Source: Silvanigrella paludirubra (GTDB lineage: Bacteria; Bdellovibrionota_B; Oligoflexia; Silvanigrellales; Silvanigrellaceae). From it: a stretch of DNA of 64,000 bases. Positions 1 to 64,000 of the stretch are shown here, one piece after another. The position numbers and the translations under genes were made by a program. Position 1 is the stretch's first letter; each line of letters begins with the position of its first letter. The stretch lies in the NCBI RefSeq assembly GCF_009208775.1, contig NZ_WFLM01000007.1, forward strand, positions 1 to 64,000. The letters are read 5' to 3'. Under the pieces are notes generated by a model that saw only the letters and a list, made by a program, of their open reading frames with translations, ran no database searches and was not told the origin of the DNA.

Positions 1-26
1 GTAGCTCTGCGCAGCCTTTTAATCTT

Positions 27-61
27 AAATCCCACTTCAATAGAAGTGGGATTTTTTTTTT
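27..61 (+). terminator. Rho-independent terminator of an upstream gene outside the window
   Basis: The arms CCCACTTC (31-38) and GAAGTGGG (43-50) form a perfect stem, extended by four A-T pairs, around the loop AATA, followed by a run of T. It would end a plus-strand transcript that begins before the window. The 26 bases before it are too few to identify the gene. Confidence 0.85.
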
Positions 62-331
62 CGTCTATTTTTCTGCCTTATTCTCTTTCCATCTCTAGGA
101 ATTGTTCTAATTTTGAATCATTATTTTATAATTTAGACTGCATTTTTATTTATTTTTAGAAAAACTAAAATAATATTTTCATGAAATGAATATGTATTGA
201 CTGATAAATTAACAAAGTATAATGCTTGAGTTAGTTTGGCTGAATTGTTAGCTCTCTCTTTCTTTTTTGAATTTCTAACTTTTTTTAGTCTTTGAACTAT
301 GTCTTTAATCCTCATTCAAAAGTAATAAAAC
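62..331. other. Intergenic region, no supported gene
   Basis: A 270-base AT-rich stretch between the terminator and the helicase gene. A 60-codon minus-strand reading frame (315 to 133) is present, but it has no visible ribosome binding site and no family I recognise, so I do not call it. The promoter of the helicase gene should lie here; I see no convincing -35/-10 pair. Confidence 0.5.
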
Positions 332-1735
332 ATGATAATCCTTGATAGCTATTTAAAAATGTTGAATATAGAACAATTGACTCCAATTCAGAAAAAATGT
401 ATTGAACCCATTTTTAATTCACAATCCGTTTTTGCCCTTGCACCAACTGGTTCTGGAAAAACATTAGCATTTGTTTTGCCATTGTTATTAAAAATTGATT
501 CTCAATTAAGAGAGCATCAAACATTAATTTTAGTTCCAACAAGAGAACTTGGAAATCAAATAGCTATTGTTGCTACTAAAGTAGCAAATGCTATTCAATC
601 TATAGATAAAAAAAATATTTTGATTCGTACGGCATTTGGTGGGACTCCAATTGCTTCACAAATTGAAGAGCTATCAAGAAAGCCCCATGTTATTATTGCT
701 ACTCCTGGCCGAGCTATTGATTTGCTTGAGAGAGAAGCTATTTCTTTTGATCATTTAAAAAGCTTAGTTCTTGATGAAGCTGATATCATGGTTGGAATGG
801 GTTTTTCCGATCAAGTAGAAGAGATTTGCAACTATCTTCCAATCGAATTACAAGTATGTCTTTTTTCAGCAACTAAAAATGATAAAGTAAGTATGCTTGA
901 AAACTTACTTCTAAAAAATGCAAAATTTATCACAGCAAAATTAGAGAATGAATCTTCTGGTGAAAATCAACTTCAGTCTCCAAATATCAATCACTATTTT
1001 TATTTAACTTCCAAAGAAAATAAATATAAAAGTCTGACTGAAATTTTAAAAAACTCAGATCACAAACAAAATCAAAAAGGGATTATTTTTTGCCATACAA
1101 GAGAAACATCTCATCAATTGGCAGAATCATTAAAAAAAGATGGATTTAAAGCAGATGCTTTGACAGGTGAACTCGGACAAGTTCATAGAAATAGCATTAT
1201 GAGAAATTTTAAAACAGGGAATTTAAAATATTTAGTTGCTACAAATATTGCTGCAAGAGGTATTGATATATCTTTGTTACCATTAGTTATTCATTTTGAT
1301 ATTCCTTATACAAATGAAGAATATATCCATAGGTCAGGGCGAACAGGTAGAGCAGGTAATTTTGGATCCTCTGTTGCTTTATGTGAAGATAAAAATTTAA
1401 ATTACTATTTAAATATGATGAAAGAAATTGGAATATCTTCAAAAAAATATGAGTTTGAAAGCCTTAAGGAACAAAAAGTTCAAAATAGCTTTTCAGAGCA
1501 AAAAATGAATTTTGTTAAGTTGTACATTAATAAAGGTAAACAAGATAAAATGCGTCCAGGAGATATTGTGGGTGCTTTTATAAAAGAATTATCGTTTGCT
1601 AAAGAAGATGTAGGAAATATCTTTATTTTTGATAACTTTACTCATGTAGAAATTAATGAAGATAAAATTGATATTGTTAAAAAATCTAAATTTAAGATAA
1701 AAAATCTTCAAGTCAGAATAACAGAAGCAAAATAA
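332..1735 (+). CDS. dbpA: DEAD-box ATP-dependent RNA helicase, DbpA-like
   Basis: This 467-residue protein has the two RecA-like domains of a DEAD-box helicase. The Q motif includes LTPIQ (16-20), Walker A is APTGSGKT (37-44), followed by PTREL (69-73), TPGR (124-127), DEAD (148-151), SAT (179-181) and HRSGRTGR near 334-341. The last ~70 residues, with RPGDIVGA at about 409-416, match the DbpA/CsdA RNA-binding domain that in E. coli DbpA recognises 23S rRNA hairpin 92. The likely role is ATP-driven RNA remodelling during 50S assembly. Length is close to E. coli DbpA. No strong ribosome binding site precedes the ATG at 332, and an in-frame ATG at 359 is an alternative. The gene abuts the convergent yihY-like gene with no gap. 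A general DeaD-type helicase is the main alternative. Confidence 0.88.
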   Translation: MIILDSYLKMLNIEQLTPIQKKCIEPIFNSQSVFALAPTGSGKTLAFVLPLLLKIDSQLREHQTLILVPTRELGNQIAIVATKVANAIQSIDKKNILIRTAFGGTPIASQIEELSRKPHVIIATPGRAIDLLEREAISFDHLKSLVLDEADIMVGMGFSDQVEEICNYLPIELQVCLFSATKNDKVSMLENLLLKNAKFITAKLENESSGENQLQSPNINHYFYLTSKENKYKSLTEILKNSDHKQNQKGIIFCHTRETSHQLAESLKKDGFKADALTGELGQVHRNSIMRNFKTGNLKYLVATNIAARGIDISLLPLVIHFDIPYTNEEYIHRSGRTGRAGNFGSSVALCEDKNLNYYLNMMKEIGISSKKYEFESLKEQKVQNSFSEQKMNFVKLYINKGKQDKMRPGDIVGAFIKELSFAKEDVGNIFIFDNFTHVEINEDKIDIVKKSKFKIKNLQVRITEAK

Positions 1736-3025
1736 TTAAGATTGATTTTTGTTAAATATATCAATTATTTCATGATATTCTGTACTATTAATAAGAATAT
1801 CATCTAAAATTATATTTTTAAGAAAATCTATGTTCCCTTGATCTTTTGTTATTGCCAAATATGATGGTAAATAATGAGGATTTTTTTGTTCATGATCAGA
1901 ACTACATATAATATTTTTTTTAATCAGGTAATCTAGCCATATTTCAACATCAATTGGGTTAATATCCGTAACTTTTGTTATATATGACTCTGAAGATGGA
2001 ATATTTTGATATCGATATAGATTTCTAATTGTTTTATAAATTTTTAAGCAATCTACAATTCCTTTGCTTGGAAAAATATTAAATTTGGAATTTTTTTTGA
2101 AAAATAATATTTTTTGAGTAGCAATAGTAAAAGAAGAGCCTGTTAAAATTGTTATCCATATTAAACGTATCCAAACAAAAAATAATACAGCTATAATAGG
2201 AACCGAGCCATAAATATGGCTAGGATCAGTTGCTAGGGCTCTTTTTGCAATGTGCACGTTTACAAATTGAAGAATTTCAAATAAAACATTTGCAATAATT
2301 CCGCCAAATAATGCAGATTTAAAACTTATTTTTTTGCTTGGAATAGCGTAAAAAATAATTATAAAAAAAACCCATTGAAATAAAATTCCAATTGAAAATC
2401 TAAATATTTTAATAGAATGACTGTTTAAAAAAAAATGATCATTTATTTTTGTAAAATTAATAAATGAGTCTGATTTAATGGAAGCTAAGGCAAACAAGAA
2501 AGGGGTTATAGTTATGATTAACCAACACTTTGCTAGTCTATTTAATATATTTGATTTGTTTTTGAATTCCATAATTTCATCTATGGTATCTTCAATTTTT
2601 AATATTAATAATATTACTGTAAATAAAAATGTTAAAAAAGAAATAACGCCTAATTCTTTTAATTGAAGATTTGAAATAATTGATTGTAAATATGATAATA
2701 TTTCAGAGCCAGCATGATTTCCAAAATGTTTCGTAATAATAGGTGAAATAACTTCATTTAAAAAATTATTAAAACCATTAAAAGCGTGAATAAATGTAAA
2801 TATAACCGCAATTAAAGGAACAAGAGATAAAATTGAAATATAAGATAATTGAGCAGATTTTTCTGAAAATTTTGAGTTTTTAAGTATGAAAATAGCTTCT
2901 CTAAATATAAGTTCTATTTTTTTTAATAAAATATTTTTATTTAAAATAAATAAAATTTCACGTGAATTTGGTCTTTTAAAAATTTTTCTAATAAATATTT
3001 TCATATAATTTAAAAATTTATTCAA
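1736..3025 (-). CDS. YihY/virulence factor BrkB family inner-membrane protein
   Basis: A 429-residue integral membrane protein. About 50 basic N-terminal residues precede roughly six hydrophobic segments (about 58-88, 118-145, 165-185, 208-230, 240-262, 272-300), then a soluble C-terminal tail of about 110 residues. The first membrane segment (SYISILSLVPLIAVIF) is typical of the YihY/BrkB (UPF0761) family, once mis-assigned as ribonuclease BN. The biochemical function is not settled. The C-terminal tail looks like a winged-helix-type extension seen in some members; this part is inference. The stop codon directly abuts the stop of the convergent helicase gene, leaving no room for a conventional intergenic terminator. 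Confidence 0.82.
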   Translation of the reverse strand: MNKFLNYMKIFIRKIFKRPNSREILFILNKNILLKKIELIFREAIFILKNSKFSEKSAQLSYISILSLVPLIAVIFTFIHAFNGFNNFLNEVISPIITKHFGNHAGSEILSYLQSIISNLQLKELGVISFLTFLFTVILLILKIEDTIDEIMEFKNKSNILNRLAKCWLIITITPFLFALASIKSDSFINFTKINDHFFLNSHSIKIFRFSIGILFQWVFFIIIFYAIPSKKISFKSALFGGIIANVLFEILQFVNVHIAKRALATDPSHIYGSVPIIAVLFFVWIRLIWITILTGSSFTIATQKILFFKKNSKFNIFPSKGIVDCLKIYKTIRNLYRYQNIPSSESYITKVTDINPIDVEIWLDYLIKKNIICSSDHEQKNPHYLPSYLAITKDQGNIDFLKNIILDDILINSTEYHEIIDIFNKNQS

Positions 3026-3062
3026 ATTAAATTCGCCAAATTGAATTTATAAAATTTACAAA

Positions 3063-5234
3063 TCAAATAAGTATCTCTAATTCTGTTTCTTTTGTAAAGT
3101 TATTCAGAACATTTTTTCCTACAATAAGAACAGTTAGTACAGAATTTGCTAGAGAAGGATCGTTTGTAAATAAAATACCTTCCCTTATAAGCGGTTTAAA
3201 ATCATTTGAAAGTTGGATAGGAAATTTTTGTTCTATGAAAGAAGAAAATTCAGAAATAGTTTTAAATTTTTCATTCTTTAGGATATCTATAACTCGAATA
3301 TGCGCCCAAATTGCAAAAGCTCCTGTTTGAATTCGTTTAGAAACTTCTATAGCAACTCTTCCCATAGTGTATCGAGGGTTTATTTCTGATAAATGTTTTA
3401 ATCTAAAACCATATTTTGAATTTATATCTTTATATATAAAGGCATCAATTCCATAAGGACCTTCAAATTTAAAGTCACATAAATAATTTGATATTAATAA
3501 AGAAGTTTGAAGTAATATTTCTTCGATTCCATTATAAATAGAATATTTATTATACATAAATTTCGCTAGTTCTTTAGAAAGGTCGTCGGTTTTTTTGCCT
3601 ACAAAAGTTGCTTTATATTGTCCTCTTGAGTCGGTTATAAATCTTGTCATGCCTATAGCAACATGTTTTTTTTCTTCTGAAATTTTTGCTTGGTATGAAA
3701 GGTCAACAACTTTATTAAACCAGGGTTCAATAATAATAGAATTTTGTTCCTTTAAAATTTTATTAAGCCAATTGGTTTCAGCCACCGTAAGTTCGTTAGA
3801 TTTAACTCTAAGCATATTTTGACCAGAGCAGCCATAAGGAGCCTTTAAAACAACTGTATCAATTCCATCTATGGCTAAAAATGTCTCAATATTTAATAAC
3901 ACATCATTTACATTAAATGAGACAGATGGAAAAGTATTTTCTGAAGGCAAAATATCTATTAAATCGGTAAAATTATGTTTAATTTTTTGAATTAATGTTG
4001 CTGAAATTTTTTTCGAATAAAGCTCTTTTATATTATTTTCATAAAAATTTTCGTCAAAAATTTCTTTTTGAAAATTACTTTTTATAATAAGTTTATTTTT
4101 TAAATTTTTAAGAGCATTTATGCTTTCTGGACTCCAACCCCATGGTGAAATATTACTAATATAATTTTGTAAAATAATATTACTATCAATGTTATTTTTT
4201 TTAAATTCAAGCCATTCAGGGATTGTATAACCGCAATCTTGTATCTTTTTTAAAAAAGATACACTAGGTTTTTTAGAAATTAAAATAATATCATCTTTTG
4301 AAGCAAAAAATTGCATTAAGCTTGCACAATCATTTTGTAAATTTGCTATTGATTTTGAAGGAGTAAATCCAACTTTTTTTCTTGCAATTTCTTGTTCACA
4401 TGCAGGGTTGAAGTAATAGATATTTGGTGGACGTCCTTTAGAGGAGGAAAAAACAGATAATTCAGCAATAAATTGATCGGATAATCCTGCCGCTTTTCTT
4501 CCTGCCATATCAAAAATAATACCTTTTGCTCTTGCTGGTGTTAAAGGTAGATCTAAAGCGCTTGTATAGGACTTCCATTCAGTATTAGATTGATCTCTCC
4601 ACCTATTGAACCAAGTTACGCCGTGCTTAACATGGCCAATTTCTTCTAAATAAACAGTCTCAAGAATTTCAGCAGTTTTAAAATCTTTAATTTTATACAT
4701 GAGATCTCTATAAAATAAAGAATAGTCCAAGTTTGCTTGCTCAAAAGTCAAACTCATTTTTGTAACAAAATCCATAGGTGATTTCATTTGAGATAAACAA
4801 TTCCAAAAAAAATCATTAACTGGAATTTCACCAAAAGTAACATTTAATTCTTTCATTCTTTTTAAATACAAAGACATGTGTTTTTGTTCTTCAATAATAG
4901 TTCTTGCAATACCCATTCTAAAATTTTTTGGTGCTTGTGGAAATAATAATAACACAAGCGCCATTATTTCCATTGCAAGAAGTTCATGATTTGCAAAAAA
5001 ATGGAGAACATATCCTCTTTGTATTTCATCTTCAATTTGTTCTCTATTAGGAAACGGAATTTTTTTTGAATTTAAATTTTGATTGAATTGAAGAGCTAAA
5101 GGCCTTCCAGGAGTTTTAGGTGCAATAATTTCCTTATATGGAATTTCATCAGTGAGTATTTTTGGATCCAAAAGTTTGTCACTAGATATATTTGTACCAA
5201 ATAAAATTATTTCAGCGAATTCCTTTAATTCCAT
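3063..5234 (-). CDS. DUF455 ferritin-like domain fused to an ATP-grasp-like domain
   Basis: This 723-residue protein has two parts. Residues ~1-260 match the DUF455 (COG2833) ferritin-like family, with candidate metal ligands HE at 83-84, EEQKH at 115-119, E165, E192 and EEIGH at 197-201, arranged like a four-helix di-iron bundle. Residues ~440-720 look like an ATP-grasp ligase: a lysine/glycine strand-loop (VLKAPYGCSGQNM) and a late EINPRYTMG that fits the metal-binding E-x-N of ATP-grasp enzymes. The ~180 residues between could be a pre-ATP-grasp domain. No substrate can be named. An oxygenase-like N-terminal half and an amino-acid or peptide ligating C-terminal half are inference from fold. 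The gene diverges from fliL across 164 bases and looks monocistronic. Confidence 0.72.
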   Translation of the reverse strand: MELKEFAEIILFGTNISSDKLLDPKILTDEIPYKEIIAPKTPGRPLALQFNQNLNSKKIPFPNREQIEDEIQRGYVLHFFANHELLAMEIMALVLLLFPQAPKNFRMGIARTIIEEQKHMSLYLKRMKELNVTFGEIPVNDFFWNCLSQMKSPMDFVTKMSLTFEQANLDYSLFYRDLMYKIKDFKTAEILETVYLEEIGHVKHGVTWFNRWRDQSNTEWKSYTSALDLPLTPARAKGIIFDMAGRKAAGLSDQFIAELSVFSSSKGRPPNIYYFNPACEQEIARKKVGFTPSKSIANLQNDCASLMQFFASKDDIILISKKPSVSFLKKIQDCGYTIPEWLEFKKNNIDSNIILQNYISNISPWGWSPESINALKNLKNKLIIKSNFQKEIFDENFYENNIKELYSKKISATLIQKIKHNFTDLIDILPSENTFPSVSFNVNDVLLNIETFLAIDGIDTVVLKAPYGCSGQNMLRVKSNELTVAETNWLNKILKEQNSIIIEPWFNKVVDLSYQAKISEEKKHVAIGMTRFITDSRGQYKATFVGKKTDDLSKELAKFMYNKYSIYNGIEEILLQTSLLISNYLCDFKFEGPYGIDAFIYKDINSKYGFRLKHLSEINPRYTMGRVAIEVSKRIQTGAFAIWAHIRVIDILKNEKFKTISEFSSFIEQKFPIQLSNDFKPLIREGILFTNDPSLANSVLTVLIVGKNVLNNFTKETELEILI

Positions 5235-5283
5235 ATCTTAAATCCTTTTTAACAGGCAGATATTGCATATTCTGGAAAAGATT

Positions 5284-5291
5284 GCCGATAG
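5284..5291 (+). promoter_or_regulatory. Possible sigma-28-like -10 element upstream of fliL
   Basis: GCCGATAG matches the sigma-28 -10 consensus GCCGATAA at seven of eight positions, in the divergent DUF455/fliL intergenic region. No TAAA -35 element lies at the expected distance upstream. A separate TATAAT lies at 5373-5378, 20 bases before the fliL ATG, also without a clear -35. Confidence 0.25.
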
Positions 5292-5398
5292 TTTATGCGA
5301 CATAAAGAACAAACCTGCTTAGTATTTTTATGGCAAACTTACATAAAGAAGGCAATAAAAAATTCACTCTTTTATAATTAAAAGTTTAGGAATTAAGT

Positions 5399-6145
5399 AT
5401 GGCTGATAAAGAAGAAAAAAAAGCAGATGCAAAAAAAGAAGAAAAACCTAAAGATCCTAATGAAAAAGTAGAGAAAAAGAGTCGATTGGTTCTTTTTGCT
5501 GGCATTGGGGGCGTTCTTCTTGTTGCTCTTGGAGTTGGCGGCTTTTTTGTTTTTAAAACGATTTCAGGAAAAAAAAATGTTCAGTTAGCTGCTCAAGGAG
5601 CTACTGCTGACCCACATGCAGACGACCATGGTAAAAAGGACGAAAAAAAAGAAGAAAAAAAAGATGAAAAAAAAGATGCTCATGGGGATAAAAAGGACGA
5701 AAAAAAAGATGATAAAAAAGATGAAAAGAAGGATGACCACGGGAAAAAAGATGAAGGAAAAAAAGACGACCCTAATAAAAAAGATGAAGGAAAAAAAGAC
5801 GATCCAAATGCAAAAAAAGAAGAACCTAAGGGAACAGCAAATTTTGGTGATACTTTCACGGTTCCGAAAATGGATTTAAATTTAGGAAATTCTATTGAAA
5901 ATAGATTTATAAGAATTGCAATTGCAATTGAATATAGGGGTGGCGAAAATCAAGGGTTTGAACTTAAAAAAAGAGAAGCACAAATTAAAGATATAGTTAT
6001 ATCTTCTGTTACTAGCAAAACTCGACTCACTTTAATTTCAGAAAATGGAAAAGAAAACTTAAGAAGAGAAATTTTAAACAGAATTAATGAAGTAACTGAT
6101 AGACCAATTCAAAATGTCTATTTTACTGAATTTTTTGTGGAGTAA
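5399..6145 (+). CDS. fliL: Flagellar basal body-associated protein FliL
   Basis: FliL is a single-pass inner-membrane protein that sits around the stator units and supports motor torque. This 248-residue copy has a charged cytoplasmic N-terminus, one membrane segment (about 30-54), and a periplasmic C-terminal domain (about 150-248) ending in TEFFVE, as is typical for the family. Between them, residues ~73-143 are almost entirely Lys, Asp, Glu, His and Gly, including two copies of KKDEGKKDDPN. That linker is much longer than usual and is encoded by repetitive A/G-rich DNA. AGGAA at 5388-5392 supports the ATG. It opens the fliLMNOPQR-flhBA block, and fliM follows after 4 bases. Confidence 0.93.
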   Translation: MADKEEKKADAKKEEKPKDPNEKVEKKSRLVLFAGIGGVLLVALGVGGFFVFKTISGKKNVQLAAQGATADPHADDHGKKDEKKEEKKDEKKDAHGDKKDEKKDDKKDEKKDDHGKKDEGKKDDPNKKDEGKKDDPNAKKEEPKGTANFGDTFTVPKMDLNLGNSIENRFIRIAIAIEYRGGENQGFELKKREAQIKDIVISSVTSKTRLTLISENGKENLRREILNRINEVTDRPIQNVYFTEFFVE

Positions 6146-6149
6146 ATAA

Positions 6150-7130
6150 ATGGATCAGGTATTAAGTCAGAATGAAGTCGACGCCTTATTGAATGCCGTT
6201 TCGGATGGTCGTGTGGAAGGCCCCGAAGGTGGCGGTAAAGGTGATGCTTCTGGAATAGTTCATTATGATCTTGCAAATCAAGATAGAATTATTCGCGGTA
6301 GAATGCCAACACTAGATATTATTCATGACCGTTTTATTCGTCTTTTTCGAATTTCTTTATCTGCTGCATTAAGAAAGGTAGCAAATATAGGCGTAAATAG
6401 CTCTGGTCCAATTAAATTTGGTGAATTTATGAATTCACTTCCTCTACCAAGCTGTTTAAATATTTTAAGAATTGAACCGTTAAGAGGTTCAGCTGTAATG
6501 GTGATTGAAAGTAAACTTCTATACGCACTTGTAGATAGTTTATTTGGTGGTTCTGATGTTCCTTATACAAAAATTGAAGGAAAAGATTTTACTCAAATTG
6601 AAATTAAAGTAGCAAGACGTATTGTTATGTCAGCGGTAGACGATCTTGAAAAAGCATGGGCCCCTGTTTTTCCACTTAGAATTACATATTCTAGAACAGA
6701 AATTAATCCACAATTTGTTGCTATTGTTCCTCCAAGTGATGTTGTTATTTCTACTGCATTTGATGTTGAGCTCGAAAAAATGAGTGGCTCCATTAAATTA
6801 GTGTTTCCTTATTCTACACTTGAACCAATTAAGTCAAAATTAAGCGTTGGATTTCAAAATGAGCAATTAGAGGTTGATCATATTTGGATTAATAGAATTA
6901 AAACTCAATTAATGGGGACTAGTGTTAACTTAATTTGCAACATGGGTCATTGCTGGATAAATCTACGTGACCTAATGGAATTAAATAAAGGAGATGTCCT
7001 TATATTGGATAGAGATGCAGACAAAGCTTTAGATATTGTAGTTGAAGGAATTCATAAATTTAGAGGAGTTCCAGGTATAATTAGAGGAAATAAAGCAATT
7101 AAAATAACAGAAATAATTGGAGATTATTAA
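6150..7130 (+). CDS. fliM: Flagellar motor switch protein FliM
   Basis: FliM is the middle C-ring protein that binds phosphorylated CheY and sets rotation direction. The 326-residue length is normal. The N-terminal LSQNEVDALL (5-14) is the CheY-binding peptide, followed by a Gly-rich linker, the CheC/CheX-like middle domain (about 50-230) and a C-terminal SpoA/FliN-like domain (about 245-320). The gene lies 4 bases after fliL, and its last codons contain the ribosome binding site of fliN, so the two are translationally close. Confidence 0.96.
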   Translation: MDQVLSQNEVDALLNAVSDGRVEGPEGGGKGDASGIVHYDLANQDRIIRGRMPTLDIIHDRFIRLFRISLSAALRKVANIGVNSSGPIKFGEFMNSLPLPSCLNILRIEPLRGSAVMVIESKLLYALVDSLFGGSDVPYTKIEGKDFTQIEIKVARRIVMSAVDDLEKAWAPVFPLRITYSRTEINPQFVAIVPPSDVVISTAFDVELEKMSGSIKLVFPYSTLEPIKSKLSVGFQNEQLEVDHIWINRIKTQLMGTSVNLICNMGHCWINLRDLMELNKGDVLILDRDADKALDIVVEGIHKFRGVPGIIRGNKAIKITEIIGDY

Positions 7131-7131
7131 T

Positions 7132-7575
7132 ATGGCTGATTTGAATGAAGGGTTTAGACCGGAAGATTTTGGATTGGAACCTGGAGAAGAAGGTGGTGGA
7201 GGAGAGGCTGCTCCAGAAGAATCTCCGTCACCCCCAGCAGCGTCAGGTGGCGGAGGTGGCGCCCCTTCAGCAAAAGAAGATGACACATTAAAAAATATTG
7301 ATTTATCCAGAATGAAAATGGTTTTAGATGTTCCACTTAAGGTAACGGTCGAATTAGGGAGAACAAAACTTCTTGTTAATGACTTACTTCAATTAGGGCA
7401 AGGTTCTGTTATTGAGCTTGATAAAATGGCGGGTGAACCTATGGAAATATATGTAAACGATAAGCTAGTTGCAATGGGAGAAGTCGTTGTTGTTAATGAA
7501 AAATTCGGAGTTCGATTGACAGATGTTATGAGTGGAGTTGGAATGGACGAAAATCACTCAGGTGAAAGTGTTTAA
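7132..7575 (+). CDS. fliN: Flagellar motor switch protein FliN
   Basis: FliN forms the lower C-ring and the docking site for the export ATPase complex. I place the start at the ATG at 7132 (MADLNEGF), because GGAG at 7119-7122, inside the end of fliM, is well spaced for it; an in-frame upstream ATG at 7117 would add five residues with no binding site. The protein has 147 residues: an N-terminal ~50-residue Glu/Gly/Pro/Ser-rich low-complexity tail, then the SpoA domain (about 58-140) with LDVPLKVTVELG, the usual FliN opening, and GEVVVVNEKFGVR near the end. The start lies one base after the fliM stop codon. Confidence 0.95.
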   Translation: MADLNEGFRPEDFGLEPGEEGGGGEAAPEESPSPPAASGGGGGAPSAKEDDTLKNIDLSRMKMVLDVPLKVTVELGRTKLLVNDLLQLGQGSVIELDKMAGEPMEIYVNDKLVAMGEVVVVNEKFGVRLTDVMSGVGMDENHSGESV

Positions 7576-7602
7576 TATATAAAATTCATAAAGGAATTTT
7601 TT

Positions 7603-8613
7603 ATGCTTAGCAAGTCATTGTTTTTCGGGTTGGTAAATATATTTTTTATTTTCAGTTCAACTTATGCTCAAGATAATTTTGATAATAGTGTTCCACCAAT
7701 TCAATATCCTGAGAAAAAAAATGATGAAATGCAATTTAGAAAAGATATAAAAAATTCTTTTTATAAAAATGACGATGTTATATTAAATAATAATAATCAA
7801 GAAAAAAATAATATTATTAATAGAAATATAAAAGATACAAATAAAGATGTTTCAAATGATATAAATAATCAAGCTTCATTTGAAGAATTAATGGGTCAAA
7901 CAATATCAAAGAAAAAAGTAGAAAATAAAAAGACTTTAAATTTAAGCAATAAAGATATTGAGGCACAAGGAAGACCTTCTGAGCTTTGGAAAGTTTTTTT
8001 AATATCTACAATTTTTGTCTCAATTATTGGTTTCTTAGGGTATTTATTAACTAAATTCAGAAAAAGAGGAATGTTTTCTATTTCTAAGTCAGAAAAAATG
8101 ATGGATATTATTTCGACATTATCCATTTCTCCGAAAAGGCAAGTCATGATATTGCGAATTCGAGATCAAGAAATAGTTGTTTCAAATACAGAGACAGGAA
8201 TTAATTTTTTAACTGAAATAAGCGGCGGTTATTCAAATAAAACTCTTCAGGAAAAAAAACAATTACAAATTAGTGATAAATTTTTAATGCCTAAAAATGA
8301 AAAGTCTATTTTAGACAAAGTTGAAAATCAAAATTCATCATCGGAAAAAAATGTTGAAAAAAAATCGGATATATTATTAAAAGCATTAAAAAGTATTAAT
8401 TCAAATAATTTAAATCAAAAGAAAAATAATAATACTGAACAAGCTTCATCAACTACGCAAAATAAATCTGAAGGCTTTCCTAAATATTTAGCGAATCAAT
8501 TTGAAAATGAGAGTAAGAAAGAAATTAAAAAGAAAGATGATGATGGCGACAGTGTTGAAAATGTAACTAATTTAATAAGAGAAAAACTTCGCTCCATGAA
8601 GCCACTTAACTAA
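7603..8613 (+). CDS. fliO: Flagellar biosynthesis protein FliO, long form
   Basis: FliO is a membrane protein that stabilises FliP during assembly of the flagellar export gate. This 336-residue copy starts with a signal peptide (residues 1-22, ending STYA), followed by an Asn/Lys/Asp-rich periplasmic stretch of about 100 residues. One membrane segment (about 128-150) precedes a cytoplasmic region opening with KMMDIISTLSISPKRQVMIL, the recognisable FliO core. The remaining ~120 residues are polar and low-complexity. Classical FliO is about 120-150 residues, so both flanks are extended. Position between fliN and fliP supports the call. AAGGA precedes the ATG. Confidence 0.88.
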   Translation: MLSKSLFFGLVNIFFIFSSTYAQDNFDNSVPPIQYPEKKNDEMQFRKDIKNSFYKNDDVILNNNNQEKNNIINRNIKDTNKDVSNDINNQASFEELMGQTISKKKVENKKTLNLSNKDIEAQGRPSELWKVFLISTIFVSIIGFLGYLLTKFRKRGMFSISKSEKMMDIISTLSISPKRQVMILRIRDQEIVVSNTETGINFLTEISGGYSNKTLQEKKQLQISDKFLMPKNEKSILDKVENQNSSSEKNVEKKSDILLKALKSINSNNLNQKKNNNTEQASSTTQNKSEGFPKYLANQFENESKKEIKKKDDDGDSVENVTNLIREKLRSMKPLN

Positions 8614-8643
8614 TTTTTGTAACTCTTATTTACAGGAGATGGT

Positions 8644-9489
8644 ATGAGAAGTCTTTTCTATCTGAAAATAATACTCATATCAATTTTATTTTTTAGTTTA
8701 AATGTTTATGCTCAAAAAGAAAATGTTAACACTCAAAATAATTCTAATAAAATAGACAAAAACTGGCAAAAAGAAAATGCAAATGTACAAAATAAAATAA
8801 ATTTAAATCAAAATCAAATGCCTATATTTTCAGTAAATATTGCAAATGGAGAAAATCAAGATGATTTTGTCCCTGCATTAAAAGTTTTAGCTATATTAAC
8901 GTTACTAACTTTTGGTCCAGCAATTTTACTATTAATGAGTTCTTTTACAAGAATACTCATTGTTCTTTCTTTTCTTAGGCAGGCATTAGGAACTCCAACT
9001 ATGCCTCCAAATCAAATTTTAATAGCTCTTTCATTATTTCTTACTTATTTTGTTATGTCTCCAACAATAACAAAAATTTATGATTCAGCTATAGTACCTT
9101 ATATGCAGAAAGATATTACAACTCAACAAGCTTTAGATGTAGGACAAAAACCATTACATGATTTTATGATGCTTCAAGTTAAAACGGATGATTTAAAATT
9201 ATTTTACCAAATGAGTAAATTAGATAGACCATCAACTAAAGAAGATGTCCCAATGAGAATTCTTGTTCCTTCTTTTGTAATAAGCGAATTAAAAACTGCA
9301 TTTCAAATTGGTTTTTTAGTTTATTTACCATTTATTGTTATAGATATGATTGTAAGTAGCGTATTAATGGCAATGGGTATGATGATGTTACCTCCAACAG
9401 TAGTTAGTTTGCCTTTAAAACTTATTTTATTTGTTGTTGTAGATGGATGGAGTTTATTGGCTGGTTCGCTGATAAAAAGTTTTAATTAA
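8644..9489 (+). CDS. fliP: Flagellar export gate protein FliP
   Basis: FliP is the main pore subunit of the flagellar type III export gate, in a FliP5Q4R1 complex. The 281-residue protein has a cleavable signal peptide (about 1-24, ending NVYA), as FliP usually does, then a short polar Asn/Gln-rich segment. Four membrane segments follow, with the conserved FTRILIVLSFLRQALGTP and ILVPSFVISELKTAFQIGF blocks and a C-terminal PLKLILFVVVDGW. GGAG immediately upstream supports the ATG. fliQ follows after 9 bases. Confidence 0.96.
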   Translation: MRSLFYLKIILISILFFSLNVYAQKENVNTQNNSNKIDKNWQKENANVQNKINLNQNQMPIFSVNIANGENQDDFVPALKVLAILTLLTFGPAILLLMSSFTRILIVLSFLRQALGTPTMPPNQILIALSLFLTYFVMSPTITKIYDSAIVPYMQKDITTQQALDVGQKPLHDFMMLQVKTDDLKLFYQMSKLDRPSTKEDVPMRILVPSFVISELKTAFQIGFLVYLPFIVIDMIVSSVLMAMGMMMLPPTVVSLPLKLILFVVVDGWSLLAGSLIKSFN

Positions 9490-9498
9490 GGATAAATT

Positions 9499-9774
9499 AT
9501 GACAAATCAACAAGTAGTTGATGTTATTTTATCAGTTTTATACATAACAGTAGAAGTTTCATTACCTTTATTAGGTGTGGCAATGATTATCGGTCTATTA
9601 GTAAGTATTTTTCAAGCAGCTACACAAATTAATGAATCAACACTCAGCTTTTTACCAAAAATTGCAGCAATGATACTTGTTTTGATCGTTTTATCTCCAT
9701 GGATGTTAAGAAAGTTGAATGATTATACACATAGAGTTTATGATAAAATACCTGAATACGCTAGACAAAAGTAA
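9499..9774 (+). CDS. fliQ: Flagellar export gate protein FliQ
   Basis: FliQ is a two-helix membrane subunit of the export gate, wrapped around the FliP/FliR pore. The 91-residue size is normal. Two hydrophobic hairpin segments are visible (about 15-40 and 50-72), with the family features GLLVSIFQAATQINESTL and LSFLPKI. AAGGA precedes the ATG, and fliR follows after 11 bases. Confidence 0.95.
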   Translation: MTNQQVVDVILSVLYITVEVSLPLLGVAMIIGLLVSIFQAATQINESTLSFLPKIAAMILVLIVLSPWMLRKLNDYTHRVYDKIPEYARQK

Positions 9775-9785
9775 CGGAATAAAAA

Positions 9786-10604
9786 ATGGATATTCTTTCA
9801 GTTATTCAATTAGATCCCAAAACTTGGCCTTTAGCAGTAATGGCTTTTTTAAGAATAACTACGATGTTTTTTTTCTTACCCATATTTGGAGAACAAGCTG
9901 TTCCAGCAAGATTGAGAATTGTTCTTGGTTTAGCATTTACTTTTTTTGTTTATCCCATTGTATCTGAAAGGATATTTCAAAGTGAAATGCTTTTGCAATG
10001 GAGTGGTTTAACTTTAATTTTAGCTTCATTAAGAGAAGTTTTTTTTGGTTTTGCTGTAGGTTATTCTGCAAAATTAGTTATTGCAGCAGTTTCAATTGCA
10101 GCACATACTGTGGGAATAAATATGGGATTTCAAGTTGCTTCAATGTTTAGCCCTGGAGCAAGTGAGCATGAATCTTCTTTTGCTGTTATGAAGAACTGGT
10201 TTGCAATTATTTTAATTTTAACATTAAATATTCATCATGTATTTATAGAAGGTTTATATAAATCATTTCTTATTGTGCCAATTGGACCTACTGCTAATGC
10301 TTCTGCCTTGGCAAAAGTAGCTTTAAATATTGCTCATGAAGCTTTTGTCTTAGGATTAAGACTTGCTGCTCCTTTAATGTCTGTTCAAATTTTAATAAAT
10401 ATTTCTTTAGGCTTATTAAATAGAGCGTTACCTTCTTTAAATGTATTTATTATTAGTTTTCCCATAAGTTTTATTATTGCAATGGTTGTTTTATTTTTAA
10501 CAATAACTTCATATCTAAGTGTATTAGGAAATTATGGAATGCAAAAAGAAGTTGCCTGGTTTGAATCTATGCGAAGAGTTTTTGTACCAACGAATTCTCC
10601 ATAA
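9786..10604 (+). CDS. fliR: Flagellar export gate protein FliR
   Basis: FliR is the single-copy subunit that completes the FliPQR export pore. The 272-residue length and several hydrophobic segments fit the family. Recognisable blocks include LRITTMFFFLPIFGEQAVPARLR-type sequence early on, GFAVGYSAKLVIAAVSIAAH in the middle, and RALPSLNVFIISFPISF in the last third, where FliR normally has P(x)xNVF(x)xxFPI. It lies between fliQ and flhB. Confidence 0.95.
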   Translation: MDILSVIQLDPKTWPLAVMAFLRITTMFFFLPIFGEQAVPARLRIVLGLAFTFFVYPIVSERIFQSEMLLQWSGLTLILASLREVFFGFAVGYSAKLVIAAVSIAAHTVGINMGFQVASMFSPGASEHESSFAVMKNWFAIILILTLNIHHVFIEGLYKSFLIVPIGPTANASALAKVALNIAHEAFVLGLRLAAPLMSVQILINISLGLLNRALPSLNVFIISFPISFIIAMVVLFLTITSYLSVLGNYGMQKEVAWFESMRRVFVPTNSP

Positions 10605-10622
10605 ATTGTGAGTTAGAACATA

Positions 10623-11708
10623 ATGGAAAATAGAGAAGATAAAGATTTTCAAGACAAAACAGAAGATGCAACAGAGGAAAAGCGTTCTCAATTTAGAGAA
10701 GAAGGAAATATTGCAAATCCAAGAGAAGTTGTAGCTTGTGTTACTTTGATTATTTTTACAACTTATTTTTATTATTCAATTAATGATCTTTTAAGTTGCT
10801 TTAGATTAGTTTTTCAAAGATCTTGGCAAGGTTTTCCTGCTTATTTTGTAGATTATTCAAGTTTAGTAAAAGTAGTTTATTATTCTATAACACCAATATT
10901 GCCTCACTTATTATTTATAATTTTTATATGCTCTGTTTTTCCATCTCTCTTTGGGTTATTAATAACTCGGTTTAATTGGTCATGGAAAAAAATTATTTTT
11001 GACATAAATAGAATAAATCCTATTTCAGGATTTGGAAGATTATTTAGCTCATCATTTATTTTTGAAACATTAAAGATATTACTTAAATGTTCTATATTGA
11101 CAATTTTAATTTATTTTATTTTAAAATCAGAAATTTCAAATTCAAGTGAAGACTATTTTTTTAATAATATAGATTTTATGAAAGAGCTTGGAAAATCAAT
11201 TTTTCATTTATTATATATTATGTGTATTGCAGGGGTATTTATTGGTGTTTCTGATTTTTCATATAATTTTTGGAAAATAAATAATGATATGAAAATGACG
11301 AAACAAGAATTAAAAGATGAAGTAAAAAAACATGAAGGGGATCCTTTATTAAAATCCCAAAGAAAAAGAATGGCAAGAGATCTTGTCATGAGAAAAAGTT
11401 TAAAAGATGTTCCTAAAGCTACCTTTGTTTTAACAAATCCAGAGCATTTTTCCGTTGCTATTCGTTATATTAAAGGAATGCATGCACCAATTGTTGTCGC
11501 TAAAGGGCAAGATCTCATTGCTTTTAAAATAAGAGAAATAGCAAAACAGAATGACATTATGATTGTAGAAAATAAGCCATTGGCAAGAACACTCTATAAA
11601 ACTGTAAAAGTGGGACAGGAAGTTCCCCAGACACTTTATCAATCAATCATAGAAGTAATTAAATATATTTATCAAATGCGTGGAAAAAAATATTTTGAAA
11701 GATTTTGA
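10623..11708 (+). CDS. flhB: Flagellar export switch protein FlhB with NPEH at the autocleavage site
   Basis: FlhB is the four-helix membrane protein whose cytoplasmic domain switches export from rod/hook to filament substrates after self-cleavage inside an NPTH loop. This 361-residue copy has the expected N-terminus (KTEDATEEKR, about 11-20), four membrane segments (roughly 36-60, 85-115, 145-170, 188-210) and the cytoplasmic domain. The expected NPTH reads NPEH (residues 272-275) in the context TNPEHFSVAIRY, so the scissile Asn-Pro is kept but Thr is Glu. The codons are aat-cca-gag-cat, read directly at 11436-11447. Whether cleavage is altered cannot be judged from sequence. Confidence 0.94.
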   Translation: MENREDKDFQDKTEDATEEKRSQFREEGNIANPREVVACVTLIIFTTYFYYSINDLLSCFRLVFQRSWQGFPAYFVDYSSLVKVVYYSITPILPHLLFIIFICSVFPSLFGLLITRFNWSWKKIIFDINRINPISGFGRLFSSSFIFETLKILLKCSILTILIYFILKSEISNSSEDYFFNNIDFMKELGKSIFHLLYIMCIAGVFIGVSDFSYNFWKINNDMKMTKQELKDEVKKHEGDPLLKSQRKRMARDLVMRKSLKDVPKATFVLTNPEHFSVAIRYIKGMHAPIVVAKGQDLIAFKIREIAKQNDIMIVENKPLARTLYKTVKVGQEVPQTLYQSIIEVIKYIYQMRGKKYFERF

Positions 11709-11718
11709 GGAATAATTT

Positions 11719-13827
11719 ATGGCCAAAGCCCAGACATCAATGTCTGAAAGTGGAATATTAAAATCACCAGGATTTTTATCAAGAAGTCCTGATATTGTAA
11801 TGGCAGGAATTATCATTGGAACAATTTTAATGATGATTTTTCCTTTGCCATCCTTCTTTATAGATTTTTTATTGGCAATAAGTATTTCAATTGCTCTTAT
11901 TATTTTAATGGTCAGCATTTATATTACAAAGCCATTAGAATTTGGTGTATTTCCTACTTTGTTACTTATTTCAACCTTATTTCGATTATCTCTTAATGTG
12001 GCAACAACAAGAAATATTCTTTTGCAAGGAGCAGAAGGAGATGTTGCAAATCTTGTAGTTGCATTTGGAAAAGTGGTTGTTGGAGGTAACTTTGTTGTTG
12101 GTTTTGTCATATTTGTAATTTTAATGGTGATTAATTTTATTGTTATTACTAAGGGTGCTGGACGCGTTGCCGAAGTTGCTGCACGATTTACATTAGATGC
12201 GATGCCAGGAAAACAAATGGCAATTGATGCGGAATTAAATGCTGGTCATATTAATGCAGATGAAGCAAAAAGAAGAAGAAAAGCAGTTGAAAAAGAAGCT
12301 GATTTTTATGGTGCTATGGATGGTGCGAGTAAGTTTGTCCGCGGTGACGCCATTGCTGGAATAATTATAACAATTGTAAATATTATTGTTGGTTTTGCTA
12401 TTGGTGTTTTGATGCATGGGTTAAGTCCATCGGACTCGGCATCTAAATTTACATTATTTGCTGTTGGTGATGGTTTAATTAGTGCAATTCCAGCTCTAAT
12501 GATTTCTACTGCTGCTGGTATTATCGTAACAAGAGCAACAAGTGAAGGAAATTTAGGTTCTGAGGTTTTAAATCAAATTCGTATTCACCCAAAAGCATTT
12601 TATATTGCAGCAGGGTTGATTTTTTTCTTAGCTATTATTCCAGGTTTTCCAAAAATTCCTTTCTTTATTTTGTCATCCCTTTTGGTTTTTCTTGGAAGAA
12701 TGTCATCTCAATGGATTTCTAATAGAAAACAAGTTGATGAAAGTTTAAAAGATGCGGATGAACGTAAAAAAGATGAAAAAGAAAATAATAGTTTAGATAA
12801 TTTAATGAAAATAGATATGCTTGCGATTGAAGTTGGACATGGATTAGTTCCTTTAATTGATCCTGCACAAGATGGTGAAATTGTAGATCGAATTCAAGGT
12901 ATTCGAAAACAATTTGCACAAGAAATGGGAATTATTATTCCACAAGTTCAATTGCGAGATAATTTGCAATTAGAGCCTGGAGGATTTCAAATATTACTTA
13001 AAGGTAACAAAATAGCATCAGGAAACTTAATGGTTGATTATTTTTTAGCTATGGATCCTGGTGGAGTTGAATTACCAATTGCAGGAGAGATTACGAAAGA
13101 TCCTGTATATGGCCTTCCTGCTATTTGGGTTCATAAGAGAGACAAAGATGAAGCTGTATTTAGAGGTTATACAGTTGTAAATTGTTCGACTGTAATTGCA
13201 ACTAACATTACTAAAGTATTAAAGGAACATGCTGCCGAATTAATTACAAGGCAAGATATGCAATATCTTATTGATAAACTAAAAGAGTCAAATCCTAAAG
13301 TTGTAGATGAAGTTATGCAATCTGATCGATTATCTTTAGGAGAAGTAGTTAAGATCATGCAAAACCTGCTTCGTGAAGATGTGTCGGTAAGAGACATTCT
13401 TTCCCTATTTGAGTGCATAGCAGATCACTGTAGAATAATTAAAAATCCTGATGTTCTTTCTGAAATGTGCCGTAAAAGTTTAGGAAGAAATATTATACAA
13501 AAGTATATGAATGAAAAGGATGAAATTGTGGTCGTTACTTTTGATAGATTAATTGAAGATATTTTATCTGGTGGATTAGTAACAACAGAAAATGGAACTA
13601 GTTACTTAAATTTAGATGCAAAAAATGCACAAGATATATTGCAAAAATTATTAAGAGGAATTCAAATTTTTGATAAAGAAGGAACGCAACCTATTTTATT
13701 AATTAGTGCAAGAATGAGGCAGGCATTTCAAAAGCTTGTATCAAGATATATTCCACAGTTGGTTGTTCTGTCTTTTGATGAAATACCTCATGATGTAAAT
13801 ATTAAAAATTTGGAATTAATTACTTGA
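11719..13827 (+). CDS. flhA: Flagellar export gate protein FlhA
   Basis: FlhA is the large export-gate protein that forms the cytoplasmic nonameric ring and uses the proton motive force. The 702-residue length is normal. About eight membrane segments occupy residues ~25-320, and the cytoplasmic FHIPEP loop region is recognisable by GRVAEVAARFTLDAMPGKQM and the following DAELNAG...EADFYGAMDGASKFVRGDAIAG. A cytoplasmic chaperone/export-substrate docking domain follows (about 355-700). The ATG has GAGGAA just upstream and lies 10 bases after flhB. Confidence 0.97.
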   Translation: MAKAQTSMSESGILKSPGFLSRSPDIVMAGIIIGTILMMIFPLPSFFIDFLLAISISIALIILMVSIYITKPLEFGVFPTLLLISTLFRLSLNVATTRNILLQGAEGDVANLVVAFGKVVVGGNFVVGFVIFVILMVINFIVITKGAGRVAEVAARFTLDAMPGKQMAIDAELNAGHINADEAKRRRKAVEKEADFYGAMDGASKFVRGDAIAGIIITIVNIIVGFAIGVLMHGLSPSDSASKFTLFAVGDGLISAIPALMISTAAGIIVTRATSEGNLGSEVLNQIRIHPKAFYIAAGLIFFLAIIPGFPKIPFFILSSLLVFLGRMSSQWISNRKQVDESLKDADERKKDEKENNSLDNLMKIDMLAIEVGHGLVPLIDPAQDGEIVDRIQGIRKQFAQEMGIIIPQVQLRDNLQLEPGGFQILLKGNKIASGNLMVDYFLAMDPGGVELPIAGEITKDPVYGLPAIWVHKRDKDEAVFRGYTVVNCSTVIATNITKVLKEHAAELITRQDMQYLIDKLKESNPKVVDEVMQSDRLSLGEVVKIMQNLLREDVSVRDILSLFECIADHCRIIKNPDVLSEMCRKSLGRNIIQKYMNEKDEIVVVTFDRLIEDILSGGLVTTENGTSYLNLDAKNAQDILQKLLRGIQIFDKEGTQPILLISARMRQAFQKLVSRYIPQLVVLSFDEIPHDVNIKNLELIT

Positions 13828-13861
13828 GTTGTATTGAATAATTGTTTTTGAAGGATCTAAA

Positions 13862-15271
13862 ATGGAAATTAGAAGATTTGAATCATTTTCCTTACAAGAT
13901 GCTATAAAACTTGTGAAGCTTGAGCTTGGAAGAGATGCGGTTATTCTTTCTACAAAAGAAAAAGAAGTATATTCAGAAGAATTAGAAAAAAATTGTAGAA
14001 TTTATGAAGTAACAGCAACACCAAGTGCTACAATGCATGGTAAAGTAATTAATCCAAAATCGGCAGCAAATCTTCCGAAAGTAGATTTTCCAAAAATAAA
14101 ATCAAAGAATGAAACTACTGTAGTAAAAGGTGATTCTGGTAAATATAGAAATTCTTTAATAACCCCAACTTTATCTAATTTAAATCCAGAAACAAGAAAT
14201 ATGGCCCGTTCTTTAGCAAATGCTTTAAATAAAGAACCAGCTAAAGATCGTTTACTTGCAAAAGAAGTTGTTAAAAATAATTCTTATCAGGATTCACAAG
14301 ATTCTTCAGCAGAAGATATGAATCTGTTAAAGTCAGAAATTACGAAAGTAAGAAAAGAACTTGAATCTCTGCCTCAAATGGATATCACAGAGCAAATGCA
14401 AGAGATTAAAGTTTTATTACATGATATAATGAGAGAAAAGTATAAACAATCATCAGAAAGTGCGAATTCTAATATTACCGATATTGGAATAAGGCTTAGA
14501 AGTGCAGGTGTTTCAGAAGGATTTATAAATCAACTTACGACTTGGCTTATTAGTTTGGATGATCCTAAAACCAAAGAAGAGCTTATAAATTCAACAGAAA
14601 AAACCAAAGATTTTTATTTAAGCTCTGCAATTAAATTTATTTTTAAATATTTAAAAGTAACAGGACCATTTAGAATTGATCAAAACAGAAAAAAAGTAAT
14701 TTGTTTTGTTGGCCCAACAGGAGTAGGTAAAACAACAACTTTAGCAAAAGTTGCAGCCAAATTGAAAATTAATGATGGAAAATCTGTTGAGATGATTTCA
14801 ATGGATTCTTTTAGAATTGCAGCTTCAGATCAATTAAGAGTTTACTCTAAAATTTTAGATTGTCCTTTTGCAGATGTTTCAGATAAAAATGAATTATTAA
14901 ATTATATTACTAAACATAATAATTATGACTATATTCTTATTGATACTGCAGGTAGAAGCACTCGTTTTTCAGAACAAATGGAGTCTTTAAAAAGATTATC
15001 AGAAGCGCCTTTGCCTATAGAATTTCATTTAGTCCTCTCTTGTACAATGAAGCAAAGAGATATTGATGAAACAATTAAAGGATTCAAATTTTTATCTCCA
15101 TCTAGCTTAATTTTCACTAAGCTAGATGAATCATGGGCTTTTGGTGAAATATTAAATAGCAGTATTCAAAATAAAATTCCTTTAAGTTACTTTACCACGG
15201 GACAAAGAGTCCCTGAGGATATTGAAATAGCTTCTAAAGAAAGAGTTGTTGAAAGACTTTTAAAGCTCTAA
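13862..15271 (+). CDS. flhF: Flagellar SRP-like GTPase FlhF
   Basis: FlhF is an SRP-family GTPase that places polar flagella. The 469-residue protein has a short conserved N-terminal B-domain opening (EIRRFESFSLQDAIKLVK), a variable linker up to ~residue 200, an N-domain helical bundle, and the G domain with GPTGVGKTTTLAK at about 284-296 and an IDTAGRS switch near residue 360. The last third shows the TKLDE motif of SRP GTPases. It is followed by flhG, the usual pairing in polar flagellates, which suggests polar flagella here. Confidence 0.95.
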   Translation: MEIRRFESFSLQDAIKLVKLELGRDAVILSTKEKEVYSEELEKNCRIYEVTATPSATMHGKVINPKSAANLPKVDFPKIKSKNETTVVKGDSGKYRNSLITPTLSNLNPETRNMARSLANALNKEPAKDRLLAKEVVKNNSYQDSQDSSAEDMNLLKSEITKVRKELESLPQMDITEQMQEIKVLLHDIMREKYKQSSESANSNITDIGIRLRSAGVSEGFINQLTTWLISLDDPKTKEELINSTEKTKDFYLSSAIKFIFKYLKVTGPFRIDQNRKKVICFVGPTGVGKTTTLAKVAAKLKINDGKSVEMISMDSFRIAASDQLRVYSKILDCPFADVSDKNELLNYITKHNNYDYILIDTAGRSTRFSEQMESLKRLSEAPLPIEFHLVLSCTMKQRDIDETIKGFKFLSPSSLIFTKLDESWAFGEILNSSIQNKIPLSYFTTGQRVPEDIEIASKERVVERLLKL

Positions 15272-15299
15272 ATAATTTATTTTATTTTTGGGGGATAAT

Positions 15300-16217
15300 G
15301 TGTTTGATCAAGCCTCAAGTTTAAGAGAATTAATGAGAAATGTGCAAAAAGATAATACCTTAATAGCACCGAATATAAAATTCCAACCTAAAATACCAAC
15401 GGTACTTGCAATTTCTGGTGGAAAAGGCGGTGTTGGAAAAACTTTGACCACGGCAAATCTAGGGCTATGCATGGCTCGAATGGGAATGAGAACATTACTA
15501 ATTGATGGAGATTTTGGGCTAGCAAATTTAGATGTTGTTTTAAATTTAAGACCACAATTTACATTAGATGATGTTCTTTGTGGAGAAAGACATCTTAAAG
15601 ATATTATTATGACAGGGGCAGAAGGGGTAAGAATTATTCCTTCTTCTAGTGGGGTTATGAGGGTTCCTGAATTAGATAAATTGCAAAAACTAATGCTGTT
15701 AGATCAAATAGAATCCTTGGATGAAGAGTTTGATGTTGTATTAATAGATACTCCAGCAGGAGTTTCAAAAAATGTTCAATATTGGACATCTTCATCTGCA
15801 GAAGTCATTATGGTGGTAACGCCTGAGCCAACAAGTTTAGCAGATTGTTATGCAAGCATTAAAATTCTCTCTCAAACAACTGCTGAAAATTCGTTTAAAC
15901 TGATTGTAAATATGGTTAAAAACGATATAGAAGCAAAAAAAATCTATGATAAAATATCTACACTTTCAGATGAATATTTACAAGTTAGAGTTGAATATCT
16001 TGGGTATATTCCGTTTGATGAATCCGTAAGAAATTCAGTTAGAGAAAGGACTCCTTATGTTCAAAGATATCCTTTTTCGGCTGCATCTCAAGGATTAAGA
16101 GATATTTCGAGACAGATTATTACACAAGGAACTGTCGGGCAACTTAAAGGAACAATGCAGTTTTTTTGGAGAAAAATGGTTGCTGCAAATTCACCAGATA
16201 TCATTGGATATAAATAA
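15300..16217 (+). CDS. flhG: Flagellar number regulator FlhG (FleN/MinD-like ATPase)
   Basis: FlhG is a MinD-type ATPase that limits flagellar number and stimulates FlhF. The deviant Walker A motif GKGGVGKT lies at about residues 41-48, followed by LIDGDFGLANLD and LIDTPAG, as in the MinD/ParA superfamily. I place the start at GTG 15300 because GGGGGA (15290-15295) sits just upstream. A TTG at 15288 is in frame but has no binding site, and the nearby ATG at 15298 is out of frame. Start coordinate is moderately sure; the identity is secure. The gene lies between flhF and fliA. Confidence 0.93.
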   Translation: MFDQASSLRELMRNVQKDNTLIAPNIKFQPKIPTVLAISGGKGGVGKTLTTANLGLCMARMGMRTLLIDGDFGLANLDVVLNLRPQFTLDDVLCGERHLKDIIMTGAEGVRIIPSSSGVMRVPELDKLQKLMLLDQIESLDEEFDVVLIDTPAGVSKNVQYWTSSSAEVIMVVTPEPTSLADCYASIKILSQTTAENSFKLIVNMVKNDIEAKKIYDKISTLSDEYLQVRVEYLGYIPFDESVRNSVRERTPYVQRYPFSAASQGLRDISRQIITQGTVGQLKGTMQFFWRKMVAANSPDIIGYK

Positions 16218-16245
16218 ATCCGTTTTATGATTTGTTGGAGGAACA

Positions 16246-17064
16246 ATGGGATTTTCAGGCGCTGCACAAAAAAAATTAGAACTAGAAGATTCAGATACAA
16301 AGCAGAAGCAAAAGAGAGTTCCACAAAACCAAACTCGAGCTGTTCCTTTAACGAGCGATCCAATGCGGAACCAAATTATAATGGATTATGCTCCTTTAAT
16401 TAAATATATTGCCCAAAAAATTGCTGCAAGATTACCATCAAATATTGATTTGGATGATTTATTTTCAGCGGGTGTTATAGGATTGATGGATGCCATTGAT
16501 AAATACGATCCAAGTAGAGATAATAAATTTAAAACTTATGCCGAATTTCGTGTGCGTGGAGCAATGCTTGATGAGTTAAGAAATCAAGACTGGGTTCCAA
16601 GAAGTGTAAGAGAAAGTAACAAAAAAGAAGATAAAGCAAAATTAGAATTAGAGCATAAATATGGAAGACCAGCTACGGAAAGAGAGGTTGCTGATTTTTT
16701 AGAAGTGCCTCTAGAAGAATACCAAGAGCGTATGGGACGGACTCGTGTTTCGATGATGAGTTTAGAAGAATTGGGAGGAACTCACTCAAGTGACAAAAAA
16801 TCTCTACTTGATTGCTTAGAAAATCCGAATTCAAAAAACCCTTTTATGCAGTTGAAAAACAAGGGAGTCCGCGATATTATTATGAAAACAGTTGAAGAAT
16901 TGCCAGAGAAACAAAAATTAGTTTTGAGTCTTTATTATTATGAGGACTTAAATTTAAAAGAAATTGGCCGAATATTAGATGTAACAGAATCCCGAGTTTC
17001 TCAGCTTCATACTCAGGCTGTGCAGAAAATGAAGTTAAAGTTGAGGCATCTTTTGCAAGAATAG
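16246..17064 (+). CDS. fliA: Flagellar sigma factor FliA (sigma-28)
   Basis: Sigma-28 directs transcription of late flagellar genes, including flagellin and chemotaxis genes. The 272-residue protein has an extra ~40-residue polar N-terminus, then region 2 (MDYAPLIKYIAQKIAARLPSN-type opening, DLFSAGVIGLMDAIDKYDPS and FKTYAEFRVRGAMLDELR), region 3 with GRPATEREVADFL, and region 4 (LPEKQKLVLSLYYYEDLNLKEIG). GGAGGA precedes the ATG. It follows flhG by 28 bases, a standard arrangement. A FlgM anti-sigma factor is not present in the window. Confidence 0.96.
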   Translation: MGFSGAAQKKLELEDSDTKQKQKRVPQNQTRAVPLTSDPMRNQIIMDYAPLIKYIAQKIAARLPSNIDLDDLFSAGVIGLMDAIDKYDPSRDNKFKTYAEFRVRGAMLDELRNQDWVPRSVRESNKKEDKAKLELEHKYGRPATEREVADFLEVPLEEYQERMGRTRVSMMSLEELGGTHSSDKKSLLDCLENPNSKNPFMQLKNKGVRDIIMKTVEELPEKQKLVLSLYYYEDLNLKEIGRILDVTESRVSQLHTQAVQKMKLKLRHLLQE

Positions 17065-17089
17065 TGTTTAGTTATGAAGGAGTTTTTTA

Positions 17090-17494
17090 ATGGGAAAGTA
17101 TAAACCTATAAACAAAGATTCTCTTATTTTAGTTGTGGATGACTTTCCAACTATGAGAAAAATTGTAAAAAGTGTTCTTAAGCAACTAGGTTATCAAAAT
17201 ATTGTTGAAGCAGAAGATGGGCAACTAGCTTTAAATACTCTAGCAATAAATCCTGCTATTGAGTTTATTGTTAGTGACTGGAATATGCCAAATATGACGG
17301 GCATTGAGCTTTTAAAGACAGTTAGGGCTCATAAAGACGAACGTATCAAAGGTCTTCCATTTCTTATGGTAACAGCCGAAGCAGATAAAGATAACATTGT
17401 AGAAGCAGTAAAAAGTGGTGTCAGTAATTATATAGTGAAACCATTTAATGCAGCGACAATGAAAGAAAAAATTGATAAAATATTTGTAAAGTAA
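17090..17494 (+). CDS. cheY: Chemotaxis response regulator CheY
   Basis: A single-domain receiver of 134 residues. The acid pocket is D17-D18, the phospho-acceptor is D63 in SDWNMPNMTG, and the conserved switch residues are T95 and K117. The SDWNMPNMTGIELL segment and FLMVTAEA are those of motor-binding CheY proteins rather than generic receivers. Phosphorylated CheY would bind the FliM N-terminal peptide. Its place directly after fliA and within the flagellar block supports the call. GAAGGAG precedes the ATG. Confidence 0.94.
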   Translation: MGKYKPINKDSLILVVDDFPTMRKIVKSVLKQLGYQNIVEAEDGQLALNTLAINPAIEFIVSDWNMPNMTGIELLKTVRAHKDERIKGLPFLMVTAEADKDNIVEAVKSGVSNYIVKPFNAATMKEKIDKIFVK

Positions 17495-17546
17495 CTAAAT
17501 TTAATTTTGATTCTTTTTATCATATCTAAATGGGGTCTTCCAAATT

Positions 17547-18008
17547 ATGCAAAAAAACCTCACGATTGATGATATTGAGGAAATTAGTCAAGCCGGTGCT
17601 AGTGCTGTTCCTTTACCTACTCCTTTTGATTTAAAATTAATCACAAAAAAAATTCCTATAAAATATTGTGAATATAAAATATCAAATTTAGCAGATAAAA
17701 TGTTTGTTTCCGAAAGTATTGGTATTTCCTCTAAAGGAATACTTTTTCAATCTCTATCTGAATTTAAAAAAGGAACACTATTAAGAATTTGGGTTGAAAT
17801 TCCAGATTATTGGTCAAGAAAATCGAGAGTTGTTGAATATAAGCATACAGAAGCACCAACTTATTTCCAAGTTTTATCTCGTGTTTTGAGTTCCGAAGAA
17901 ATTTTAAAAAGAGGAACAAAATTTCAAATTCTTTGTGAAAATCTTACTCTTGACTCTGTAGATGAAACAATTTTAGAGGATTATTTAAATAGCAATGGAG
18001 TAAAATAA
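17547..18008 (+). CDS. PilZ-like domain protein at the end of the flagellar block
   Basis: A 153-residue soluble protein. Residues ~50-115 (VSESIGISSKGILFQS, then LLRIWVEIP) resemble the beta-barrel core of PilZ domains, where D/N-x-S-x-x-G-(x)n-S binds cyclic di-GMP. The preceding RxxxR motif needed for tight c-di-GMP binding is not visible, so this may be a non-binding PilZ-like fold. In the flagellar context a YcgR-like role in motor control is possible, but that is inference. The family call is moderate; no other family is suggested. No strong ribosome binding site is seen; ATG at 17547 is the first good start. Confidence 0.55.
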   Translation: MQKNLTIDDIEEISQAGASAVPLPTPFDLKLITKKIPIKYCEYKISNLADKMFVSESIGISSKGILFQSLSEFKKGTLLRIWVEIPDYWSRKSRVVEYKHTEAPTYFQVLSRVLSSEEILKRGTKFQILCENLTLDSVDETILEDYLNSNGVK

Positions 18009-18617
18009 ATGAACTACATTGCATTGCTTTTATGTATAGGTTTTGTACTTTTTATCTTTCAAACACTATTCTTTTTTTTATGCTTAAAATGGTTAAAAAG
18101 TGGAAAGACAAAACGAGACAAAGAGTTTGCCATTCTTGATGCAGAAAGAGGGCAATTAATTGAAATACAATCCGCATTAACTCATGAAGTTAGTCAAGCA
18201 AAAAAACTAGCAAGTGACACTTTAAACAAACTTATGGTTATTGGTTCTGAAGCTCATGCAGAATGGGAAGATGTAACAAAAAAAATCAATAGCGTTTTAA
18301 TAGAAGTAGATAAACACTCTGAAATTATTCTTGAAGCAAATATTTCTAATTTAAATATGAGGAGTATGGCTCTTGAAAAAATTATGAAAGACGCAGAAAT
18401 TTTAAATGAGAAATTATTGATTTCATCTAAAAAAGCTCAAAAAATATTAAAATTATTTGATTCTTCAGTTCCTCCTGAAGAAATTTTTAAAGAAATTCAA
18501 AATGAAAAATACTTAGATGCTAAAAAATTATTGCTTGAAGGTGTTGAAGCAAGTGAAGTTGTAAAAAGATTAGGCATGAGTATGACCGAAGTTTTATTAC
18601 TTTCATCATATATATAA
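18009..18617 (+). CDS. Membrane-anchored coiled-coil protein with DUF2802-like C-terminal helix-turn-helix
   Basis: A 202-residue protein: one N-terminal membrane segment (about 4-28), a long helical, coiled-coil-like region (about 35-150), and a C-terminal ~40 residues (AKKLLLEGVEASEVVKRLGMSMTEVLLLSSYI, split here as two helices) that resemble the helix-turn-helix ending of DUF2802/DUF6115 proteins. Such genes often follow flagellar operons. Its ATG at 18009 comes directly after the stop codon of the PilZ-like gene, with GGAG at about 17997-18000 as ribosome binding site, so the two are tightly coupled. The function is unknown. Confidence 0.6.
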   Translation: MNYIALLLCIGFVLFIFQTLFFFLCLKWLKSGKTKRDKEFAILDAERGQLIEIQSALTHEVSQAKKLASDTLNKLMVIGSEAHAEWEDVTKKINSVLIEVDKHSEIILEANISNLNMRSMALEKIMKDAEILNEKLLISSKKAQKILKLFDSSVPPEEIFKEIQNEKYLDAKKLLLEGVEASEVVKRLGMSMTEVLLLSSYI

Positions 18618-18657
18618 TAAAATAAATTCTATTTTTATATTTATGGGATAATATTTA

Positions 18658-19455
18658 ATGAATTTTAATTCTTTTTTTAAGAAGATTCTTATTTTAAAAT
18701 TATTGCAACTATCATTTAGCGTTTATGCTGATAATAAAGAAATTAAGTTAGTCACTTTAGAATGGGAGCCCTATGTAGGGCCAAATTTAAAGAAACAGGG
18801 ATTTGTTTCAGAATTAATACGAACTGCTTTAAAGAAGGAAGGTTATACGTTAAAGCTAGAATTTATGCCTTGGGCAAGAGCTTTAGAGCAAGCAGAAAAG
18901 TCAATAGATGGTGTCGATGGAATTATGCCAAAATATTATGATAAATCCATTTTAGATAAATTCATTTATTCAGACTCTTTTTTTGAAAGTACAGACGGAT
19001 TTTATATTAAAAAAAGCGATAAAAATAAGATTAATTATAAATATTATAAAAATGATTTAAATAAAACCTATGATCTTCTAAAAATTTTTAAATTTGGAAT
19101 TTGTCGTGGGTATAAAAATGAAGATATTTTTGATTCAAGAAATGATTTAGTTAAAATTGATTCTACTTCTGATGAGTTAAACTTAATAAATTTAGTGTTA
19201 GGAAAAGTTGATCTTGTTTTCACAGATAAAAGTGTAGCAAAATTTCATATCAGAAATAATCAAACACTTGTTGATAATTTGAACAATCTAGAGTTTCTTG
19301 AGCCTGAGATAGCAAAACATCAATTATTTATTGCATTTTCAAAAAAATCAAAAGATATTGAGTTAAAAGTAAAAGCCTTTAATAAAGGTTTAAAATCTCT
19401 TATTAAAGAAGGTAAAATAAAAATTTTGAAAAAAGATTTTGATGATTTCAAATAA
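18658..19455 (+). CDS. Periplasmic solute-binding protein (SBP_bac_3-like), orphan
   Basis: A 265-residue exported protein with a signal peptide (about 1-24, ending SVYA). The mature start ELK-type pattern (KLVTLEWEPYVGPN...GFVSELIRTALKKEGY) and LEFMPWARAL are typical of the family-3 periplasmic binding fold that includes amino-acid binders and many ligand-sensing proteins. Two lobes of the expected size can be accommodated. No ABC permease or ATPase gene is adjacent, so it may feed an unlinked transporter or act as a sensor. It starts 40 bases after the flagellar block and probably has its own promoter. Confidence 0.8.
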   Translation: MNFNSFFKKILILKLLQLSFSVYADNKEIKLVTLEWEPYVGPNLKKQGFVSELIRTALKKEGYTLKLEFMPWARALEQAEKSIDGVDGIMPKYYDKSILDKFIYSDSFFESTDGFYIKKSDKNKINYKYYKNDLNKTYDLLKIFKFGICRGYKNEDIFDSRNDLVKIDSTSDELNLINLVLGKVDLVFTDKSVAKFHIRNNQTLVDNLNNLEFLEPEIAKHQLFIAFSKKSKDIELKVKAFNKGLKSLIKEGKIKILKKDFDDFK

Positions 19456-19594
19456 TATTTTCTATTTATGTAATTTTAATCCTCTGAAATTTTAATAAAA
19501 TAACAATATATGAGTTTATTGATGCAATTATAAATTCTATTTGGTATAAAAAAATTGGTATCAAACAAATGGATGCTATTTTTGAAGGTCAAAT

Positions 19595-21340
19595 ATGAAT
19601 AAAGTGATTCAAGATGAAATAAATGCTATTTTATGGAATGCTTGCGACACGTTTCGTGGAGTTGTTGATGCAGGCGAGTATAAAAACTATGTATTAACAA
19701 TGCTTTTTATAAAATATATATCCGATACCTTTGATGAAAAATATGAAGAATATAAAAAAAAATTTGCTGGCAATGAAATAAAAATTAAAAATGCATTGGA
19801 AAAAGAAAAGTTTATTTTACCAAAAGGTTGTCATTTTAAAGATATATATGAGCAAAAAGAAGAAAAAAATATCGGTGAAATTATAGATATAGCTCTTAAT
19901 AAGATAGAAACAGCAAACAAAGAAAAATTAGACAATGTTTTTAGAAATATAAGTTTTAATTCAGAATCAAATTTAGGAAAAGCGAAAGATAGAAATATAC
20001 GTATAAAGCTTTTTCTAAATGATTTTAATAGTCCAAAATTAAATTTACGACCTTCATGTATTGGAAAACTTGATATTATTGGAAATGCATATGAATATTT
20101 AATCGAAAAATTTGCCGCTGGGGCAGGGAAAAAAGCAGGTGAGTTCTATACACCAACAGAAGTCTCTCAGCTTCTCGCTGAAATTATAAATCCACAAAAA
20201 GGTCACAAAATATATGACCCCACTTGTGGTTCTGGTTCATTACTAATTCGTTGTGCAGAAAAGCTGACTAAAAAACGGATAAGTGATTTTCAAATTTATG
20301 GTCAGGAAATTACAGCAGCAACATGGGCCCTAGCTAAAATGAATATGTTTCTGCATTGTTTAGAAAGTGCTGTCATTGAAAATGGGGATACCATTCGGAG
20401 TCCTCTTTTTTTAGATGGTGATAAGTTAATGAAGTTCGATATTGTTATAGCCAATCCTCCTTTTAGTTTAGATAAATGGGGTATTGAAGAAGCTAAAAAT
20501 GATCCATTTCAAAGGTTTCATTATGGCATTCCTCCTCAAAGTTATGGAGAACTTGCTTTTGTACAACATATGATAGCATCACTTAATGAAACAGGGCGTT
20601 CTGCAGTGGTATTACCAAATGGTGTTTTATTTCGAGGTTCTTCTGAGCAGAAAATTAGAGAAAAGATTATTTATGATGATTTGCTTGAAGCAGTTATTGG
20701 ATTGCCTGCAAATCTTTTTTATGGAACTAGTATTCCTGCAACTATTATTGTATTAAACAAAAAAAAACAAAAAGAAAGAATGAAAAAAGTTCTTTTTATA
20801 AATGCTGATTTAGAGTACCAAGAAGGAAAAAATCAAAATAAATTAAGACCGCAAGATATATGTCATATTTTAAATAACTTTAAAAAATTTAAGACAGAAG
20901 CATTATACAGTCATAAAGAAAAGTATTATTCACGAGTCGTTGATATTTATGAAATTAAAGAAAATAATTTTAATTTAAATATTCGTCGTTATGCAGACAA
21001 TACACCTCCTCCTGAAATTTATGATGTAAAGGCTATTTTATTTGGAGGAATTCCTAAACGCGAAGTTTATGATGGATACAATCAAGAAATATTAAATAAT
21101 ATGAATTTAAAGCTTATTTTTGAAGAAAAAGATGAAGAATATTTTATTTTTAAAAGTGAGATTGATTGTAAAGAGAAAATTCGTGAATTCATTAATGATG
21201 ATATCGACTTTAAAACATTAGCTTTAATTGAAAGATGGTGGGATAAATACAAGTTGTCTTTAAGAGATCTAGAGAAAGAAATTGAAAATGAGGGAATATT
21301 GCTAAAGTCATTTCTTAAGGAATTAGACTATGAGCACTGA
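19595..21340 (+). CDS. hsdM: Type I restriction-modification system DNA methyltransferase subunit HsdM
   Basis: HsdM is the adenine-N6 methyltransferase subunit of type I systems. The 581-residue protein has the N-terminal helical HsdM_N domain (about 5-150), the SAM-binding motif DPTCGSGSLL (208-217), and the catalytic NPPF (287-290), the form used by N6-adenine enzymes. A ~100-residue C-terminal extension follows. AAGG just upstream supports the ATG. The end overlaps the start of hsdS by 11 bases. No hsdR gene lies on either side; the flanking genes are solute-binding proteins. Confidence 0.93.
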   Translation: MNKVIQDEINAILWNACDTFRGVVDAGEYKNYVLTMLFIKYISDTFDEKYEEYKKKFAGNEIKIKNALEKEKFILPKGCHFKDIYEQKEEKNIGEIIDIALNKIETANKEKLDNVFRNISFNSESNLGKAKDRNIRIKLFLNDFNSPKLNLRPSCIGKLDIIGNAYEYLIEKFAAGAGKKAGEFYTPTEVSQLLAEIINPQKGHKIYDPTCGSGSLLIRCAEKLTKKRISDFQIYGQEITAATWALAKMNMFLHCLESAVIENGDTIRSPLFLDGDKLMKFDIVIANPPFSLDKWGIEEAKNDPFQRFHYGIPPQSYGELAFVQHMIASLNETGRSAVVLPNGVLFRGSSEQKIREKIIYDDLLEAVIGLPANLFYGTSIPATIIVLNKKKQKERMKKVLFINADLEYQEGKNQNKLRPQDICHILNNFKKFKTEALYSHKEKYYSRVVDIYEIKENNFNLNIRRYADNTPPPEIYDVKAILFGGIPKREVYDGYNQEILNNMNLKLIFEEKDEEYFIFKSEIDCKEKIREFINDDIDFKTLALIERWWDKYKLSLRDLEKEIENEGILLKSFLKELDYEH

Positions 21341-22568
21341 ATTCACTGAATGGAAAGAATATTTTATCTATCAAGTTGGTAAAGTTGTAACAGGTTACAC
21401 TCCCTCAAAACATAATCTTGATTGCAAGGGTAATATTCCCTTTATTTCACCTTCAGATATAAATGGAAATAAGAATATAAAATCTTCTGCTAGATCAATT
21501 TCTGAATTAGCTTTACATAAAAACAGGGAAATTCCAAAAAATAGTGTATTGGTCACTTGCATTGGTAGTATAGGTAAAGTTTCTATAACTAATAAAAGAT
21601 CAGCTACAAATCAGCAAATTAATTCAATAATATGTAATGATGGGTTTTATCATGAATATATTTACTATTCTGTATTAAATATAAGTAATTATTTAGTAAA
21701 AATTTCTAATATAACAACGCTTCCAATAATTAATAAAACTGATTTTGAAAATCTTAAATTAACATTACCAAATTTTTCAGATCAAAAAAAAATCTCAAAA
21801 ATATTAAGTTCTGTAGATTTAATGATAGAACTAATTGAACAAAAAATAGAAAAACTTGAAATTTTAAAAAAAGGAATCATGTTTGATCTTTTAACGAAAG
21901 GAATAGGGCATACTAATTTTAAAGATAGTCCAATCTTAAGTATACCTGAAGAATGGAGTATAAAGCGTTTAAAAGATATTTCTATTAAACTAATAGATGG
22001 TGATAGAGGGCATCATTATCCAAGCCAGGAAGAACTTAAAAAGAATGGTCACTGCTTATTTTTAAATGCAACAAATGTTACTAAATCTGGGTTTAATTTC
22101 AAGAATTTTGAGTATATAAGCAAAGTCAAAGATTCTCTTTTAAGCAAAGGAAAAATAAGACTAAATGATATTGTAATTACGACAAGAGGTACTGTTGGTA
22201 ATATAGCTTTTTATTCTAATAAAATTGGCTTAAAAAATATGAGAATTAATTCAGGAATGGTAATAATAAGGTCTGATGATAAAGAATTAATTAATGAATT
22301 TTTGTATCATTCTCTTCAATCATTTTATTTTGAATTTAATTATAAAAAATTTGCATCTGGTTCTGCACAACCTCAATTACCAATAAAAGATCTTGAAAAT
22401 TTTATGGTGCCAATACCTCAAATGAGTGAGCAATTAAAAATTATAAAAATTGCTAATAAAATTTCAAATAAAATTTTATTAGCAAATGTTTTGCTTGATA
22501 AATATCAAAATCTTAAAAAAGCTTTAATGCAAGATCTTTTGATGGGTAAATCAGGAATAAAATTTTAA
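21330..22568 (+). CDS. hsdS: Type I restriction-modification system specificity subunit HsdS
   Basis: HsdS chooses the bipartite DNA target of the HsdM2S methyltransferase. The 412-residue protein shows the classic two-fold layout: a first target-recognition domain (about 1-160), a conserved helical spacer (about 165-200, LEILKKGIMFDLL), a second target-recognition domain (about 205-370), and a second helical segment near the C-terminus (ALMQDLLMGK). The target cannot be read from sequence. It overlaps the end of hsdM by 11 bases, so expression is coupled. Confidence 0.92.
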   Translation: MSTEFTEWKEYFIYQVGKVVTGYTPSKHNLDCKGNIPFISPSDINGNKNIKSSARSISELALHKNREIPKNSVLVTCIGSIGKVSITNKRSATNQQINSIICNDGFYHEYIYYSVLNISNYLVKISNITTLPIINKTDFENLKLTLPNFSDQKKISKILSSVDLMIELIEQKIEKLEILKKGIMFDLLTKGIGHTNFKDSPILSIPEEWSIKRLKDISIKLIDGDRGHHYPSQEELKKNGHCLFLNATNVTKSGFNFKNFEYISKVKDSLLSKGKIRLNDIVITTRGTVGNIAFYSNKIGLKNMRINSGMVIIRSDDKELINEFLYHSLQSFYFEFNYKKFASGSAQPQLPIKDLENFMVPIPQMSEQLKIIKIANKISNKILLANVLLDKYQNLKKALMQDLLMGKSGIKF

Positions 22569-22586
22569 AAATATAAATTTTACTTT

Positions 22587-23414
22587 TCAATCAAAATTCG
22601 CTATTTTTTTTATTTGATGGTTTATTTTATTTATAGTTTCTTGGCCAACTATTTTTGAACACATTAAATATCTCTTTTCATTATAGTTTAAATCATCAAC
22701 ATCTTTTATAGTGAGAGAATTTTTGTACTTTGGATTTTCCTTAAATAAATATTCAGCCTCATATCTTGATATGAGCATATAATCTCCGTTTTTTTCAATA
22801 ATTTCATTTAACATTTCATAATTATCGTTAGAAGATAAAATGATTTCGTCTGGTTTATCTGATTTTACTGAACCTGTTATGTATTTTTTTGTTTTATTTA
22901 AAGTTTCTTCTATATAGTTTCCATAAGCATACCCTATTTTTAGTAATATTCTTAAATTTTTATTTTTTAGTATTTCGCTAAAGGTTTTATACTCTGTAAA
23001 TCTATTATCATCTTTTCTTAAAAGAATTGATGTTCTTTTATCTTTAAAATAAGGTTTTGAATAAAAAACATAACTCAATCTTGATTTTATCATTAAAGCA
23101 TTTGGATAACATACTTTTGTTTTATTTTCTTTCATCAATACAAGAGTTCTAACCAATGGGATATTATTAAATTCGTATTTAACATTCGCAGAATTTAGAA
23201 TTTTTTTTAGTAAATGATAAGCAACTCCGTCGGAAGGTTTTGAATCATTTTTCTTGTAAATGAAGAATGGAGTTCTAGGCTGAATATTTATAAATACCGT
23301 GTCATTTTCTTGATTGTCTCCAGTCATATCTTTTGCGTAGATATTTTTCTCTGTATTTATTAGAAATATAAAAAATATTATAATATAGAATGATTTATTC
23401 ATGAAGGTATTCAT
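22587..23414 (-). CDS. Periplasmic solute-binding protein (SBP_bac_3-like), orphan
   Basis: A 275-residue exported protein with an N-terminal hydrophobic signal ending about residue 28 (NIYA). The pattern PFFIYKKNDSKPSDGVAYHLLKKILNSANVKYEF, read in two halves, is that of a family-3 periplasmic binding protein: substrate strand, then a lobe helix. LLKIGYAYGNYI fits the start of the second lobe. The ATG at 23414 and another in-frame ATG four codons later are both possible starts. It is convergent with hsdS and divergent from an OppA-like gene, and has no linked permease. Confidence 0.7.
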   Translation of the reverse strand: MNTFMNKSFYIIIFFIFLINTEKNIYAKDMTGDNQENDTVFINIQPRTPFFIYKKNDSKPSDGVAYHLLKKILNSANVKYEFNNIPLVRTLVLMKENKTKVCYPNALMIKSRLSYVFYSKPYFKDKRTSILLRKDDNRFTEYKTFSEILKNKNLRILLKIGYAYGNYIEETLNKTKKYITGSVKSDKPDEIILSSNDNYEMLNEIIEKNGDYMLISRYEAEYLFKENPKYKNSLTIKDVDDLNYNEKRYLMCSKIVGQETINKINHQIKKIANFD

Positions 23415-23524
23415 AAGAAACTTTCATTAGAGTGTTTTAGATATAATAATGAAACAAGGATAAAAATACAAATAAATAATTATATATATATTTTTGACGT
23501 TATTATTAAATAGTGATAAGTTTT

Positions 23525-23551
23525 TTTGACAAATAATTTTATATTGTCAAA
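23525..23551. promoter_or_regulatory. Inverted repeat in the divergent region between two solute-binding protein genes
   Basis: TTTGACAA (23525-23532) and TTGTCAAA (23544-23551) form a perfect 8-base inverted repeat spaced by 11 bases. TTGACA inside the left arm is also a perfect -35 hexamer in the plus direction, although no good -10 lies 17 bases on. It could be an operator for a dimeric regulator of the flanking genes. Confidence 0.35.
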
Positions 23552-23607
23552 TTAAAAACACTTCATAGGCTTAACTAAAATGATATATAATTAAAATAGA
23601 AGTTTTT

Positions 23608-25266
23608 ATGAGTAATATTTTAAAATGGTTTAAAATGACAAAAAATCAGATTTTTTATAATATGTACAAGGTATTCTTTATTGTTTTAATATGTTTGTAT
23701 ACTGGCAATTTGGCTTTTGCTCAAAAAGTTTATCAAAGAGATGAGCTTACTCGATTTTCAGGAGGCAAACCATATACCTTTGATCCTACAAATTCCGATG
23801 ATTCACCCACGAATCTTGTTTTACAAGATTTATTTGAGGGTTTAACAAGGATAGACCAAAATGGAAAAGTCATTTTAGCCCTTGCTTCATCATATAAAGT
23901 TACAAATAATAAAAAAACTTATATTTTTAAGATTAGATCTGATGCTAAATGGTCAGATGGTTCAAAAGTAACAGCAGCTCATTGTGCTCTTCCTATTCAA
24001 AGAATAGTTAATCCTAAAATTTTAACAACGATTGGATTTTCATCTTATCCTATTTTAAATAGTCAAAAAATACTTGAAGGAAAAATGCCAATTAAAAAAT
24101 TAGGGGTTCAAATTATAAACTCAGAAACTCTTCAAATTAAGTTATCTCAACCTTTTCCTCGTTTTTTAGAGCTATTAAGTGGTATAAATTATGTATGTTT
24201 AAACCCTAAAGATTTCAATTCTAAAGGTTTATTTATAAATGAAATTCCATCTTTATCTAATTCCGCCTATAGAATAAAAGATTATCTGAAAGAAAAGTTC
24301 ATACGTTTTGAAAAAAATCCTTATTATTATAATTTTAATAATGTAAAAATAAATAATGTTATTTATTATTTTACTGAAGATATTTTATCGCAAATAAATA
24401 TGTATATTACAGGACAAGCTGATATGACTTCTCCAAATATTTCATCGAATGAAATTCCATATTTAAATTCAAAGCTTATAGGTAGTCAGTTAATTCTAAA
24501 TAGAACAGCTGATTCAATTATATTGATATTAAATATTAGTAAAAAACCTTTTAAAAATAATTTGAAGTTAAGAAAATCTATTTCTATGGTTATAAATAGG
24601 GATGAAATAGCGAAAAAAATATTGTATGATTCTAAATTTATTATATATGATATTGTCCCAGATTATATTTACGAATATACTCCTTATATTCCAAAATGGG
24701 CCACAGTGAGTTATGTTCAAAGAGTGAAAGAAGCAAAGAAACTATTTAATGAATCTGGTTTTAACGAAAATAATAAGTTAACAATAAAAATAAACTATAA
24801 TTATAGTCCAGATAGTTATAAAATAGTAGAATCTATTTCAGATCAGCTTAAAAAAGAATTAGGTATTACTGTAATTTTAAATCGTTTAGATTATAATGAC
24901 AATGTTACTTCAATTCGAGAAGCAAATTTTGAGATATCATTGATCACTTGGAATCCTAATTATTTAGACCCTATTGAATATTTAGGCCTTTTAAAAAGTA
25001 CTAAGCATTATAAATTTTCATATATGAATAATCCTAAATACGATAATTTACTTGATATGGCTACTGCTCAAGTCGAAAATAAAAAAAGAAATATTTTATT
25101 TGAAAAAGCAGCTGCGATTGGAATGGAATATTATTCTGTTATTCCTTTATTTGATAAATTATCACGATATTTAGTAAATTCTGATATTGGTGGTTATAAA
25201 GAAAATGATCCCTATTTAAAATTATATTCACAGGATTTATATTTTAAAAAAATAACAATCAAATAA
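23608..25266 (+). CDS. Peptide/nickel ABC transporter substrate-binding protein (SBP_bac_5, OppA-like)
   Basis: A 552-residue exported binding protein of the OppA/DppA type. After an N-terminal signal (about 1-38, ending LAFA) come the typical family-5 features: LTRFSGGKPYTFDPTNSDD, LFEGLTRIDQNGKVILALA and TYIFKIRSDAKWSDGSKVTAAHC. SMVINRDEIA and the C-terminal NPKYDNLLDMA are also recognisable. The substrate would probably be a short peptide. No transport permease or ATPase genes follow, so it is an orphan in this window. Later ATGs at codons 10 and 19 also precede the hydrophobic core and could be the true start. Confidence 0.86.
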   Translation: MSNILKWFKMTKNQIFYNMYKVFFIVLICLYTGNLAFAQKVYQRDELTRFSGGKPYTFDPTNSDDSPTNLVLQDLFEGLTRIDQNGKVILALASSYKVTNNKKTYIFKIRSDAKWSDGSKVTAAHCALPIQRIVNPKILTTIGFSSYPILNSQKILEGKMPIKKLGVQIINSETLQIKLSQPFPRFLELLSGINYVCLNPKDFNSKGLFINEIPSLSNSAYRIKDYLKEKFIRFEKNPYYYNFNNVKINNVIYYFTEDILSQINMYITGQADMTSPNISSNEIPYLNSKLIGSQLILNRTADSIILILNISKKPFKNNLKLRKSISMVINRDEIAKKILYDSKFIIYDIVPDYIYEYTPYIPKWATVSYVQRVKEAKKLFNESGFNENNKLTIKINYNYSPDSYKIVESISDQLKKELGITVILNRLDYNDNVTSIREANFEISLITWNPNYLDPIEYLGLLKSTKHYKFSYMNNPKYDNLLDMATAQVENKKRNILFEKAAAIGMEYYSVIPLFDKLSRYLVNSDIGGYKENDPYLKLYSQDLYFKKITIK

Positions 25267-25388
25267 TAACCACCTTTTTTGCAATATTTTTAAACATTTT
25301 AATTTAATCTATAATTATTGTAATTTTTAAAATAAAATAATATAACAGAAAAACTTTCATATTTTAATAAAAACAGAAAGGAGTTATA

Positions 25389-25628
25389 ATGAATCTTGAA
25401 AAGAAAGAAGATAATTCAAATTCTGAGAATTTTAAAAAAGAATTAATTGATAATATTAAAGAAAAATCATCACATCCTTGTGTTATAGAAGCAAACTGGA
25501 AAGAAAAAGCATTTAAGGTAATTTGTTCTACTCCGCAATTAATTATAATTTCATTAAGTGCTATAATTATTTTTCTACTAAAAATATTGCATACTTTTCT
25601 TCATACTATCCATCTTATAAAAAAGTAA
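25389..25628 (+). CDS. Small single-pass membrane protein, unknown
   Basis: A 79-residue protein with no family I recognise. The first ~50 residues are charged and polar. A membrane segment spans about 51-70, followed by a short His/Lys-rich tail (LHTIHLIKK). AAAGGAG just before the ATG is an excellent ribosome binding site, which is the main reason to accept the gene. It stands alone, with long AT-rich flanks. Confidence 0.55.
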   Translation: MNLEKKEDNSNSENFKKELIDNIKEKSSHPCVIEANWKEKAFKVICSTPQLIIISLSAIIIFLLKILHTFLHTIHLIKK

Positions 25629-25983
25629 TAATTCATTTTGTTTACTATTTTTTCTAATATAAATTAAAAGATGAATTAATAATTTAATAAAAAATAATTT
25701 CTAATAAATATTTGTTTTTATATGTTTAATTTATTATATTAATTGAAAATTAGAATTAATTTATTAAGTAAATAGAATTTATTTAACTTGACTTTAGGAT
25801 ACTCTTTGATTACGTAAGAATTCTTTATTAAATAGGTTATCTATTTTATAATATCAAAAATTATAAATTTTATTAAGTCCTGTTTAATAAAATGCTTATA
25901 AAAATAAAAATGACTTTAAATATTAAAAAATTTTCATAAAAATTTAGTCTTATTAAAATTAAATTACATATAGAAGGCATTAA
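25629..25983. other. Intergenic region upstream of catalase
   Basis: A 355-base stretch of very high A+T content with no supported gene. It should hold the katA promoter. TTGACT at 25788-25793 with TACGTA 17 bases later is a weak -35/-10 candidate. TTATAAT (25846-25852) and ATTATAA (25860-25866) form an inverted repeat made of PerR/Fur-type half-sites, but with a 7-base spacer rather than the usual 1 base. Confidence 0.4.
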
Positions 25984-27426
25984 ATGAAAAAGAATAATAA
26001 ATTAACAACGAGTGCAGGCGCTCCTGTAGTAGATAATCAAAATACAATGACTGCTGGTCGTTATGGTCCTGTACTTTTGCAAGACGTTTGGTTTTTGGAA
26101 AAATTAGCACATTTTGATCGTGAAGTTATTCCAGAACGTCGTATGCACGCAAAAGGTTCTGGAGCCTATGGAACATTTACAGTAACAAATGACATATCTA
26201 AATTTACAAAAGCTCATATTTTTTCTTCAATCGGTAAAAAAACAGATCTCTTTTTAAGGTTTTCAACTGTTGCTGGCGAACGTGGTGCTGCAGATGCCGA
26301 AAGAGATATTCGTGGTTTTGCCATGAAATTTTATACAGAAGAAGGAAATTGGGATTTGGTTGGAAATAATACGCCTGTTTTCTTTTTACGCGATCCCCTT
26401 AAATTTCCTGATTTAGCTCATGCAGTTAAAAGAGATCCTGTAACTAATATGCGCAGCGCTGAAAATAATTGGGATTTTTGGACCTTATCTCCAGAATCGC
26501 TTCATCAAGTAACAATAGTAATGAGTGATAGAGGTATTCCTTTTTCATATAGACATATGCATGGATTTGGAAGTCATACTTATAGTTTTTTTGATAAAAA
26601 TAATAAAAGAAGTTGGGTTAAATTTCATTTTATTTCTCAGCAGGGCATAAAAAATCTTTCAGATTCTGAAGCAGAATCAATTATTGCAAAAGATCGTGAA
26701 AGCCATCAGAGAGATCTTTTTGAAAGTATTGAAAAAGGAGATTTTCCACGCTGGAAAATGTGTATTCAAATTATGTCGGAAGAAGATGTTGCAAAATGTA
26801 AATATAACCCTTTTGATCTTACAAAAGTATGGTTGCATAAGGATTATCCGTTAATTGAAGTTGGAATTTTAGAACTAAATCGAAATCCTGAAAATTATTT
26901 TGCAGAAGTAGAACAAGCTGCTTTTAATCCTGCAAACATCGTTCCTGGTATTGGGTTTTCTCCAGATAAAATGTTACAAGGAAGACTCTTTTCATATGGT
27001 GATGCACATCGTTACCGCCTTGGTGTCAATCACCAACTTATTCCTGTAAATGCTCCCAAATGCCCTTATCACAGTTACCATCGTGATGGTGCGATGAGAG
27101 TTGATGGAAACAAAGGAAAAACTTTAAATTATGAGCCAAATAGCAAAGGTGAGTGGCAACAACAAAACAATTATGCTGAGCCTCATTTAGTTCTTGATGG
27201 TACTGCAGGGCATTGGGATCATAGAGAAGAAAATGATTATTATTCGCAGCCTGGATTGCTATTTAGATTAATGAGTACAGATCAAAAACAAGTCCTTTTT
27301 GAAAACACAGCGCGCGCTATGGGAAATGCTTCGAATGAAATTAAATTAAGACATATCGAAAACTGCAAAAAAGCAGATCCCGATTATGGTGCAGGTGTTG
27401 CAAAAGCATTAGGGTTGTTTATTTAA
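25984..27426 (+). CDS. katA: Monofunctional haem catalase
   Basis: Catalase converts hydrogen peroxide to water and oxygen. The 480-residue length fits the small-subunit clade. The distal catalytic His is H55 in [12 protein letters not shown], the Asn is N128/N129 in VGNNTPVFF, and the proximal haem ligand is Y338 in [14 protein letters not shown]. No signal peptide is present, so it is cytoplasmic. AGAAGG just upstream of the ATG is the ribosome binding site. Codon usage looks slightly less AT-rich than in the neighbouring genes, as often seen for highly expressed or acquired genes; I did not compute it. Confidence 0.96.
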
Positions 27427-27460
27427 AATTAAGATTTTCTACTTAATTCCTCTTAATTTT
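27425..27460. terminator. Possible bidirectional terminator between katA and the CorC/HlyC-like gene
   Basis: AAAATTAAG (27425-27433) pairs with CTTAATTTT (27452-27460) across an 18-base loop in the convergent gap. The stem is AT-rich and the loop long, so the call is weak, but the place between two convergent stop codons is right. Confidence 0.35.
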
Positions 27461-28760
27461 CTGAGGTATTCAAACGAACAACAACTCTTCTTACTCGGCG
27501 TTTACTTACTTCAACAATTTCCATAATAACATTGTTAATTGTTAACTTATCTCCCGATTTTGGAATTTGTCCAAAATGATGAAGAATTAAACCAGCAAGA
27601 GTATCAAATTCGTTTGTTTCAATTCCTTTAGTGAGTTCATCTACTTTTAAATCAAAGAAGTCGCAAAAATCATCTATATGAATTTTACATTCTACTAAAT
27701 ATTGATTTGCTACTTGTGTAGGACGAATGGCATCTTCTTCGTTGTCATATTCATCTCTTACTTCGCCAACAATCTCTTCAAAAATATCTTCCATGGTGAC
27801 AATACCACTTGTGCCACCATATTCGTCTAAAACAATGGCCATATGCTGTTTGTGTCTTTTCATTTCTTGAAAAAGATGATCTACAGGTTTTGTTTCAGGG
27901 ATAAACATAACTTCTCTTCTAATTTCAGAGACAGTAGATTCGTAACAAACGGGATCCCCTTGATGTTTCTTTAAGAAAAAAAGAGCATCTTTAGCATGAA
28001 TTGTTCCAATGATATTATCAATTTTATCTTCATAAACAGGAATTCGGGAAAGTCCTGTTTCTCTAAATTTTTCAACGGCGTCTACTATTTTCATGGATTG
28101 AGATACGGCCGTTAAGTCAATGCGATGCACCATAATTTCACGTACAACGGTATCGCCTAGTTCAAAAATTCCTGAAAGCATATCGTGTTTTTGTTCAGCA
28201 ATAACACCTTCTTTTTCTCCAACATTAATTAAAAATTCAAGTTCTTCTTCAGTAATTTGTGGATCTTTATTTGGATTTTTATTAGAGCGAGTGATAAAAG
28301 AGGTAATGTAATTACTTACTGCAGTCATTGCAATTGAAAACGGAAGTAAAATATAGTAAAAAAACTTATAAACATTTAAAACGGGAATAATGATTTTAAC
28401 AGCATGGGTTTTTGCAAATGTTTTAGGAATAATTTCTGCAAATAATACAATAATGATTGTCATCATTCCAGTAACAAGCAATATAGGTGTATTGCCAAAA
28501 TGTGTTCTAATAATGTCATCAACAAATATAGAAGCAAAAATATTAGCAAGATTATTTCCAATTAAAAGAGATGCTAAAACACGGGAAGGGCTATTTAACC
28601 ATAAATTTAAAACTTGGGCTGATTTTTTACCTGATTCACATAAATGTTTTGCCTTAAGATTTGATATGCTCGTAGCAGCTGTTTCTGTCATTGAAAAAAA
28701 TGCAGAAATGCATAAACTTATAATTACGATACCGATACCAGCAACCAAACTTTCTACCAT
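27453..28760 (-). CDS. CNNM/CorC-HlyC family transporter (hemolysin-like DUF21-CBS protein)
   Basis: A 435-residue membrane protein of the CNNM/CorB family, linked to Mg2+ export or resistance. Residues ~1-190 form the DUF21 membrane domain with about three to four segments. CBS domains follow at about 205-330, with HDMLSGIFELGDTVVREIMVHRIDL at the first, and VLDEYGGTSGIVTMEDI near the second. The C-terminal CorC_HlyC domain ends the protein. The 'hemolysin' name in databases is historical. It starts 12 bases downstream of the ybeY stop codon, so the two are one transcript, like ybeY-ybeX (corC) in E. coli. Confidence 0.88.
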   Translation of the reverse strand: MVESLVAGIGIVIISLCISAFFSMTETAATSISNLKAKHLCESGKKSAQVLNLWLNSPSRVLASLLIGNNLANIFASIFVDDIIRTHFGNTPILLVTGMMTIIIVLFAEIIPKTFAKTHAVKIIIPVLNVYKFFYYILLPFSIAMTAVSNYITSFITRSNKNPNKDPQITEEELEFLINVGEKEGVIAEQKHDMLSGIFELGDTVVREIMVHRIDLTAVSQSMKIVDAVEKFRETGLSRIPVYEDKIDNIIGTIHAKDALFFLKKHQGDPVCYESTVSEIRREVMFIPETKPVDHLFQEMKRHKQHMAIVLDEYGGTSGIVTMEDIFEEIVGEVRDEYDNEEDAIRPTQVANQYLVECKIHIDDFCDFFDLKVDELTKGIETNEFDTLAGLILHHFGQIPKSGDKLTINNVIMEIVEVSKRRVRRVVVRLNTSEN

Positions 28761-28772
28761 TAATAAAATCCT

Positions 28773-29339
28773 TTATTTGCTTGAAAGAATTGCTTTGCAC
28801 CAATTCGCTTTGCCCATTTCTTTTTGAAGTTCATTCTGTAGGTTTTGTTCTAAATGAGTCATAACCTTCCATGCGCTTTTGTTACGTTCGTGATCAAACC
28901 CTTTTAAATGGACAATCCCATGAATAATCATTTTTTCAAGTTCTTGAGAAATTGTTACACGAGCTTTCTTTGCTTGATTATAACAAACGGGGAGACATAT
29001 TAAAATATCTCCTAAATAAGAATATTCAGATTCATTTGGTAAATCATCTGAATATGGAAAGCTTAAAACATCAGTCGGATAATTTTTGCCTCTATAATAT
29101 GTGTTACTTGAAAGCATTTCATTTTCATCGCAAATACGAATGCCTATTTCAGTAGAAAAGTCACACATTAGCGATAATATGAATTGAATTCTTTTTTTTA
29201 ATTCTGCAATTTTTGCAGTAATAATTATTTTTTCACTTGTTATTTCAAAGCTAGAATTTTTTGATTTTTTAATTTTATTAAATTTTTTTGTTGATAATAC
29301 GACACTTGAAATTAATTTAATTTTTTTATCTTTTTTCAT
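28773..29339 (-). CDS. ybeY: Endoribonuclease YbeY
   Basis: YbeY is a single-strand-specific RNase for 16S rRNA 3' processing and ribosome quality control. The 188-residue protein has the diagnostic metal-binding H-x3-H-x5-H motif: H140, H144 and H150 in HGIVHLKGFDH. The region YRGKNYPTDVLSFPY (about 82-96) is the other signature. The first ~50 residues are Lys/Ser-rich and extend beyond typical YbeY (about 150 residues). It lies directly upstream of the CorC-like gene in the same direction. Confidence 0.93.
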   Translation of the reverse strand: MKKDKKIKLISSVVLSTKKFNKIKKSKNSSFEITSEKIIITAKIAELKKRIQFILSLMCDFSTEIGIRICDENEMLSSNTYYRGKNYPTDVLSFPYSDDLPNESEYSYLGDILICLPVCYNQAKKARVTISQELEKMIIHGIVHLKGFDHERNKSAWKVMTHLEQNLQNELQKEMGKANWCKAILSSK

Positions 29340-29376
29340 TTTCCACGTTCATAATAAATTGATTATAGTAAAAATG

Positions 29377-30840
29377 TTATTTTACTTTAGCATAGAAACA
29401 ACGAAATCCATTTTGTGAAAAACTAATACAAGCATCTGCTTTGTCATAGCCTGCAAAAAACTCACCATTTGTTTCACCAATAGGGAGATTTTGGGACAAT
29501 ATTTTTCCATTATTAGGATCTACCATAAATATTTGCCCTCTTGAAGAGGCTGCTAAAATAACATTTTTCTTGGTGACAAATACACTCATAATTGGTGAAA
29601 GGTCATAGGTTAAACTGGTAGACCAAAGAACTTCGCCTGTTTCTTTATTTAAACTTACTAATTTTCCATTTGAAGAACCAATTAAAACACTATTTTGGTA
29701 TAATTTTGGCTGAGCAACACTTCCTAATGGATAACTCCAAATAGCAGACTTTGAATCTAAAGATATATTTTGTGTCATGCTTTCTGTGTTGGAAACTATT
29801 AAGTTTCTATCGATCACTAATGGAGTAGAAACAATTGAGTTAAATTTATCTGGTCCTGCTGGAAGTTGCGTCGATTCTCTTTGAGAATCTGTTGCTTCTT
29901 GAACTTGCCAAGACCATTCAATGCTCCCTGTTTTGGGATTTAAAATAAGAATAGCCCCAAGATTTGTACCAACAATGATTTCTGTTGGTGTACTTGTCAA
30001 TGCATTTGAAGTGAGTCTTAAGTTTGCATCGGGTGCGAGGCGAACGGCCCAAGATAGTTTTCCTGTTTCCCAATTAAAAGCTTGTATGTACTCATTTGCA
30101 GAAAAAATATAAACATTTCCATTTTGAATAATTGGAGTGCCAACAAATTTAGAAGAATTTGAAAAAACCCATTTCATACCTGGTGAAAGTAACAATGTTT
30201 CTTTAATTAATTCTTGATAAATTAAACCATTTGCAGCACCAGATTGATCTTTATATATTGGTTTAGGTCTAAAAATAGCCATATATTTTCTTGAATATGT
30301 ACCCCATAAAGAAGTATTTTCAGAGCCTAAAAATGGCAAATAATTATTAAATGTATTTGCTTCAACTTTTAAAAGATAACCTTTATTTGTTCCAATTAAC
30401 CAATGATTGTCATAAAAAATAGGAGTAGAAGATACTGAACCTGGAATAGGGTAACTTTGTAAAAATTGACCACTTCTATTTAAGTCAAAACAATTTATTG
30501 TGTTTGTCTCTGGGGATGCGCCGCAAACAGGTCTAGGCAAAATAGATATTTTTGATTTATTAATTAAAGAGTTCTTTGAATTTTCCTCTTTTATTTTTTT
30601 TTGCATTTCAAAAGTAAAGATATTGTCTGGAGTTAATCCTCCAAATTGCGAAAACGTTTTTTGATACGGAATAACAACTGTGGGGCGAGTAGAAAAAGAA
30701 CCAACGGGGCCAGGAGAATACGCACCAACAACTTCAAGAATTTCGGGATGTGAAGTAACAAGTTTTATTTCAGCAAAGGGAAATACAGAAACAGAATATC
30801 CCAAAGAAAAAAGACAACAGGTAAATTTAGATAAATTCAT
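29377..30840 (-). CDS. PQQ-like beta-propeller protein, BamB-like
   Basis: A 487-residue exported protein with an N-terminal signal (about 1-23) and several repeats of the PQQ/YVTN beta-propeller type: FNWETGKLSWAVRL, LNPKTGSIEWSWQV, LNKETGEVLWSTSL and MVDPNNGKIL. It follows a YfgM-like gene, the same order as yfgM-bamB in gamma-proteobacteria, so a role as the BamB lipoprotein of outer-membrane beta-barrel assembly is the best guess. It is longer than E. coli BamB (392), and the N-terminus has no clean lipobox, so other propeller functions are possible. 25 bases separate it from the upstream gene. Confidence 0.7.
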   Translation of the reverse strand: MNLSKFTCCLFSLGYSVSVFPFAEIKLVTSHPEILEVVGAYSPGPVGSFSTRPTVVIPYQKTFSQFGGLTPDNIFTFEMQKKIKEENSKNSLINKSKISILPRPVCGASPETNTINCFDLNRSGQFLQSYPIPGSVSSTPIFYDNHWLIGTNKGYLLKVEANTFNNYLPFLGSENTSLWGTYSRKYMAIFRPKPIYKDQSGAANGLIYQELIKETLLLSPGMKWVFSNSSKFVGTPIIQNGNVYIFSANEYIQAFNWETGKLSWAVRLAPDANLRLTSNALTSTPTEIIVGTNLGAILILNPKTGSIEWSWQVQEATDSQRESTQLPAGPDKFNSIVSTPLVIDRNLIVSNTESMTQNISLDSKSAIWSYPLGSVAQPKLYQNSVLIGSSNGKLVSLNKETGEVLWSTSLTYDLSPIMSVFVTKKNVILAASSRGQIFMVDPNNGKILSQNLPIGETNGEFFAGYDKADACISFSQNGFRCFYAKVK

Positions 30841-30865
30841 TTAGAAGATTTCCTAATAATATTAA

Positions 30866-31663
30866 TTATGATTCTAAATAATTTAGCCATATTTTTGCCT
30901 GTTGCTGAATATCAGAGGCTTGTGAAGCTGAATTAGAATTAGAATCACTAGATGATATAATTTGATTTAAAACTTTAAGAGCTTCTTCTTTATTTCCAGA
31001 TAGAAATAATATTTGAGCCCTTAATAAACGGGCATGATTAGGAAGAGGATTTTGTGGAATTTCTTCTACAATTTTTAATTCATCGAGAGCTTTTTTCTCA
31101 TTTTTTTCTGAAGCATAAATGCCTGAGAGAGTTGTTCTTATTTGAACTTGGAGTAAGGGATATCTTCCCGTATTAGCAACAATTGGTTCTAAAATTTCTT
31201 TTGCTTTATCATTTAATCCTTTTGAAATATAATAAGAAGCCGCTTTAATTGCTGCTTGCCAGCCGATTGCTTCAGTGTCATATTTTTTAGAAAATTGAGA
31301 AAATTGTTCCATGCTTTTTGTATAATCGGGAGTAAAATCTTTAGGAGCATTTCCTTTAAATAATTCAAGCTTTTTTTGATAATCAAGATTTTCTTTATTA
31401 AAAACTTCTTCAATTAAAGAATATTCTTTTGATAGTTTTTGATTTTTAGATGTCAATGCTTGATTATAAATTAAAAAGCCTAAGCCTACGATTGCTACTG
31501 AAGCAATTAAGCCAATTAAAGTCCATTTTCGTCTTTGTGCTATTTTAATTGCTTTGTAAGATGTTTCTTCAAATAAAGTATTTTCTGAACTTCTTTTAGG
31601 ATTTATAATATTTGATTTTGATGCATCATTATCTAGTGCAAGATTTCGTAACAAACGAATCAC
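30866..31663 (-). CDS. YfgM-like membrane-anchored TPR protein
   Basis: A 265-residue protein: a cytoplasmic N-terminus of ~50 residues, one membrane segment (about 52-72, TLIGLIASVAIVGLGFLIYN), and a periplasmic region of helical pairs. LKIVEEIPQNPLPNHARLLRAQILFLSG, read in two parts, has the TPR pattern. The layout and its place before a BamB-like gene match YfgM/UPF0070, a periplasmic chaperone-associated protein in E. coli. It is the first gene of the pair and diverges from csrA across 272 bases. The last residues are Ser/Asn-rich. Confidence 0.68.
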   Translation of the reverse strand: MIRLLRNLALDNDASKSNIINPKRSSENTLFEETSYKAIKIAQRRKWTLIGLIASVAIVGLGFLIYNQALTSKNQKLSKEYSLIEEVFNKENLDYQKKLELFKGNAPKDFTPDYTKSMEQFSQFSKKYDTEAIGWQAAIKAASYYISKGLNDKAKEILEPIVANTGRYPLLQVQIRTTLSGIYASEKNEKKALDELKIVEEIPQNPLPNHARLLRAQILFLSGNKEEALKVLNQIISSSDSNSNSASQASDIQQQAKIWLNYLES

Positions 31664-31867
31664 CTTAAGACTCCTGCTTCAGGAAAAAATATGGAATAGC
31701 CTGAAAAAAAATGATTTCCAGGAATTGTCCCTGTAATTAGTATCACAGATATTGTAATTTGTAAGTCTTTATCCAATTTCAAACTAAATAGTATAGACTT
31801 TATTTTCATTGTGACAAAACTTTAGCGCACGGCTTTTATTTTGATATACCATAATGTAGGAATTAGC

Positions 31868-31873
31868 TATAAT
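31868..31873 (+). promoter_or_regulatory. Candidate -10 element of the csrA promoter
   Basis: A perfect TATAAT lies 62 bases before the csrA start codon. A -35-like TTGATA (31841-31846) is present but spaced 21 bases away rather than 17, so the pair is imperfect. The leader that follows contains GGA motifs, one of them (31922-31926) in the ribosome binding site. Confidence 0.4.
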
Positions 31874-31935
31874 GGGTTTATAAATTCAAACAAGTCTCTT
31901 GGTTAGAGCTTGGCTGGCCATGGAGGGTCTGCATC

Positions 31936-32244
31936 GTGTTGGTTTTAACGCGTAAAGTTGGCGACGTTATTGCAATTGGCGATAATATTAAAATTATTGT
32001 TATGGCAATTAAAGGAAAACAGGTTCGCTTAGGAATTGAAGCGGACAGGTCTACTGTTGTGCATAGAGAAGAAATTTATCAAAAGATAAAGCAGGAAACA
32101 AATGCTGCATCGCAAGCATCTGTTGACTCCACTGCTGTTGCTAAAGAACTTTTACAAGGTAAACAATCTACAGATGATCCTCTTTCAAAAGAGAAAAAAG
32201 GAATTAAAATAATAAAGAGAAATTCAAATCCAGAAAAAAAATAA
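31936..32244 (+). CDS. csrA: Carbon storage regulator CsrA with a C-terminal extension
   Basis: CsrA is an RNA-binding post-transcriptional regulator that binds GGA motifs in mRNA leaders, often controlling flagella and central metabolism. Residues 1-55 are a clear CsrA: MLVLTRKVGD at the start, KQVRLGIEA and VHREEIYQKI. The protein is 102 residues, about 40 longer than E. coli CsrA (61), with an Ala/Ser then Lys-rich tail. The start is a GTG at 31936, supported by GGAGG at 31922-31926. Convergent with murA; the two stop codons are only 9 bases apart. Confidence 0.94.
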   Translation: MLVLTRKVGDVIAIGDNIKIIVMAIKGKQVRLGIEADRSTVVHREEIYQKIKQETNAASQASVDSTAVAKELLQGKQSTDDPLSKEKKGIKIIKRNSNPEKK

Positions 32245-32253
32245 TATAAATAT

Positions 32254-33594
32254 TTATATTTGTCCTTTAATGATTGATACATCTCCACCCATTTGAGTTA
32301 GTTTTTCAACAATATTATCATACTTTCTTTGTAGTTCATGAATATTTGATAATAATGTTGTTCCTGATGCAACAAGACCCGCAATAACTAAACACATTCC
32401 TGCGCGAATATCTGTTGGCATTTTAAAGTTACCTCCAACTAAATTAGTTGGTCCATGGATAATTGCGGAGTGAATGTGATTTTTATTTTTAAATCGGCAT
32501 GGAGCTTCGCCAAGACATGTGGAAAATAAATTAATGTTAGCGCCCATGCTATTTAAGTAACGTGTATAACTAAGTCTGTCCTCAAAAATAGTTTCATGCA
32601 AAATGCTAATTCCATCAGCCTGGGTAAATAAAACCATAAAAGGTTGTTGCCAATCTGTCATAAAGCCGGGATGTACCTCAACTTCAATATGGCTATGTTT
32701 AAGTCTTTTTCCTTTTGGACTGGAAACATAAATTCCTTCTGAGTTAACTCTAAATTCAGCACCCATTCTTTGGATATAATTTAAAAAACTATACAAAGGA
32801 TCGTGAGGGATTTTTTCTAATAAAACATTTCCGCCAGTTGCCAGAGCTGCGCAAGCAAAACTAACAGCTTGGTTTCTGTCGGGCATAACGCGAAGTTCGC
32901 AGCCTTTTAAGCGAGGAACTCCTCGAATTACATAAGTTCTATTTGCATTTATTGTGATATCGGCACCCATTTTTTGTAACATTTTTACAAGCTCTGTTAC
33001 TTCTGGCTCGATAGCTGCATTTTCAATAATGGTGCGGCCTTTTGCTAGTGTTGCGGCAATGATTAGATTTTCAGTAGTCATAACGCTAGGAAAAGGTAAT
33101 ATGATATGTGCCCCTTGGAGACCTTGTTCATCAACAAAAATATGATAAAGATCGCCATCTAATTCAACATGGGCACCCATTTCTTGAAGACCTTTAATAT
33201 GAAAATCAACAGGTCTTTTTCCTATTTTATCTCCGCCAAGGGTTCCATAAATATATGCACTGCCGAATCGGTGCAACAAAGCACCAACAGCTAAAATGGA
33301 GATTCTATTTTTTTGACAAATTTCTCGTGAAATAGAGTTTTTGGTTATACCGTTAGCGCATAACCTGACAGTATGCTCATCAACGTATTCAACTTCTCCT
33401 CCAAGATGGGCAAATAACTCTTCTGCAATTTTTCTTTCATTAACTGCGGGGGCGTTTTTTATTAAAACATGCTCATTTGTTAATAAAGAAGCAATAATAC
33501 ATTTTGTTACCTGATTGCTGCTGCCTGCAATAGACACCTTACCGCCTGCAAGCTTTTGGCCGCCATTTATCTTTAAGAGTTGTTCCGCTGTCAT
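32254..33594 (-). CDS. murA: UDP-N-acetylglucosamine 1-carboxyvinyltransferase (MurA) with atypical active-site residues
   Basis: MurA transfers enolpyruvate from PEP to UDP-GlcNAc, the first committed step of peptidoglycan synthesis. The 446-residue protein has the EPSP-synthase-type inside-out barrel fold. GGDKIGKRPVDFH (120-132) aligns with the E. coli GGCAIGARPVDLH loop, so catalytic C115 is D122. MTDWQQPF keeps the catalytic Asp (E. coli D305), and DIRAG and QRKYD keep R371 and R397. But GSSNQVTK (25-32) aligns with E. coli GAKNAALP, so K22 is Ser. The C-to-D change is known in actinobacterial and some other MurA and gives fosfomycin resistance; the K22 loss is odd. It may be the only MurA or a divergent paralogue. 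Confidence 0.85.
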   Translation of the reverse strand: MTAEQLLKINGGQKLAGGKVSIAGSSNQVTKCIIASLLTNEHVLIKNAPAVNERKIAEELFAHLGGEVEYVDEHTVRLCANGITKNSISREICQKNRISILAVGALLHRFGSAYIYGTLGGDKIGKRPVDFHIKGLQEMGAHVELDGDLYHIFVDEQGLQGAHIILPFPSVMTTENLIIAATLAKGRTIIENAAIEPEVTELVKMLQKMGADITINANRTYVIRGVPRLKGCELRVMPDRNQAVSFACAALATGGNVLLEKIPHDPLYSFLNYIQRMGAEFRVNSEGIYVSSPKGKRLKHSHIEVEVHPGFMTDWQQPFMVLFTQADGISILHETIFEDRLSYTRYLNSMGANINLFSTCLGEAPCRFKNKNHIHSAIIHGPTNLVGGNFKMPTDIRAGMCLVIAGLVASGTTLLSNIHELQRKYDNIVEKLTQMGGDVSIIKGQI

Positions 33595-33793
33595 AAAAAT
33601 CCTTATTTTTCATACAAAAAAAATTTCAAATTTCTGTTTTCATTTATCGGTAAGGAGATAAAATTCCTATAAAAATAGCTAAAATCTATTTTTGAATGTC
33701 TCCCTAGGATATTTTATAATAGGTAAAACAAAAAGCAGAAAGCGGAACTCAAATATTTATTTTTAAAAGTTTAATTATGAATTAAAAATAGGA

Positions 33794-33870
33794 TGGTGGG
33801 TGCTTAGGGACTCGAACCCCAGACCCTCGCCTTGTAAGGGCGACGCTCTAACCAACTGAGCTAAGCACCC
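33794..33870 (-). tRNA. tRNA-Val (anticodon UAC)
   Basis: Reading the minus strand, the acceptor stem GGGTGCT pairs with AGCACCC, followed by A-CCA, so CCA is encoded. The anticodon loop CTTACAA gives the anticodon TAC, which reads Val GUA codons. The T-loop GGTTCGAGTCC is standard. It is 77 bases long including CCA and identical in all bases I compared to the copy 49 bases away. Confidence 0.96.
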
Positions 33871-33919
33871 TCAAATTGGATTTGAATTTAACTTTTTGTT
33901 TCTTGGGAAAACCATAAAA

Positions 33920-33996
33920 TGGTGGGTGCTTAGGGACTCGAACCCCAGACCCTCGCCTTGTAAGGGCGACGCTCTAACCAACTGAGCTAAGCACCC
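33920..33996 (-). tRNA. tRNA-Val (anticodon UAC), second tandem copy
   Basis: The same 77-base tRNA structure as the neighbouring copy, with encoded CCA and anticodon TAC in the loop CTTACAA. Its 5' end is only 10 bases downstream of the stop codon of the amidohydrolase gene transcribed in the same direction. The two tRNAs therefore could be processed from one transcript that also includes the upstream operon, unless a promoter lies inside the amidohydrolase gene. Confidence 0.96.
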
Positions 33997-34006
33997 GCAA
34001 GTAACA

Positions 34007-35005
34007 TCAAGTTAGGTTTATTTCAGTATGCGACCTACCAAGTAATGTCAATAAGGTTTCTTGGTTTTTTTTAAACCTCTGAATATGAAAGCCTAATTTT
34101 TCTTTTATCCGAAGATCTTTTAAAAAAGGATTTTTAATGGCTGAAATTTCTTTATAAGAAGAAAGTCCAATTTTATCAATAAGAAACAAAGGAAAAGAAG
34201 GGACTGGCCAATCGGTGGCAAACAAGAGACGATCTCCTAATAAACTTGCCTGTGATTTTTCAAATAGTTTTAATGAAGATCTAGCCCGAGTTGGATTAAA
34301 CAAACCTGAAGTGTCTAAAAAAAAGTTTTCATATTGAGAAGCTAGTTCTTCAGCCTCATGCATTTGTGATGGGGTACCTGCATGAGCTGCAATAACGACC
34401 ACGCCAAGGTCTAATGCCTTTTTTAATTTTAAAATATGATTGTTTTTTAGCCAGCCTTTTTTAGGCTCAGCAAACGTATATTCATTATCTGTATGGCTTA
34501 AAAGAGGAATTTTGTAATGCTTTAGAGCTTCATAAAAGGGAAAACATAATTTATTTTCTGGGTCAATCCCCATCATGGATGGCAACCATTTTATTAAAAA
34601 TGCATTATTTTTTGCACATATTTCTAACTCTTGAATTGCGTCTTTTCGATAAGGGTGAATGGATGCTCCATGTAATAAAGTATTAGGAAATTGTTTTACA
34701 GCATAATCTCCCCATGAATTAGGAATATACATTTGAATAAATTCGGGAATTAATTTACCAGATTCATCATAAATTGCATCTAAACATAAAGTAACTGCTT
34801 TATTTATTTGTTTTGATTCTTCTATTAAATTTGAAATTCTTTTAATCCAAATAAGATCGATATCTGAATTCATTTGTTCGTTAGTTATTTTTTGTGACTT
34901 TTTTAAAAAGAAAAAACTCGGTCTTTTTTCAAAAATTTTTCCTAAAATAATACCTGAATGACAGCATCCTGACCCTGCAAGATGAACATGAAAATCAATT
35001 AGCAT
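34007..35005 (-). CDS. Amidohydrolase family protein (amidohydrolase_2-like)
   Basis: A 332-residue TIM-barrel metal-dependent hydrolase. The metal ligands are visible: HVH at 6-8, a central HTDNEY, AAHAG about 50 residues later, and ATDWPVP near residue 265 supplying the catalytic Asp. This pattern matches the amidohydrolase_2 family (decarboxylases and lactonase-type hydrolases). The substrate cannot be inferred. It is the last gene of a three-gene minus-strand set (36674 to 34007), starting 11 bases after the gene before it, and is directly followed by tRNA-Val. Confidence 0.82.
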   Translation of the reverse strand: MLIDFHVHLAGSGCCHSGIILGKIFEKRPSFFFLKKSQKITNEQMNSDIDLIWIKRISNLIEESKQINKAVTLCLDAIYDESGKLIPEFIQMYIPNSWGDYAVKQFPNTLLHGASIHPYRKDAIQELEICAKNNAFLIKWLPSMMGIDPENKLCFPFYEALKHYKIPLLSHTDNEYTFAEPKKGWLKNNHILKLKKALDLGVVVIAAHAGTPSQMHEAEELASQYENFFLDTSGLFNPTRARSSLKLFEKSQASLLGDRLLFATDWPVPSFPLFLIDKIGLSSYKEISAIKNPFLKDLRIKEKLGFHIQRFKKNQETLLTLLGRSHTEINLT

Positions 35006-35016
35006 AGTGATTAGAC

Positions 35017-35694
35017 CTAATAATAATTGTGAGCATTGGGGTTTCTTACAAATAATTTAAATAAAAAATAAAATGTAATCATTAATATTAAACCTTCCCA
35101 TCCTTCTAATTTAATAATGGGGTGAGAAGCAACAAGAGCTAATGCAAATCCTAAACTGCTTAATAACCAACATGAAATAAGAACCCATCTGCATATAAAA
35201 AAAGCTCTCCAAGATACTATAAAAATATATGGAATTAATTTTGATCTTGTTTTCAACCTTGCTTCTGTTAATTGTGAATTCCAAAAATGGAAATAAAGAG
35301 AAATAATACAGAGCTTACTTACACCTAAAGAAACAATATCTTTTATTCCTGTGGTATATGATAATGTTAAATATAAAATAATAAATATTGTCATTATAAT
35401 TAAGGAGGGAGTTTTTTTGTTTTCAAAGTAGTAGCATATATGTAAATATATTTTTGATAAGATAATATTATAAGCTAGTAAATATATACTAATTAGAATT
35501 AAAATTACACTAATTTCAATAAAAGAAAAGTTTTTTGAAAGCAGTAATTTAAGAGCATATCCTTCAGAAATACTTAAAAATAATAAAAAAGAAACAGAAG
35601 AAAAAAGGATAAATAGAAATTTTAATCTTTTTTTGAAAAGATGTTGTTTTCTTTTATAGTAGTCTGCACTTAATTCTCTGTATTTTTCTTCCAT
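35017..35694 (-). CDS. Polytopic membrane protein, unknown
   Basis: A 225-residue protein that I do not recognise. About six hydrophobic segments fill residues 25-215, separated by short basic loops, and a basic N-terminus (KRKQHLFKKRLKF) suggests it faces the cytoplasm. It overlaps the upstream 334-residue gene by 25 bases, so the two are translationally coupled, and the amidohydrolase follows after 11 bases. It could be a membrane partner of either neighbour; nothing in the sequence tells which. Confidence 0.7.
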   Translation of the reverse strand: MEEKYRELSADYYKRKQHLFKKRLKFLFILFSSVSFLLFLSISEGYALKLLLSKNFSFIEISVILILISIYLLAYNIILSKIYLHICYYFENKKTPSLIIMTIFIILYLTLSYTTGIKDIVSLGVSKLCIISLYFHFWNSQLTEARLKTRSKLIPYIFIVSWRAFFICRWVLISCWLLSSLGFALALVASHPIIKLEGWEGLILMITFYFLFKLFVRNPNAHNYY

Positions 35695-36674
35695 TCAGAA
35701 TAATCCTTTTCAAGGGTATTAATATAATTTTGTCCCTTAGCAAGAAGTTCAATTAAACGATCAAATGCACCAATTTTATTTGCTTCTGTATAACGTTCGT
35801 CTCTTGATAGTTTATAATCAGGCTCCATAGCTTCTTGGATAGAGTATTTTTGTTCATCTAAGCTTTTTTTAAAGCTTATAGTATAATTATCTAAATAATT
35901 TAATTTTTTACTTTTATTGGGCATTAGTTTTTGTTTCGAAAAAACAATCAGTGAGTTATTAGCAAGAGTTAAATCATTTATAAATTGTTCAAAAGCAAAA
36001 AGTTCAAAATTTGTACCCGATCTTAATCTGAAGTTAGTATCTTCAAAGCATAAAATAATTAATTTATTTTTTGGTAATATATCTTTATAAAATATACTTC
36101 TATTATTTTTTTCATTAGAAAAACTATCCCTATTATTTATATAATTCTTTTTAATATCGTTCCAAAAATACAAGGAAGAAATTTTGTTTGAAATGATATC
36201 TTTGAAATATTCAAGGAATATATTATCTATATTATAAGAATTATACTTTTTATAAGTTATAATTGAAATACATTTAATCATAAAAGCAATAGATAATTGA
36301 ATGCTTTCTGCTGCAGATGTGCATTCTTGCCAGGCGATTATTTTTGAATTAACCATTCCTTTTTTTAATGGCCAGTTTGATTCTATTTTTTCTATTACAA
36401 AGTTGGTTGAATTTAAATTTTGAAAAGTTTTTTTTATTAAAGAGCATTTGCAATCATATTGAGTTGGAGCATCTGTTGAATTATGAAATTTTAATAAAAA
36501 TCCATCACATTTTTTTACTTCACCAATATTATCTTGATTATTACAAAGAGTTTCATTAATGAGAATATCAATATCACAAGATTTTTTAGTTTGAATTAAC
36601 CTTCTTGCTTTTTTAACAAACTCATTAATTTCATAAACAATTGCTTTTAATGTTTGATCTTTTGTTTCAGTCAT
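35670..36674 (-). CDS. Uncharacterised protein resembling a degenerate DnaC-like ATPase
   Basis: A 334-residue soluble protein without a confident family. An N-terminal part with CDGF (56-59) and DCKC (74-77) recalls the cysteine-containing region before the AAA domain of DnaC/DnaI helicase loaders. LIILCFED (205-212), followed by a segment ending SLIVFSKQKL, resembles the Walker B and sensor strands. However the place of the P-loop reads ECTSAAES (117-124), with no GKT/GKS, so ATP binding in the usual way is unlikely. The resemblance is by eye only. It is the first gene of the three-gene minus-strand set and overlaps the following membrane protein gene by 25 bases. Confidence 0.5.
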   Translation of the reverse strand: MTETKDQTLKAIVYEINEFVKKARRLIQTKKSCDIDILINETLCNNQDNIGEVKKCDGFLLKFHNSTDAPTQYDCKCSLIKKTFQNLNSTNFVIEKIESNWPLKKGMVNSKIIAWQECTSAAESIQLSIAFMIKCISIITYKKYNSYNIDNIFLEYFKDIISNKISSLYFWNDIKKNYINNRDSFSNEKNNRSIFYKDILPKNKLIILCFEDTNFRLRSGTNFELFAFEQFINDLTLANNSLIVFSKQKLMPNKSKKLNYLDNYTISFKKSLDEQKYSIQEAMEPDYKLSRDERYTEANKIGAFDRLIELLAKGQNYINTLEKDYSEWKKNTEN

Positions 36675-36836
36675 AAAGAGGAGCTGTCCTTAATATAAAC
36701 AATTCTTTTTAAAAAACACTTTATCTGGGAAAATTCTTTCAATGACGAGACTTTGACGATCTAGAATTAAATTATTATTCCCTTTAAACTCATTATATCT
36801 ATCATTATTTTTTAATGAATGCTTCGGAGCTAAAAT

Positions 36837-37895
36837 ATGAAATTGTATTATTTATACAATAAAAATACATTAAAAGTTCTTTTTTTATGTTTAATTTTAT
36901 ATTCTCCCATATGCTTGGCAAATACAGATTCAACTGAATCAAATCAAATCATAGCGGAAAATTCAATTTCAGAGAAGTTAAACCAAAAAGCAGCAAGTCA
37001 AATACCAGCTTCATTCATTAGTTTAGGAAGAAAGCCTTCTGCATATGCACTTGTTGTGGAAAAACTGCAACATAAACTTAGTGTTTACAAAGAAAATATC
37101 ACAGGAACATATGAGATTATTAAGACATATCAGGCTGTTACTGGAAAAAAACAGGGTGATAAAAAATCATCTGGTGATAAGAAAACACCTGAAGGAATTT
37201 ATTTTATAACAGGCAAAATAACTGGGGGTAAACTACCACCTAAATATGGTCCTGGCGCTTTAACTTTAGATTATCCAAATATCTTTGATCAAAGATCAAG
37301 TAAAACAGGATATGGAATTTGGATTCATGGAGTTGAAGATGATTCAAGAATAAGCAAAGCATTTGATACGGATGGTTGTGTCGCTTTAAGAAATGACGAT
37401 TGGCTAGATTTAGAGAAGTACATTACTCCCTTAGAGACGCCAGTCGTGATCACAAAAGAAATGACTTTACTCGATTCCTCTAAAAAAATCGAAGAAACAA
37501 AAGTTGCAATTCAGTCTATGTTAGACTCCTGGAAAAAATCTTGGGAAAATTCTGATTTAAATGAATATCTAAGTTTTTATTCAGATTCCTTTAATACTTT
37601 AGGAAAAAATAAAAAACAATGGCTTCAGCTTAAAACTACTTTAAGTAACAATAGAAAAGGTAAAATAAGTATTGAAATTAGTGATCCTAAAATTTTATCT
37701 TTTGAAGATGAAATATTTGTTTCATTTCTTCAAAAATATAACTCCCCTGAAAAAGAAGATTTTGGAAGAAAGTTTCTTTATTTAAAAAAAGAAAACGATC
37801 AATATAAAATTATATCTGAGAAATGGTATGAAGAAATTCAAAATTCGGATTTATTAAGTGCTTTAGTAAGGCAACCAAATAATGAGTATAAATAA
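36837..37895 (+). CDS. Exported L,D-transpeptidase (YkuD) with a C-terminal NTF2-like domain
   Basis: A 352-residue exported protein (signal about 1-28). The YkuD catalytic core at about 68-205 includes H164 in IWIHGVED and the nucleophile C181 in TDGCVALRND, matching the HG-x(14-17)-S/T-x-G-C-x-R/A pattern. Such enzymes make 3-3 peptidoglycan cross-links or attach proteins to the wall. The last ~130 residues (LDSWKKSWENSDLNEYLSFYS near the start) look like an NTF2/SnoaL-type domain, as found with some L,D-transpeptidases. The end overlaps the next gene by 14 bases. Confidence 0.86.
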   Translation: MKLYYLYNKNTLKVLFLCLILYSPICLANTDSTESNQIIAENSISEKLNQKAASQIPASFISLGRKPSAYALVVEKLQHKLSVYKENITGTYEIIKTYQAVTGKKQGDKKSSGDKKTPEGIYFITGKITGGKLPPKYGPGALTLDYPNIFDQRSSKTGYGIWIHGVEDDSRISKAFDTDGCVALRNDDWLDLEKYITPLETPVVITKEMTLLDSSKKIEETKVAIQSMLDSWKKSWENSDLNEYLSFYSDSFNTLGKNKKQWLQLKTTLSNNRKGKISIEISDPKILSFEDEIFVSFLQKYNSPEKEDFGRKFLYLKKENDQYKIISEKWYEEIQNSDLLSALVRQPNNEYK

Positions 37896-38664
37896 TTCAG
37901 TATCGAAAAAGAGTTCTAAAAAATTTAATTTAATATTTTTTATTGATTCTGAAAAAACATATCATTATAAACTCAATCTTTTTTTTGTTAAATTTGTGTT
38001 GTTTTTTTTATTTTTATTATTAGTTATATCTTCTATTTCAATTTATTTTAGTTTGACTTTGTTTCAGAAGAATCAAATTCAAGAGAAATATATAATTTCT
38101 TTTAAAAAAAGCTTGCTTCAGTATTCTTTTGAGAAAAATTTAATGAAAGAAGAAAGTAATAAAAATAATGAATTAGTTTTAAATTTACCTCAAAAAGAAG
38201 AATTAAAAAATAATGATGTAAAGAAAATAGAAATAAAGAAATTAGAAGTTAAAAAAGAAGAATTAAATAAAGTAGAAACTAAAAATGAAGAGGTTTTAAT
38301 AATTCAAAATAGTGGTATAAAAATTGAAAATCCAAAAATATTACCAGAAGTAAATAAAACTCGTTTTATTTTTTCATTGTCTAATACAAATTTATCTAAA
38401 AACTCAATATCTGGAAAAGTATGCGCTGTAATAATTGGGGTAAATCAAAAAGGAGAAAATTTAATATATAAAATTCCAGAAGAGATTAAGTTAAATAATC
38501 AAAATGTTCCTTATTCATGTGACAAAGGGGAGCAAGTTAAATTTAGTAGATTACGTCCTACTGAGTTCTCGATTAAACTAGGAAAAAATGAAATTACAAT
38601 TCAAAAAGTAAATATTTATTTCTCGTATATTGGAGCTAACGGAATAGTAGCTAATAGCTTCTAA
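37882..38664 (+). CDS. Single-pass membrane protein with a Glu/Lys-rich stalk, unknown
   Basis: A 260-residue protein that I do not recognise. A basic N-terminus precedes one strong membrane segment (about 32-58). A Glu/Lys/Asn-rich stalk follows (about 75-145), with repeated KKLEVKKEELNK-like heptads suggesting a coiled coil. The C-terminal ~110 residues look like a beta-rich periplasmic domain. Its ATG lies inside the last codons of the L,D-transpeptidase gene, so the two are co-translated and may work together in the cell envelope; this is inference. Confidence 0.6.
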   Translation: MSINNSVSKKSSKKFNLIFFIDSEKTYHYKLNLFFVKFVLFFLFLLLVISSISIYFSLTLFQKNQIQEKYIISFKKSLLQYSFEKNLMKEESNKNNELVLNLPQKEELKNNDVKKIEIKKLEVKKEELNKVETKNEEVLIIQNSGIKIENPKILPEVNKTRFIFSLSNTNLSKNSISGKVCAVIIGVNQKGENLIYKIPEEIKLNNQNVPYSCDKGEQVKFSRLRPTEFSIKLGKNEITIQKVNIYFSYIGANGIVANSF

Positions 38665-38714
38665 ATACACTCATATAAATAAAAAAATTTTAGAAAAACA
38701 AAAATATTAAAGAG

Positions 38715-38756
38715 CGTCAAAATTATATGGTCTCTATAATATATTTCATTTTGACG
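38715..38756 (+). promoter_or_regulatory. Candidate promoter inside a perfect inverted repeat, upstream of the matrixin-like gene
   Basis: CGTCAAAAT (38715-38723) and ATTTTGACG (38748-38756) are exact inverted copies spaced by 24 bases. A perfect TATAAT -10 element (38735-38740) sits in the centre, about 50 bases before the start codon at 38791. No clear -35 is seen. The arrangement suits a repressor or activator pair site; no U-run follows, so it is not a terminator. Confidence 0.4.
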
Positions 38757-38790
38757 ATAGGCACTCATTGCATAGCATTGAGGCTTATGA

Positions 38791-39558
38791 ATGAAACTTA
38801 TACAAATTACTAAAAAACTATTTATTTTAACTTTATTAAGTTTAATAAGCATATCTTGTGGTATGCAACAGAAAACTGTTGAATATGATGACTTCTCTGG
38901 TGACGTCAATCAACCCATTATATTTTCAGAAGGTTGGGGTACTAATTATAATTATCCTGTAATAGTTGATATTAGTACAGCAATTACCTCAGAAAACTCA
39001 AACTTATATAATTATATACAATTGGCTGTTGATACTTGGAATAATGCAATAGGAAGAACAATATTGCAATTAAGACAAGGCACAGTCACAAAAACAGGAA
39101 ATTCTTTTTCAAGTTTGTTTTTACCTAATAATGAATCATTTAATGCTTTGTACTATGATCAAATTTCAGGAGGTAGCGGTGGTTGGGTAAAGAATACGGG
39201 AAAATCTTCATCGACAATTGCAACTACAATTTATAATTATAAAAAGAATGTTATTTTAAAAGCAAATATTCGATTTAATCGAGATACTTATTATTTTGGA
39301 GATACAACTGCAGATTACAACTCCTCAACACAGTATGTTGCCGATATGCAAAGCATTGCTTTGCATGAATTAGGTCATTTTTTGGGTTTAGGCCATGCTG
39401 TAAGTGAAACAAATAGCGTTATGTATCCAACAATAAATGTGGGTCATGATTCCGTTACTTCAAAAACTCAGGTAATATGTTTATCTAGCAATGATTTAGA
39501 AAGAATACGCTCAATATATACAGGTGGTTCTGCGGCATCGTATAAATGCTTAAATTAA
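38791..39558 (+). CDS. Secreted matrixin-like zinc metallopeptidase, probable lipoprotein
   Basis: A 255-residue protein starting with a lipoprotein-like signal (LLSLISISCG, Cys 23). The zinc site HELGHFLGLGHA near residues 192-203 matches the HExxHxxGxxH metzincin motif, and SVMYP downstream is the Met-turn. This is the matrixin/M10-M57-like group. The protein is short and lacks an obvious pro-peptide cysteine switch; C23 would be lipidated. Likely role is extracellular or outer-membrane-anchored protein degradation. It is a single-gene unit with its own candidate promoter. Confidence 0.86.
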   Translation: MKLIQITKKLFILTLLSLISISCGMQQKTVEYDDFSGDVNQPIIFSEGWGTNYNYPVIVDISTAITSENSNLYNYIQLAVDTWNNAIGRTILQLRQGTVTKTGNSFSSLFLPNNESFNALYYDQISGGSGGWVKNTGKSSSTIATTIYNYKKNVILKANIRFNRDTYYFGDTTADYNSSTQYVADMQSIALHELGHFLGLGHAVSETNSVMYPTINVGHDSVTSKTQVICLSSNDLERIRSIYTGGSAASYKCLN

Positions 39559-39559
39559 A

Positions 39560-40519
39560 TTATTTTTTAGTTAATAACCATGCTTGATGTATTTTCTCAT
39601 TGCGAAAATCTTGAGGTAATGTCTTTTTAGTAATATTTTCAATATTAAAATTTTTTGAAAACTCATCATTATCAAATTTAAAGGATCTAAGATTATTAGA
39701 AAAAATAATTGTTCCTTTTTCAGAAAGTATTTTTTCACAATTTTTTAGAAGAGAAATATAATCACGTTGAATATCAAAGCTTTCACTCATTTTTTTTGAG
39801 TTTGAAAAAGAAGGAGGATCAACAAAAATAAGATCAAATTTTTTCGAATTCATAGTTAAATTATCAAGCCATTCAACAATATTTGCTCTTATAAATTCGT
39901 TGTTGCTATTTGATATATTGTTTAATTTAAAATTTGATTCAGCCCATTTTAAATATGTATTACTCATGTCAACCGTGGTTACGCTTTTGGCATTTCCAAG
40001 TGCGGCAGCAACGCTAACAGAACCAGTATAGGCAAATAAGTTTAAAACATTTTTATCAAAAGATAGTTTTTTTACAATTTGTCTTGTTTTTCTGTGGTCT
40101 AAAAACAATCCGCAGTCTAAATAATCAGATAAGTTAACTAAAAATTTCATATCTCCTTCATTTACAACTCTGGTAACACCTTTTTCATTTTCTCTCTCAT
40201 ATTGTGATAATCCTTTTTGTTTTTTTCTTACTTTTAAAAAGAAATCATTTTCATTTAATACAAAATATTTTTTTAAGTCTGAAATGACTTCTTCTAGTTG
40301 TAATTGATCCGCAATTTCATACTCATTTGAGAGTTCAGAATTGTTTTTAGATCTTTCATATTGATATAAAACAATAGCACCTGAGTAAAAATCAACTGCA
40401 AAAGGATACTGTGGAATATCCTTATCATAAATTCTAAAAGCAGTTATATTCTCTCTTTTGCTCCATTTTTTTAGAAATAAGTAATTTTTTTTTACACGGT
40501 TTATAAACATGGATTCCAT
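39560..40519 (-). CDS. RlmK-type 23S rRNA methyltransferase (stand-alone)
   Basis: A 319-residue SAM-dependent methyltransferase. It aligns by eye with the C-terminal half of E. coli RlmKL, which makes m7G2069 in 23S rRNA: NRVKKNYLFLKKW at the start, AVDFYSGAIV, GLFLDHRKTR (137-146), the SAM motif NLFAYTGSVSV (160-170), TTVDMSNTYL and DPPSFSNSKK. In E. coli this module is fused to RlmL (m2G2445); here the RlmL part is absent. An RlmI-like cytosine methyltransferase is the main alternative. It is convergent with the matrixin-like gene, one base away. Confidence 0.8.
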   Translation of the reverse strand: MESMFINRVKKNYLFLKKWSKRENITAFRIYDKDIPQYPFAVDFYSGAIVLYQYERSKNNSELSNEYEIADQLQLEEVISDLKKYFVLNENDFFLKVRKKQKGLSQYERENEKGVTRVVNEGDMKFLVNLSDYLDCGLFLDHRKTRQIVKKLSFDKNVLNLFAYTGSVSVAAALGNAKSVTTVDMSNTYLKWAESNFKLNNISNSNNEFIRANIVEWLDNLTMNSKKFDLIFVDPPSFSNSKKMSESFDIQRDYISLLKNCEKILSEKGTIIFSNNLRSFKFDNDEFSKNFNIENITKKTLPQDFRNEKIHQAWLLTKK

Positions 40520-40542
40520 TTTTTTACCAACTTTATTAAGAC

Positions 40543-41481
40543 TTAAAATAGTATAAGCTCGCCTTCTTCAATCATTACTTGAAGTTTTTCTGGCTCAACA
40601 GGTTCGTAATTGTCGTTGATTTCAAGGCAAAATTCAACAAAAACACAAGCTACTTTTTCATACAAAAATGGAATAACCAAAACAGGAGAAGAACTTTTAT
40701 AGTCTAATATGTGATAAGGGTCAGATAATACAGAAGGAACTGTAATTTCGAAGCTCATTCCTTTTTTCTTTAAAAACTGTTGTTTTGCCCTACCCATGAT
40801 TTGGTTACAAAGTTCACCGCACATATCTGAAATTCCGAGATCATCTGCAATTGCATTTGGGCCAAGCATTTTAAATAGAAAAGAAGCCAATAGTTTTTTT
40901 GTTAAGTTAATAGACATTGAGCCTTTGATCTGTGGACTAGATAGACCAATTACAGCACTTATTTCGCTAAGACTATCATTCCCTGTTTTAAGAAATGGTC
41001 TTCCTGCAGCAATTGCTATATTTCCAATGGAATCAAAGATATGAATTGTCGATTCAAGAAATATTTTTAATATTTCAGGTTCAAACGCACCGTGGTCACC
41101 TTTATTTGGATTAATAGCATATTTAATTTTTTCTGATAATAATTTATAGCGATAGGGTTTAACAAAAATATGATTAATTCCAAGTGAACTAAATTTATTT
41201 AAGTCTTCTTTGTTTGGAGAAGATGTTGTCATGATTACGTGTGTATTTGAGTGTGTAGGATTTTTTAAAAATGAGTTTACAATTTCTATACAAGGCATTC
41301 CCTTGTAATTTTGATCTACAATAATAATATCAAATTTATATTCTTTTAAAATATCGCTCAGAGTTTTTGAGTTATCAAAAAAATAGGCTTCATGCCCATC
41401 TGCAACTAGAAAATGGTTTAAATTTTCAATTGATTTTTGTGAAGAGTCTGCAACAAACAGCTTAGCCATATTATTTTCCAA
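40543..41481 (-). CDS. Response regulator with a C-terminal CheX-like domain
   Basis: A 312-residue two-domain protein. Residues ~5-120 form a CheY-like receiver with the acid pocket near residue 11-12, the phospho-acceptor D56 in DIIIVDQNY, and FVKPY supplying the conserved Lys. Residues ~135-300 resemble CheC/CheX-type phosphatase domains, with ISDMCGELCNQIMGRAKQ matching the E-x2-N catalytic helix pattern. It may dephosphorylate CheY-P or be a CheX-related sensor. ATG 12 bases downstream of the first codon is an alternative start. The chemotaxis context is far away, at the flagellar block. Confidence 0.78.
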   Translation of the reverse strand: MENNMAKLFVADSSQKSIENLNHFLVADGHEAYFFDNSKTLSDILKEYKFDIIIVDQNYKGMPCIEIVNSFLKNPTHSNTHVIMTTSSPNKEDLNKFSSLGINHIFVKPYRYKLLSEKIKYAINPNKGDHGAFEPEILKIFLESTIHIFDSIGNIAIAAGRPFLKTGNDSLSEISAVIGLSSPQIKGSMSINLTKKLLASFLFKMLGPNAIADDLGISDMCGELCNQIMGRAKQQFLKKKGMSFEITVPSVLSDPYHILDYKSSSPVLVIPFLYEKVACVFVEFCLEINDNYEPVEPEKLQVMIEEGELILF

Positions 41482-41535
41482 GAGTTTTATCCAATATTAA
41501 AAATAAGTCTCCTCTTTTAATTGAAAAATTATCAA

Positions 41536-41907
41536 TTAATTATCAATTTTAGGTAATGCATATTCTTCAAATAAAGCCCAACACCTCATATCTCTACTAT
41601 AAAATGCAAGCATAACTCCTACGTCGGACCAATATTTGTATCTTGCATTCCAGTAAGTGTAATACCGTAAAAATAAATTTGAGGTTTTTCCACTTACTAA
41701 TGAGTCTGGAGTGGGTAAAAAATCATCTATAAAGTAACATTCCCCTGCCTGTTCGAGCCTCAAAAAAGGTAAATTAACAGGAGTTGGAGGTGGTCCGCGA
41801 ACGACTGGCGGGGTGCTGCATCCATTTAGTAAAAGACTTAAAAGAGCTAAAAAGACAAATCTTTCTACTCTCATCTTTTTTGTGTATGTTATTAAACGCA
41901 GTTGCAT
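41536..41907 (-). CDS. Small putative lipoprotein, unknown
   Basis: A 123-residue protein that I do not recognise. A hydrophobic signal (FVFLALLSLLLNGC) ends in a good lipobox at about residue 30, followed by a Pro-rich stretch (STPPVVRGPPPTPVNLP) and a Tyr/Trp-rich mature part. A Met twelve codons in (MRVERF) is a plausible start for a normal-length signal peptide. Outer-membrane lipoprotein is the likely location. It is a single gene between a REC-CheX gene and a divergent M3 peptidase gene. Confidence 0.6.
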   Translation of the reverse strand: MQLRLITYTKKMRVERFVFLALLSLLLNGCSTPPVVRGPPPTPVNLPFLRLEQAGECYFIDDFLPTPDSLVSGKTSNLFLRYYTYWNARYKYWSDVGVMLAFYSRDMRCWALFEEYALPKIDN

Positions 41908-42020
41908 TTAAACCCCTTTCCGCCTGCTTTAATAATCGGAAAGGTTTACAAATTGCTTAATTACAAGAAAATTTCTAGTTTTGTTAATGACAATTTGCTG
42001 ACTTTTTATGAAAGGTGACA

Positions 42021-43754
42021 ATGTCTCAGCTTTATACGCTTCCAGAAAGAAAAAAAAGAATTTTTATCGATGAAAAATTTAACCCTTTAGATAAAAACGA
42101 TGTTCGTCATTTATTAGCAAGGCTTTCTACTGAAATCCCTTTCGATTTTAAAAGTGCTGCAAATTGGTATGGACTTTTTCATGAAGCCTCCTGTGCCATA
42201 TCAGAAGCGCATACTATTTTAGAATTAAATTTAAGTTTTAATATTAGTGATATTGTAGCTGAAAAAAAATTAGTTGAATTTGAAGAAAATATTTTATCCC
42301 AGCTATTGAATATAAGAAGTGAATTAATGGATACCTACATGACTTCACCTTGGCGCAATTCAATGCACTTATATGATAATGATAGAATTATTAAAGATTT
42401 AAATATTAGAAGAAAATATACTTCAACAGCAATATCAAAGCTTCAAATTGAAGAAAATCAATTAATCAGAGATTATAAAAAATTTTCACACTCTGCAAAA
42501 ACTTTATTTGAGGGAAGAACAACTCCGGTTTCTGTTGTGATAGGAAAATTAAATGATAATGATCCTTATACAAGAAAGTCCGCTTTTTTAACATATTGGA
42601 ACTTTGTTAAAGATAATGAAGAAAAGTATCAAGAAATATTTGAAAAGCTTTTAATCAATCGAAAAGAACAAGCTGCAACTGTTCAGGCAGATGATTATAC
42701 CGATATTGCTTTTGCAGAACTTGGTCGAATGGACTATGGGAAAGAAGATTGTGCTGAATTTAGAAATTCAATTTATCACGAGGTTATTCCTGTTGTAAAA
42801 GACTTATCTATTCGTCAAAAAGAATCTTTAAAATCAGATTGCATAGCGCCATGGGATATATCAATTTGGCCAGATCTTATGCCTGAAAAACTTCCTGCAA
42901 ATGGAAACTTAAATCATTTAATTTCTTCAATGCAAAATATTACATCTAAAATTCATCCTTCTTTTGGTAAATTATTTAATGAGATGAGGAAAAATAATTT
43001 AATAGATATTTCTCCAAGAAAAGGAAAAGCCCCTGGAGCTTTTTGTGTTACTTTTCAGGAAAGTGGTTATCCTTTTGTCTTTGCAAACTTTGGTGGTAAT
43101 TTTAGAGATGCAATGACTTTTATTCATGAGTTTGGTCATGCCATTCATGGTTATGCTGTTTCAAATATTGATAATGTATTATTGCGGCATCCAGGTTTTG
43201 AATTTTGTGAGGTAGCAAGCATTGGTTTAGAACTTTTAGCAAGCCCTTTTTACTCTGATCTGTGGGTTAATAAGAAGGACTCTAATAAAGCTTTATCTTT
43301 TCAACTTTTTCATATGCTAAATTTTTGGCCATTTATGGCAATGATGGATGAATGGCAACATAAAATATATTCGTCTAAAGAAATTCCAACTTCCGAACAA
43401 AGAAATAAAATTTGGCGCGATGTTTCTAAAAAATATAGGCCACAGGTAAATTGGGATGGCTATGAAGATATTGAGGAGCTTGGTTGGTTAAGTCGTCCTC
43501 ATATTTTTACTTCTCCTTTTTATTATATTGATTATGGAATTGCTCAATCAGGAGCTTTACAACTATGGAAAAAAAGCAAAAGTAATTATAATCAAGCTGT
43601 CTTAAATTATATTTCAGGATTGAGTCTTGGATCACAAAAATCATTACAAGGTTTGTTTGAAGCAACAGGATTGAAATTCGATTTTAGTAGAAAAAGTTTG
43701 AAAGATCTTTGTCATGAAATACAAACGGAAATTATAAAAATTTGTGGTGAGTAA
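42021..43754 (+). CDS. M3 family oligoendopeptidase (PepF-like)
   Basis: A cytoplasmic zinc metallopeptidase of 578 residues that would cleave short peptides. The zinc site HEFGH at about 369-373 in FIHEFGHAIHGYA is the M3 signature, with the third ligand expected about 28 residues later in GFEFCEVASIGLELLA. I place the start at ATG 42021 because AAAGGTG lies just before it; a GTG two codons upstream overlaps that binding site. Length fits oligoendopeptidase F. No signal peptide is present. Confidence 0.9.
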   Translation: MSQLYTLPERKKRIFIDEKFNPLDKNDVRHLLARLSTEIPFDFKSAANWYGLFHEASCAISEAHTILELNLSFNISDIVAEKKLVEFEENILSQLLNIRSELMDTYMTSPWRNSMHLYDNDRIIKDLNIRRKYTSTAISKLQIEENQLIRDYKKFSHSAKTLFEGRTTPVSVVIGKLNDNDPYTRKSAFLTYWNFVKDNEEKYQEIFEKLLINRKEQAATVQADDYTDIAFAELGRMDYGKEDCAEFRNSIYHEVIPVVKDLSIRQKESLKSDCIAPWDISIWPDLMPEKLPANGNLNHLISSMQNITSKIHPSFGKLFNEMRKNNLIDISPRKGKAPGAFCVTFQESGYPFVFANFGGNFRDAMTFIHEFGHAIHGYAVSNIDNVLLRHPGFEFCEVASIGLELLASPFYSDLWVNKKDSNKALSFQLFHMLNFWPFMAMMDEWQHKIYSSKEIPTSEQRNKIWRDVSKKYRPQVNWDGYEDIEELGWLSRPHIFTSPFYYIDYGIAQSGALQLWKKSKSNYNQAVLNYISGLSLGSQKSLQGLFEATGLKFDFSRKSLKDLCHEIQTEIIKICGE

Positions 43755-43923
43755 AATTAAAATTTTTATATTTCTGTTAATTAACAATTAAAAATTGTAT
43801 GTAATAATATCATATAAAATCAAATAATTTATATTTAATTTGCTATAATAAATAAAAAAATATAATTAATTTTAATACAAATATTAATTTAATTTGTATT
43901 AATTATTTAAATTGAGGGAAAAA

Positions 43924-46086
43924 ATGAATAATATTTTAATTAATAAGATTAGAATAAGTCTTGATTTTGTAAAAAAAATAGGTTTGATAATTATTTTTAT
44001 TCAAGAAGGTGCTGCACTATCTGTAAATAGTGCAGGGAATTATTACTACCCTGAATTTTACAGGCATATGAATTATCCTCCTCATTTTCAATTTGTAAAT
44101 AATTATATTCCTGTTACGGTAATTGATTCAAAATTTGCTCCGCTGTCTGAATTAAATGTGATCCAAACTTATTATCATACTAACTATAATGCGGAGGATT
44201 TAAATTATTTATTTAGTTTGCATGGAACCGCTATGGCTTCTATTATTGGTTCAAAATATTTTAATAATGGGAATGTTTCTTTTTCAGGCTTATATCCAAA
44301 TGTGAATCTTATAAATCGAATTGCATTCCCTAATTATAATAGTGGAGCATCTATTTATGAAGCTGCTAGTGAAGCTATTTTTACTGAGAAAGAGCCAATT
44401 ATTAATATTTCTGCTGTAGATAAAGGTGTTAAAAATGCAACGGAATGGAATGAATTATTAATTAAGACAGGAAAAAACGATAAAGTATTAATTATTGCAT
44501 CTGTGGGAAATGATGGTCGAGATATAAATCTCACTTTACCAGAAGATCAATATTGGCCTGCAGCCTATAAACCAAAAAGAAATAAAGATAAGCTTTATGA
44601 TCCTGTTATTCGTGTTGCAGGGTTGTCTTATGAAAATAACGTACCAGCTATTTACAGAACACGAACAGGAGGCTCGAGGTATGGTGCAGGACGTGTTGAT
44701 ATTGGAGCTCCTGGCCATAATATTTCTTTTTTAACTGGAGATCGTGAAATTAAAGTAGGTAATGGAACATCTGAAGCTGCAGCGATTGTTTCTTCGATTA
44801 TTGCTATAATGAGAAATTGTAAACCAAATGCAACAGCAAAAGAAATTAAAGATATTTTATTAGAGACGGCCGACCGTTATGATCATTTATCTACAGGAAT
44901 AACAAATGGAAGAGTAATTAATGCACAAAGTGCAATAGACCGTGTCTGCCTAAAAGAAGATTATCAAACAGAAGCATCAATGACATATTCTTATGAAGCC
45001 ACTGATCAAGTTCAACAAAATGTGATTTTGTATAAAAATGATTTACATTCTAATGAATTTTCCAATATTTTGGTAAGTTGGAAAATAACGATTTCAAATG
45101 CTGGCTATCATAATTATTCTTTGACTGATTTTTCAGGATTGAAAAATTATCAAGCAAAATTTGGAGTAGCTAAAGCGAATGATGAAATTTCCTATTATTT
45201 TACAGATTCTGGTCAAATTGTAACTACAGCTGGAAATAGAAATTCGTTACCTCTTTGTTTAACTGCTTCTGACCCAAATTCAGCTTCTTGGCAAAATATT
45301 GGATTTAGACCTTGTGATAATTCTTATCAAAATTATCAAAAATGGGATCTTGATTTTATTCCTGATCAAGTTAATTCCTATGATTCATTTGTTAACTTTA
45401 ATATAAAATTGAAAGTATCTAATACTTGTTTACGTATGAAAAATAATAATTTTAATTGGGGAAGCTTATTTTTATCGCATTGCAATGAGTATGATCAAGA
45501 AAATTATTTATTAAAACTTAAATTTACTCCTTCAGAAAATGGGAGGGCAAAAATTCAAGAAGTTGATTTAAATTATCATAAGCTGAAAGTAGGTAGCCAA
45601 TTTGTTGCTAGTGATGATAATAATTATGCAGGGCTTTTTAACTTCTCTGAATTTAAATTTAGATATGACGCAGTAACAATGAGGTTAATCGGTTATAATG
45701 CAAATGAAGTAAACCACAATAAGGCAATCTGTTTATACAAAAAAAATGGAGAATACTTTAAAATAGATCATATTGAAGATTTAAAAAATTCTTATTCCTA
45801 TTTAGAATTAAAAGAATGCAATGAAAATGTTCTTCCAAATGAACAATTTTATTTAGTTACGAAATCACCACAAAATCAGAATGAGTTTAAAATATTTTCT
45901 CTTTTAGAAAAAAGCACCCCCGAATCTTTTTCAAATCTATTTAAAAGTTCTTATGAAAATGATTTGACAAATCCTGCGAATACGCTTTGTACGGGAAGCC
46001 ATCAAAATTATCTTTGGGTAGGTGCTTGTGATAGATTCGTTATTCACAAATGGAATGAAGAAGTTTTTTTCCATTGGAGTTATTAG
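43924..46086 (+). CDS. Secreted subtilisin-like (S8) peptidase with a lectin-like C-terminal tail
   Basis: A 720-residue exported protein. The catalytic triad is visible: D68 (VIDSKFAP), H100 (LHGTAMAS) and S283 (GNGTSEAAA), with oxyanion N196 (SVGNDG). The peptidase domain ends at about residue 330. The rest, about 390 residues, has repeated Cys/Trp patterns such as LPLCLTASDPNS and NTCLRMKNNN with FLSHCNEYDQENY, which resemble ricin-type beta-trefoil repeats (CL-x...-x-C...Q-x-W). I place the start at ATG 43924, since GAGGGAA lies just upstream; a TTG at 43912 would include it. The signal peptide is about residues 1-30. Confidence 0.84.
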   Translation: MNNILINKIRISLDFVKKIGLIIIFIQEGAALSVNSAGNYYYPEFYRHMNYPPHFQFVNNYIPVTVIDSKFAPLSELNVIQTYYHTNYNAEDLNYLFSLHGTAMASIIGSKYFNNGNVSFSGLYPNVNLINRIAFPNYNSGASIYEAASEAIFTEKEPIINISAVDKGVKNATEWNELLIKTGKNDKVLIIASVGNDGRDINLTLPEDQYWPAAYKPKRNKDKLYDPVIRVAGLSYENNVPAIYRTRTGGSRYGAGRVDIGAPGHNISFLTGDREIKVGNGTSEAAAIVSSIIAIMRNCKPNATAKEIKDILLETADRYDHLSTGITNGRVINAQSAIDRVCLKEDYQTEASMTYSYEATDQVQQNVILYKNDLHSNEFSNILVSWKITISNAGYHNYSLTDFSGLKNYQAKFGVAKANDEISYYFTDSGQIVTTAGNRNSLPLCLTASDPNSASWQNIGFRPCDNSYQNYQKWDLDFIPDQVNSYDSFVNFNIKLKVSNTCLRMKNNNFNWGSLFLSHCNEYDQENYLLKLKFTPSENGRAKIQEVDLNYHKLKVGSQFVASDDNNYAGLFNFSEFKFRYDAVTMRLIGYNANEVNHNKAICLYKKNGEYFKIDHIEDLKNSYSYLELKECNENVLPNEQFYLVTKSPQNQNEFKIFSLLEKSTPESFSNLFKSSYENDLTNPANTLCTGSHQNYLWVGACDRFVIHKWNEEVFFHWSY

Positions 46087-46121
46087 CAATTATCAACAGT
46101 TTTTTTTAAAAGGGAACTTTC

Positions 46122-46385
46122 TTGTCTTGGATACTTTATATCATTCAAACAAAATCAGGAAAGCTTTATACTGGAATTACGACAAATTTAGAGAGGCGCT
46201 TTAAAGAGCATTGTTCAAGTAAGAAGGGAGCTTCTTTTTTTAATTTTTCAGAACCCGATGTGATTTTGTATCAAGAGAGTCATATAAATCGATCAGAAGC
46301 TTCAAAGAGAGAGTATCACATCAAAAAAATGACCAAACAACAGAAATTAAATTTGATAATACAAAGCCAAATGAAAAGAAGTTAA
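46122..46385 (+). CDS. GIY-YIG nuclease family protein (UPF0213/YhbQ-like)
   Basis: An 87-residue protein with the GIY-YIG core: YIIQTKSGKLYTGIT contains the two Y-I-x..Y-x-G parts, followed by the conserved Arg in NLERRFKEH and a Glu-containing helix at EASKREYHIKKM. Members of this small family are uncharacterised, single-domain putative nucleases. The start is a TTG at 46122, with AAAAGGGA at about 46108-46115 as ribosome binding site; the only ATGs in this frame lie downstream inside the domain. It follows the subtilase gene by 35 bases in the same direction. Confidence 0.85.
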   Translation: MSWILYIIQTKSGKLYTGITTNLERRFKEHCSSKKGASFFNFSEPDVILYQESHINRSEASKREYHIKKMTKQQKLNLIIQSQMKRS

Positions 46386-46433
46386 AAATTTCTTTAACTA
46401 TTATAATATGAAATACTAGGCAGCAAAATCAAG

Positions 46434-46478
46434 ACAATAAGAAGTGCTTCCATAAATTTAAGCGTATCTTCTTATTGT
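46434..46478. other. Long perfect inverted repeat in an intergenic region
   Basis: ACAATAAGAAG (46434-46444) and CTTCTTATTGT (46468-46478) are exact inverted copies 23 bases apart, with GCTT/AAGC able to pair inside. This gives a stable two-part hairpin. TATAAT at 46402-46407 could start an RNA just before it. A second pairing follows: GTGTTC (46484-46489) with GAACAC (46510-46515), and GTGTTC recurs at 46547-46552. No U-run closes it, so it is not a classical terminator; a small RNA or regulatory element is possible. Confidence 0.4.
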
Positions 46479-46594
46479 TATAAGTGTTCATTTCATTGAG
46501 GAAAAAAGCGAACACATTCTAATGAAAAACATTTACTGGAGTTAAAGTGTTCCATTATAATAAAACGAGATAATTAAGACTGCTAATATGAAAA

Positions 46595-46921
46595 TTATTC
46601 ATCCTCGTCTTCATCGTCAAAGTCGTCATCATCATCGTCATCATAATCATCATCATCGTCGTCATAATCATCGTCATCGTATTCATCGTCTTCGTCTAAC
46701 TCATCATCATATTCTTCATCTTCATCATAATCATCATAGTCGTCTTCATCATCATCAAAATCATCTTCGTCATCATCGTATTCATCTTCATCATCGAAGT
46801 CTTCGTCATCATCATCAAAGTCTTCATCTTCTTCTTCAGCTTCAGCTGCTTTACCCATATCAAGGGGGGGCATAGATTGTTTAAAAAATTGCTCATTACT
46901 GTTTTTAGCGAAAAGAACCAT
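46595..46921 (-). CDS. Extremely acidic small protein (Asp/Glu tail with spaced aromatics)
   Basis: A 108-residue protein of unknown family. Residues 1-28 are an ordinary mixed sequence (MVLFAKNSNEQFFKQSMPP at the start). Residues ~29-108 contain only Asp, Glu, Phe and Tyr, apart from a single Leu at 75, with an aromatic every three to seven residues. CTGGAGG just upstream of the ATG is a strong ribosome binding site, so this is a real gene rather than a repeat artefact. The N-terminus lacks the Cys motif of FYDLN-acid proteins. Net charge is strongly negative; disordered or DNA-mimic/ion-binding roles are guesses. The antisense frame is a His/Arg-rich shadow. Confidence 0.75.
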   Translation of the reverse strand: MVLFAKNSNEQFFKQSMPPLDMGKAAEAEEEDEDFDDDDEDFDDEDEYDDDEDDFDDDEDDYDDYDEDEEYDDELDEDDEYDDDDYDDDDDDYDDDDDDDFDDEDEDE

Positions 46922-47103
46922 CAGAACCTCCAGAAATAGATCAAAAATTGTGTCACTTATATATACTTTATTTTAAAAAGCAACTGAGATGTAACCTAAG
47001 ATTACATACTACAAAAAAATGTAATCAAATCTTTATTCACAGTGCAAGATCTAGATTCATTTTTATGCTGATTTTAAAAAATCTCCTTTCGCTTTCGTAA
47101 TTT

Positions 47104-48993
47104 CTAGTCTACAGAAACAATTTGAATTTCTGTAGCGAGCTTTTTTAGTTTTTGAATGTGATCTTTTTCAAGTAGATCTTTTTCTTTTTGAAGAAATCCT
47201 TGATTTTTTTCTTTTGTATTGATTTCTGACAAAGAAATTGATTTGTTTAAAGGCCGAGAGATATTATCTGATTTTGAATGAATATCTTGGCCAGTATTAT
47301 ATTTTTGAAAGCTTTGTATAATACTTTTTTGTGTATTGGGAGTTATAGCTTCTGGTATTGGTTTTTTTAATGTATTTAAATGTGTAGAAACCTTTTTAAT
47401 TTTTTCTTTATGCATGTTGTGAAGAGGCGGCTTTGGTGTGTAATGACCTTTAAATTCTGCATTTTGACATTGTATTTCTGTAATGCTTTCCCAAAAATAT
47501 TGCAGATCAATATCATTAAAAGATAAATAAGTTTCATTTTCAGGAACATCTGAAAAATGAACACAGTTTTTATTGAAAGATTCTATTTTTGCAAATCCAA
47601 GGCGAGCGCCAAGTGTTTTACTTTTTTGTTCTGCAATTGAAACAAATTTTTTAAAAATTTCAATATCTAATTGTTCATTATGCACTGTAGGAATTTTTGG
47701 TGTAGTTAAGTTTGTTTGATTATTATGTTTCGTAGTACTTATGATTTGCTCAGGTTCAGGAATTTTTTTTATACTTTGTGTATTTATTTGAGCTGTTGTA
47801 TTTGTTTTATTAGAGATAATAGAAATAATTTCAGAGGCGGAAAGCCATTCTGCTCTCGAAATACAATCAATAATAGTAATTTCAGCCCATGCTAAACTTG
47901 CATTTGTTCTTGAAATCTCTTTAACAGAAATGGCAAGTAATCTAAAAATCTCACTTATTGCTGCATGAGAAAGCGATGTGATTGCATTACTTAAGGAATC
48001 ATATTCTTTAGGAAGAAGTTGTGTTAACTTAATTGCACGTTCTTTATTATTCAAACTTTTGATAATCATGCCATTTCTGAAAAACTGCGCCACATTATCA
48101 ATTAAGGTTGCTATGTCTAAACTGGCTGAATCGGCTTGTTTTAAAAGCTCTAGAGCTTCGCCTGTCTCTTTTTTGCAGATAGATAAAAAGATATTTTCAG
48201 CTATTTCTTCGCCCTGTACACAAAGGCCTTTTTTTGTTTGTTCTGCAGAAATAAAACTATGATTACAGCTTGCTATAATTTGTTCTAAAAGGCTAAGTGC
48301 ATCACGGATAGAGCCTTTTGCTTCTCTGGCAATTAAAGTAATGGCTTCGTTTTCAAACTCTATTTTTTCTTTTTGTAAAATATCTTTTAAATGTTGTTCT
48401 ATTGTATGTGGCTCAATTTTTTTAAATGCAAAAATCATGCAGCGAGAACGGACTGTGATTGGTACTTTATGAAGCTCAGTGGTTGCTAAAATAAAAACAA
48501 CTTGAGGAGGTGGCTCTTCTAATGTCTTTAAAAGAGCATTAAATGCTCCTGTACTAAGCATATGAACTTCGTCAATGATAAATATTTTATAGCGAGCTGA
48601 GTTGGGGAAAAAACGGGTAGCTTCTCGTAATTCTCGAATGCTATCCACTCCTGTGTTAGATGCGCCATCAATCTCTAAAATATCGTCATGGGCGCATGCT
48701 GTAATTTGAGTACAGTGTACACAGGTCTGGCATGGCGAAATGGTCGGCCCTTTTTCACAACAAAGTGATTTAGCTAAAATACGAGCACTTGACGTTTTTC
48801 CTGTTCCTCTTGTTCCTGTAAATAAAAAAGCATGAGGGATTTTATGATGAGTCAACATTTTTTCTATTGAATTGGAAACTACTTCTTGACCAATTAAGCT
48901 GGAAAAACTTTGTGGTCGTGTTCGTCTTGCTAATACAACATATTCCGTCTCTTGTTTTTGTTGATTAGATTTTAAATTGTTGTCTGTAGACAT
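47104..48993 (-). CDS. dnaX: DNA polymerase III subunit tau/gamma
   Basis: DnaX is the clamp-loader ATPase of the replicative polymerase. The 629-residue protein has the Walker A TGTRGTGKTS near residue 60, a four-cysteine zinc module (CCEKG, CQTCVHC) around 75-95, Walker B IIDEVHML near 135, and the SRC sensor (TVRSRCMIF). The C-terminal ~230 residues are divergent and Lys/Asn-rich, as in tau. I looked for but did not find a clear A-AAA-AAG frameshift site. It follows ffs on the same strand, with 192 bases between. Confidence 0.95.
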   Translation of the reverse strand: MSTDNNLKSNQQKQETEYVVLARRTRPQSFSSLIGQEVVSNSIEKMLTHHKIPHAFLFTGTRGTGKTSSARILAKSLCCEKGPTISPCQTCVHCTQITACAHDDILEIDGASNTGVDSIRELREATRFFPNSARYKIFIIDEVHMLSTGAFNALLKTLEEPPPQVVFILATTELHKVPITVRSRCMIFAFKKIEPHTIEQHLKDILQKEKIEFENEAITLIAREAKGSIRDALSLLEQIIASCNHSFISAEQTKKGLCVQGEEIAENIFLSICKKETGEALELLKQADSASLDIATLIDNVAQFFRNGMIIKSLNNKERAIKLTQLLPKEYDSLSNAITSLSHAAISEIFRLLAISVKEISRTNASLAWAEITIIDCISRAEWLSASEIISIISNKTNTTAQINTQSIKKIPEPEQIISTTKHNNQTNLTTPKIPTVHNEQLDIEIFKKFVSIAEQKSKTLGARLGFAKIESFNKNCVHFSDVPENETYLSFNDIDLQYFWESITEIQCQNAEFKGHYTPKPPLHNMHKEKIKKVSTHLNTLKKPIPEAITPNTQKSIIQSFQKYNTGQDIHSKSDNISRPLNKSISLSEINTKEKNQGFLQKEKDLLEKDHIQKLKKLATEIQIVSVD

Positions 48994-49185
48994 ACTTTGG
49001 GTACCAAATAAAAATTGGGAATAAGATACGCTCTTAGAGTGTTTAGAAATACCAAACTATCATTCTCAGATTTATGAGAAAAGGATAAGCCCTAATTGTG
49101 GATCAGTATGTGAGCTTGAAATGTAAAAATCAAGAAAGTGAGACAACAGTAAAAGCGATTTCATAAAAAAAGATAAAAAAAAAAA

Positions 49186-49305
49186 CAACTATTAGGGGTG
49201 GCTGCTAGCTTGTCTTACCTACCCTGCTAAACACCGTTGCTGTCTTCCAACTCTGGCGGATTCATTAAAAGGGCACTAAGGGCAAACAACCACCTCTGAT
49301 AGTTG
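49186..49305 (-). ncRNA. ffs: Signal recognition particle RNA (4.5S RNA)
   Basis: On the minus strand the ends pair: CAACTAT with ATAGTTG, then GAGGTGG with CCACCCC. The apex carries GTTGGAAGAC with the GGAA tetraloop (complement of 49245-49248), a CAG/AGCA symmetric loop as in the Ffh-binding helix 8 of SRP RNA. The ~120-base size and a U-run right after (complement of 49174-49185) fit a short bacterial SRP RNA with its terminator. Location between tRNA-Ser and dnaX matches other bacteria, where ffs is often near dnaX. Confidence 0.85.
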
Positions 49306-49329
49306 CTTTTAACACATACTATAAGATAG

Positions 49330-49420
49330 TGGCGGAGAGAGAGGGATTCGAACCCTCGTTACGGTTTTAGCGTAAACACGATTTCCAATCGTGCTCCTTC
49401 AGCCACTCGGACATCTCTCC
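49330..49420 (-). tRNA. tRNA-Ser (anticodon GGA)
   Basis: Minus-strand reading gives the acceptor stem GGAGAGA/TCTCTCC with discriminator G and encoded CCA. The anticodon stem-loop CACGA-TTGGAAA-TCGTG gives anticodon GGA, reading Ser UCC/UCU codons. A long variable arm (TTTACGCTAAAACCGTAA) identifies a class II tRNA, and GGTTCGAATCC is the T loop. It lies 24 bases upstream of ffs on the same strand. Confidence 0.96.
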
Positions 49421-49489
49421 ACTTGGAAGTAATTCCGTACCTGACACTCAAGGAAAATGCAAGTGTCTTTGCTCAAAAAAATAAAGTTC

Positions 49490-49518
49490 TTGACCTTATT
49501 ACGAAATTGCACTATGAG
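49490..49518 (+). promoter_or_regulatory. Sigma-70-type promoter for rplU-rpmA
   Basis: TTGACC (49490-49495) and TATGAG (49513-49518) are separated by 17 bases, matching the consensus at five and four of six positions. Transcription would start near 49525, giving a leader of about 100 bases before rplU. The tRNA-Ser promoter must lie on the other strand in the same gap. Confidence 0.6.
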
Positions 49519-49578
49519 CTAGCTTCCGACTCTTGTTGAGCCGTGTTTATGGCGTGGTAGCGCTTACCTAAGAACGAT

Positions 49579-49599
49579 GTGTTTCAATAATTGAAACAC
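49579..49599 (+). promoter_or_regulatory. Perfect hairpin in the rplU leader
   Basis: GTGTTTCAAT and ATTGAAACAC (10 bases each) flank a single A, forming an exact palindromic stem-loop about 25 bases before the rplU GTG start. No U-run follows, so it is not a terminator. It could be a ribosomal-protein (L21) feedback site or a DNA operator; neither is shown. Confidence 0.45.
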
Positions 49600-49623
49600 T
49601 AAAAGCGTATAAGGAAATCTGTT

Positions 49624-49947
49624 GTGAGTAATAAAAACTATGCAGTAGTTAAGATTTTTGGCCGTCAATACAAAGTATCCGAAGGCGAAAAAATCAAAGC
49701 AAATTTCATTAATGCTGAAGTAGGCACAACAATGCCTTTTTCTGAAGTCTTAATGATTAATAAAGGTGGTCAACTTAAAATTGGTGAACCACAAATCAAT
49801 GGCGCAAAAGTAACAGCAACAGTTGTTTCTCATGGCCGTGAAGATAAAATCCTTGTCTTCAAATACCTTCGTAAAAATAAGTCAAAGAAAATGCATGGCC
49901 ATCGCCAAGATTTTACAACTTTGTCTATTACAAGTATTGAAGGTTAA
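49624..49947 (+). CDS. rplU: 50S ribosomal protein L21
   Basis: A 107-residue ribosomal protein that binds 23S rRNA. YAVVKIFGRQYKVSEGEKI at the start, then VLVFKYLRKNKSKKMHGHRQ-type basic C-terminus, with HRQDFTTLSITSI at the end, is a typical L21. The start is GTG at 49624, with AAGGAAA upstream. It is the first gene of the conserved rplU-rpmA-obg order, and rpmA follows after 99 bases. Confidence 0.96.
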   Translation: MSNKNYAVVKIFGRQYKVSEGEKIKANFINAEVGTTMPFSEVLMINKGGQLKIGEPQINGAKVTATVVSHGREDKILVFKYLRKNKSKKMHGHRQDFTTLSITSIEG

Positions 49948-50046
49948 TTTTTCTTTAGTTTAAATAACTAAATGAAATTATTGGATACTTTTTCTTCTAA
50001 CAAATATCTTCCAAGTTCATGGAAGTTAAATTAAGGGATTCGTACA

Positions 50047-50313
50047 ATGGCAAGTAAAAAAGCCGGTGGTTCAACCAAAAACGGACGCGATAGCAATCCT
50101 AAATACCGTGGTGTTAAGGCTTACGGTGGGGAATCTGTAAGAGCTGGTAATATTATAGTTCGCCAAGTGGGAACTAAAATTCATCCTGGTTCCAACGTAG
50201 GTATGGGAAAAGACTTTACTTTGTTTGCAAAGATTGATGGCGAAGTTAAATTCGAGCATATTTCTCGCGAACGTCAATGCGTAAGCGTTTATCCTGTAGA
50301 CGCAAAGGCATAA
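50047..50313 (+). CDS. rpmA: 50S ribosomal protein L27
   Basis: An 88-residue ribosomal protein near the peptidyl transferase centre. The N-terminus [22 protein letters not shown] is the family signature. L27 tails of this type start directly after Met-Ala with no N-terminal extension, so no Prp-type processing is expected. AAGGGATTC precedes the ATG. A strong terminator 46 bases after the stop codon separates it from obg. Confidence 0.97.
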
Positions 50314-50359
50314 AGGTAGCTGATACCTAAAATTATTTTCTAATCCTTTTTGCTAAAAG

Positions 50360-50405
50360 CCAAGGTGCGTTTATAGTTTCTATGCGCATCTTGGTTTTTG
50401 TTTTA
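50360..50405 (+). terminator. Rho-independent terminator after rplU-rpmA
   Basis: CCAAGGTGCG (50360-50369) pairs with CGCATCTTGG (50385-50394), with one G-U pair, around a 15-base loop, and is followed by TTTTTGTTTT. It ends the rplU-rpmA transcript 46 bases after the rpmA stop codon. Confidence 0.8.
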
Positions 50406-50534
50406 TGTCCTTTATTGATAAAAACAAGTTATTATAATCCTTAGCTTTTTTTTATAAATGAGGGTAATAAGCGAATGGCTTTTCTATATTCTCAATTTTC
50501 TACTCGTTATTCTAATTCCCATGGTGGCTAACTT

Positions 50535-51575
50535 ATGAAATTTATTGATACTGCTGAAATTAAAGTAAAAGCGGGAGATGGGGGCTTAGGCATGTCTCAT
50601 TTCAGGCGCGAAAAATATGTTCCTGCAGGAGGGCCTGATGGAGGCAATGGCGGGAATGGTGGTGATGTGTATCTTGAGGCAACAAATGGATTATCCACAT
50701 TACTCGATTTTCGTTACCAACGCTTCTACGAAGCAGAAGCTGGCGGTAAGGGCGGAACAAATAATAAACAAGGGAAATCAGGCGATCATCTTACTTTAAA
50801 AGTTCCGTGCGGTACTGTCGCATTTGATATTGAAAGCGGTGAAATAATTGGTGAAGTTTTATATGAAGGACATCGTTTATTAGTTGCTAAAGGTGGTAAA
50901 GGTGGAATTGGAAATACTTTATTTGTAAATTCAAGAAATCAAGCTCCCACAAAAACAATACCTCCAGTAATTGGTGAGAGCAGAGGAATTCGGCTTGAAC
51001 TAAAAATGATTGCAGATGTTGGCATAATTGGAAGCCCAAATGCTGGAAAAAGTACTTTAATTACTGTTATCTCAGCAGCAAGACCCAAAGTAGCAGACTA
51101 CCCATTTACGACCTTAGTACCCACTTTGGGAGTTGTAAGTCATAAAGAAGCAAATCCGTTTGTTGTTGCCGATGTTCCTGGATTAATACCTGGGGCAAGT
51201 CAAGGAAAAGGATTAGGACACGATTTTTTACGTCATATTGAAAGAACTTGTGTACTTATTCATCTAATTGATGGTAGCCAAGAGACAGCAGAGTCTATGA
51301 TTTCTGACTATGACGGGATACTAGAAGAGCTTTCCCTTTATGATAAGGCTATATTGGAGCGTCCGAGGGTAACAGTTATCTCTAAGGTCGACTCTCTTGC
51401 TGGAGAAGAAATTGAGACAGTTACTAACCAAGATGCACTAGATGGATTTCGTAATTATTTGAAACTTAAGAAAACTCCTTATTTCGAAATAAGTTCTGCA
51501 TTTCGCATAGGGATTACTGATCTTCTTGATAAAATAATTGAAATTTTAAGTAGCGTAAAAAAAACGGAGATATAA
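50535..51575 (+). CDS. obgE: GTPase Obg (CgtA), ribosome assembly
   Basis: Obg is an essential GTPase of 50S assembly and stress signalling. The 346-residue protein has the Gly-rich Obg fold (about 1-158, including GGDGGLGMSHFRREKYVPAGGPDGG, read in parts) and a G domain with GSPNAGKST near 166-174, DVPGLIPGA and SKVD. There is no long C-terminal TGS-like domain, so this is the short form. It lies downstream of the rpmA terminator and should have its own promoter; rsfS follows after 4 bases. Confidence 0.95.
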   Translation: MKFIDTAEIKVKAGDGGLGMSHFRREKYVPAGGPDGGNGGNGGDVYLEATNGLSTLLDFRYQRFYEAEAGGKGGTNNKQGKSGDHLTLKVPCGTVAFDIESGEIIGEVLYEGHRLLVAKGGKGGIGNTLFVNSRNQAPTKTIPPVIGESRGIRLELKMIADVGIIGSPNAGKSTLITVISAARPKVADYPFTTLVPTLGVVSHKEANPFVVADVPGLIPGASQGKGLGHDFLRHIERTCVLIHLIDGSQETAESMISDYDGILEELSLYDKAILERPRVTVISKVDSLAGEEIETVTNQDALDGFRNYLKLKKTPYFEISSAFRIGITDLLDKIIEILSSVKKTEI

Positions 51576-51579
51576 ATCA

Positions 51580-52062
51580 GTGAACGGAAATGATATAAAA
51601 ACAACTACTAGAATTGGTGACAAAGAGCTTTCTCATGAAGATTTAGCTATGATTGCCATTGCAGTAGCCACAGAAAAAAAGGCAGTTCGTCCCATAGTGA
51701 TGGATTTAAAAAATATTGGTGCCTTTACTGAACTTTTTGCAATTGTCAGTGCTTCGAATCCAAGACAAGTATACGCCGTTGCGGAAAGTATTCGCCAATT
51801 TTTTAAGCATAGCTTAGGTATTTCACCGGTATCTGTTGATGGCCTTGAGTCTTGTACTTGGGTTTTAATAGATTATGGATTTTTATTTATTCATATTTTT
51901 CAAGAACCTACTCGCGAACTTTATCAGCTCGAACAGTTATGGAGCAAAGCTCATATAATTCCTTTAGCAGAAGATAAATGCCAAGCTTTATATAATGAAG
52001 TTGTAGAAATTAATACTTCTTTGAAGTCAAGTGAAGCTGAGTCTCTTGCAAATCAAATTTAG
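51580..52062 (+). CDS. rsfS: Ribosomal silencing factor RsfS
   Basis: RsfS (DUF143) binds L14 and keeps 30S and 50S apart under starvation. In the 160-residue protein, the core at about 20-125 shows the family pattern: AVRPIVMDLKNIGAFTELFAIVSASNPRQVYAVAESI in two parts, GLESCTWVLIDYGFLFIHIF and REYYxLEQLW-like RELYQLEQLW. The start is GTG at 51580, with CGGAGA just upstream. It is 4 bases after obg and 10 before rlmH, a tight set. Confidence 0.92.
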   Translation: MNGNDIKTTTRIGDKELSHEDLAMIAIAVATEKKAVRPIVMDLKNIGAFTELFAIVSASNPRQVYAVAESIRQFFKHSLGISPVSVDGLESCTWVLIDYGFLFIHIFQEPTRELYQLEQLWSKAHIIPLAEDKCQALYNEVVEINTSLKSSEAESLANQI

Positions 52063-52072
52063 TGATTTTTGA

Positions 52073-52582
52073 ATGCGTTATGTTTTTATAACTCCTTGGA
52101 AAATTCCACAGCAGTCTTATTTATACGACTTTGTAAATGAGTTTCAAAGTCGTATCTCTAAATTTACTTCTATTACTCATATCTATCCATCTTCTCAAAT
52201 AAATCAAAATGAATTATATGCCTTTTATGCAAAAGAATTCAAAAAATTATCTGTAGAAAATCCTCTTTGTATTGCATTAGATGAAAATGGCAAAAATAAC
52301 TCAAGCGCAGATTTTGCTAAAAATCTAGATCAATATGAATCAAGGGGAGAAAAAATGATTATTTTTTGTTTAGGCGGTGCTTATGGTTTACCGTCAGAAT
52401 TAAAATCTTTGGGACGTATAGAATTAATTTCTTTATCGCAAATGACTTTTCCTCATGAATTGGCCTTTGCTGTTTTGCTTGAGCAAGTGTATAGAGCACG
52501 TTGTATATTAAGTAAACATCCTTATCATCATGGTGAAATTTCATCATTAGCAAAATCACACATTATAAAAAATAAATCATAA
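52073..52582 (+). CDS. rlmH: 23S rRNA pseudouridine(1915)-N3 methyltransferase RlmH
   Basis: RlmH is a SPOUT-type enzyme that methylates pseudouridine 1915 in helix 69 of 23S rRNA. The 169-residue protein has the C-terminal knot signature FCLGGAYGLP (98-107), LSQMTFPHELA (121-131) and EQVYRA...PYHHG (137-154), with R141 and H152-H153 in the catalytic area. The N-terminal ~70 residues are divergent. It lies in the conserved order rsfS-rlmH. Confidence 0.93.
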   Translation: MRYVFITPWKIPQQSYLYDFVNEFQSRISKFTSITHIYPSSQINQNELYAFYAKEFKKLSVENPLCIALDENGKNNSSADFAKNLDQYESRGEKMIIFCLGGAYGLPSELKSLGRIELISLSQMTFPHELAFAVLLEQVYRARCILSKHPYHHGEISSLAKSHIIKNKS

Positions 52583-52600
52583 ACTAATTTTTTAAATAAA

Positions 52601-53329
52601 ATGAAAAAAAAATTAAGATGTTATTTCTGTTTAAATGATAAAAATTTATATTCTAATATTTTGTGTAATTCTTGTTTTAAAAATTTAGAAAAATTAAAAT
52701 GGATCTATTGTTCCCGCTGTGGAAACGAAAATTGTTTTGGATGTGATCAATTAAATGAATTTAATAATATAAATTGTATTTTTTCTTATTCTTCAGGTCT
52801 GCCAGAAATTTTAGTTTTAGCAAAAGATAAAAATGATTATAACGCAAAGTTACTTTTTTATGATTTGTTTTTTAAAATAATAAAAAATAATATTTTAAAA
52901 ATTTTGTTAGAGAATGAATATGATTATATTGTATTTCCTACATTAAGAAAAGAGCGTATTCTGGAATCAAATTGGCATCCTACAGAATTTTTTGAAAGCA
53001 TTTTTAAATCGATTCAATCTGAAAATGGAGCTCTAAAATATAAAATAATAAGACCAATATTATTAAATAAGTCTTTAAAGCAAGCTCTTATCCCTTCCAA
53101 AAAAAGATCTGCATTTTTAAATGATTTAAAAAATCAAAAAATTTTTTTTGACAAAAATAAAATAGAAAATTTGGATAAAATTAATAATTCAAAAATTTTG
53201 TTATTAGATGATGTATTAACAACTGGTAAAACATCATCTAATAATAAAAAAATGATAGCAGAATATTTTCACAGTGATAAATGGGATCTATTGACCATAT
53301 TTAGGTCTATTCAAAAATCAAAGGCTTAA
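52601..53329 (+). CDS. ComF family protein (phosphoribosyltransferase-like)
   Basis: A 242-residue ComF-type protein, linked in other bacteria to DNA uptake. The N-terminus has paired cysteines (C7/C10, C22/C25, C37/C40, C45/C48), as for a zinc-binding double-ribbon. The C-terminal PRPP-binding loop ILLLDDVLTTGKTS (about 199-212) is the phosphoribosyltransferase motif. The middle part is divergent and Asn/Lys-rich. It follows rlmH by 18 bases in the same direction. A competence role is inference; no other com genes are present. Confidence 0.82.
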   Translation: MKKKLRCYFCLNDKNLYSNILCNSCFKNLEKLKWIYCSRCGNENCFGCDQLNEFNNINCIFSYSSGLPEILVLAKDKNDYNAKLLFYDLFFKIIKNNILKILLENEYDYIVFPTLRKERILESNWHPTEFFESIFKSIQSENGALKYKIIRPILLNKSLKQALIPSKKRSAFLNDLKNQKIFFDKNKIENLDKINNSKILLLDDVLTTGKTSSNNKKMIAEYFHSDKWDLLTIFRSIQKSKA

Positions 53330-53715
53330 AATTGAACTTTTAAATAGCAAAAATTAGGGGGCTTGGACTCCAGAAATCATTTAAATGTTATTTAAACATT
53401 TAAATTCATGGTTTTTAATCCTTTACTGTCTAAATTTTAGGCATATTTTGCCTACAAGGTAGAAGTATATTAGCTTAAAAAAAGAGCAATTATGCTCTGT
53501 AATCATTAATTAATAAATTACTTTATTAGGTGTATCAATGGAAAATATGGATTATTTTTTATATTGTTAACACAACATTTTTTTGGCAGGACTCTTTTTT
53601 TTCTTTCATGCTGAAATTTGATTTGATAGGTTAGAATGAATGGAGCTTAAGTCTCTAATTAATTAGTTCATATTTATTTTAGCTCTTTTTTTTATTATAA
53701 ATACAGGTATATTTG
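53330..53715. other. Intergenic region between comF-like and rlpA-like genes
   Basis: A 386-base AT-rich stretch with no supported gene. ATTTAAATGT (53379-53388) and ACATTTAAAT (53396-53405) form a 10-base inverted repeat, and AGAGC/GCTCT (53483-53498) form a small one. Neither is followed by a convincing U-run. The rlpA-like promoter should lie in the right half; I see no clear -35/-10 pair. Confidence 0.4.
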
Positions 53716-54123
53716 ATGAGAATTTTAAAAATTTCGGTAAAGATTGTATTACTTTTCTTTGTTTTTGTTGGTTGTACCACTACAAAAAAGGATAAGAGTA
53801 CGAATTCTAAAATTTTTAGTAATTACTCATTTTACCAAAGAGGATTAGCGTCATTTTACGATTACAAATGGGCAGGAAGAAAAACAGCAAGTGGTGATAA
53901 ATTTGATCCAAATAAGTTAACAGCAGCAAGTAAAACACTTCCTTTTAAATCTATTGTTATGGTTAAAGATGTAAGAACTGGAAAATCTGTATTTGTAGAA
54001 ATAAATGATCGAGGACCCTATGTTGAAGATAGAGTTATAGATCTCAGCGCTGCTGCAGCTAAAAAATTAGGAATTACGAAAAAAGGAATTGCGAAAGTAG
54101 ATATTTATATTGTAAGTAACTGA
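53716..54123 (+). CDS. rlpA: RlpA-like septal-ring lipoprotein
   Basis: A 135-residue double-psi beta-barrel protein. A short signal ends in the lipobox FVGC (about 17-20). The domain shows GLASFYDYKWAGRKTASGDKFD (about 46-67, in parts), LTAASKTLPF, and NDRGPYVEDRVIDLS, the RlpA core with the conserved Asp-Arg-Gly-Pro. In E. coli and Pseudomonas, RlpA is a septal-ring lytic transglycosylase for naked glycan; there is no SPOR domain here. I place the start at ATG 53716 rather than the TTG one codon earlier; ACAGG precedes it. It is convergent with lptB. Confidence 0.86.
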   Translation: MRILKISVKIVLLFFVFVGCTTTKKDKSTNSKIFSNYSFYQRGLASFYDYKWAGRKTASGDKFDPNKLTAASKTLPFKSIVMVKDVRTGKSVFVEINDRGPYVEDRVIDLSAAAAKKLGITKKGIAKVDIYIVSN

Positions 54124-54142
54124 AATATAATTATTTATTATT

Positions 54143-54874
54143 TTAAAAAGTAAAGTTTTCGCCTAAGTAAACTTGTTTTACTTTTTCATTTGTTGCGACG
54201 TCATCTGGTAAACCTTCTGCAAGTATTTTACCTCCAGCTAATATATACGCTCGGCTGCATAAAGATAAAGTTTCTCTTACATTGTGGTCTGTGATTAAAA
54301 CCCCTAAATTTTCTTCAGCAACAAGTTTTTTAATAAGCTCTTGAATTTCAGCAACAGTAACTGGGTCAATACCAGCAAAAGGCTCATCTAATAATAAAAA
54401 TCGAGGAGAAATAACAAGAGTTCTTGCAATTTCAAGACGTCTTCGTTCGCCACCTGAAAGACTTATTCCTAAACTTTTTCTGATATGTCCTATACCAAAT
54501 TGATCAATTAATTTTTCAAGTAATTGAGAACGCTTGTTTCTCGGAATTCCCCAAACTTCCATAATAGCTCTTAAATTGTCTTCAACAGAAAGTTTTCTAA
54601 ATACACTTGAATTTTGAGGTAGATAACCAATGCCCATTCGGGCTCTTTTATGAATAGGGAGTTCTGTAATATTATTTCCATCTATAGTTACTTCCCCTGA
54701 GCTTGGTTTTAATAAGCCCACAGTCATATAAAAGCTTGTTGTTTTTCCAGCCCCATTTGGCCCAAGCAATCCTACAACTTCACCACTATTAACAAAAAAA
54801 GAAACATTATCCACAACCGTACGTGTGCCAAATTTACGAATTAAATTTGAGGAAGTGAGTTGGTTTTCATTCAT
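54143..54874 (-). CDS. lptB: LPS export ABC transporter ATP-binding protein LptB
   Basis: LptB powers extraction of LPS from the inner membrane by LptFG. The 243-residue ATPase has Walker A GPNGAGKTT (38-46), the signature LSGGERRRLEIAR (139-151) and Walker B LLLDEPFAGIDP (160-171). The GERRRLE and FAGIDP forms are typical of LptB. Start overlaps the lptA stop (4 bases), so the lptC-lptA-lptB set is translationally coupled. The partner permeases lptF/lptG are not in the window. Confidence 0.95.
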   Translation of the reverse strand: MNENQLTSSNLIRKFGTRTVVDNVSFFVNSGEVVGLLGPNGAGKTTSFYMTVGLLKPSSGEVTIDGNNITELPIHKRARMGIGYLPQNSSVFRKLSVEDNLRAIMEVWGIPRNKRSQLLEKLIDQFGIGHIRKSLGISLSGGERRRLEIARTLVISPRFLLLDEPFAGIDPVTVAEIQELIKKLVAEENLGVLITDHNVRETLSLCSRAYILAGGKILAEGLPDDVATNEKVKQVYLGENFTF

Positions 54875-55605
54875 TTTTGGACCTTATCTTTTGATGTTTT
54901 TGATACCGAATTGCTTTTACCCATATTTGAAGTAGAGCGAGGATCAATTGTTCCATGAGGTTCTTTTAAACTGATATCACCTGTTTCAAGATTTATTTCT
55001 ATATATTCGGCATTAATAAATTCTTGCTCTTTCCAGACCTTTGCTTTTCCTTTTAGTATCATAATTCTTTTAGGCACTAAAAATTCAATTTCATCTGCAT
55101 TTGCTTTTATTTCAGGAGCATTAGGAGAACTCTTTTTTAAAATATGAACATTACCAGTAGCAATTGCTTTTTGAATAGATCGGGAGCCAGAAGTGAAATT
55201 TTTTCCAGGGTTACCAATCAATTTTGCTTTGTCGGATGTTAACTTAGTATCATCCTGTATAAGAACCACATTTCCTACAAGGTTTAATATTCCTGTTTTT
55301 AGAGAACCATCTGCTGTGTTTCCGTCAAAGTAAACAGGGGCATTGCTGTTATGTTTAGCAAATTCATTGCTAGAGGAATTTTCTTGAGTTCCAGAGCTTT
55401 TTTTTGTTGAATTTTCTTTTGTTTTTTTATCTATATCATTTTTATTTCTTACTGTGTTACTTGAATCTGTTTGTTCGGTGGGTTTAGATGATTGAGAGTT
55501 AAAATTATTTGGTAAAGATTCTTCAAAGTCAGCATATGAGTTTTGAAGAAAGCTTAAGCAAACAGAGAGTGATATTATAATTTTACAAGAAGAATACAAT
55601 TTCAT
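54871..55605 (-). CDS. lptA: LPS transport periplasmic protein LptA
   Basis: LptA makes the periplasmic bridge for LPS. The 244-residue protein has a signal peptide (about 1-25, ending SYA), a Ser/Thr/Asn/Lys-rich low-complexity segment (about 28-88), and a C-terminal beta-jellyroll OstA-like domain (about 90-220; PVYFDGNTADG, DDTKLTSDKAKL, FLVPKRIMILKGKAKV). The low-complexity insert makes it longer than E. coli LptA (185). It overlaps both lptC and lptB by 4 bases. Confidence 0.9.
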   Translation of the reverse strand: MKLYSSCKIIISLSVCLSFLQNSYADFEESLPNNFNSQSSKPTEQTDSSNTVRNKNDIDKKTKENSTKKSSGTQENSSSNEFAKHNSNAPVYFDGNTADGSLKTGILNLVGNVVLIQDDTKLTSDKAKLIGNPGKNFTSGSRSIQKAIATGNVHILKKSSPNAPEIKANADEIEFLVPKRIMILKGKAKVWKEQEFINAEYIEINLETGDISLKEPHGTIDPRSTSNMGKSNSVSKTSKDKVQK

Positions 55606-56249
55606 TTTAGTACCTTACTATCTTTTTTTGTTTCTGGAATTTTATTTAAATTAATATCTCCATCTACTTTTGAAAAAATTTTAAATTCTTCATTTTTTAT
55701 TGAATATTTAAATCCATTTCCTTTTATGTTTCCTTGAGTACCATTGGAAATAAAATAATTAGGAGATTGAATGGTTTCTTTTTCCATATCAATAAACACA
55801 TAATTTGCTTTTCCTTTATTTCCATCAAAATCAATTAAAACATCATTCGGTAAAGTCGCATTTTTAATTCTGCTATTTGCGCCTAAGGCCATGGACTGTT
55901 GAAAAGATTGATTTGAGTCTGATTCCATAATTCCAAAAGCTTTTTGAGTTTTTATCACTATATTATTCTTTTGTTTTTCATTATAGGATTCGTAAATCAG
56001 ATTTCCTTCAGCTTCAAAGTGATTATCTGTATAATAAATAATTTTATCTCCGGAAAATGTATATTTTAATTTTCCATTATCATAAAATTTAGTGCTAAAA
56101 TTTTTTGCTATACTTGTTGGTAAAATGCTATCTTCAAAATCGAGTTGTGAATTTAATTCATTTGATGATACCTCAAGATATTTTTTTTGGTACCATAATG
56201 AAAAAGCGATTAATAATATAAAAATAATTGCATATAAACGGCCGATCAT
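55602..56249 (-). CDS. lptC: LPS export protein LptC
   Basis: LptC is the bitopic inner-membrane protein that hands LPS from LptB2FG to LptA. The 215-residue protein has one N-terminal membrane segment (about 4-20) and a periplasmic jellyroll (about 45-190) with repeating LPS-binding strands (KLKYTFSGDKIIYYTDNHFEAEGNLI, in parts). It overlaps lptA by 4 bases and pabA by 4 bases, joining a folate gene pair to the LPS export set in one transcript. Confidence 0.86.
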   Translation of the reverse strand: MIGRLYAIIFILLIAFSLWYQKKYLEVSSNELNSQLDFEDSILPTSIAKNFSTKFYDNGKLKYTFSGDKIIYYTDNHFEAEGNLIYESYNEKQKNNIVIKTQKAFGIMESDSNQSFQQSMALGANSRIKNATLPNDVLIDFDGNKGKANYVFIDMEKETIQSPNYFISNGTQGNIKGNGFKYSIKNEEFKIFSKVDGDINLNKIPETKKDSKVLK

Positions 56250-56821
56250 GAAATGAGCCTTAAAAAAGAATTTAAAATGGTATTTCCTCCTGGACTAGCA
56301 AAACTTTCAGGATGAAATTGGACACCTATCCTAGGAAAAACTTTATGCTCTGTTGCTAATACAAAGCCTTCTTCAAAGGCTAGTGCTAACATATTTTCTT
56401 TGAAAATGGGATCATCTATTTTACATCCTAAAGAATTATAAAGCACAAAAGTACCATTTAGATCGTTTTCTAAAAAAAATTTAGAGGGGCATGAATTTGA
56501 AAGCGTTATTTGACGGCCATGTATTGGCTTTTTGCTTATTTGGGTTATCTTTCCACCCTCAGAGTACAAAAGTAGCTGATGTCCTAAACAAACCCCCAAA
56601 AAGGGCATTTTTTCAGGGATTTTTTTATAAAATTTGAGGGATTCTGTATATTCTGAAGGGTGCCCTGGTCCAGGTGAATAAATAACCCCTTTAATATTAT
56701 CGAATGAATTTATTTTCTCTAGCTCATTATAGGATATAATACTTAAATTTAATCCTTTTGATAAAAACCAACTTATTAAATTATTGCTAAATGAGTCATA
56801 GTGGTCAATAAAAAGAATCAT
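56246..56821 (-). CDS. pabA: Aminodeoxychorismate synthase glutamine amidotransferase subunit (PabA/TrpG-type)
   Basis: The glutaminase partner that supplies ammonia to PabB. The class I amidotransferase triad is seen: the Cys in GVCLGHQLL (near residue 74), His and Glu in HPESFASPGG near the C-terminus. The start is taken as ATG 56821 (MILFIDHYDSF), the usual N-terminus of the family; a TTG at 56836 would add five residues. About 191 residues, normal length. The start lies within the 3' end of pabB. PabA and TrpG are hard to tell apart; the PabB partner decides here. Confidence 0.86.
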   Translation of the reverse strand: MILFIDHYDSFSNNLISWFLSKGLNLSIISYNELEKINSFDNIKGVIYSPGPGHPSEYTESLKFYKKIPEKMPFLGVCLGHQLLLYSEGGKITQISKKPIHGRQITLSNSCPSKFFLENDLNGTFVLYNSLGCKIDDPIFKENMLALAFEEGFVLATEHKVFPRIGVQFHPESFASPGGNTILNSFLRLIS

Positions 56822-58193
56822 GGAATCTGCTTTCAAACACGGGTAAAATGGAATTTAATTTTAATTCGCACTCTTCAAATTCGGAGTCTATATCTGATAA
56901 TGAGGTAATTCCAGCTCCGACGCCATAATAAACACCTCTTTCACTCATATAAATGCTTCTAATGAGAATTGTTGTATCAAAGTCTCCATTTATTTCCATT
57001 ATTCCGGATATTCCTGTGTAATAACCTCTTTTATTTATCTCTAGATTTGAAATAATTTCACATACTCTTTTTTTGGGAGTTCCAGTTATTGAGCCCGCTG
57101 GAAGCATTAATTTTAAACAAGTACTAAGGTTCGTTCCATTTTGAATATTTCCAATGATAAAACTTTGCATTTGAATAAAAGATCCTGATATTCTTGCAAA
57201 AAATGGCTTATAAACGGTCACGCTTTCTGGTGTACACACTTGGTATAAATCATTGCGCATGAGATCAATAACCAAGGTATGTTCATAGATTTCTTTTTTA
57301 ATAGACCAAATTTGAGAAGCGTCTTGCTGGGTAGGCCGAGCCTGATCTGATTTTAAAGTTCCTTTAATAGGTTCAGTCAAAATAAGATTATTTTTTAATA
57401 AAATAAATCTTTCTGGGGAAAAAGAAGCTAATGCTTTTTTGCTATCTTTATAAAATATACCAAAGCGAGAATAAATAGAAAGCCAAGCTTCATAAAAATC
57501 ATTTGCTGATATAAAATTATAATTTTTTGCAAAAGTATTTGTTGAAGTTATATTTGCTAAGTAGCAATCACCTTGATTCATGTGATTTTGAGCTAGTGAA
57601 ATTATGTTTTTTAAATTTTCATTTAGAACTAATTTTTTATCTGATTTTTTAATTTTTTTATTTTTTAATTTATTTGGAATTGAAAATATAAAATTACATT
57701 CATTTTTTGTTTTTTCAAATATAGATAAATTTTCATTATAATTTTCAAATTTTATATTTAAATTAGTTTCAGATATATTTATTTGTATTTCAAAATTTGG
57801 TTTTATAATAAAAGATTCTTCTATATCGTAAGAATCTGAATATGGTGTCATAAAAAAAATAGGACAATTGTATTTATTTTTTAATTCATTACAAAACTCT
57901 TTATGGTCATTTTTTGAAAAAAGTTCTTGAGTATTACAAAAAAATCTTAACAAAATATAATTTTCTGAAGAAGAGATCATATTTTCAAGATTTTTTGGAA
58001 CTGAGTTAGTAGCAACAAATTTACTATTTATATTGTAATCGTAACCTTCACAATTGTAAATTTGAAAATGTAGCAATATCTTGTCTTGAAATAAATAGTT
58101 TAGTTTATTTATTAATAAACTTATATTTTCAGAGTGTTTTTCTAAATTTTGTCTTAATGAATTTGATATAGAATTATTATTCTGAATCGTCAT
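56805..58193 (-). CDS. pabB: Aminodeoxychorismate synthase component I (PabB)
   Basis: PabB makes 4-amino-4-deoxychorismate from chorismate, for folate. The 462-residue protein has a divergent, Asn/Lys/Ser-rich N-terminal ~185 residues, then the chorismate-binding core: CYLANIT, ASFSPERF, and TEPIKGT at about 275. The Lys in PIKGT is the PabB form, while anthranilate synthase has Ala there. RNDLYQV and TGTPKKRVCEII complete the active-site region. It is the first gene of pabB-pabA-lptC-lptA-lptB, and overlaps pabA by 17 bases. Confidence 0.88.
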   Translation of the reverse strand: MTIQNNNSISNSLRQNLEKHSENISLLINKLNYLFQDKILLHFQIYNCEGYDYNINSKFVATNSVPKNLENMISSSENYILLRFFCNTQELFSKNDHKEFCNELKNKYNCPIFFMTPYSDSYDIEESFIIKPNFEIQINISETNLNIKFENYNENLSIFEKTKNECNFIFSIPNKLKNKKIKKSDKKLVLNENLKNIISLAQNHMNQGDCYLANITSTNTFAKNYNFISANDFYEAWLSIYSRFGIFYKDSKKALASFSPERFILLKNNLILTEPIKGTLKSDQARPTQQDASQIWSIKKEIYEHTLVIDLMRNDLYQVCTPESVTVYKPFFARISGSFIQMQSFIIGNIQNGTNLSTCLKLMLPAGSITGTPKKRVCEIISNLEINKRGYYTGISGIMEINGDFDTTILIRSIYMSERGVYYGVGAGITSLSDIDSEFEECELKLNSILPVFESRFHDSFY

Positions 58194-58533
58194 AAACTCA
58201 TTACCCTGAGCAATATTTAAAGGTCAATATGAAAATAACAAAAATTCATTTGACTTTTAAAGGTTAAAAATCAGTTTTTTTAAATATATGAATATTATAA
58301 TAATTTAAAGCTTTTTTTACTTTTTTTGATTAACTATTCTGGAATATTTAAAACTATGTTATTCTATTTATAAAGATTAGCTTTAAAAAAATACTTAATA
58401 ATTTGAATTTATTATTTTCAATAAGATAAATGGTATAACTCCTTGAATAAGATACTAACTTTGTATTAGATGTATAATGTGAGAATGGAATTTTAAAGCA
58501 ACAACAACTAGTAAACTATCTTCGGGAGTTTTT
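58194..58533. other. Divergent intergenic region between pabB and the AMP nucleosidase gene
   Basis: A 340-base AT-rich stretch without a supported gene. It must hold promoters for both directions. TATAAT at 58473-58478 is a good -10 for the nucleosidase gene, about 56 bases before its ATG, although no -35 lies 17 bases upstream. A hairpin built on TGA-TTTTAA/TTAAAA-TCA near 58252-58275 is followed by a T-run. Confidence 0.4.
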
Positions 58534-59310
58534 ATGAAGACAAAAGCAGAGATCTGTAAAAACTGGTTACCACGTTATACAGGAACAAAAATTGAGGACT
58601 TTGCAGATCATATTTTATTAACAAATTTTCAAACATATGTGAATCGTTTTGCAGAAATGACAGATTCAAAAGTCGTTGGCCTAGATAGAGCTATGCCAAA
58701 TTCTACATGCAAAAAATCAAATGTATCCATTATTAATTTTGGAATGGGTTCAGCAAATGCAGCAACTATTATGGATTTATTAAGCGCACGAGCTCCTAAG
58801 TCGGTTTTGTTTTTGGGTAAATGTGGTGGTTTAAAGCATTCAACTGAAATTGGTCATTTTATTTTACCAATTGCAGCTATTCGAGGGGAAGGAACCTCAA
58901 ACGATTATTTTCCTCCAGAAGTACCCGCGCTGCCTTCATTTAAGCTTCATAAATTTGTTTCACAAAAAATTGTTGAAGCAGGTCATGATTATCGAACAGG
59001 AGTCGTTTATACAACCAATCGAAGAGTATGGGAGCATGATCAGGCATTTTTAAAACATATGCACAGTATGAAATGCATTGCGATAGATATGGAAACAGCA
59101 ACAATTCTAATGGTTGGTTTACATAACGAAATTGCAAGAGGTGCTTTGTTGGTTGTTTCTGATGTTCCTATCACCCCTGAAGGTGTTAAAACGGAAGCAG
59201 GAGATAAAAATATTTCTGCAAAATGGACTGATATTCATATTAAATTAGGCATAGATAGTTTAAAGGATCTGGAATCCAAAGGCGAGCCAATTAAACATTT
59301 CAAATATTAA
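58534..59310 (+). CDS. amn: AMP nucleosidase (short form)
   Basis: The enzyme splits AMP into adenine and ribose 5-phosphate. The 258-residue protein has the purine phosphorylase/nucleosidase fold: NFGMGSANAATIMDLL (70-85), FLGKCGGLKHSTEIGHF and CIAIDMETATILMVG (about 182-196), with the Met-Glu substrate pair typical of the superfamily, and VVSDVPI. Compared with E. coli Amn (484 residues) it lacks the N-terminal regulatory domain; short forms are known in Bacteroidetes and others. GGGAG upstream of the ATG; a perfect palindromic terminator follows. Confidence 0.9.
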   Translation: MKTKAEICKNWLPRYTGTKIEDFADHILLTNFQTYVNRFAEMTDSKVVGLDRAMPNSTCKKSNVSIINFGMGSANAATIMDLLSARAPKSVLFLGKCGGLKHSTEIGHFILPIAAIRGEGTSNDYFPPEVPALPSFKLHKFVSQKIVEAGHDYRTGVVYTTNRRVWEHDQAFLKHMHSMKCIAIDMETATILMVGLHNEIARGALLVVSDVPITPEGVKTEAGDKNISAKWTDIHIKLGIDSLKDLESKGEPIKHFKY

Positions 59311-59334
59311 TTTATTATTTAAATTGTTTTGAAT

Positions 59335-59372
59335 AAAATCAAAGATTAAAATATTTTAATCTTTGATTTTGT
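59335..59372. terminator. Perfect palindromic terminator after the AMP nucleosidase gene
   Basis: Bases 59335-59370 form an exact 36-base palindrome (half: AAAATCAAAGATTAAAAT), 25 bases after the stop codon. The stem ends in TTTT. It is symmetrical, so it would also stop minus-strand transcripts. The high A+T content makes the stem weaker than its length suggests. Confidence 0.65.
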
Positions 59373-59443
59373 CATTGATTCAAAATTAATTACAAAATAG
59401 AATTCATATAAATTTTCTTTTTAAAGCTATAAGGAATTTTTGT

Positions 59444-60643
59444 ATGGATAGACGCTTTTTTTTAAAAACGGCAGCTCTTTTACCACTTTCTTGTTACGCC
59501 GATAATTTAAAAATTATACAACCATCTTCTCAAATAATAAAACCAAAACAATTGTATGGTGTTTGTGTAGAAATTAATTCTAGAATAAACTTTATTAATG
59601 AAATTCAAAATTTTGAAAATTATGTTGAATTTAAACATGATATTGTTCAGTATTTTTCATCTTTTGATTATAGAATGAAACCTGATATGGCAAAATCAAG
59701 TTTTTATACTATTCCATTTAAAATTTGGGAAATGGGAAAAATTCCTTTTCTTTCATGGTACCCAGGTACAGGAGTTGTTGAACCAACACCTGATGATATT
59801 TGTAAACGAATATATTCTGGAAAATTTGATGATTATTTAAAAAGGAGTTGTAATTATTTAGCTAAGTTTTTCCATGACTCAAAATTTAATGATAATTTAG
59901 GAGAACCTAAATTATATTTACGATTTGCGCATGAAATGAATTATAAAAATCATGCTTATTCAAATAATACAAAAGACTTTGTTAAAATGTGGAAATACGT
60001 ATATTCGTTTGTAAGAAATTTTAATAATGATTACAGAATTGATCTTTCAAAAAATAGAATTCAATTTGTATTTTGTCCCGGAAATTTTTTAATAGAAAAA
60101 TACCCATTTGAATTATATTATCCTGGAGATGAATATTTAGAATGGAAAGGATTGGATGGTTATAATTGGGGAGGAAGGTCTTGGCTTCAATTTGATGAAG
60201 TTTTTGTTCCTTACTTAATTAGAATGAATAAGCTTTCATCATTACCTTTATCTATATGTGAATTTGGTTCATCTGCAAAAGTTTATGTGAATAATAAATT
60301 ACAATATAATCCTGAATTAAAAAAAGAATGGATAAAATATGCCTATGAATGGCTTTCAAATGAAAATAATTTATTAAAATATAAAATAAAAATGTCCATT
60401 TATTATAATTTATCACTAAATAAAGATATAGATTCAGGTATATATGTTTCTGATAATTCTTCTTTAAATAATAATACTTTAAATTATGTAATAAATGGTT
60501 ATCGCACGATTAAAAATTTAAATGATGTGTATATTAAAAAACAGTCAGTACCTGCAGGTATAAATAGAAGAACGTATTATAAAATAGGATTTGTAAATAA
60601 TAATGTGAATATTAGTCAAAAAATTTTTCAAGGTGATTTTTAA
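59444..60643 (+). CDS. Exported glycoside hydrolase, GH26-like, with a Tat signal
   Basis: A 399-residue secreted protein. The N-terminus MDRRFFLKTAALLPLSCYA has the twin-arginine pattern RRxFLK, with cleavage likely after SCYA, so export in folded form is expected. The TIM-barrel features of GH26 (beta-mannanase and related) are seen: the acid/base candidate E164 in LRFAHEMN and the nucleophile candidate E273 in ICEFGSS. The substrate is not certain; mannan or other beta-linked plant or algal polymers are common for the family. A Trp-rich segment (WGGRSW) near 242 may line the cleft. AAGGA precedes the ATG. It is convergent with the next gene. Confidence 0.78.
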   Translation: MDRRFFLKTAALLPLSCYADNLKIIQPSSQIIKPKQLYGVCVEINSRINFINEIQNFENYVEFKHDIVQYFSSFDYRMKPDMAKSSFYTIPFKIWEMGKIPFLSWYPGTGVVEPTPDDICKRIYSGKFDDYLKRSCNYLAKFFHDSKFNDNLGEPKLYLRFAHEMNYKNHAYSNNTKDFVKMWKYVYSFVRNFNNDYRIDLSKNRIQFVFCPGNFLIEKYPFELYYPGDEYLEWKGLDGYNWGGRSWLQFDEVFVPYLIRMNKLSSLPLSICEFGSSAKVYVNNKLQYNPELKKEWIKYAYEWLSNENNLLKYKIKMSIYYNLSLNKDIDSGIYVSDNSSLNNNTLNYVINGYRTIKNLNDVYIKKQSVPAGINRRTYYKIGFVNNNVNISQKIFQGDF

Positions 60644-60644
60644 A

Positions 60645-61460
60645 TTAATCTTTGGATTGCATTTTTAAATATTTTTCTTTAATTTTTTCTATAATAATAG
60701 GGTCTTTTAAAACTAATGAAAGCTCTTTCCAAAAAATCAATTTATCTTCCTTTGATATTTTTGATTTTTTAGAAAATGGGACATAATTTGATCTCATTTC
60801 ATAAGGAATTTTGTTGATTTTAACTTGTGGTAATAAACTTTTAAATTGAAATTCAGCCATACCAGGAATATATCCAAAATTTGCAATGACACATCCGTTG
60901 TTGTCACGTATCATTTTTTTTATGCAAACAACATCATTTTTACTTAATTCTACATTCTCATGAAATTCTACTTCTAATTTTTTAGCAATGGAATATCCTA
61001 ATGAGGCTCTTATAGGAAAAGGCAAATTATTTTTTTTACCATTGTAATTAAATTTACTATTTTTTGGTGTTAATACCATATACCGAGAACAAGACATTTT
61101 TAAATTTGAAGTACAGGGGCCTTTTGTTTCATCTGGCCCTGAACCTGGTGGGTATTCCAAAGCTAAAGCTCTTTCCTCAGTATAAGAAACATCTAAAACA
61201 GCATCTATTTCTCCTCTATTTGCATTAAATATACACCGGTCCATTGGCATAAAATCTATAGTATAACTTATATCAAGTTTCTTTTTTAAATTATTCACCG
61301 CGAAATTAAAAATATCCATGCTTGGAGTTTCATACTTTGCATCGGGATTTACAGATTTACGAACATCATTAGCACAAATTTTTAAAGAAATATTTTTAGA
61401 AATAGAAAAGCATTTTATTTGTATTAATAAAAAAGATAAAATTATAATATTTTTAATCAC
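60645..61460 (-). CDS. Periplasmic solute-binding protein (SBP_bac_3-like), orphan
   Basis: A 271-residue exported protein with a short N-terminal signal (about 1-20). The mature part begins SLKICANDVRKS and continues with DIFNFAVNNLKKKLDISYTIDFMPMDRCI, read in two halves, resembling the family-3 periplasmic-binding fold (lobe 1 then the MPMDRC strand). Four cysteines are present in the mature part, possibly forming disulfides. No transporter genes are linked. It is the third such orphan in this window. Confidence 0.68.
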   Translation of the reverse strand: MIKNIIILSFLLIQIKCFSISKNISLKICANDVRKSVNPDAKYETPSMDIFNFAVNNLKKKLDISYTIDFMPMDRCIFNANRGEIDAVLDVSYTEERALALEYPPGSGPDETKGPCTSNLKMSCSRYMVLTPKNSKFNYNGKKNNLPFPIRASLGYSIAKKLEVEFHENVELSKNDVVCIKKMIRDNNGCVIANFGYIPGMAEFQFKSLLPQVKINKIPYEMRSNYVPFSKKSKISKEDKLIFWKELSLVLKDPIIIEKIKEKYLKMQSKD

Positions 61461-61514
61461 TTTATAAATCCTGTTTTTAAAGCAATCAGATATTTTATTT
61501 TACCATTATTTTTT

Positions 61515-62246
61515 TTAAACGCCTCTTTTATTTCCAAATAATAAAATATGTAGGCGGGGAGTGTACCTAAAGCCATATTTTAAGCATTCATCATGGAGCC
61601 AAATATTTGCTAGTTGAGAATCGACTGTGATTCCTTCAGCCATTAAAAATACACGATCATTTGAAATATTATATTCTTTTATAAGACTCAATATCTCACT
61701 AATATCTTTTGTTATTTCTGATTTTCTAACAACAAATTTAAAAAAAATAGAATGATTTGTTTTTGAAAGATTTGCCCAATGTTTAAGGGCTTCAGGCTCT
61801 ATTTTTTCACCGGCATTTGAAAATTTTGGTGAAATATTCCATTGCATTAAATTGTAATCATCTTCTAAAAAATTAGGAACTTGGAGATGAGGTATTCTTG
61901 TTCCGTTACTTTCTACTTCTGCTGAAAATGACTTTCCTAATGATCTCATAAGTAAACCTAAATTATGAAGTGTAGGTTCGCCTCCCGACAGAATAAGATG
62001 ATTGATATTTTGTGATTGAATATTTTGAATAAGAGATTCTAATGTGTGTCTTATATATTTTTGTTTACCATTTGGTTCTGTTTTATTTAAAGGATCGCTT
62101 TTAAAAGTATGTGTGTAAGGTGTGTCGCACCATACACAACGTAAATTACATATTTGAAAACGAACAAGTAGAGATGGTTTTCCAAGATTAATTCCTTCCC
62201 CTTGAAGGCATGGGTAAATTTCATTAATTAGAAAACTAGTGCTCAT
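61515..62246 (-). CDS. queE: 7-carboxy-7-deazaguanine synthase QueE
   Basis: QueE is the radical-SAM enzyme that turns 6-carboxy-tetrahydropterin into 7-carboxy-7-deazaguanine, on the path to queuosine in tRNA. The 243-residue protein has the start EIYPCLQGEG, and the cluster-binding C33-x3-C37-x2-C40 (CNLRCVWC), then WCDTPYTH and ILSGGEPTLH. This CxxxCxxC form is the standard radical-SAM spacing. It is 24 bases downstream of the queD-like gene, so the two steps are co-transcribed. Confidence 0.93.
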   Translation of the reverse strand: MSTSFLINEIYPCLQGEGINLGKPSLLVRFQICNLRCVWCDTPYTHTFKSDPLNKTEPNGKQKYIRHTLESLIQNIQSQNINHLILSGGEPTLHNLGLLMRSLGKSFSAEVESNGTRIPHLQVPNFLEDDYNLMQWNISPKFSNAGEKIEPEALKHWANLSKTNHSIFFKFVVRKSEITKDISEILSLIKEYNISNDRVFLMAEGITVDSQLANIWLHDECLKYGFRYTPRLHILLFGNKRGV

Positions 62247-62270
62247 ATAATTCCTTTAAAATTATAATAT

Positions 62271-63200
62271 TTAATTACAAATAGAACCTTTTGATAAGCC
62301 TTCATATGCTCTAATTTCAAGGTCAGTTTCGCTTAAGGAAAATAGCTTTCTCACAAATTCAGCAAGATTTTCTACTGTGCTTTCTTGTTCTAAAGTGAAA
62401 ACATTTTCTTTAGGCATTATAACGGCAACTTCTCCTTGAGTCCCTTTATATTGAGCAGCAATTAAACTTGCTTTAGATTCTTCTATTTCTGGGCAATGTT
62501 CTATGAGTTCATTAATAAGTTTAGTGTTCCATTCAGAAATTACATAATTTCTTGATATAATATAAGAATTATTTAATTTTTTTGCAGCATGAGTGCTTTT
62601 TTCTAAGTCTAATTTACCATTTTTAAATACTTCTAATATATTACTGTGTCCATGAAATCTTTGGCAATTACCATAATGATGGCAAAGACTGTGTGTATAA
62701 CTAAAGTAATTTGATTTTGAATAATTTTCATGTTCTCTTAAAGTTACAGAAACGCTAATTACATTTTCGGGAGAATTTCTTAATATAGACTGAGCAATTT
62801 CTTTTTCAAGTAAAGTAACGTCGTTGTTATCTAACGCATTCAGCGTTTCTCTAGAAACTTTTTTCACAGAATTATTATAAGTATTAATTGCAAAAATAGA
62901 ATTATTATCATTCTCTTTGCAGTTGCCAATTATAATAATTTGTGAATTTGATTGAAAACGAATTGAACTTGGTTTTACTAATAATTTGTGATCAAATTCA
63001 TGATCTATTGTGCTTTTTGCAGATTTTTTAGCTAAACTAAAATCAAATAAAACTCCGTTTTGATCTTTATTTCCTTCCCAAATAACATCAACATACCAGC
63101 TTCTCCCTTTTGGTCCTATACTTGGATAAAGTATAGCACAATCAAGAAGAGTTACATCTTGTATGAATATTTTGGTAGTACTTAGATTTTTAGTTTGCAT
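62271..63200 (-). CDS. queD: 6-carboxytetrahydropterin synthase (QueD-like), two-domain form
   Basis: QueD forms 6-carboxy-tetrahydropterin from dihydroneopterin triphosphate in queuosine and archaeosine synthesis. This copy has 309 residues, against about 120-180 usually. The C-terminal half (about 165-300) holds the zinc and catalytic residues H170, C179, H183 and H185 (THSLCHHYGNCQRFHGHS). The N-terminal half has a partial PTPS-like pattern (GVLFDFSLAKKSAK then IDHEFDHKLL, with DH at 70-71) and may be a second, degenerate PTPS domain. Directly upstream of queE. Confidence 0.82.
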   Translation of the reverse strand: MQTKNLSTTKIFIQDVTLLDCAILYPSIGPKGRSWYVDVIWEGNKDQNGVLFDFSLAKKSAKSTIDHEFDHKLLVKPSSIRFQSNSQIIIIGNCKENDNNSIFAINTYNNSVKKVSRETLNALDNNDVTLLEKEIAQSILRNSPENVISVSVTLREHENYSKSNYFSYTHSLCHHYGNCQRFHGHSNILEVFKNGKLDLEKSTHAAKKLNNSYIISRNYVISEWNTKLINELIEHCPEIEESKASLIAAQYKGTQGEVAVIMPKENVFTLEQESTVENLAEFVRKLFSLSETDLEIRAYEGLSKGSICN

Positions 63201-63268
63201 ATTTAGACAAAGCCTTCAATAAATCAGAATCAGAAAATGGTTCTGTGGACTTGTCTTAACTAAATAAT

Positions 63269-63289
63269 CTTTTAGGATCAACCTAAAAG
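63269..63289 (-). terminator. Hairpin overlapping the flagellin stop codon
   Basis: On the minus strand CTTTTAGG pairs with CCTAAAAG around TTGAT (63269-63289). The stem includes the last codons and the stop codon of the flagellin gene. The run after it is ATTATTTAG, not a pure U-run, so termination strength is doubtful. Confidence 0.4.
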
Positions 63290-64000
63290 CTTTAGAGCCA
63301 TTTCCGGAATCTGATTCGCTTGAGAAAGTACCGAAATACCTGCTTTTTGTAGAATTCCTTGTTGGACGACATGAGAGCTTTCTTCAGCATAGTCCGCATC
63401 TTTAATTCTTGATTTTGCAGTCTCTAAATTTTCAATGGTAATACTTGTATTTGCAACTGTATGTTCCATTCTATTTTGGACAGCACCTAAAATAGCTCTA
63501 TATTCATTTACTTTATTAATAGCATTATCAATTCTTAACATACTTTTTTGAGCAAATTCCTTTTTATCAACTCTTGTGCCTTCTTCATCTGTTACGTTTC
63601 CAATTTCTAAAGAACCCTCTCCTCCAGTAAGAGCATTTATTTTATCTAAATTAATTCGAATGATATGAGTAGGGTTTCGGACTTTATATAAATCATCTAC
63701 TTCTTCGTAGTAAGAAGCTCCAACTTGAATTTCGAGTGGAGGAGGGTTGCTATTTTCTTTTAAAACAGCTGGGATTTCTGCAACGCCGGTAAGTAATCTG
63801 GTGCCATTAAATTCTGTAGAAGTTGCTATACGATCGATTTCGTCTTTTAAAGCAACAAATTCTTTTTGAATATGCCCACGCTCAAGATCTCCAATGGTAT
63901 CACTTGCTGCTTGCACTGTTAGTTCTTTTAATCTTATTAACATATTTGATATTTCTTGAAGTCCGCCTTCTGCTGTTTGGATTAAACTAATTCCATCAGA
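63278..64000 (-). CDS. fliC: Flagellin, 3' part (cut by the window edge)
   Basis: The filament subunit. Reading back to the window edge gives SDGISLIQTAEGGLQEISNM followed by LIRLKELTVQAASDT, the conserved D1 N-terminal part, so the true start lies beyond 64000. The C-terminal ~85 residues (about SMLRIDNAINKVNEYRAILGAVQN, in parts, to MALKLLG) are the conserved D0/D1 C-terminal part. The middle variable region is short (about 70 residues), so filament subunits would be compact. It is transcribed toward queD/queE. Expression is expected from sigma-28, but the promoter is outside the window. Confidence 0.95.
   Translation of the reverse strand, partial: SDGISLIQTAEGGLQEISNMLIRLKELTVQAASDTIGDLERGHIQKEFVALKDEIDRIATSTEFNGTRLLTGVAEIPAVLKENSNPPPLEIQVGASYYEEVDDLYKVRNPTHIIRINLDKINALTGGEGSLEIGNVTDEEGTRVDKKEFAQKSMLRIDNAINKVNEYRAILGAVQNRMEHTVANTSITIENLETAKSRIKDADYAEESSHVVQQGILQKAGISVLSQANQIPEMALKLLG

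Follow-up and report, generated by a model that had tools for sequence, protein, structure and literature searches.

DSS1/Sem1, a small, free acidic–aromatic protein, mimics DNA in its dealings with RPA. In replication, the C-terminal tip of SSB is a short acidic–aromatic interaction motif, present once on a folded carrier, that acts through the carboxylate of its terminal Phe. FYDLN_acid proteins (PF09538) are small bacterial proteins that join an acidic tail to a defining Cys-containing N-terminus. The C-terminal region of the RNA polymerase delta subunit (RpoE) of Firmicutes is a disordered, acidic polyanion (83 residues, net charge −47) that dislodges nucleic acid from a basic channel of RNA polymerase (PMC7749165). 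The acidic domain of APLF requires its aromatic anchors, and its acids reproduce the contacts made by DNA (PMC9328677). Competition of D/E repeats with nucleic acids has been described mostly in eukaryotes (PMC10250230). In bacteria, long D/E runs are less common than in eukaryotes and are difficult for the ribosome to make (PMC9718836). D/E runs placed early in an open reading frame destabilise ribosomes in bacteria and eukaryotes, an effect that a longer preceding chain counteracts (PMC9718836, PMC11282234).

Here we compare these systems with a gene for a highly acidic protein in a window of 64,000 nucleotides from Silvanigrella paludirubra (contig NZ_WFLM01000007.1, positions 1 to 64,000), whose genome comprises 3.93 Mb in 30 contigs. 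The features of the locus are:

46595..46921, minus strand: gene for the 108-aa acidic protein (ATG at 46921, stop codon TAA at 46597–46595), assigned by translation and by syntenic orthologues in 13 further genomes
46844..46921, minus strand: non-acidic N-terminal leader, residues 1–26; in the family its length is kept (24–31 aa) and its sequence is not
46598..46843, minus strand: acidic tail, residues 27–108, with D/E at 69 of 82 positions and 12 evenly spaced hydrophobic residues (F, Y and one L)
46928..46932, minus strand: Shine–Dalgarno sequence GGAGG, part of the conserved start context GGAGGTTCTGATGGT
47019..47048, minus strand: promoter-like element CTTGC-N16-TGATTACAT, 127 nt upstream of the ATG and the sole exact match in this genome
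47104..48993, minus strand: dnaX (DNA polymerase III gamma/tau), the invariant upstream neighbour, assigned by Pfam and synteny

The protein has a net charge of −68 and its tail is 84% D/E; translation agrees with a preliminary description, made from the letters alone, in which residues 29–108 comprise D, E, F and Y with a single Leu. That description placed the locus correctly and left out its minus-strand orientation. The strong GGAGG ribosome site that it reported is present as TGGAGGTTCTG-ATG, and the same site precedes the orthologues. A His/Arg-rich open reading frame on the plus strand (46588–46875) overlaps the gene and is a mechanical mirror of its GAN codons; antisense frames opposite the acidic gene are long in relatives too, though not consistently. 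The window protein showed no sequence relative in Pfam, NCBIfam, PHROGs or PDB at the thresholds used, and no viral relative was confirmed in IMG/VR. Its AlphaFold model is unstructured (mean pLDDT 58.8, pTM 0.12), which, coming from a single-sequence run, is weak evidence of disorder; the 26-residue N-terminus is without predicted structure and has no Pfam domain.

Set beside the described systems, the protein resembles delta in having a long, strongly acidic and predicted disordered tail, but the delta tail is anchored by a folded N-terminal domain, whereas the acidic protein has none, is more highly charged and neighbours dnaX; lacking the folded domain, it is not a delta subunit. With APLF and the acidic histone chaperones it shares an acidic disordered chain in which aromatics may act as anchors; APLF, in contrast, is eukaryotic and binds core histones, and no PF00808 protein exceeded the cut-off when 21 class genomes were searched for a histone partner. 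DSS1/Sem1 is likewise free, small and acidic–aromatic, but it is eukaryotic, contains Trp, carries a much lower charge and has other folded partners. The preliminary description had set FYDLN_acid aside, and rightly: the Cys-containing N-terminus that defines this family is absent, with no Cys in the window protein, no N-terminal Cys pairs accompanying a FYDLN motif, no Cys pairs in the orthologues and no Pfam or NCBIfam match to the FYDLN_acid profile. PF09538 itself had no member in 15 class genomes, while the control genome, Caulobacter, was positive. Compared with the SSB tip, the protein has some 12 internal hydrophobics and an acidic terminus in place of one motif ending in Phe, and without a terminal Phe it does not qualify as a strict analogue of that tip. 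By analogy, it would work most like the delta tail or the acidic chaperones; what is new is that such a polyanion occurs across a bacterial order as a protein in its own right, with no folded domain. The family carries no annotation in the libraries searched.

Searches of 56 genomes with the N-terminus alone, the route to orthologues named in the preliminary description, gave matches at E<0.02 only in two Spirobacillus genomes; orthologues were therefore traced by synteny with dnaX. DnaX was sought in 14 relatives and the DNA downstream was read; dnaX was found in 13. The acidic open reading frame starts 134–289 nt after dnaX in all 13 and, with the window, in 14 of 14 Silvanigrellales, representing five genera of one family (13 genomes) and one genome of a second family (G014). 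The window genome and its GTDB-genus mates, which include Fluviispira multicolorata (G006) and Spirobacillus cienkowskii (G004), are placed in the order Silvanigrellales, class Oligoflexia (PMC12321486). Other families of the class contributed 31 dnaX regions, some of them cut by contig ends, and none showed a comparable acidic frame. A family profile matched once per genome and had no match beyond the order; since it missed the known members G009 and G014, the profile does not prove that the gene is absent from other places in those genomes. The acidic frame is a real gene of the order Silvanigrellales, new and single-copy. Orthologues thus exist by position while the N-terminal sequence is not conserved across genera, so an unconserved N-terminus fails as a test of the gene's reality. 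The linkage to dnaX may reflect simple inheritance and only hints at replication.

The gene is probably transcribed independently. The sequence CTTGC-N16-TGnTTAnnT lies 57–130 nt before the ATG in 13 of 13 family members, with its halves exactly 16 nt apart although the flanking sequence is not alignable; it is absent from the second-family genome G014. This promoter-like element resembles a −35/extended −10 pair, differs from the adjacent rplU promoter-like sequence and is putatively the gene's own promoter. A stricter form, sought in eight genomes, occurred once in six, twice in G010 and not in G016; it precedes the acidic gene in every family member tested and has two other exact matches elsewhere, and a backward-read control of the search gave none. 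A regulon search with the element returned essentially the acidic gene alone; the element being near-unique in each genome tested, the regulon gives no hint of function. The second exact copy in G010, CTTGC-N16-TGRTTACMT (G010:C3:262836-262865), lies just before a lipoprotein-like ferrochelatase/HemH-like gene and is possibly a second target or a chance match. The start context GGAGGTTCTGATGGT is conserved in the genus, a strong ribosome site is found in all orthologues, and an intrinsic terminator follows the stop codon in two relatives. Structured RNA or a riboswitch upstream was rejected, with no Rfam match above the gathering score and folding no better than that of shuffles (z +1.3); snoRNA matches there were attributed to chance, from the box-C-like GATGATGA.

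Turning to what is conserved within the protein, net charge lies between −68 and −79 in 12 of the 14 orthologues (−52 and −60 in the others), D/E make up 76–89% of the tail, and sequence and length vary. Hydrophobics recur about every 6 residues, more evenly than if they were scattered at random over the same span (p≤0.005 in 10 of the 14 orthologues, with an eleventh at 0.027, close genome pairs not being independent); evenness was not significant in G005, G013 and G014. In the window protein the gaps between them are 7, 6, 7, 7, 3, 6, 4, 6, 5, 7 and 8 (mean 6.0, sd 1.41) against an sd of 4.85 for random placement (p<0.0002, 5000 trials), an evenness beyond chance that recurs in relatives. 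Part of this regularity could stem from duplicated short tail units, such as DEDDYDD in G002/G003. Together with the unstructured model, these statistics support the disordered polyanionic chain with regularly spaced aromatics first proposed from the window alone. The identity of the hydrophobics shifts from F/Y in AT-rich genomes to F/L/Y/V in GC-richer ones; Ser, Thr, Gly and Ala are rare in the tails, and the non-acidic positions are nearly always F, Y, L, V or I.

Between close strains, the tail differs by third-position substitutions, exchanges of D and E and whole-codon indels, and the N-terminus is identical (G002/G003, G004/G007). The tails of G002 and G003 differ by 29 third-position and 3 first- or second-position changes, counted on a protein-guided alignment of low-complexity sequence that is biased towards third-position changes. 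At greater divergence the N-terminus is free to change, and 19 of 26 N-terminal codons are non-synonymous between the window genome and G003. A weak MV[LF]...EQ pattern persists within the GTDB genus; N-termini from different genera show no sequence relationship, and length alone is kept. Such a changing sequence argues against a conserved binding module, which the preliminary description had suggested its first 28 residues could be. Non-acidic N-termini of 24–31 residues occur in 13 of 14 orthologues; the exceptions to the pattern are G014, with only 6 residues before the tail, and G009, with DDE at residue 12. Selection would appear to keep bulk properties, namely a net charge near −70, about 80 residues of acidic tail and a hydrophobic about every 6, and not sequence.

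We propose, at a probability of roughly 0.4, that the protein is a soluble disordered polyanion which stands in for nucleic acid towards a basic partner. On a nucleic-acid-binding protein, the flexible acidic chain would vie with DNA or RNA for the basic surface, with the spaced F/Y/L residues as weak anchors, and the partner would thereby be chaperoned or freed from non-productive binding, in the manner of the delta tail, the APLF acidic domain and DSS1. We infer both the mimicry and disorder in the cell; the mimic is favoured because its anatomy parallels the delta tail and the APLF acidic domain. Rather than docking, the N-terminal 24–31 residues probably serve as a spacer, which would fill the ribosome exit tunnel (30–40 aa) before the acidic run is made and so protect against intrinsic ribosome destabilization. 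This role is supported by an N-terminus kept in length and not in sequence, together with the literature on D/E runs, and is weakened by the deviating G014 and G009. A fuller form of the proposal is, on balance, rather unlikely: a free-standing mimic without a folded domain, selected for its charge (about −70) and hydrophobic spacing and not for its sequence, and bearing a tunnel-filling N-terminus, that assists, in this order alone, the replisome or some other basic machine acting on nucleic acid. Among candidate interactions, displacement of YbaB was rejected, as YbaB was undetected in all 15 class genomes tested, leaving nothing to displace. An order-wide single-copy gene encoding little but a D/E run and evenly placed hydrophobics offers a good system in which to ask whether a disordered protein of bacteria can have bulk charge and sticker spacing, not sequence, as its conserved function, and by what means the ribosome translates so extreme an acidic chain.

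The alternative that survives best, although we consider it unlikely, is that the tail buffers divalent cations as an intracellular Mg2+/Ca2+ sink, with the convergent CorC/HlyC-type gene as its functional neighbour. The carboxylate density is very high, and a CorC/HlyC-type gene, the ancestral convergent neighbour, adjoins the acidic gene in 9 of 14 order-mates from both families; CorC proteins are reported to guard Salmonella against excess magnesium (PMC12421838). However, in Silvanigrella/Spirobacillus-like genomes this neighbour has been replaced by pepF or others (in the window by pepF together with a subtilase and a GIY-YIG protein), whereas the acidic gene stays with dnaX throughout. 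Ion binding, moreover, needs no evenly spaced aromatics, and the window protein has no EF-hand or Pfam domain.

Improbable in our estimation is that the hydrophobics are translational punctuation, breaking up the acidic runs to spare the ribosome in an otherwise plain polyanion. D/E runs destabilise E. coli ribosomes, and internal runs mostly stay at or below 11 residues, with runs of 16–21 confined to the C-terminal end (five genomes), where the tunnel would already be full. Yet internal runs of 12–15 occur in G005, G010, G012 and G014, and any neutral residue would serve as a breaker, whereas those found are nearly always F, Y, L, V or I.

Less probable again is mimicry of the SSB C-terminal tip, in which DxF/DDF stretches would bind the replisome proteins that recognise SSB, an arrangement that would explain the linkage to dnaX. 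The acidic–aromatic composition recalls MDDDIPF, and the invariant neighbour is a replication gene. However, SSBs in these genomes keep normal tips of the DDDIPF, DDDVPF or DEDVPF type (with the G007 reading frameshifted at its end), so that nothing needs supplying in trans, and all orthologues of the acidic protein end in D or E. The G007 ssb frame ends shifted (HVRWMMTFHFNT), with the expected MDDDIPF apparently in another frame, probably through a sequencing error in the assembly. A further SSB gene of the window genome (G000:C10:52577-52885), its second, encodes a DDIPF tip and is possibly on a mobile element.

A regulatory leader peptide of the MgtL kind, in which ribosome destabilisation by the acidic run would sense Mg2+ and control a downstream gene, is disfavoured to the point of being hardly credible: the D/E content would suit destabilisation, but in the window some 1.8 kb of downstream DNA contains no same-strand frame of at least 60 aa, relatives whose sequence extends far enough past the gene have a convergent gene next, and both the terminators and the RNA folding described above speak against it. 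Weakest of all, a (GAN)n microsatellite open by accident, for which one might cite the low complexity of the DNA and the repeat-unit indels that separate close strains, is for practical purposes refuted by order-wide synteny, an exactly spaced upstream element, a conserved start context and a tail in which nearly every codon still specifies D/E or a hydrophobic (F/Y/L/I/V) across 14 genomes, with 31–57% GC in the sampled regions.

Two further observations concern the surroundings of the gene. In the window, the stretch from pepF (M3 peptidase) to the acidic gene (42015–46385) includes a subtilase-family protein at 43912–46086 with a weak ricin-B-lectin-like region and a GIY-YIG protein at 46122–46385; neither was found near dnaX in the relatives examined. 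Upstream of rplU (window approximately 49350–49620), five congeners share a tRNA-like stretch and, after it, the strictly conserved CTTGACC...TTGCACTATG.GCTAGCTTCCGA, which is probably the rplU promoter.
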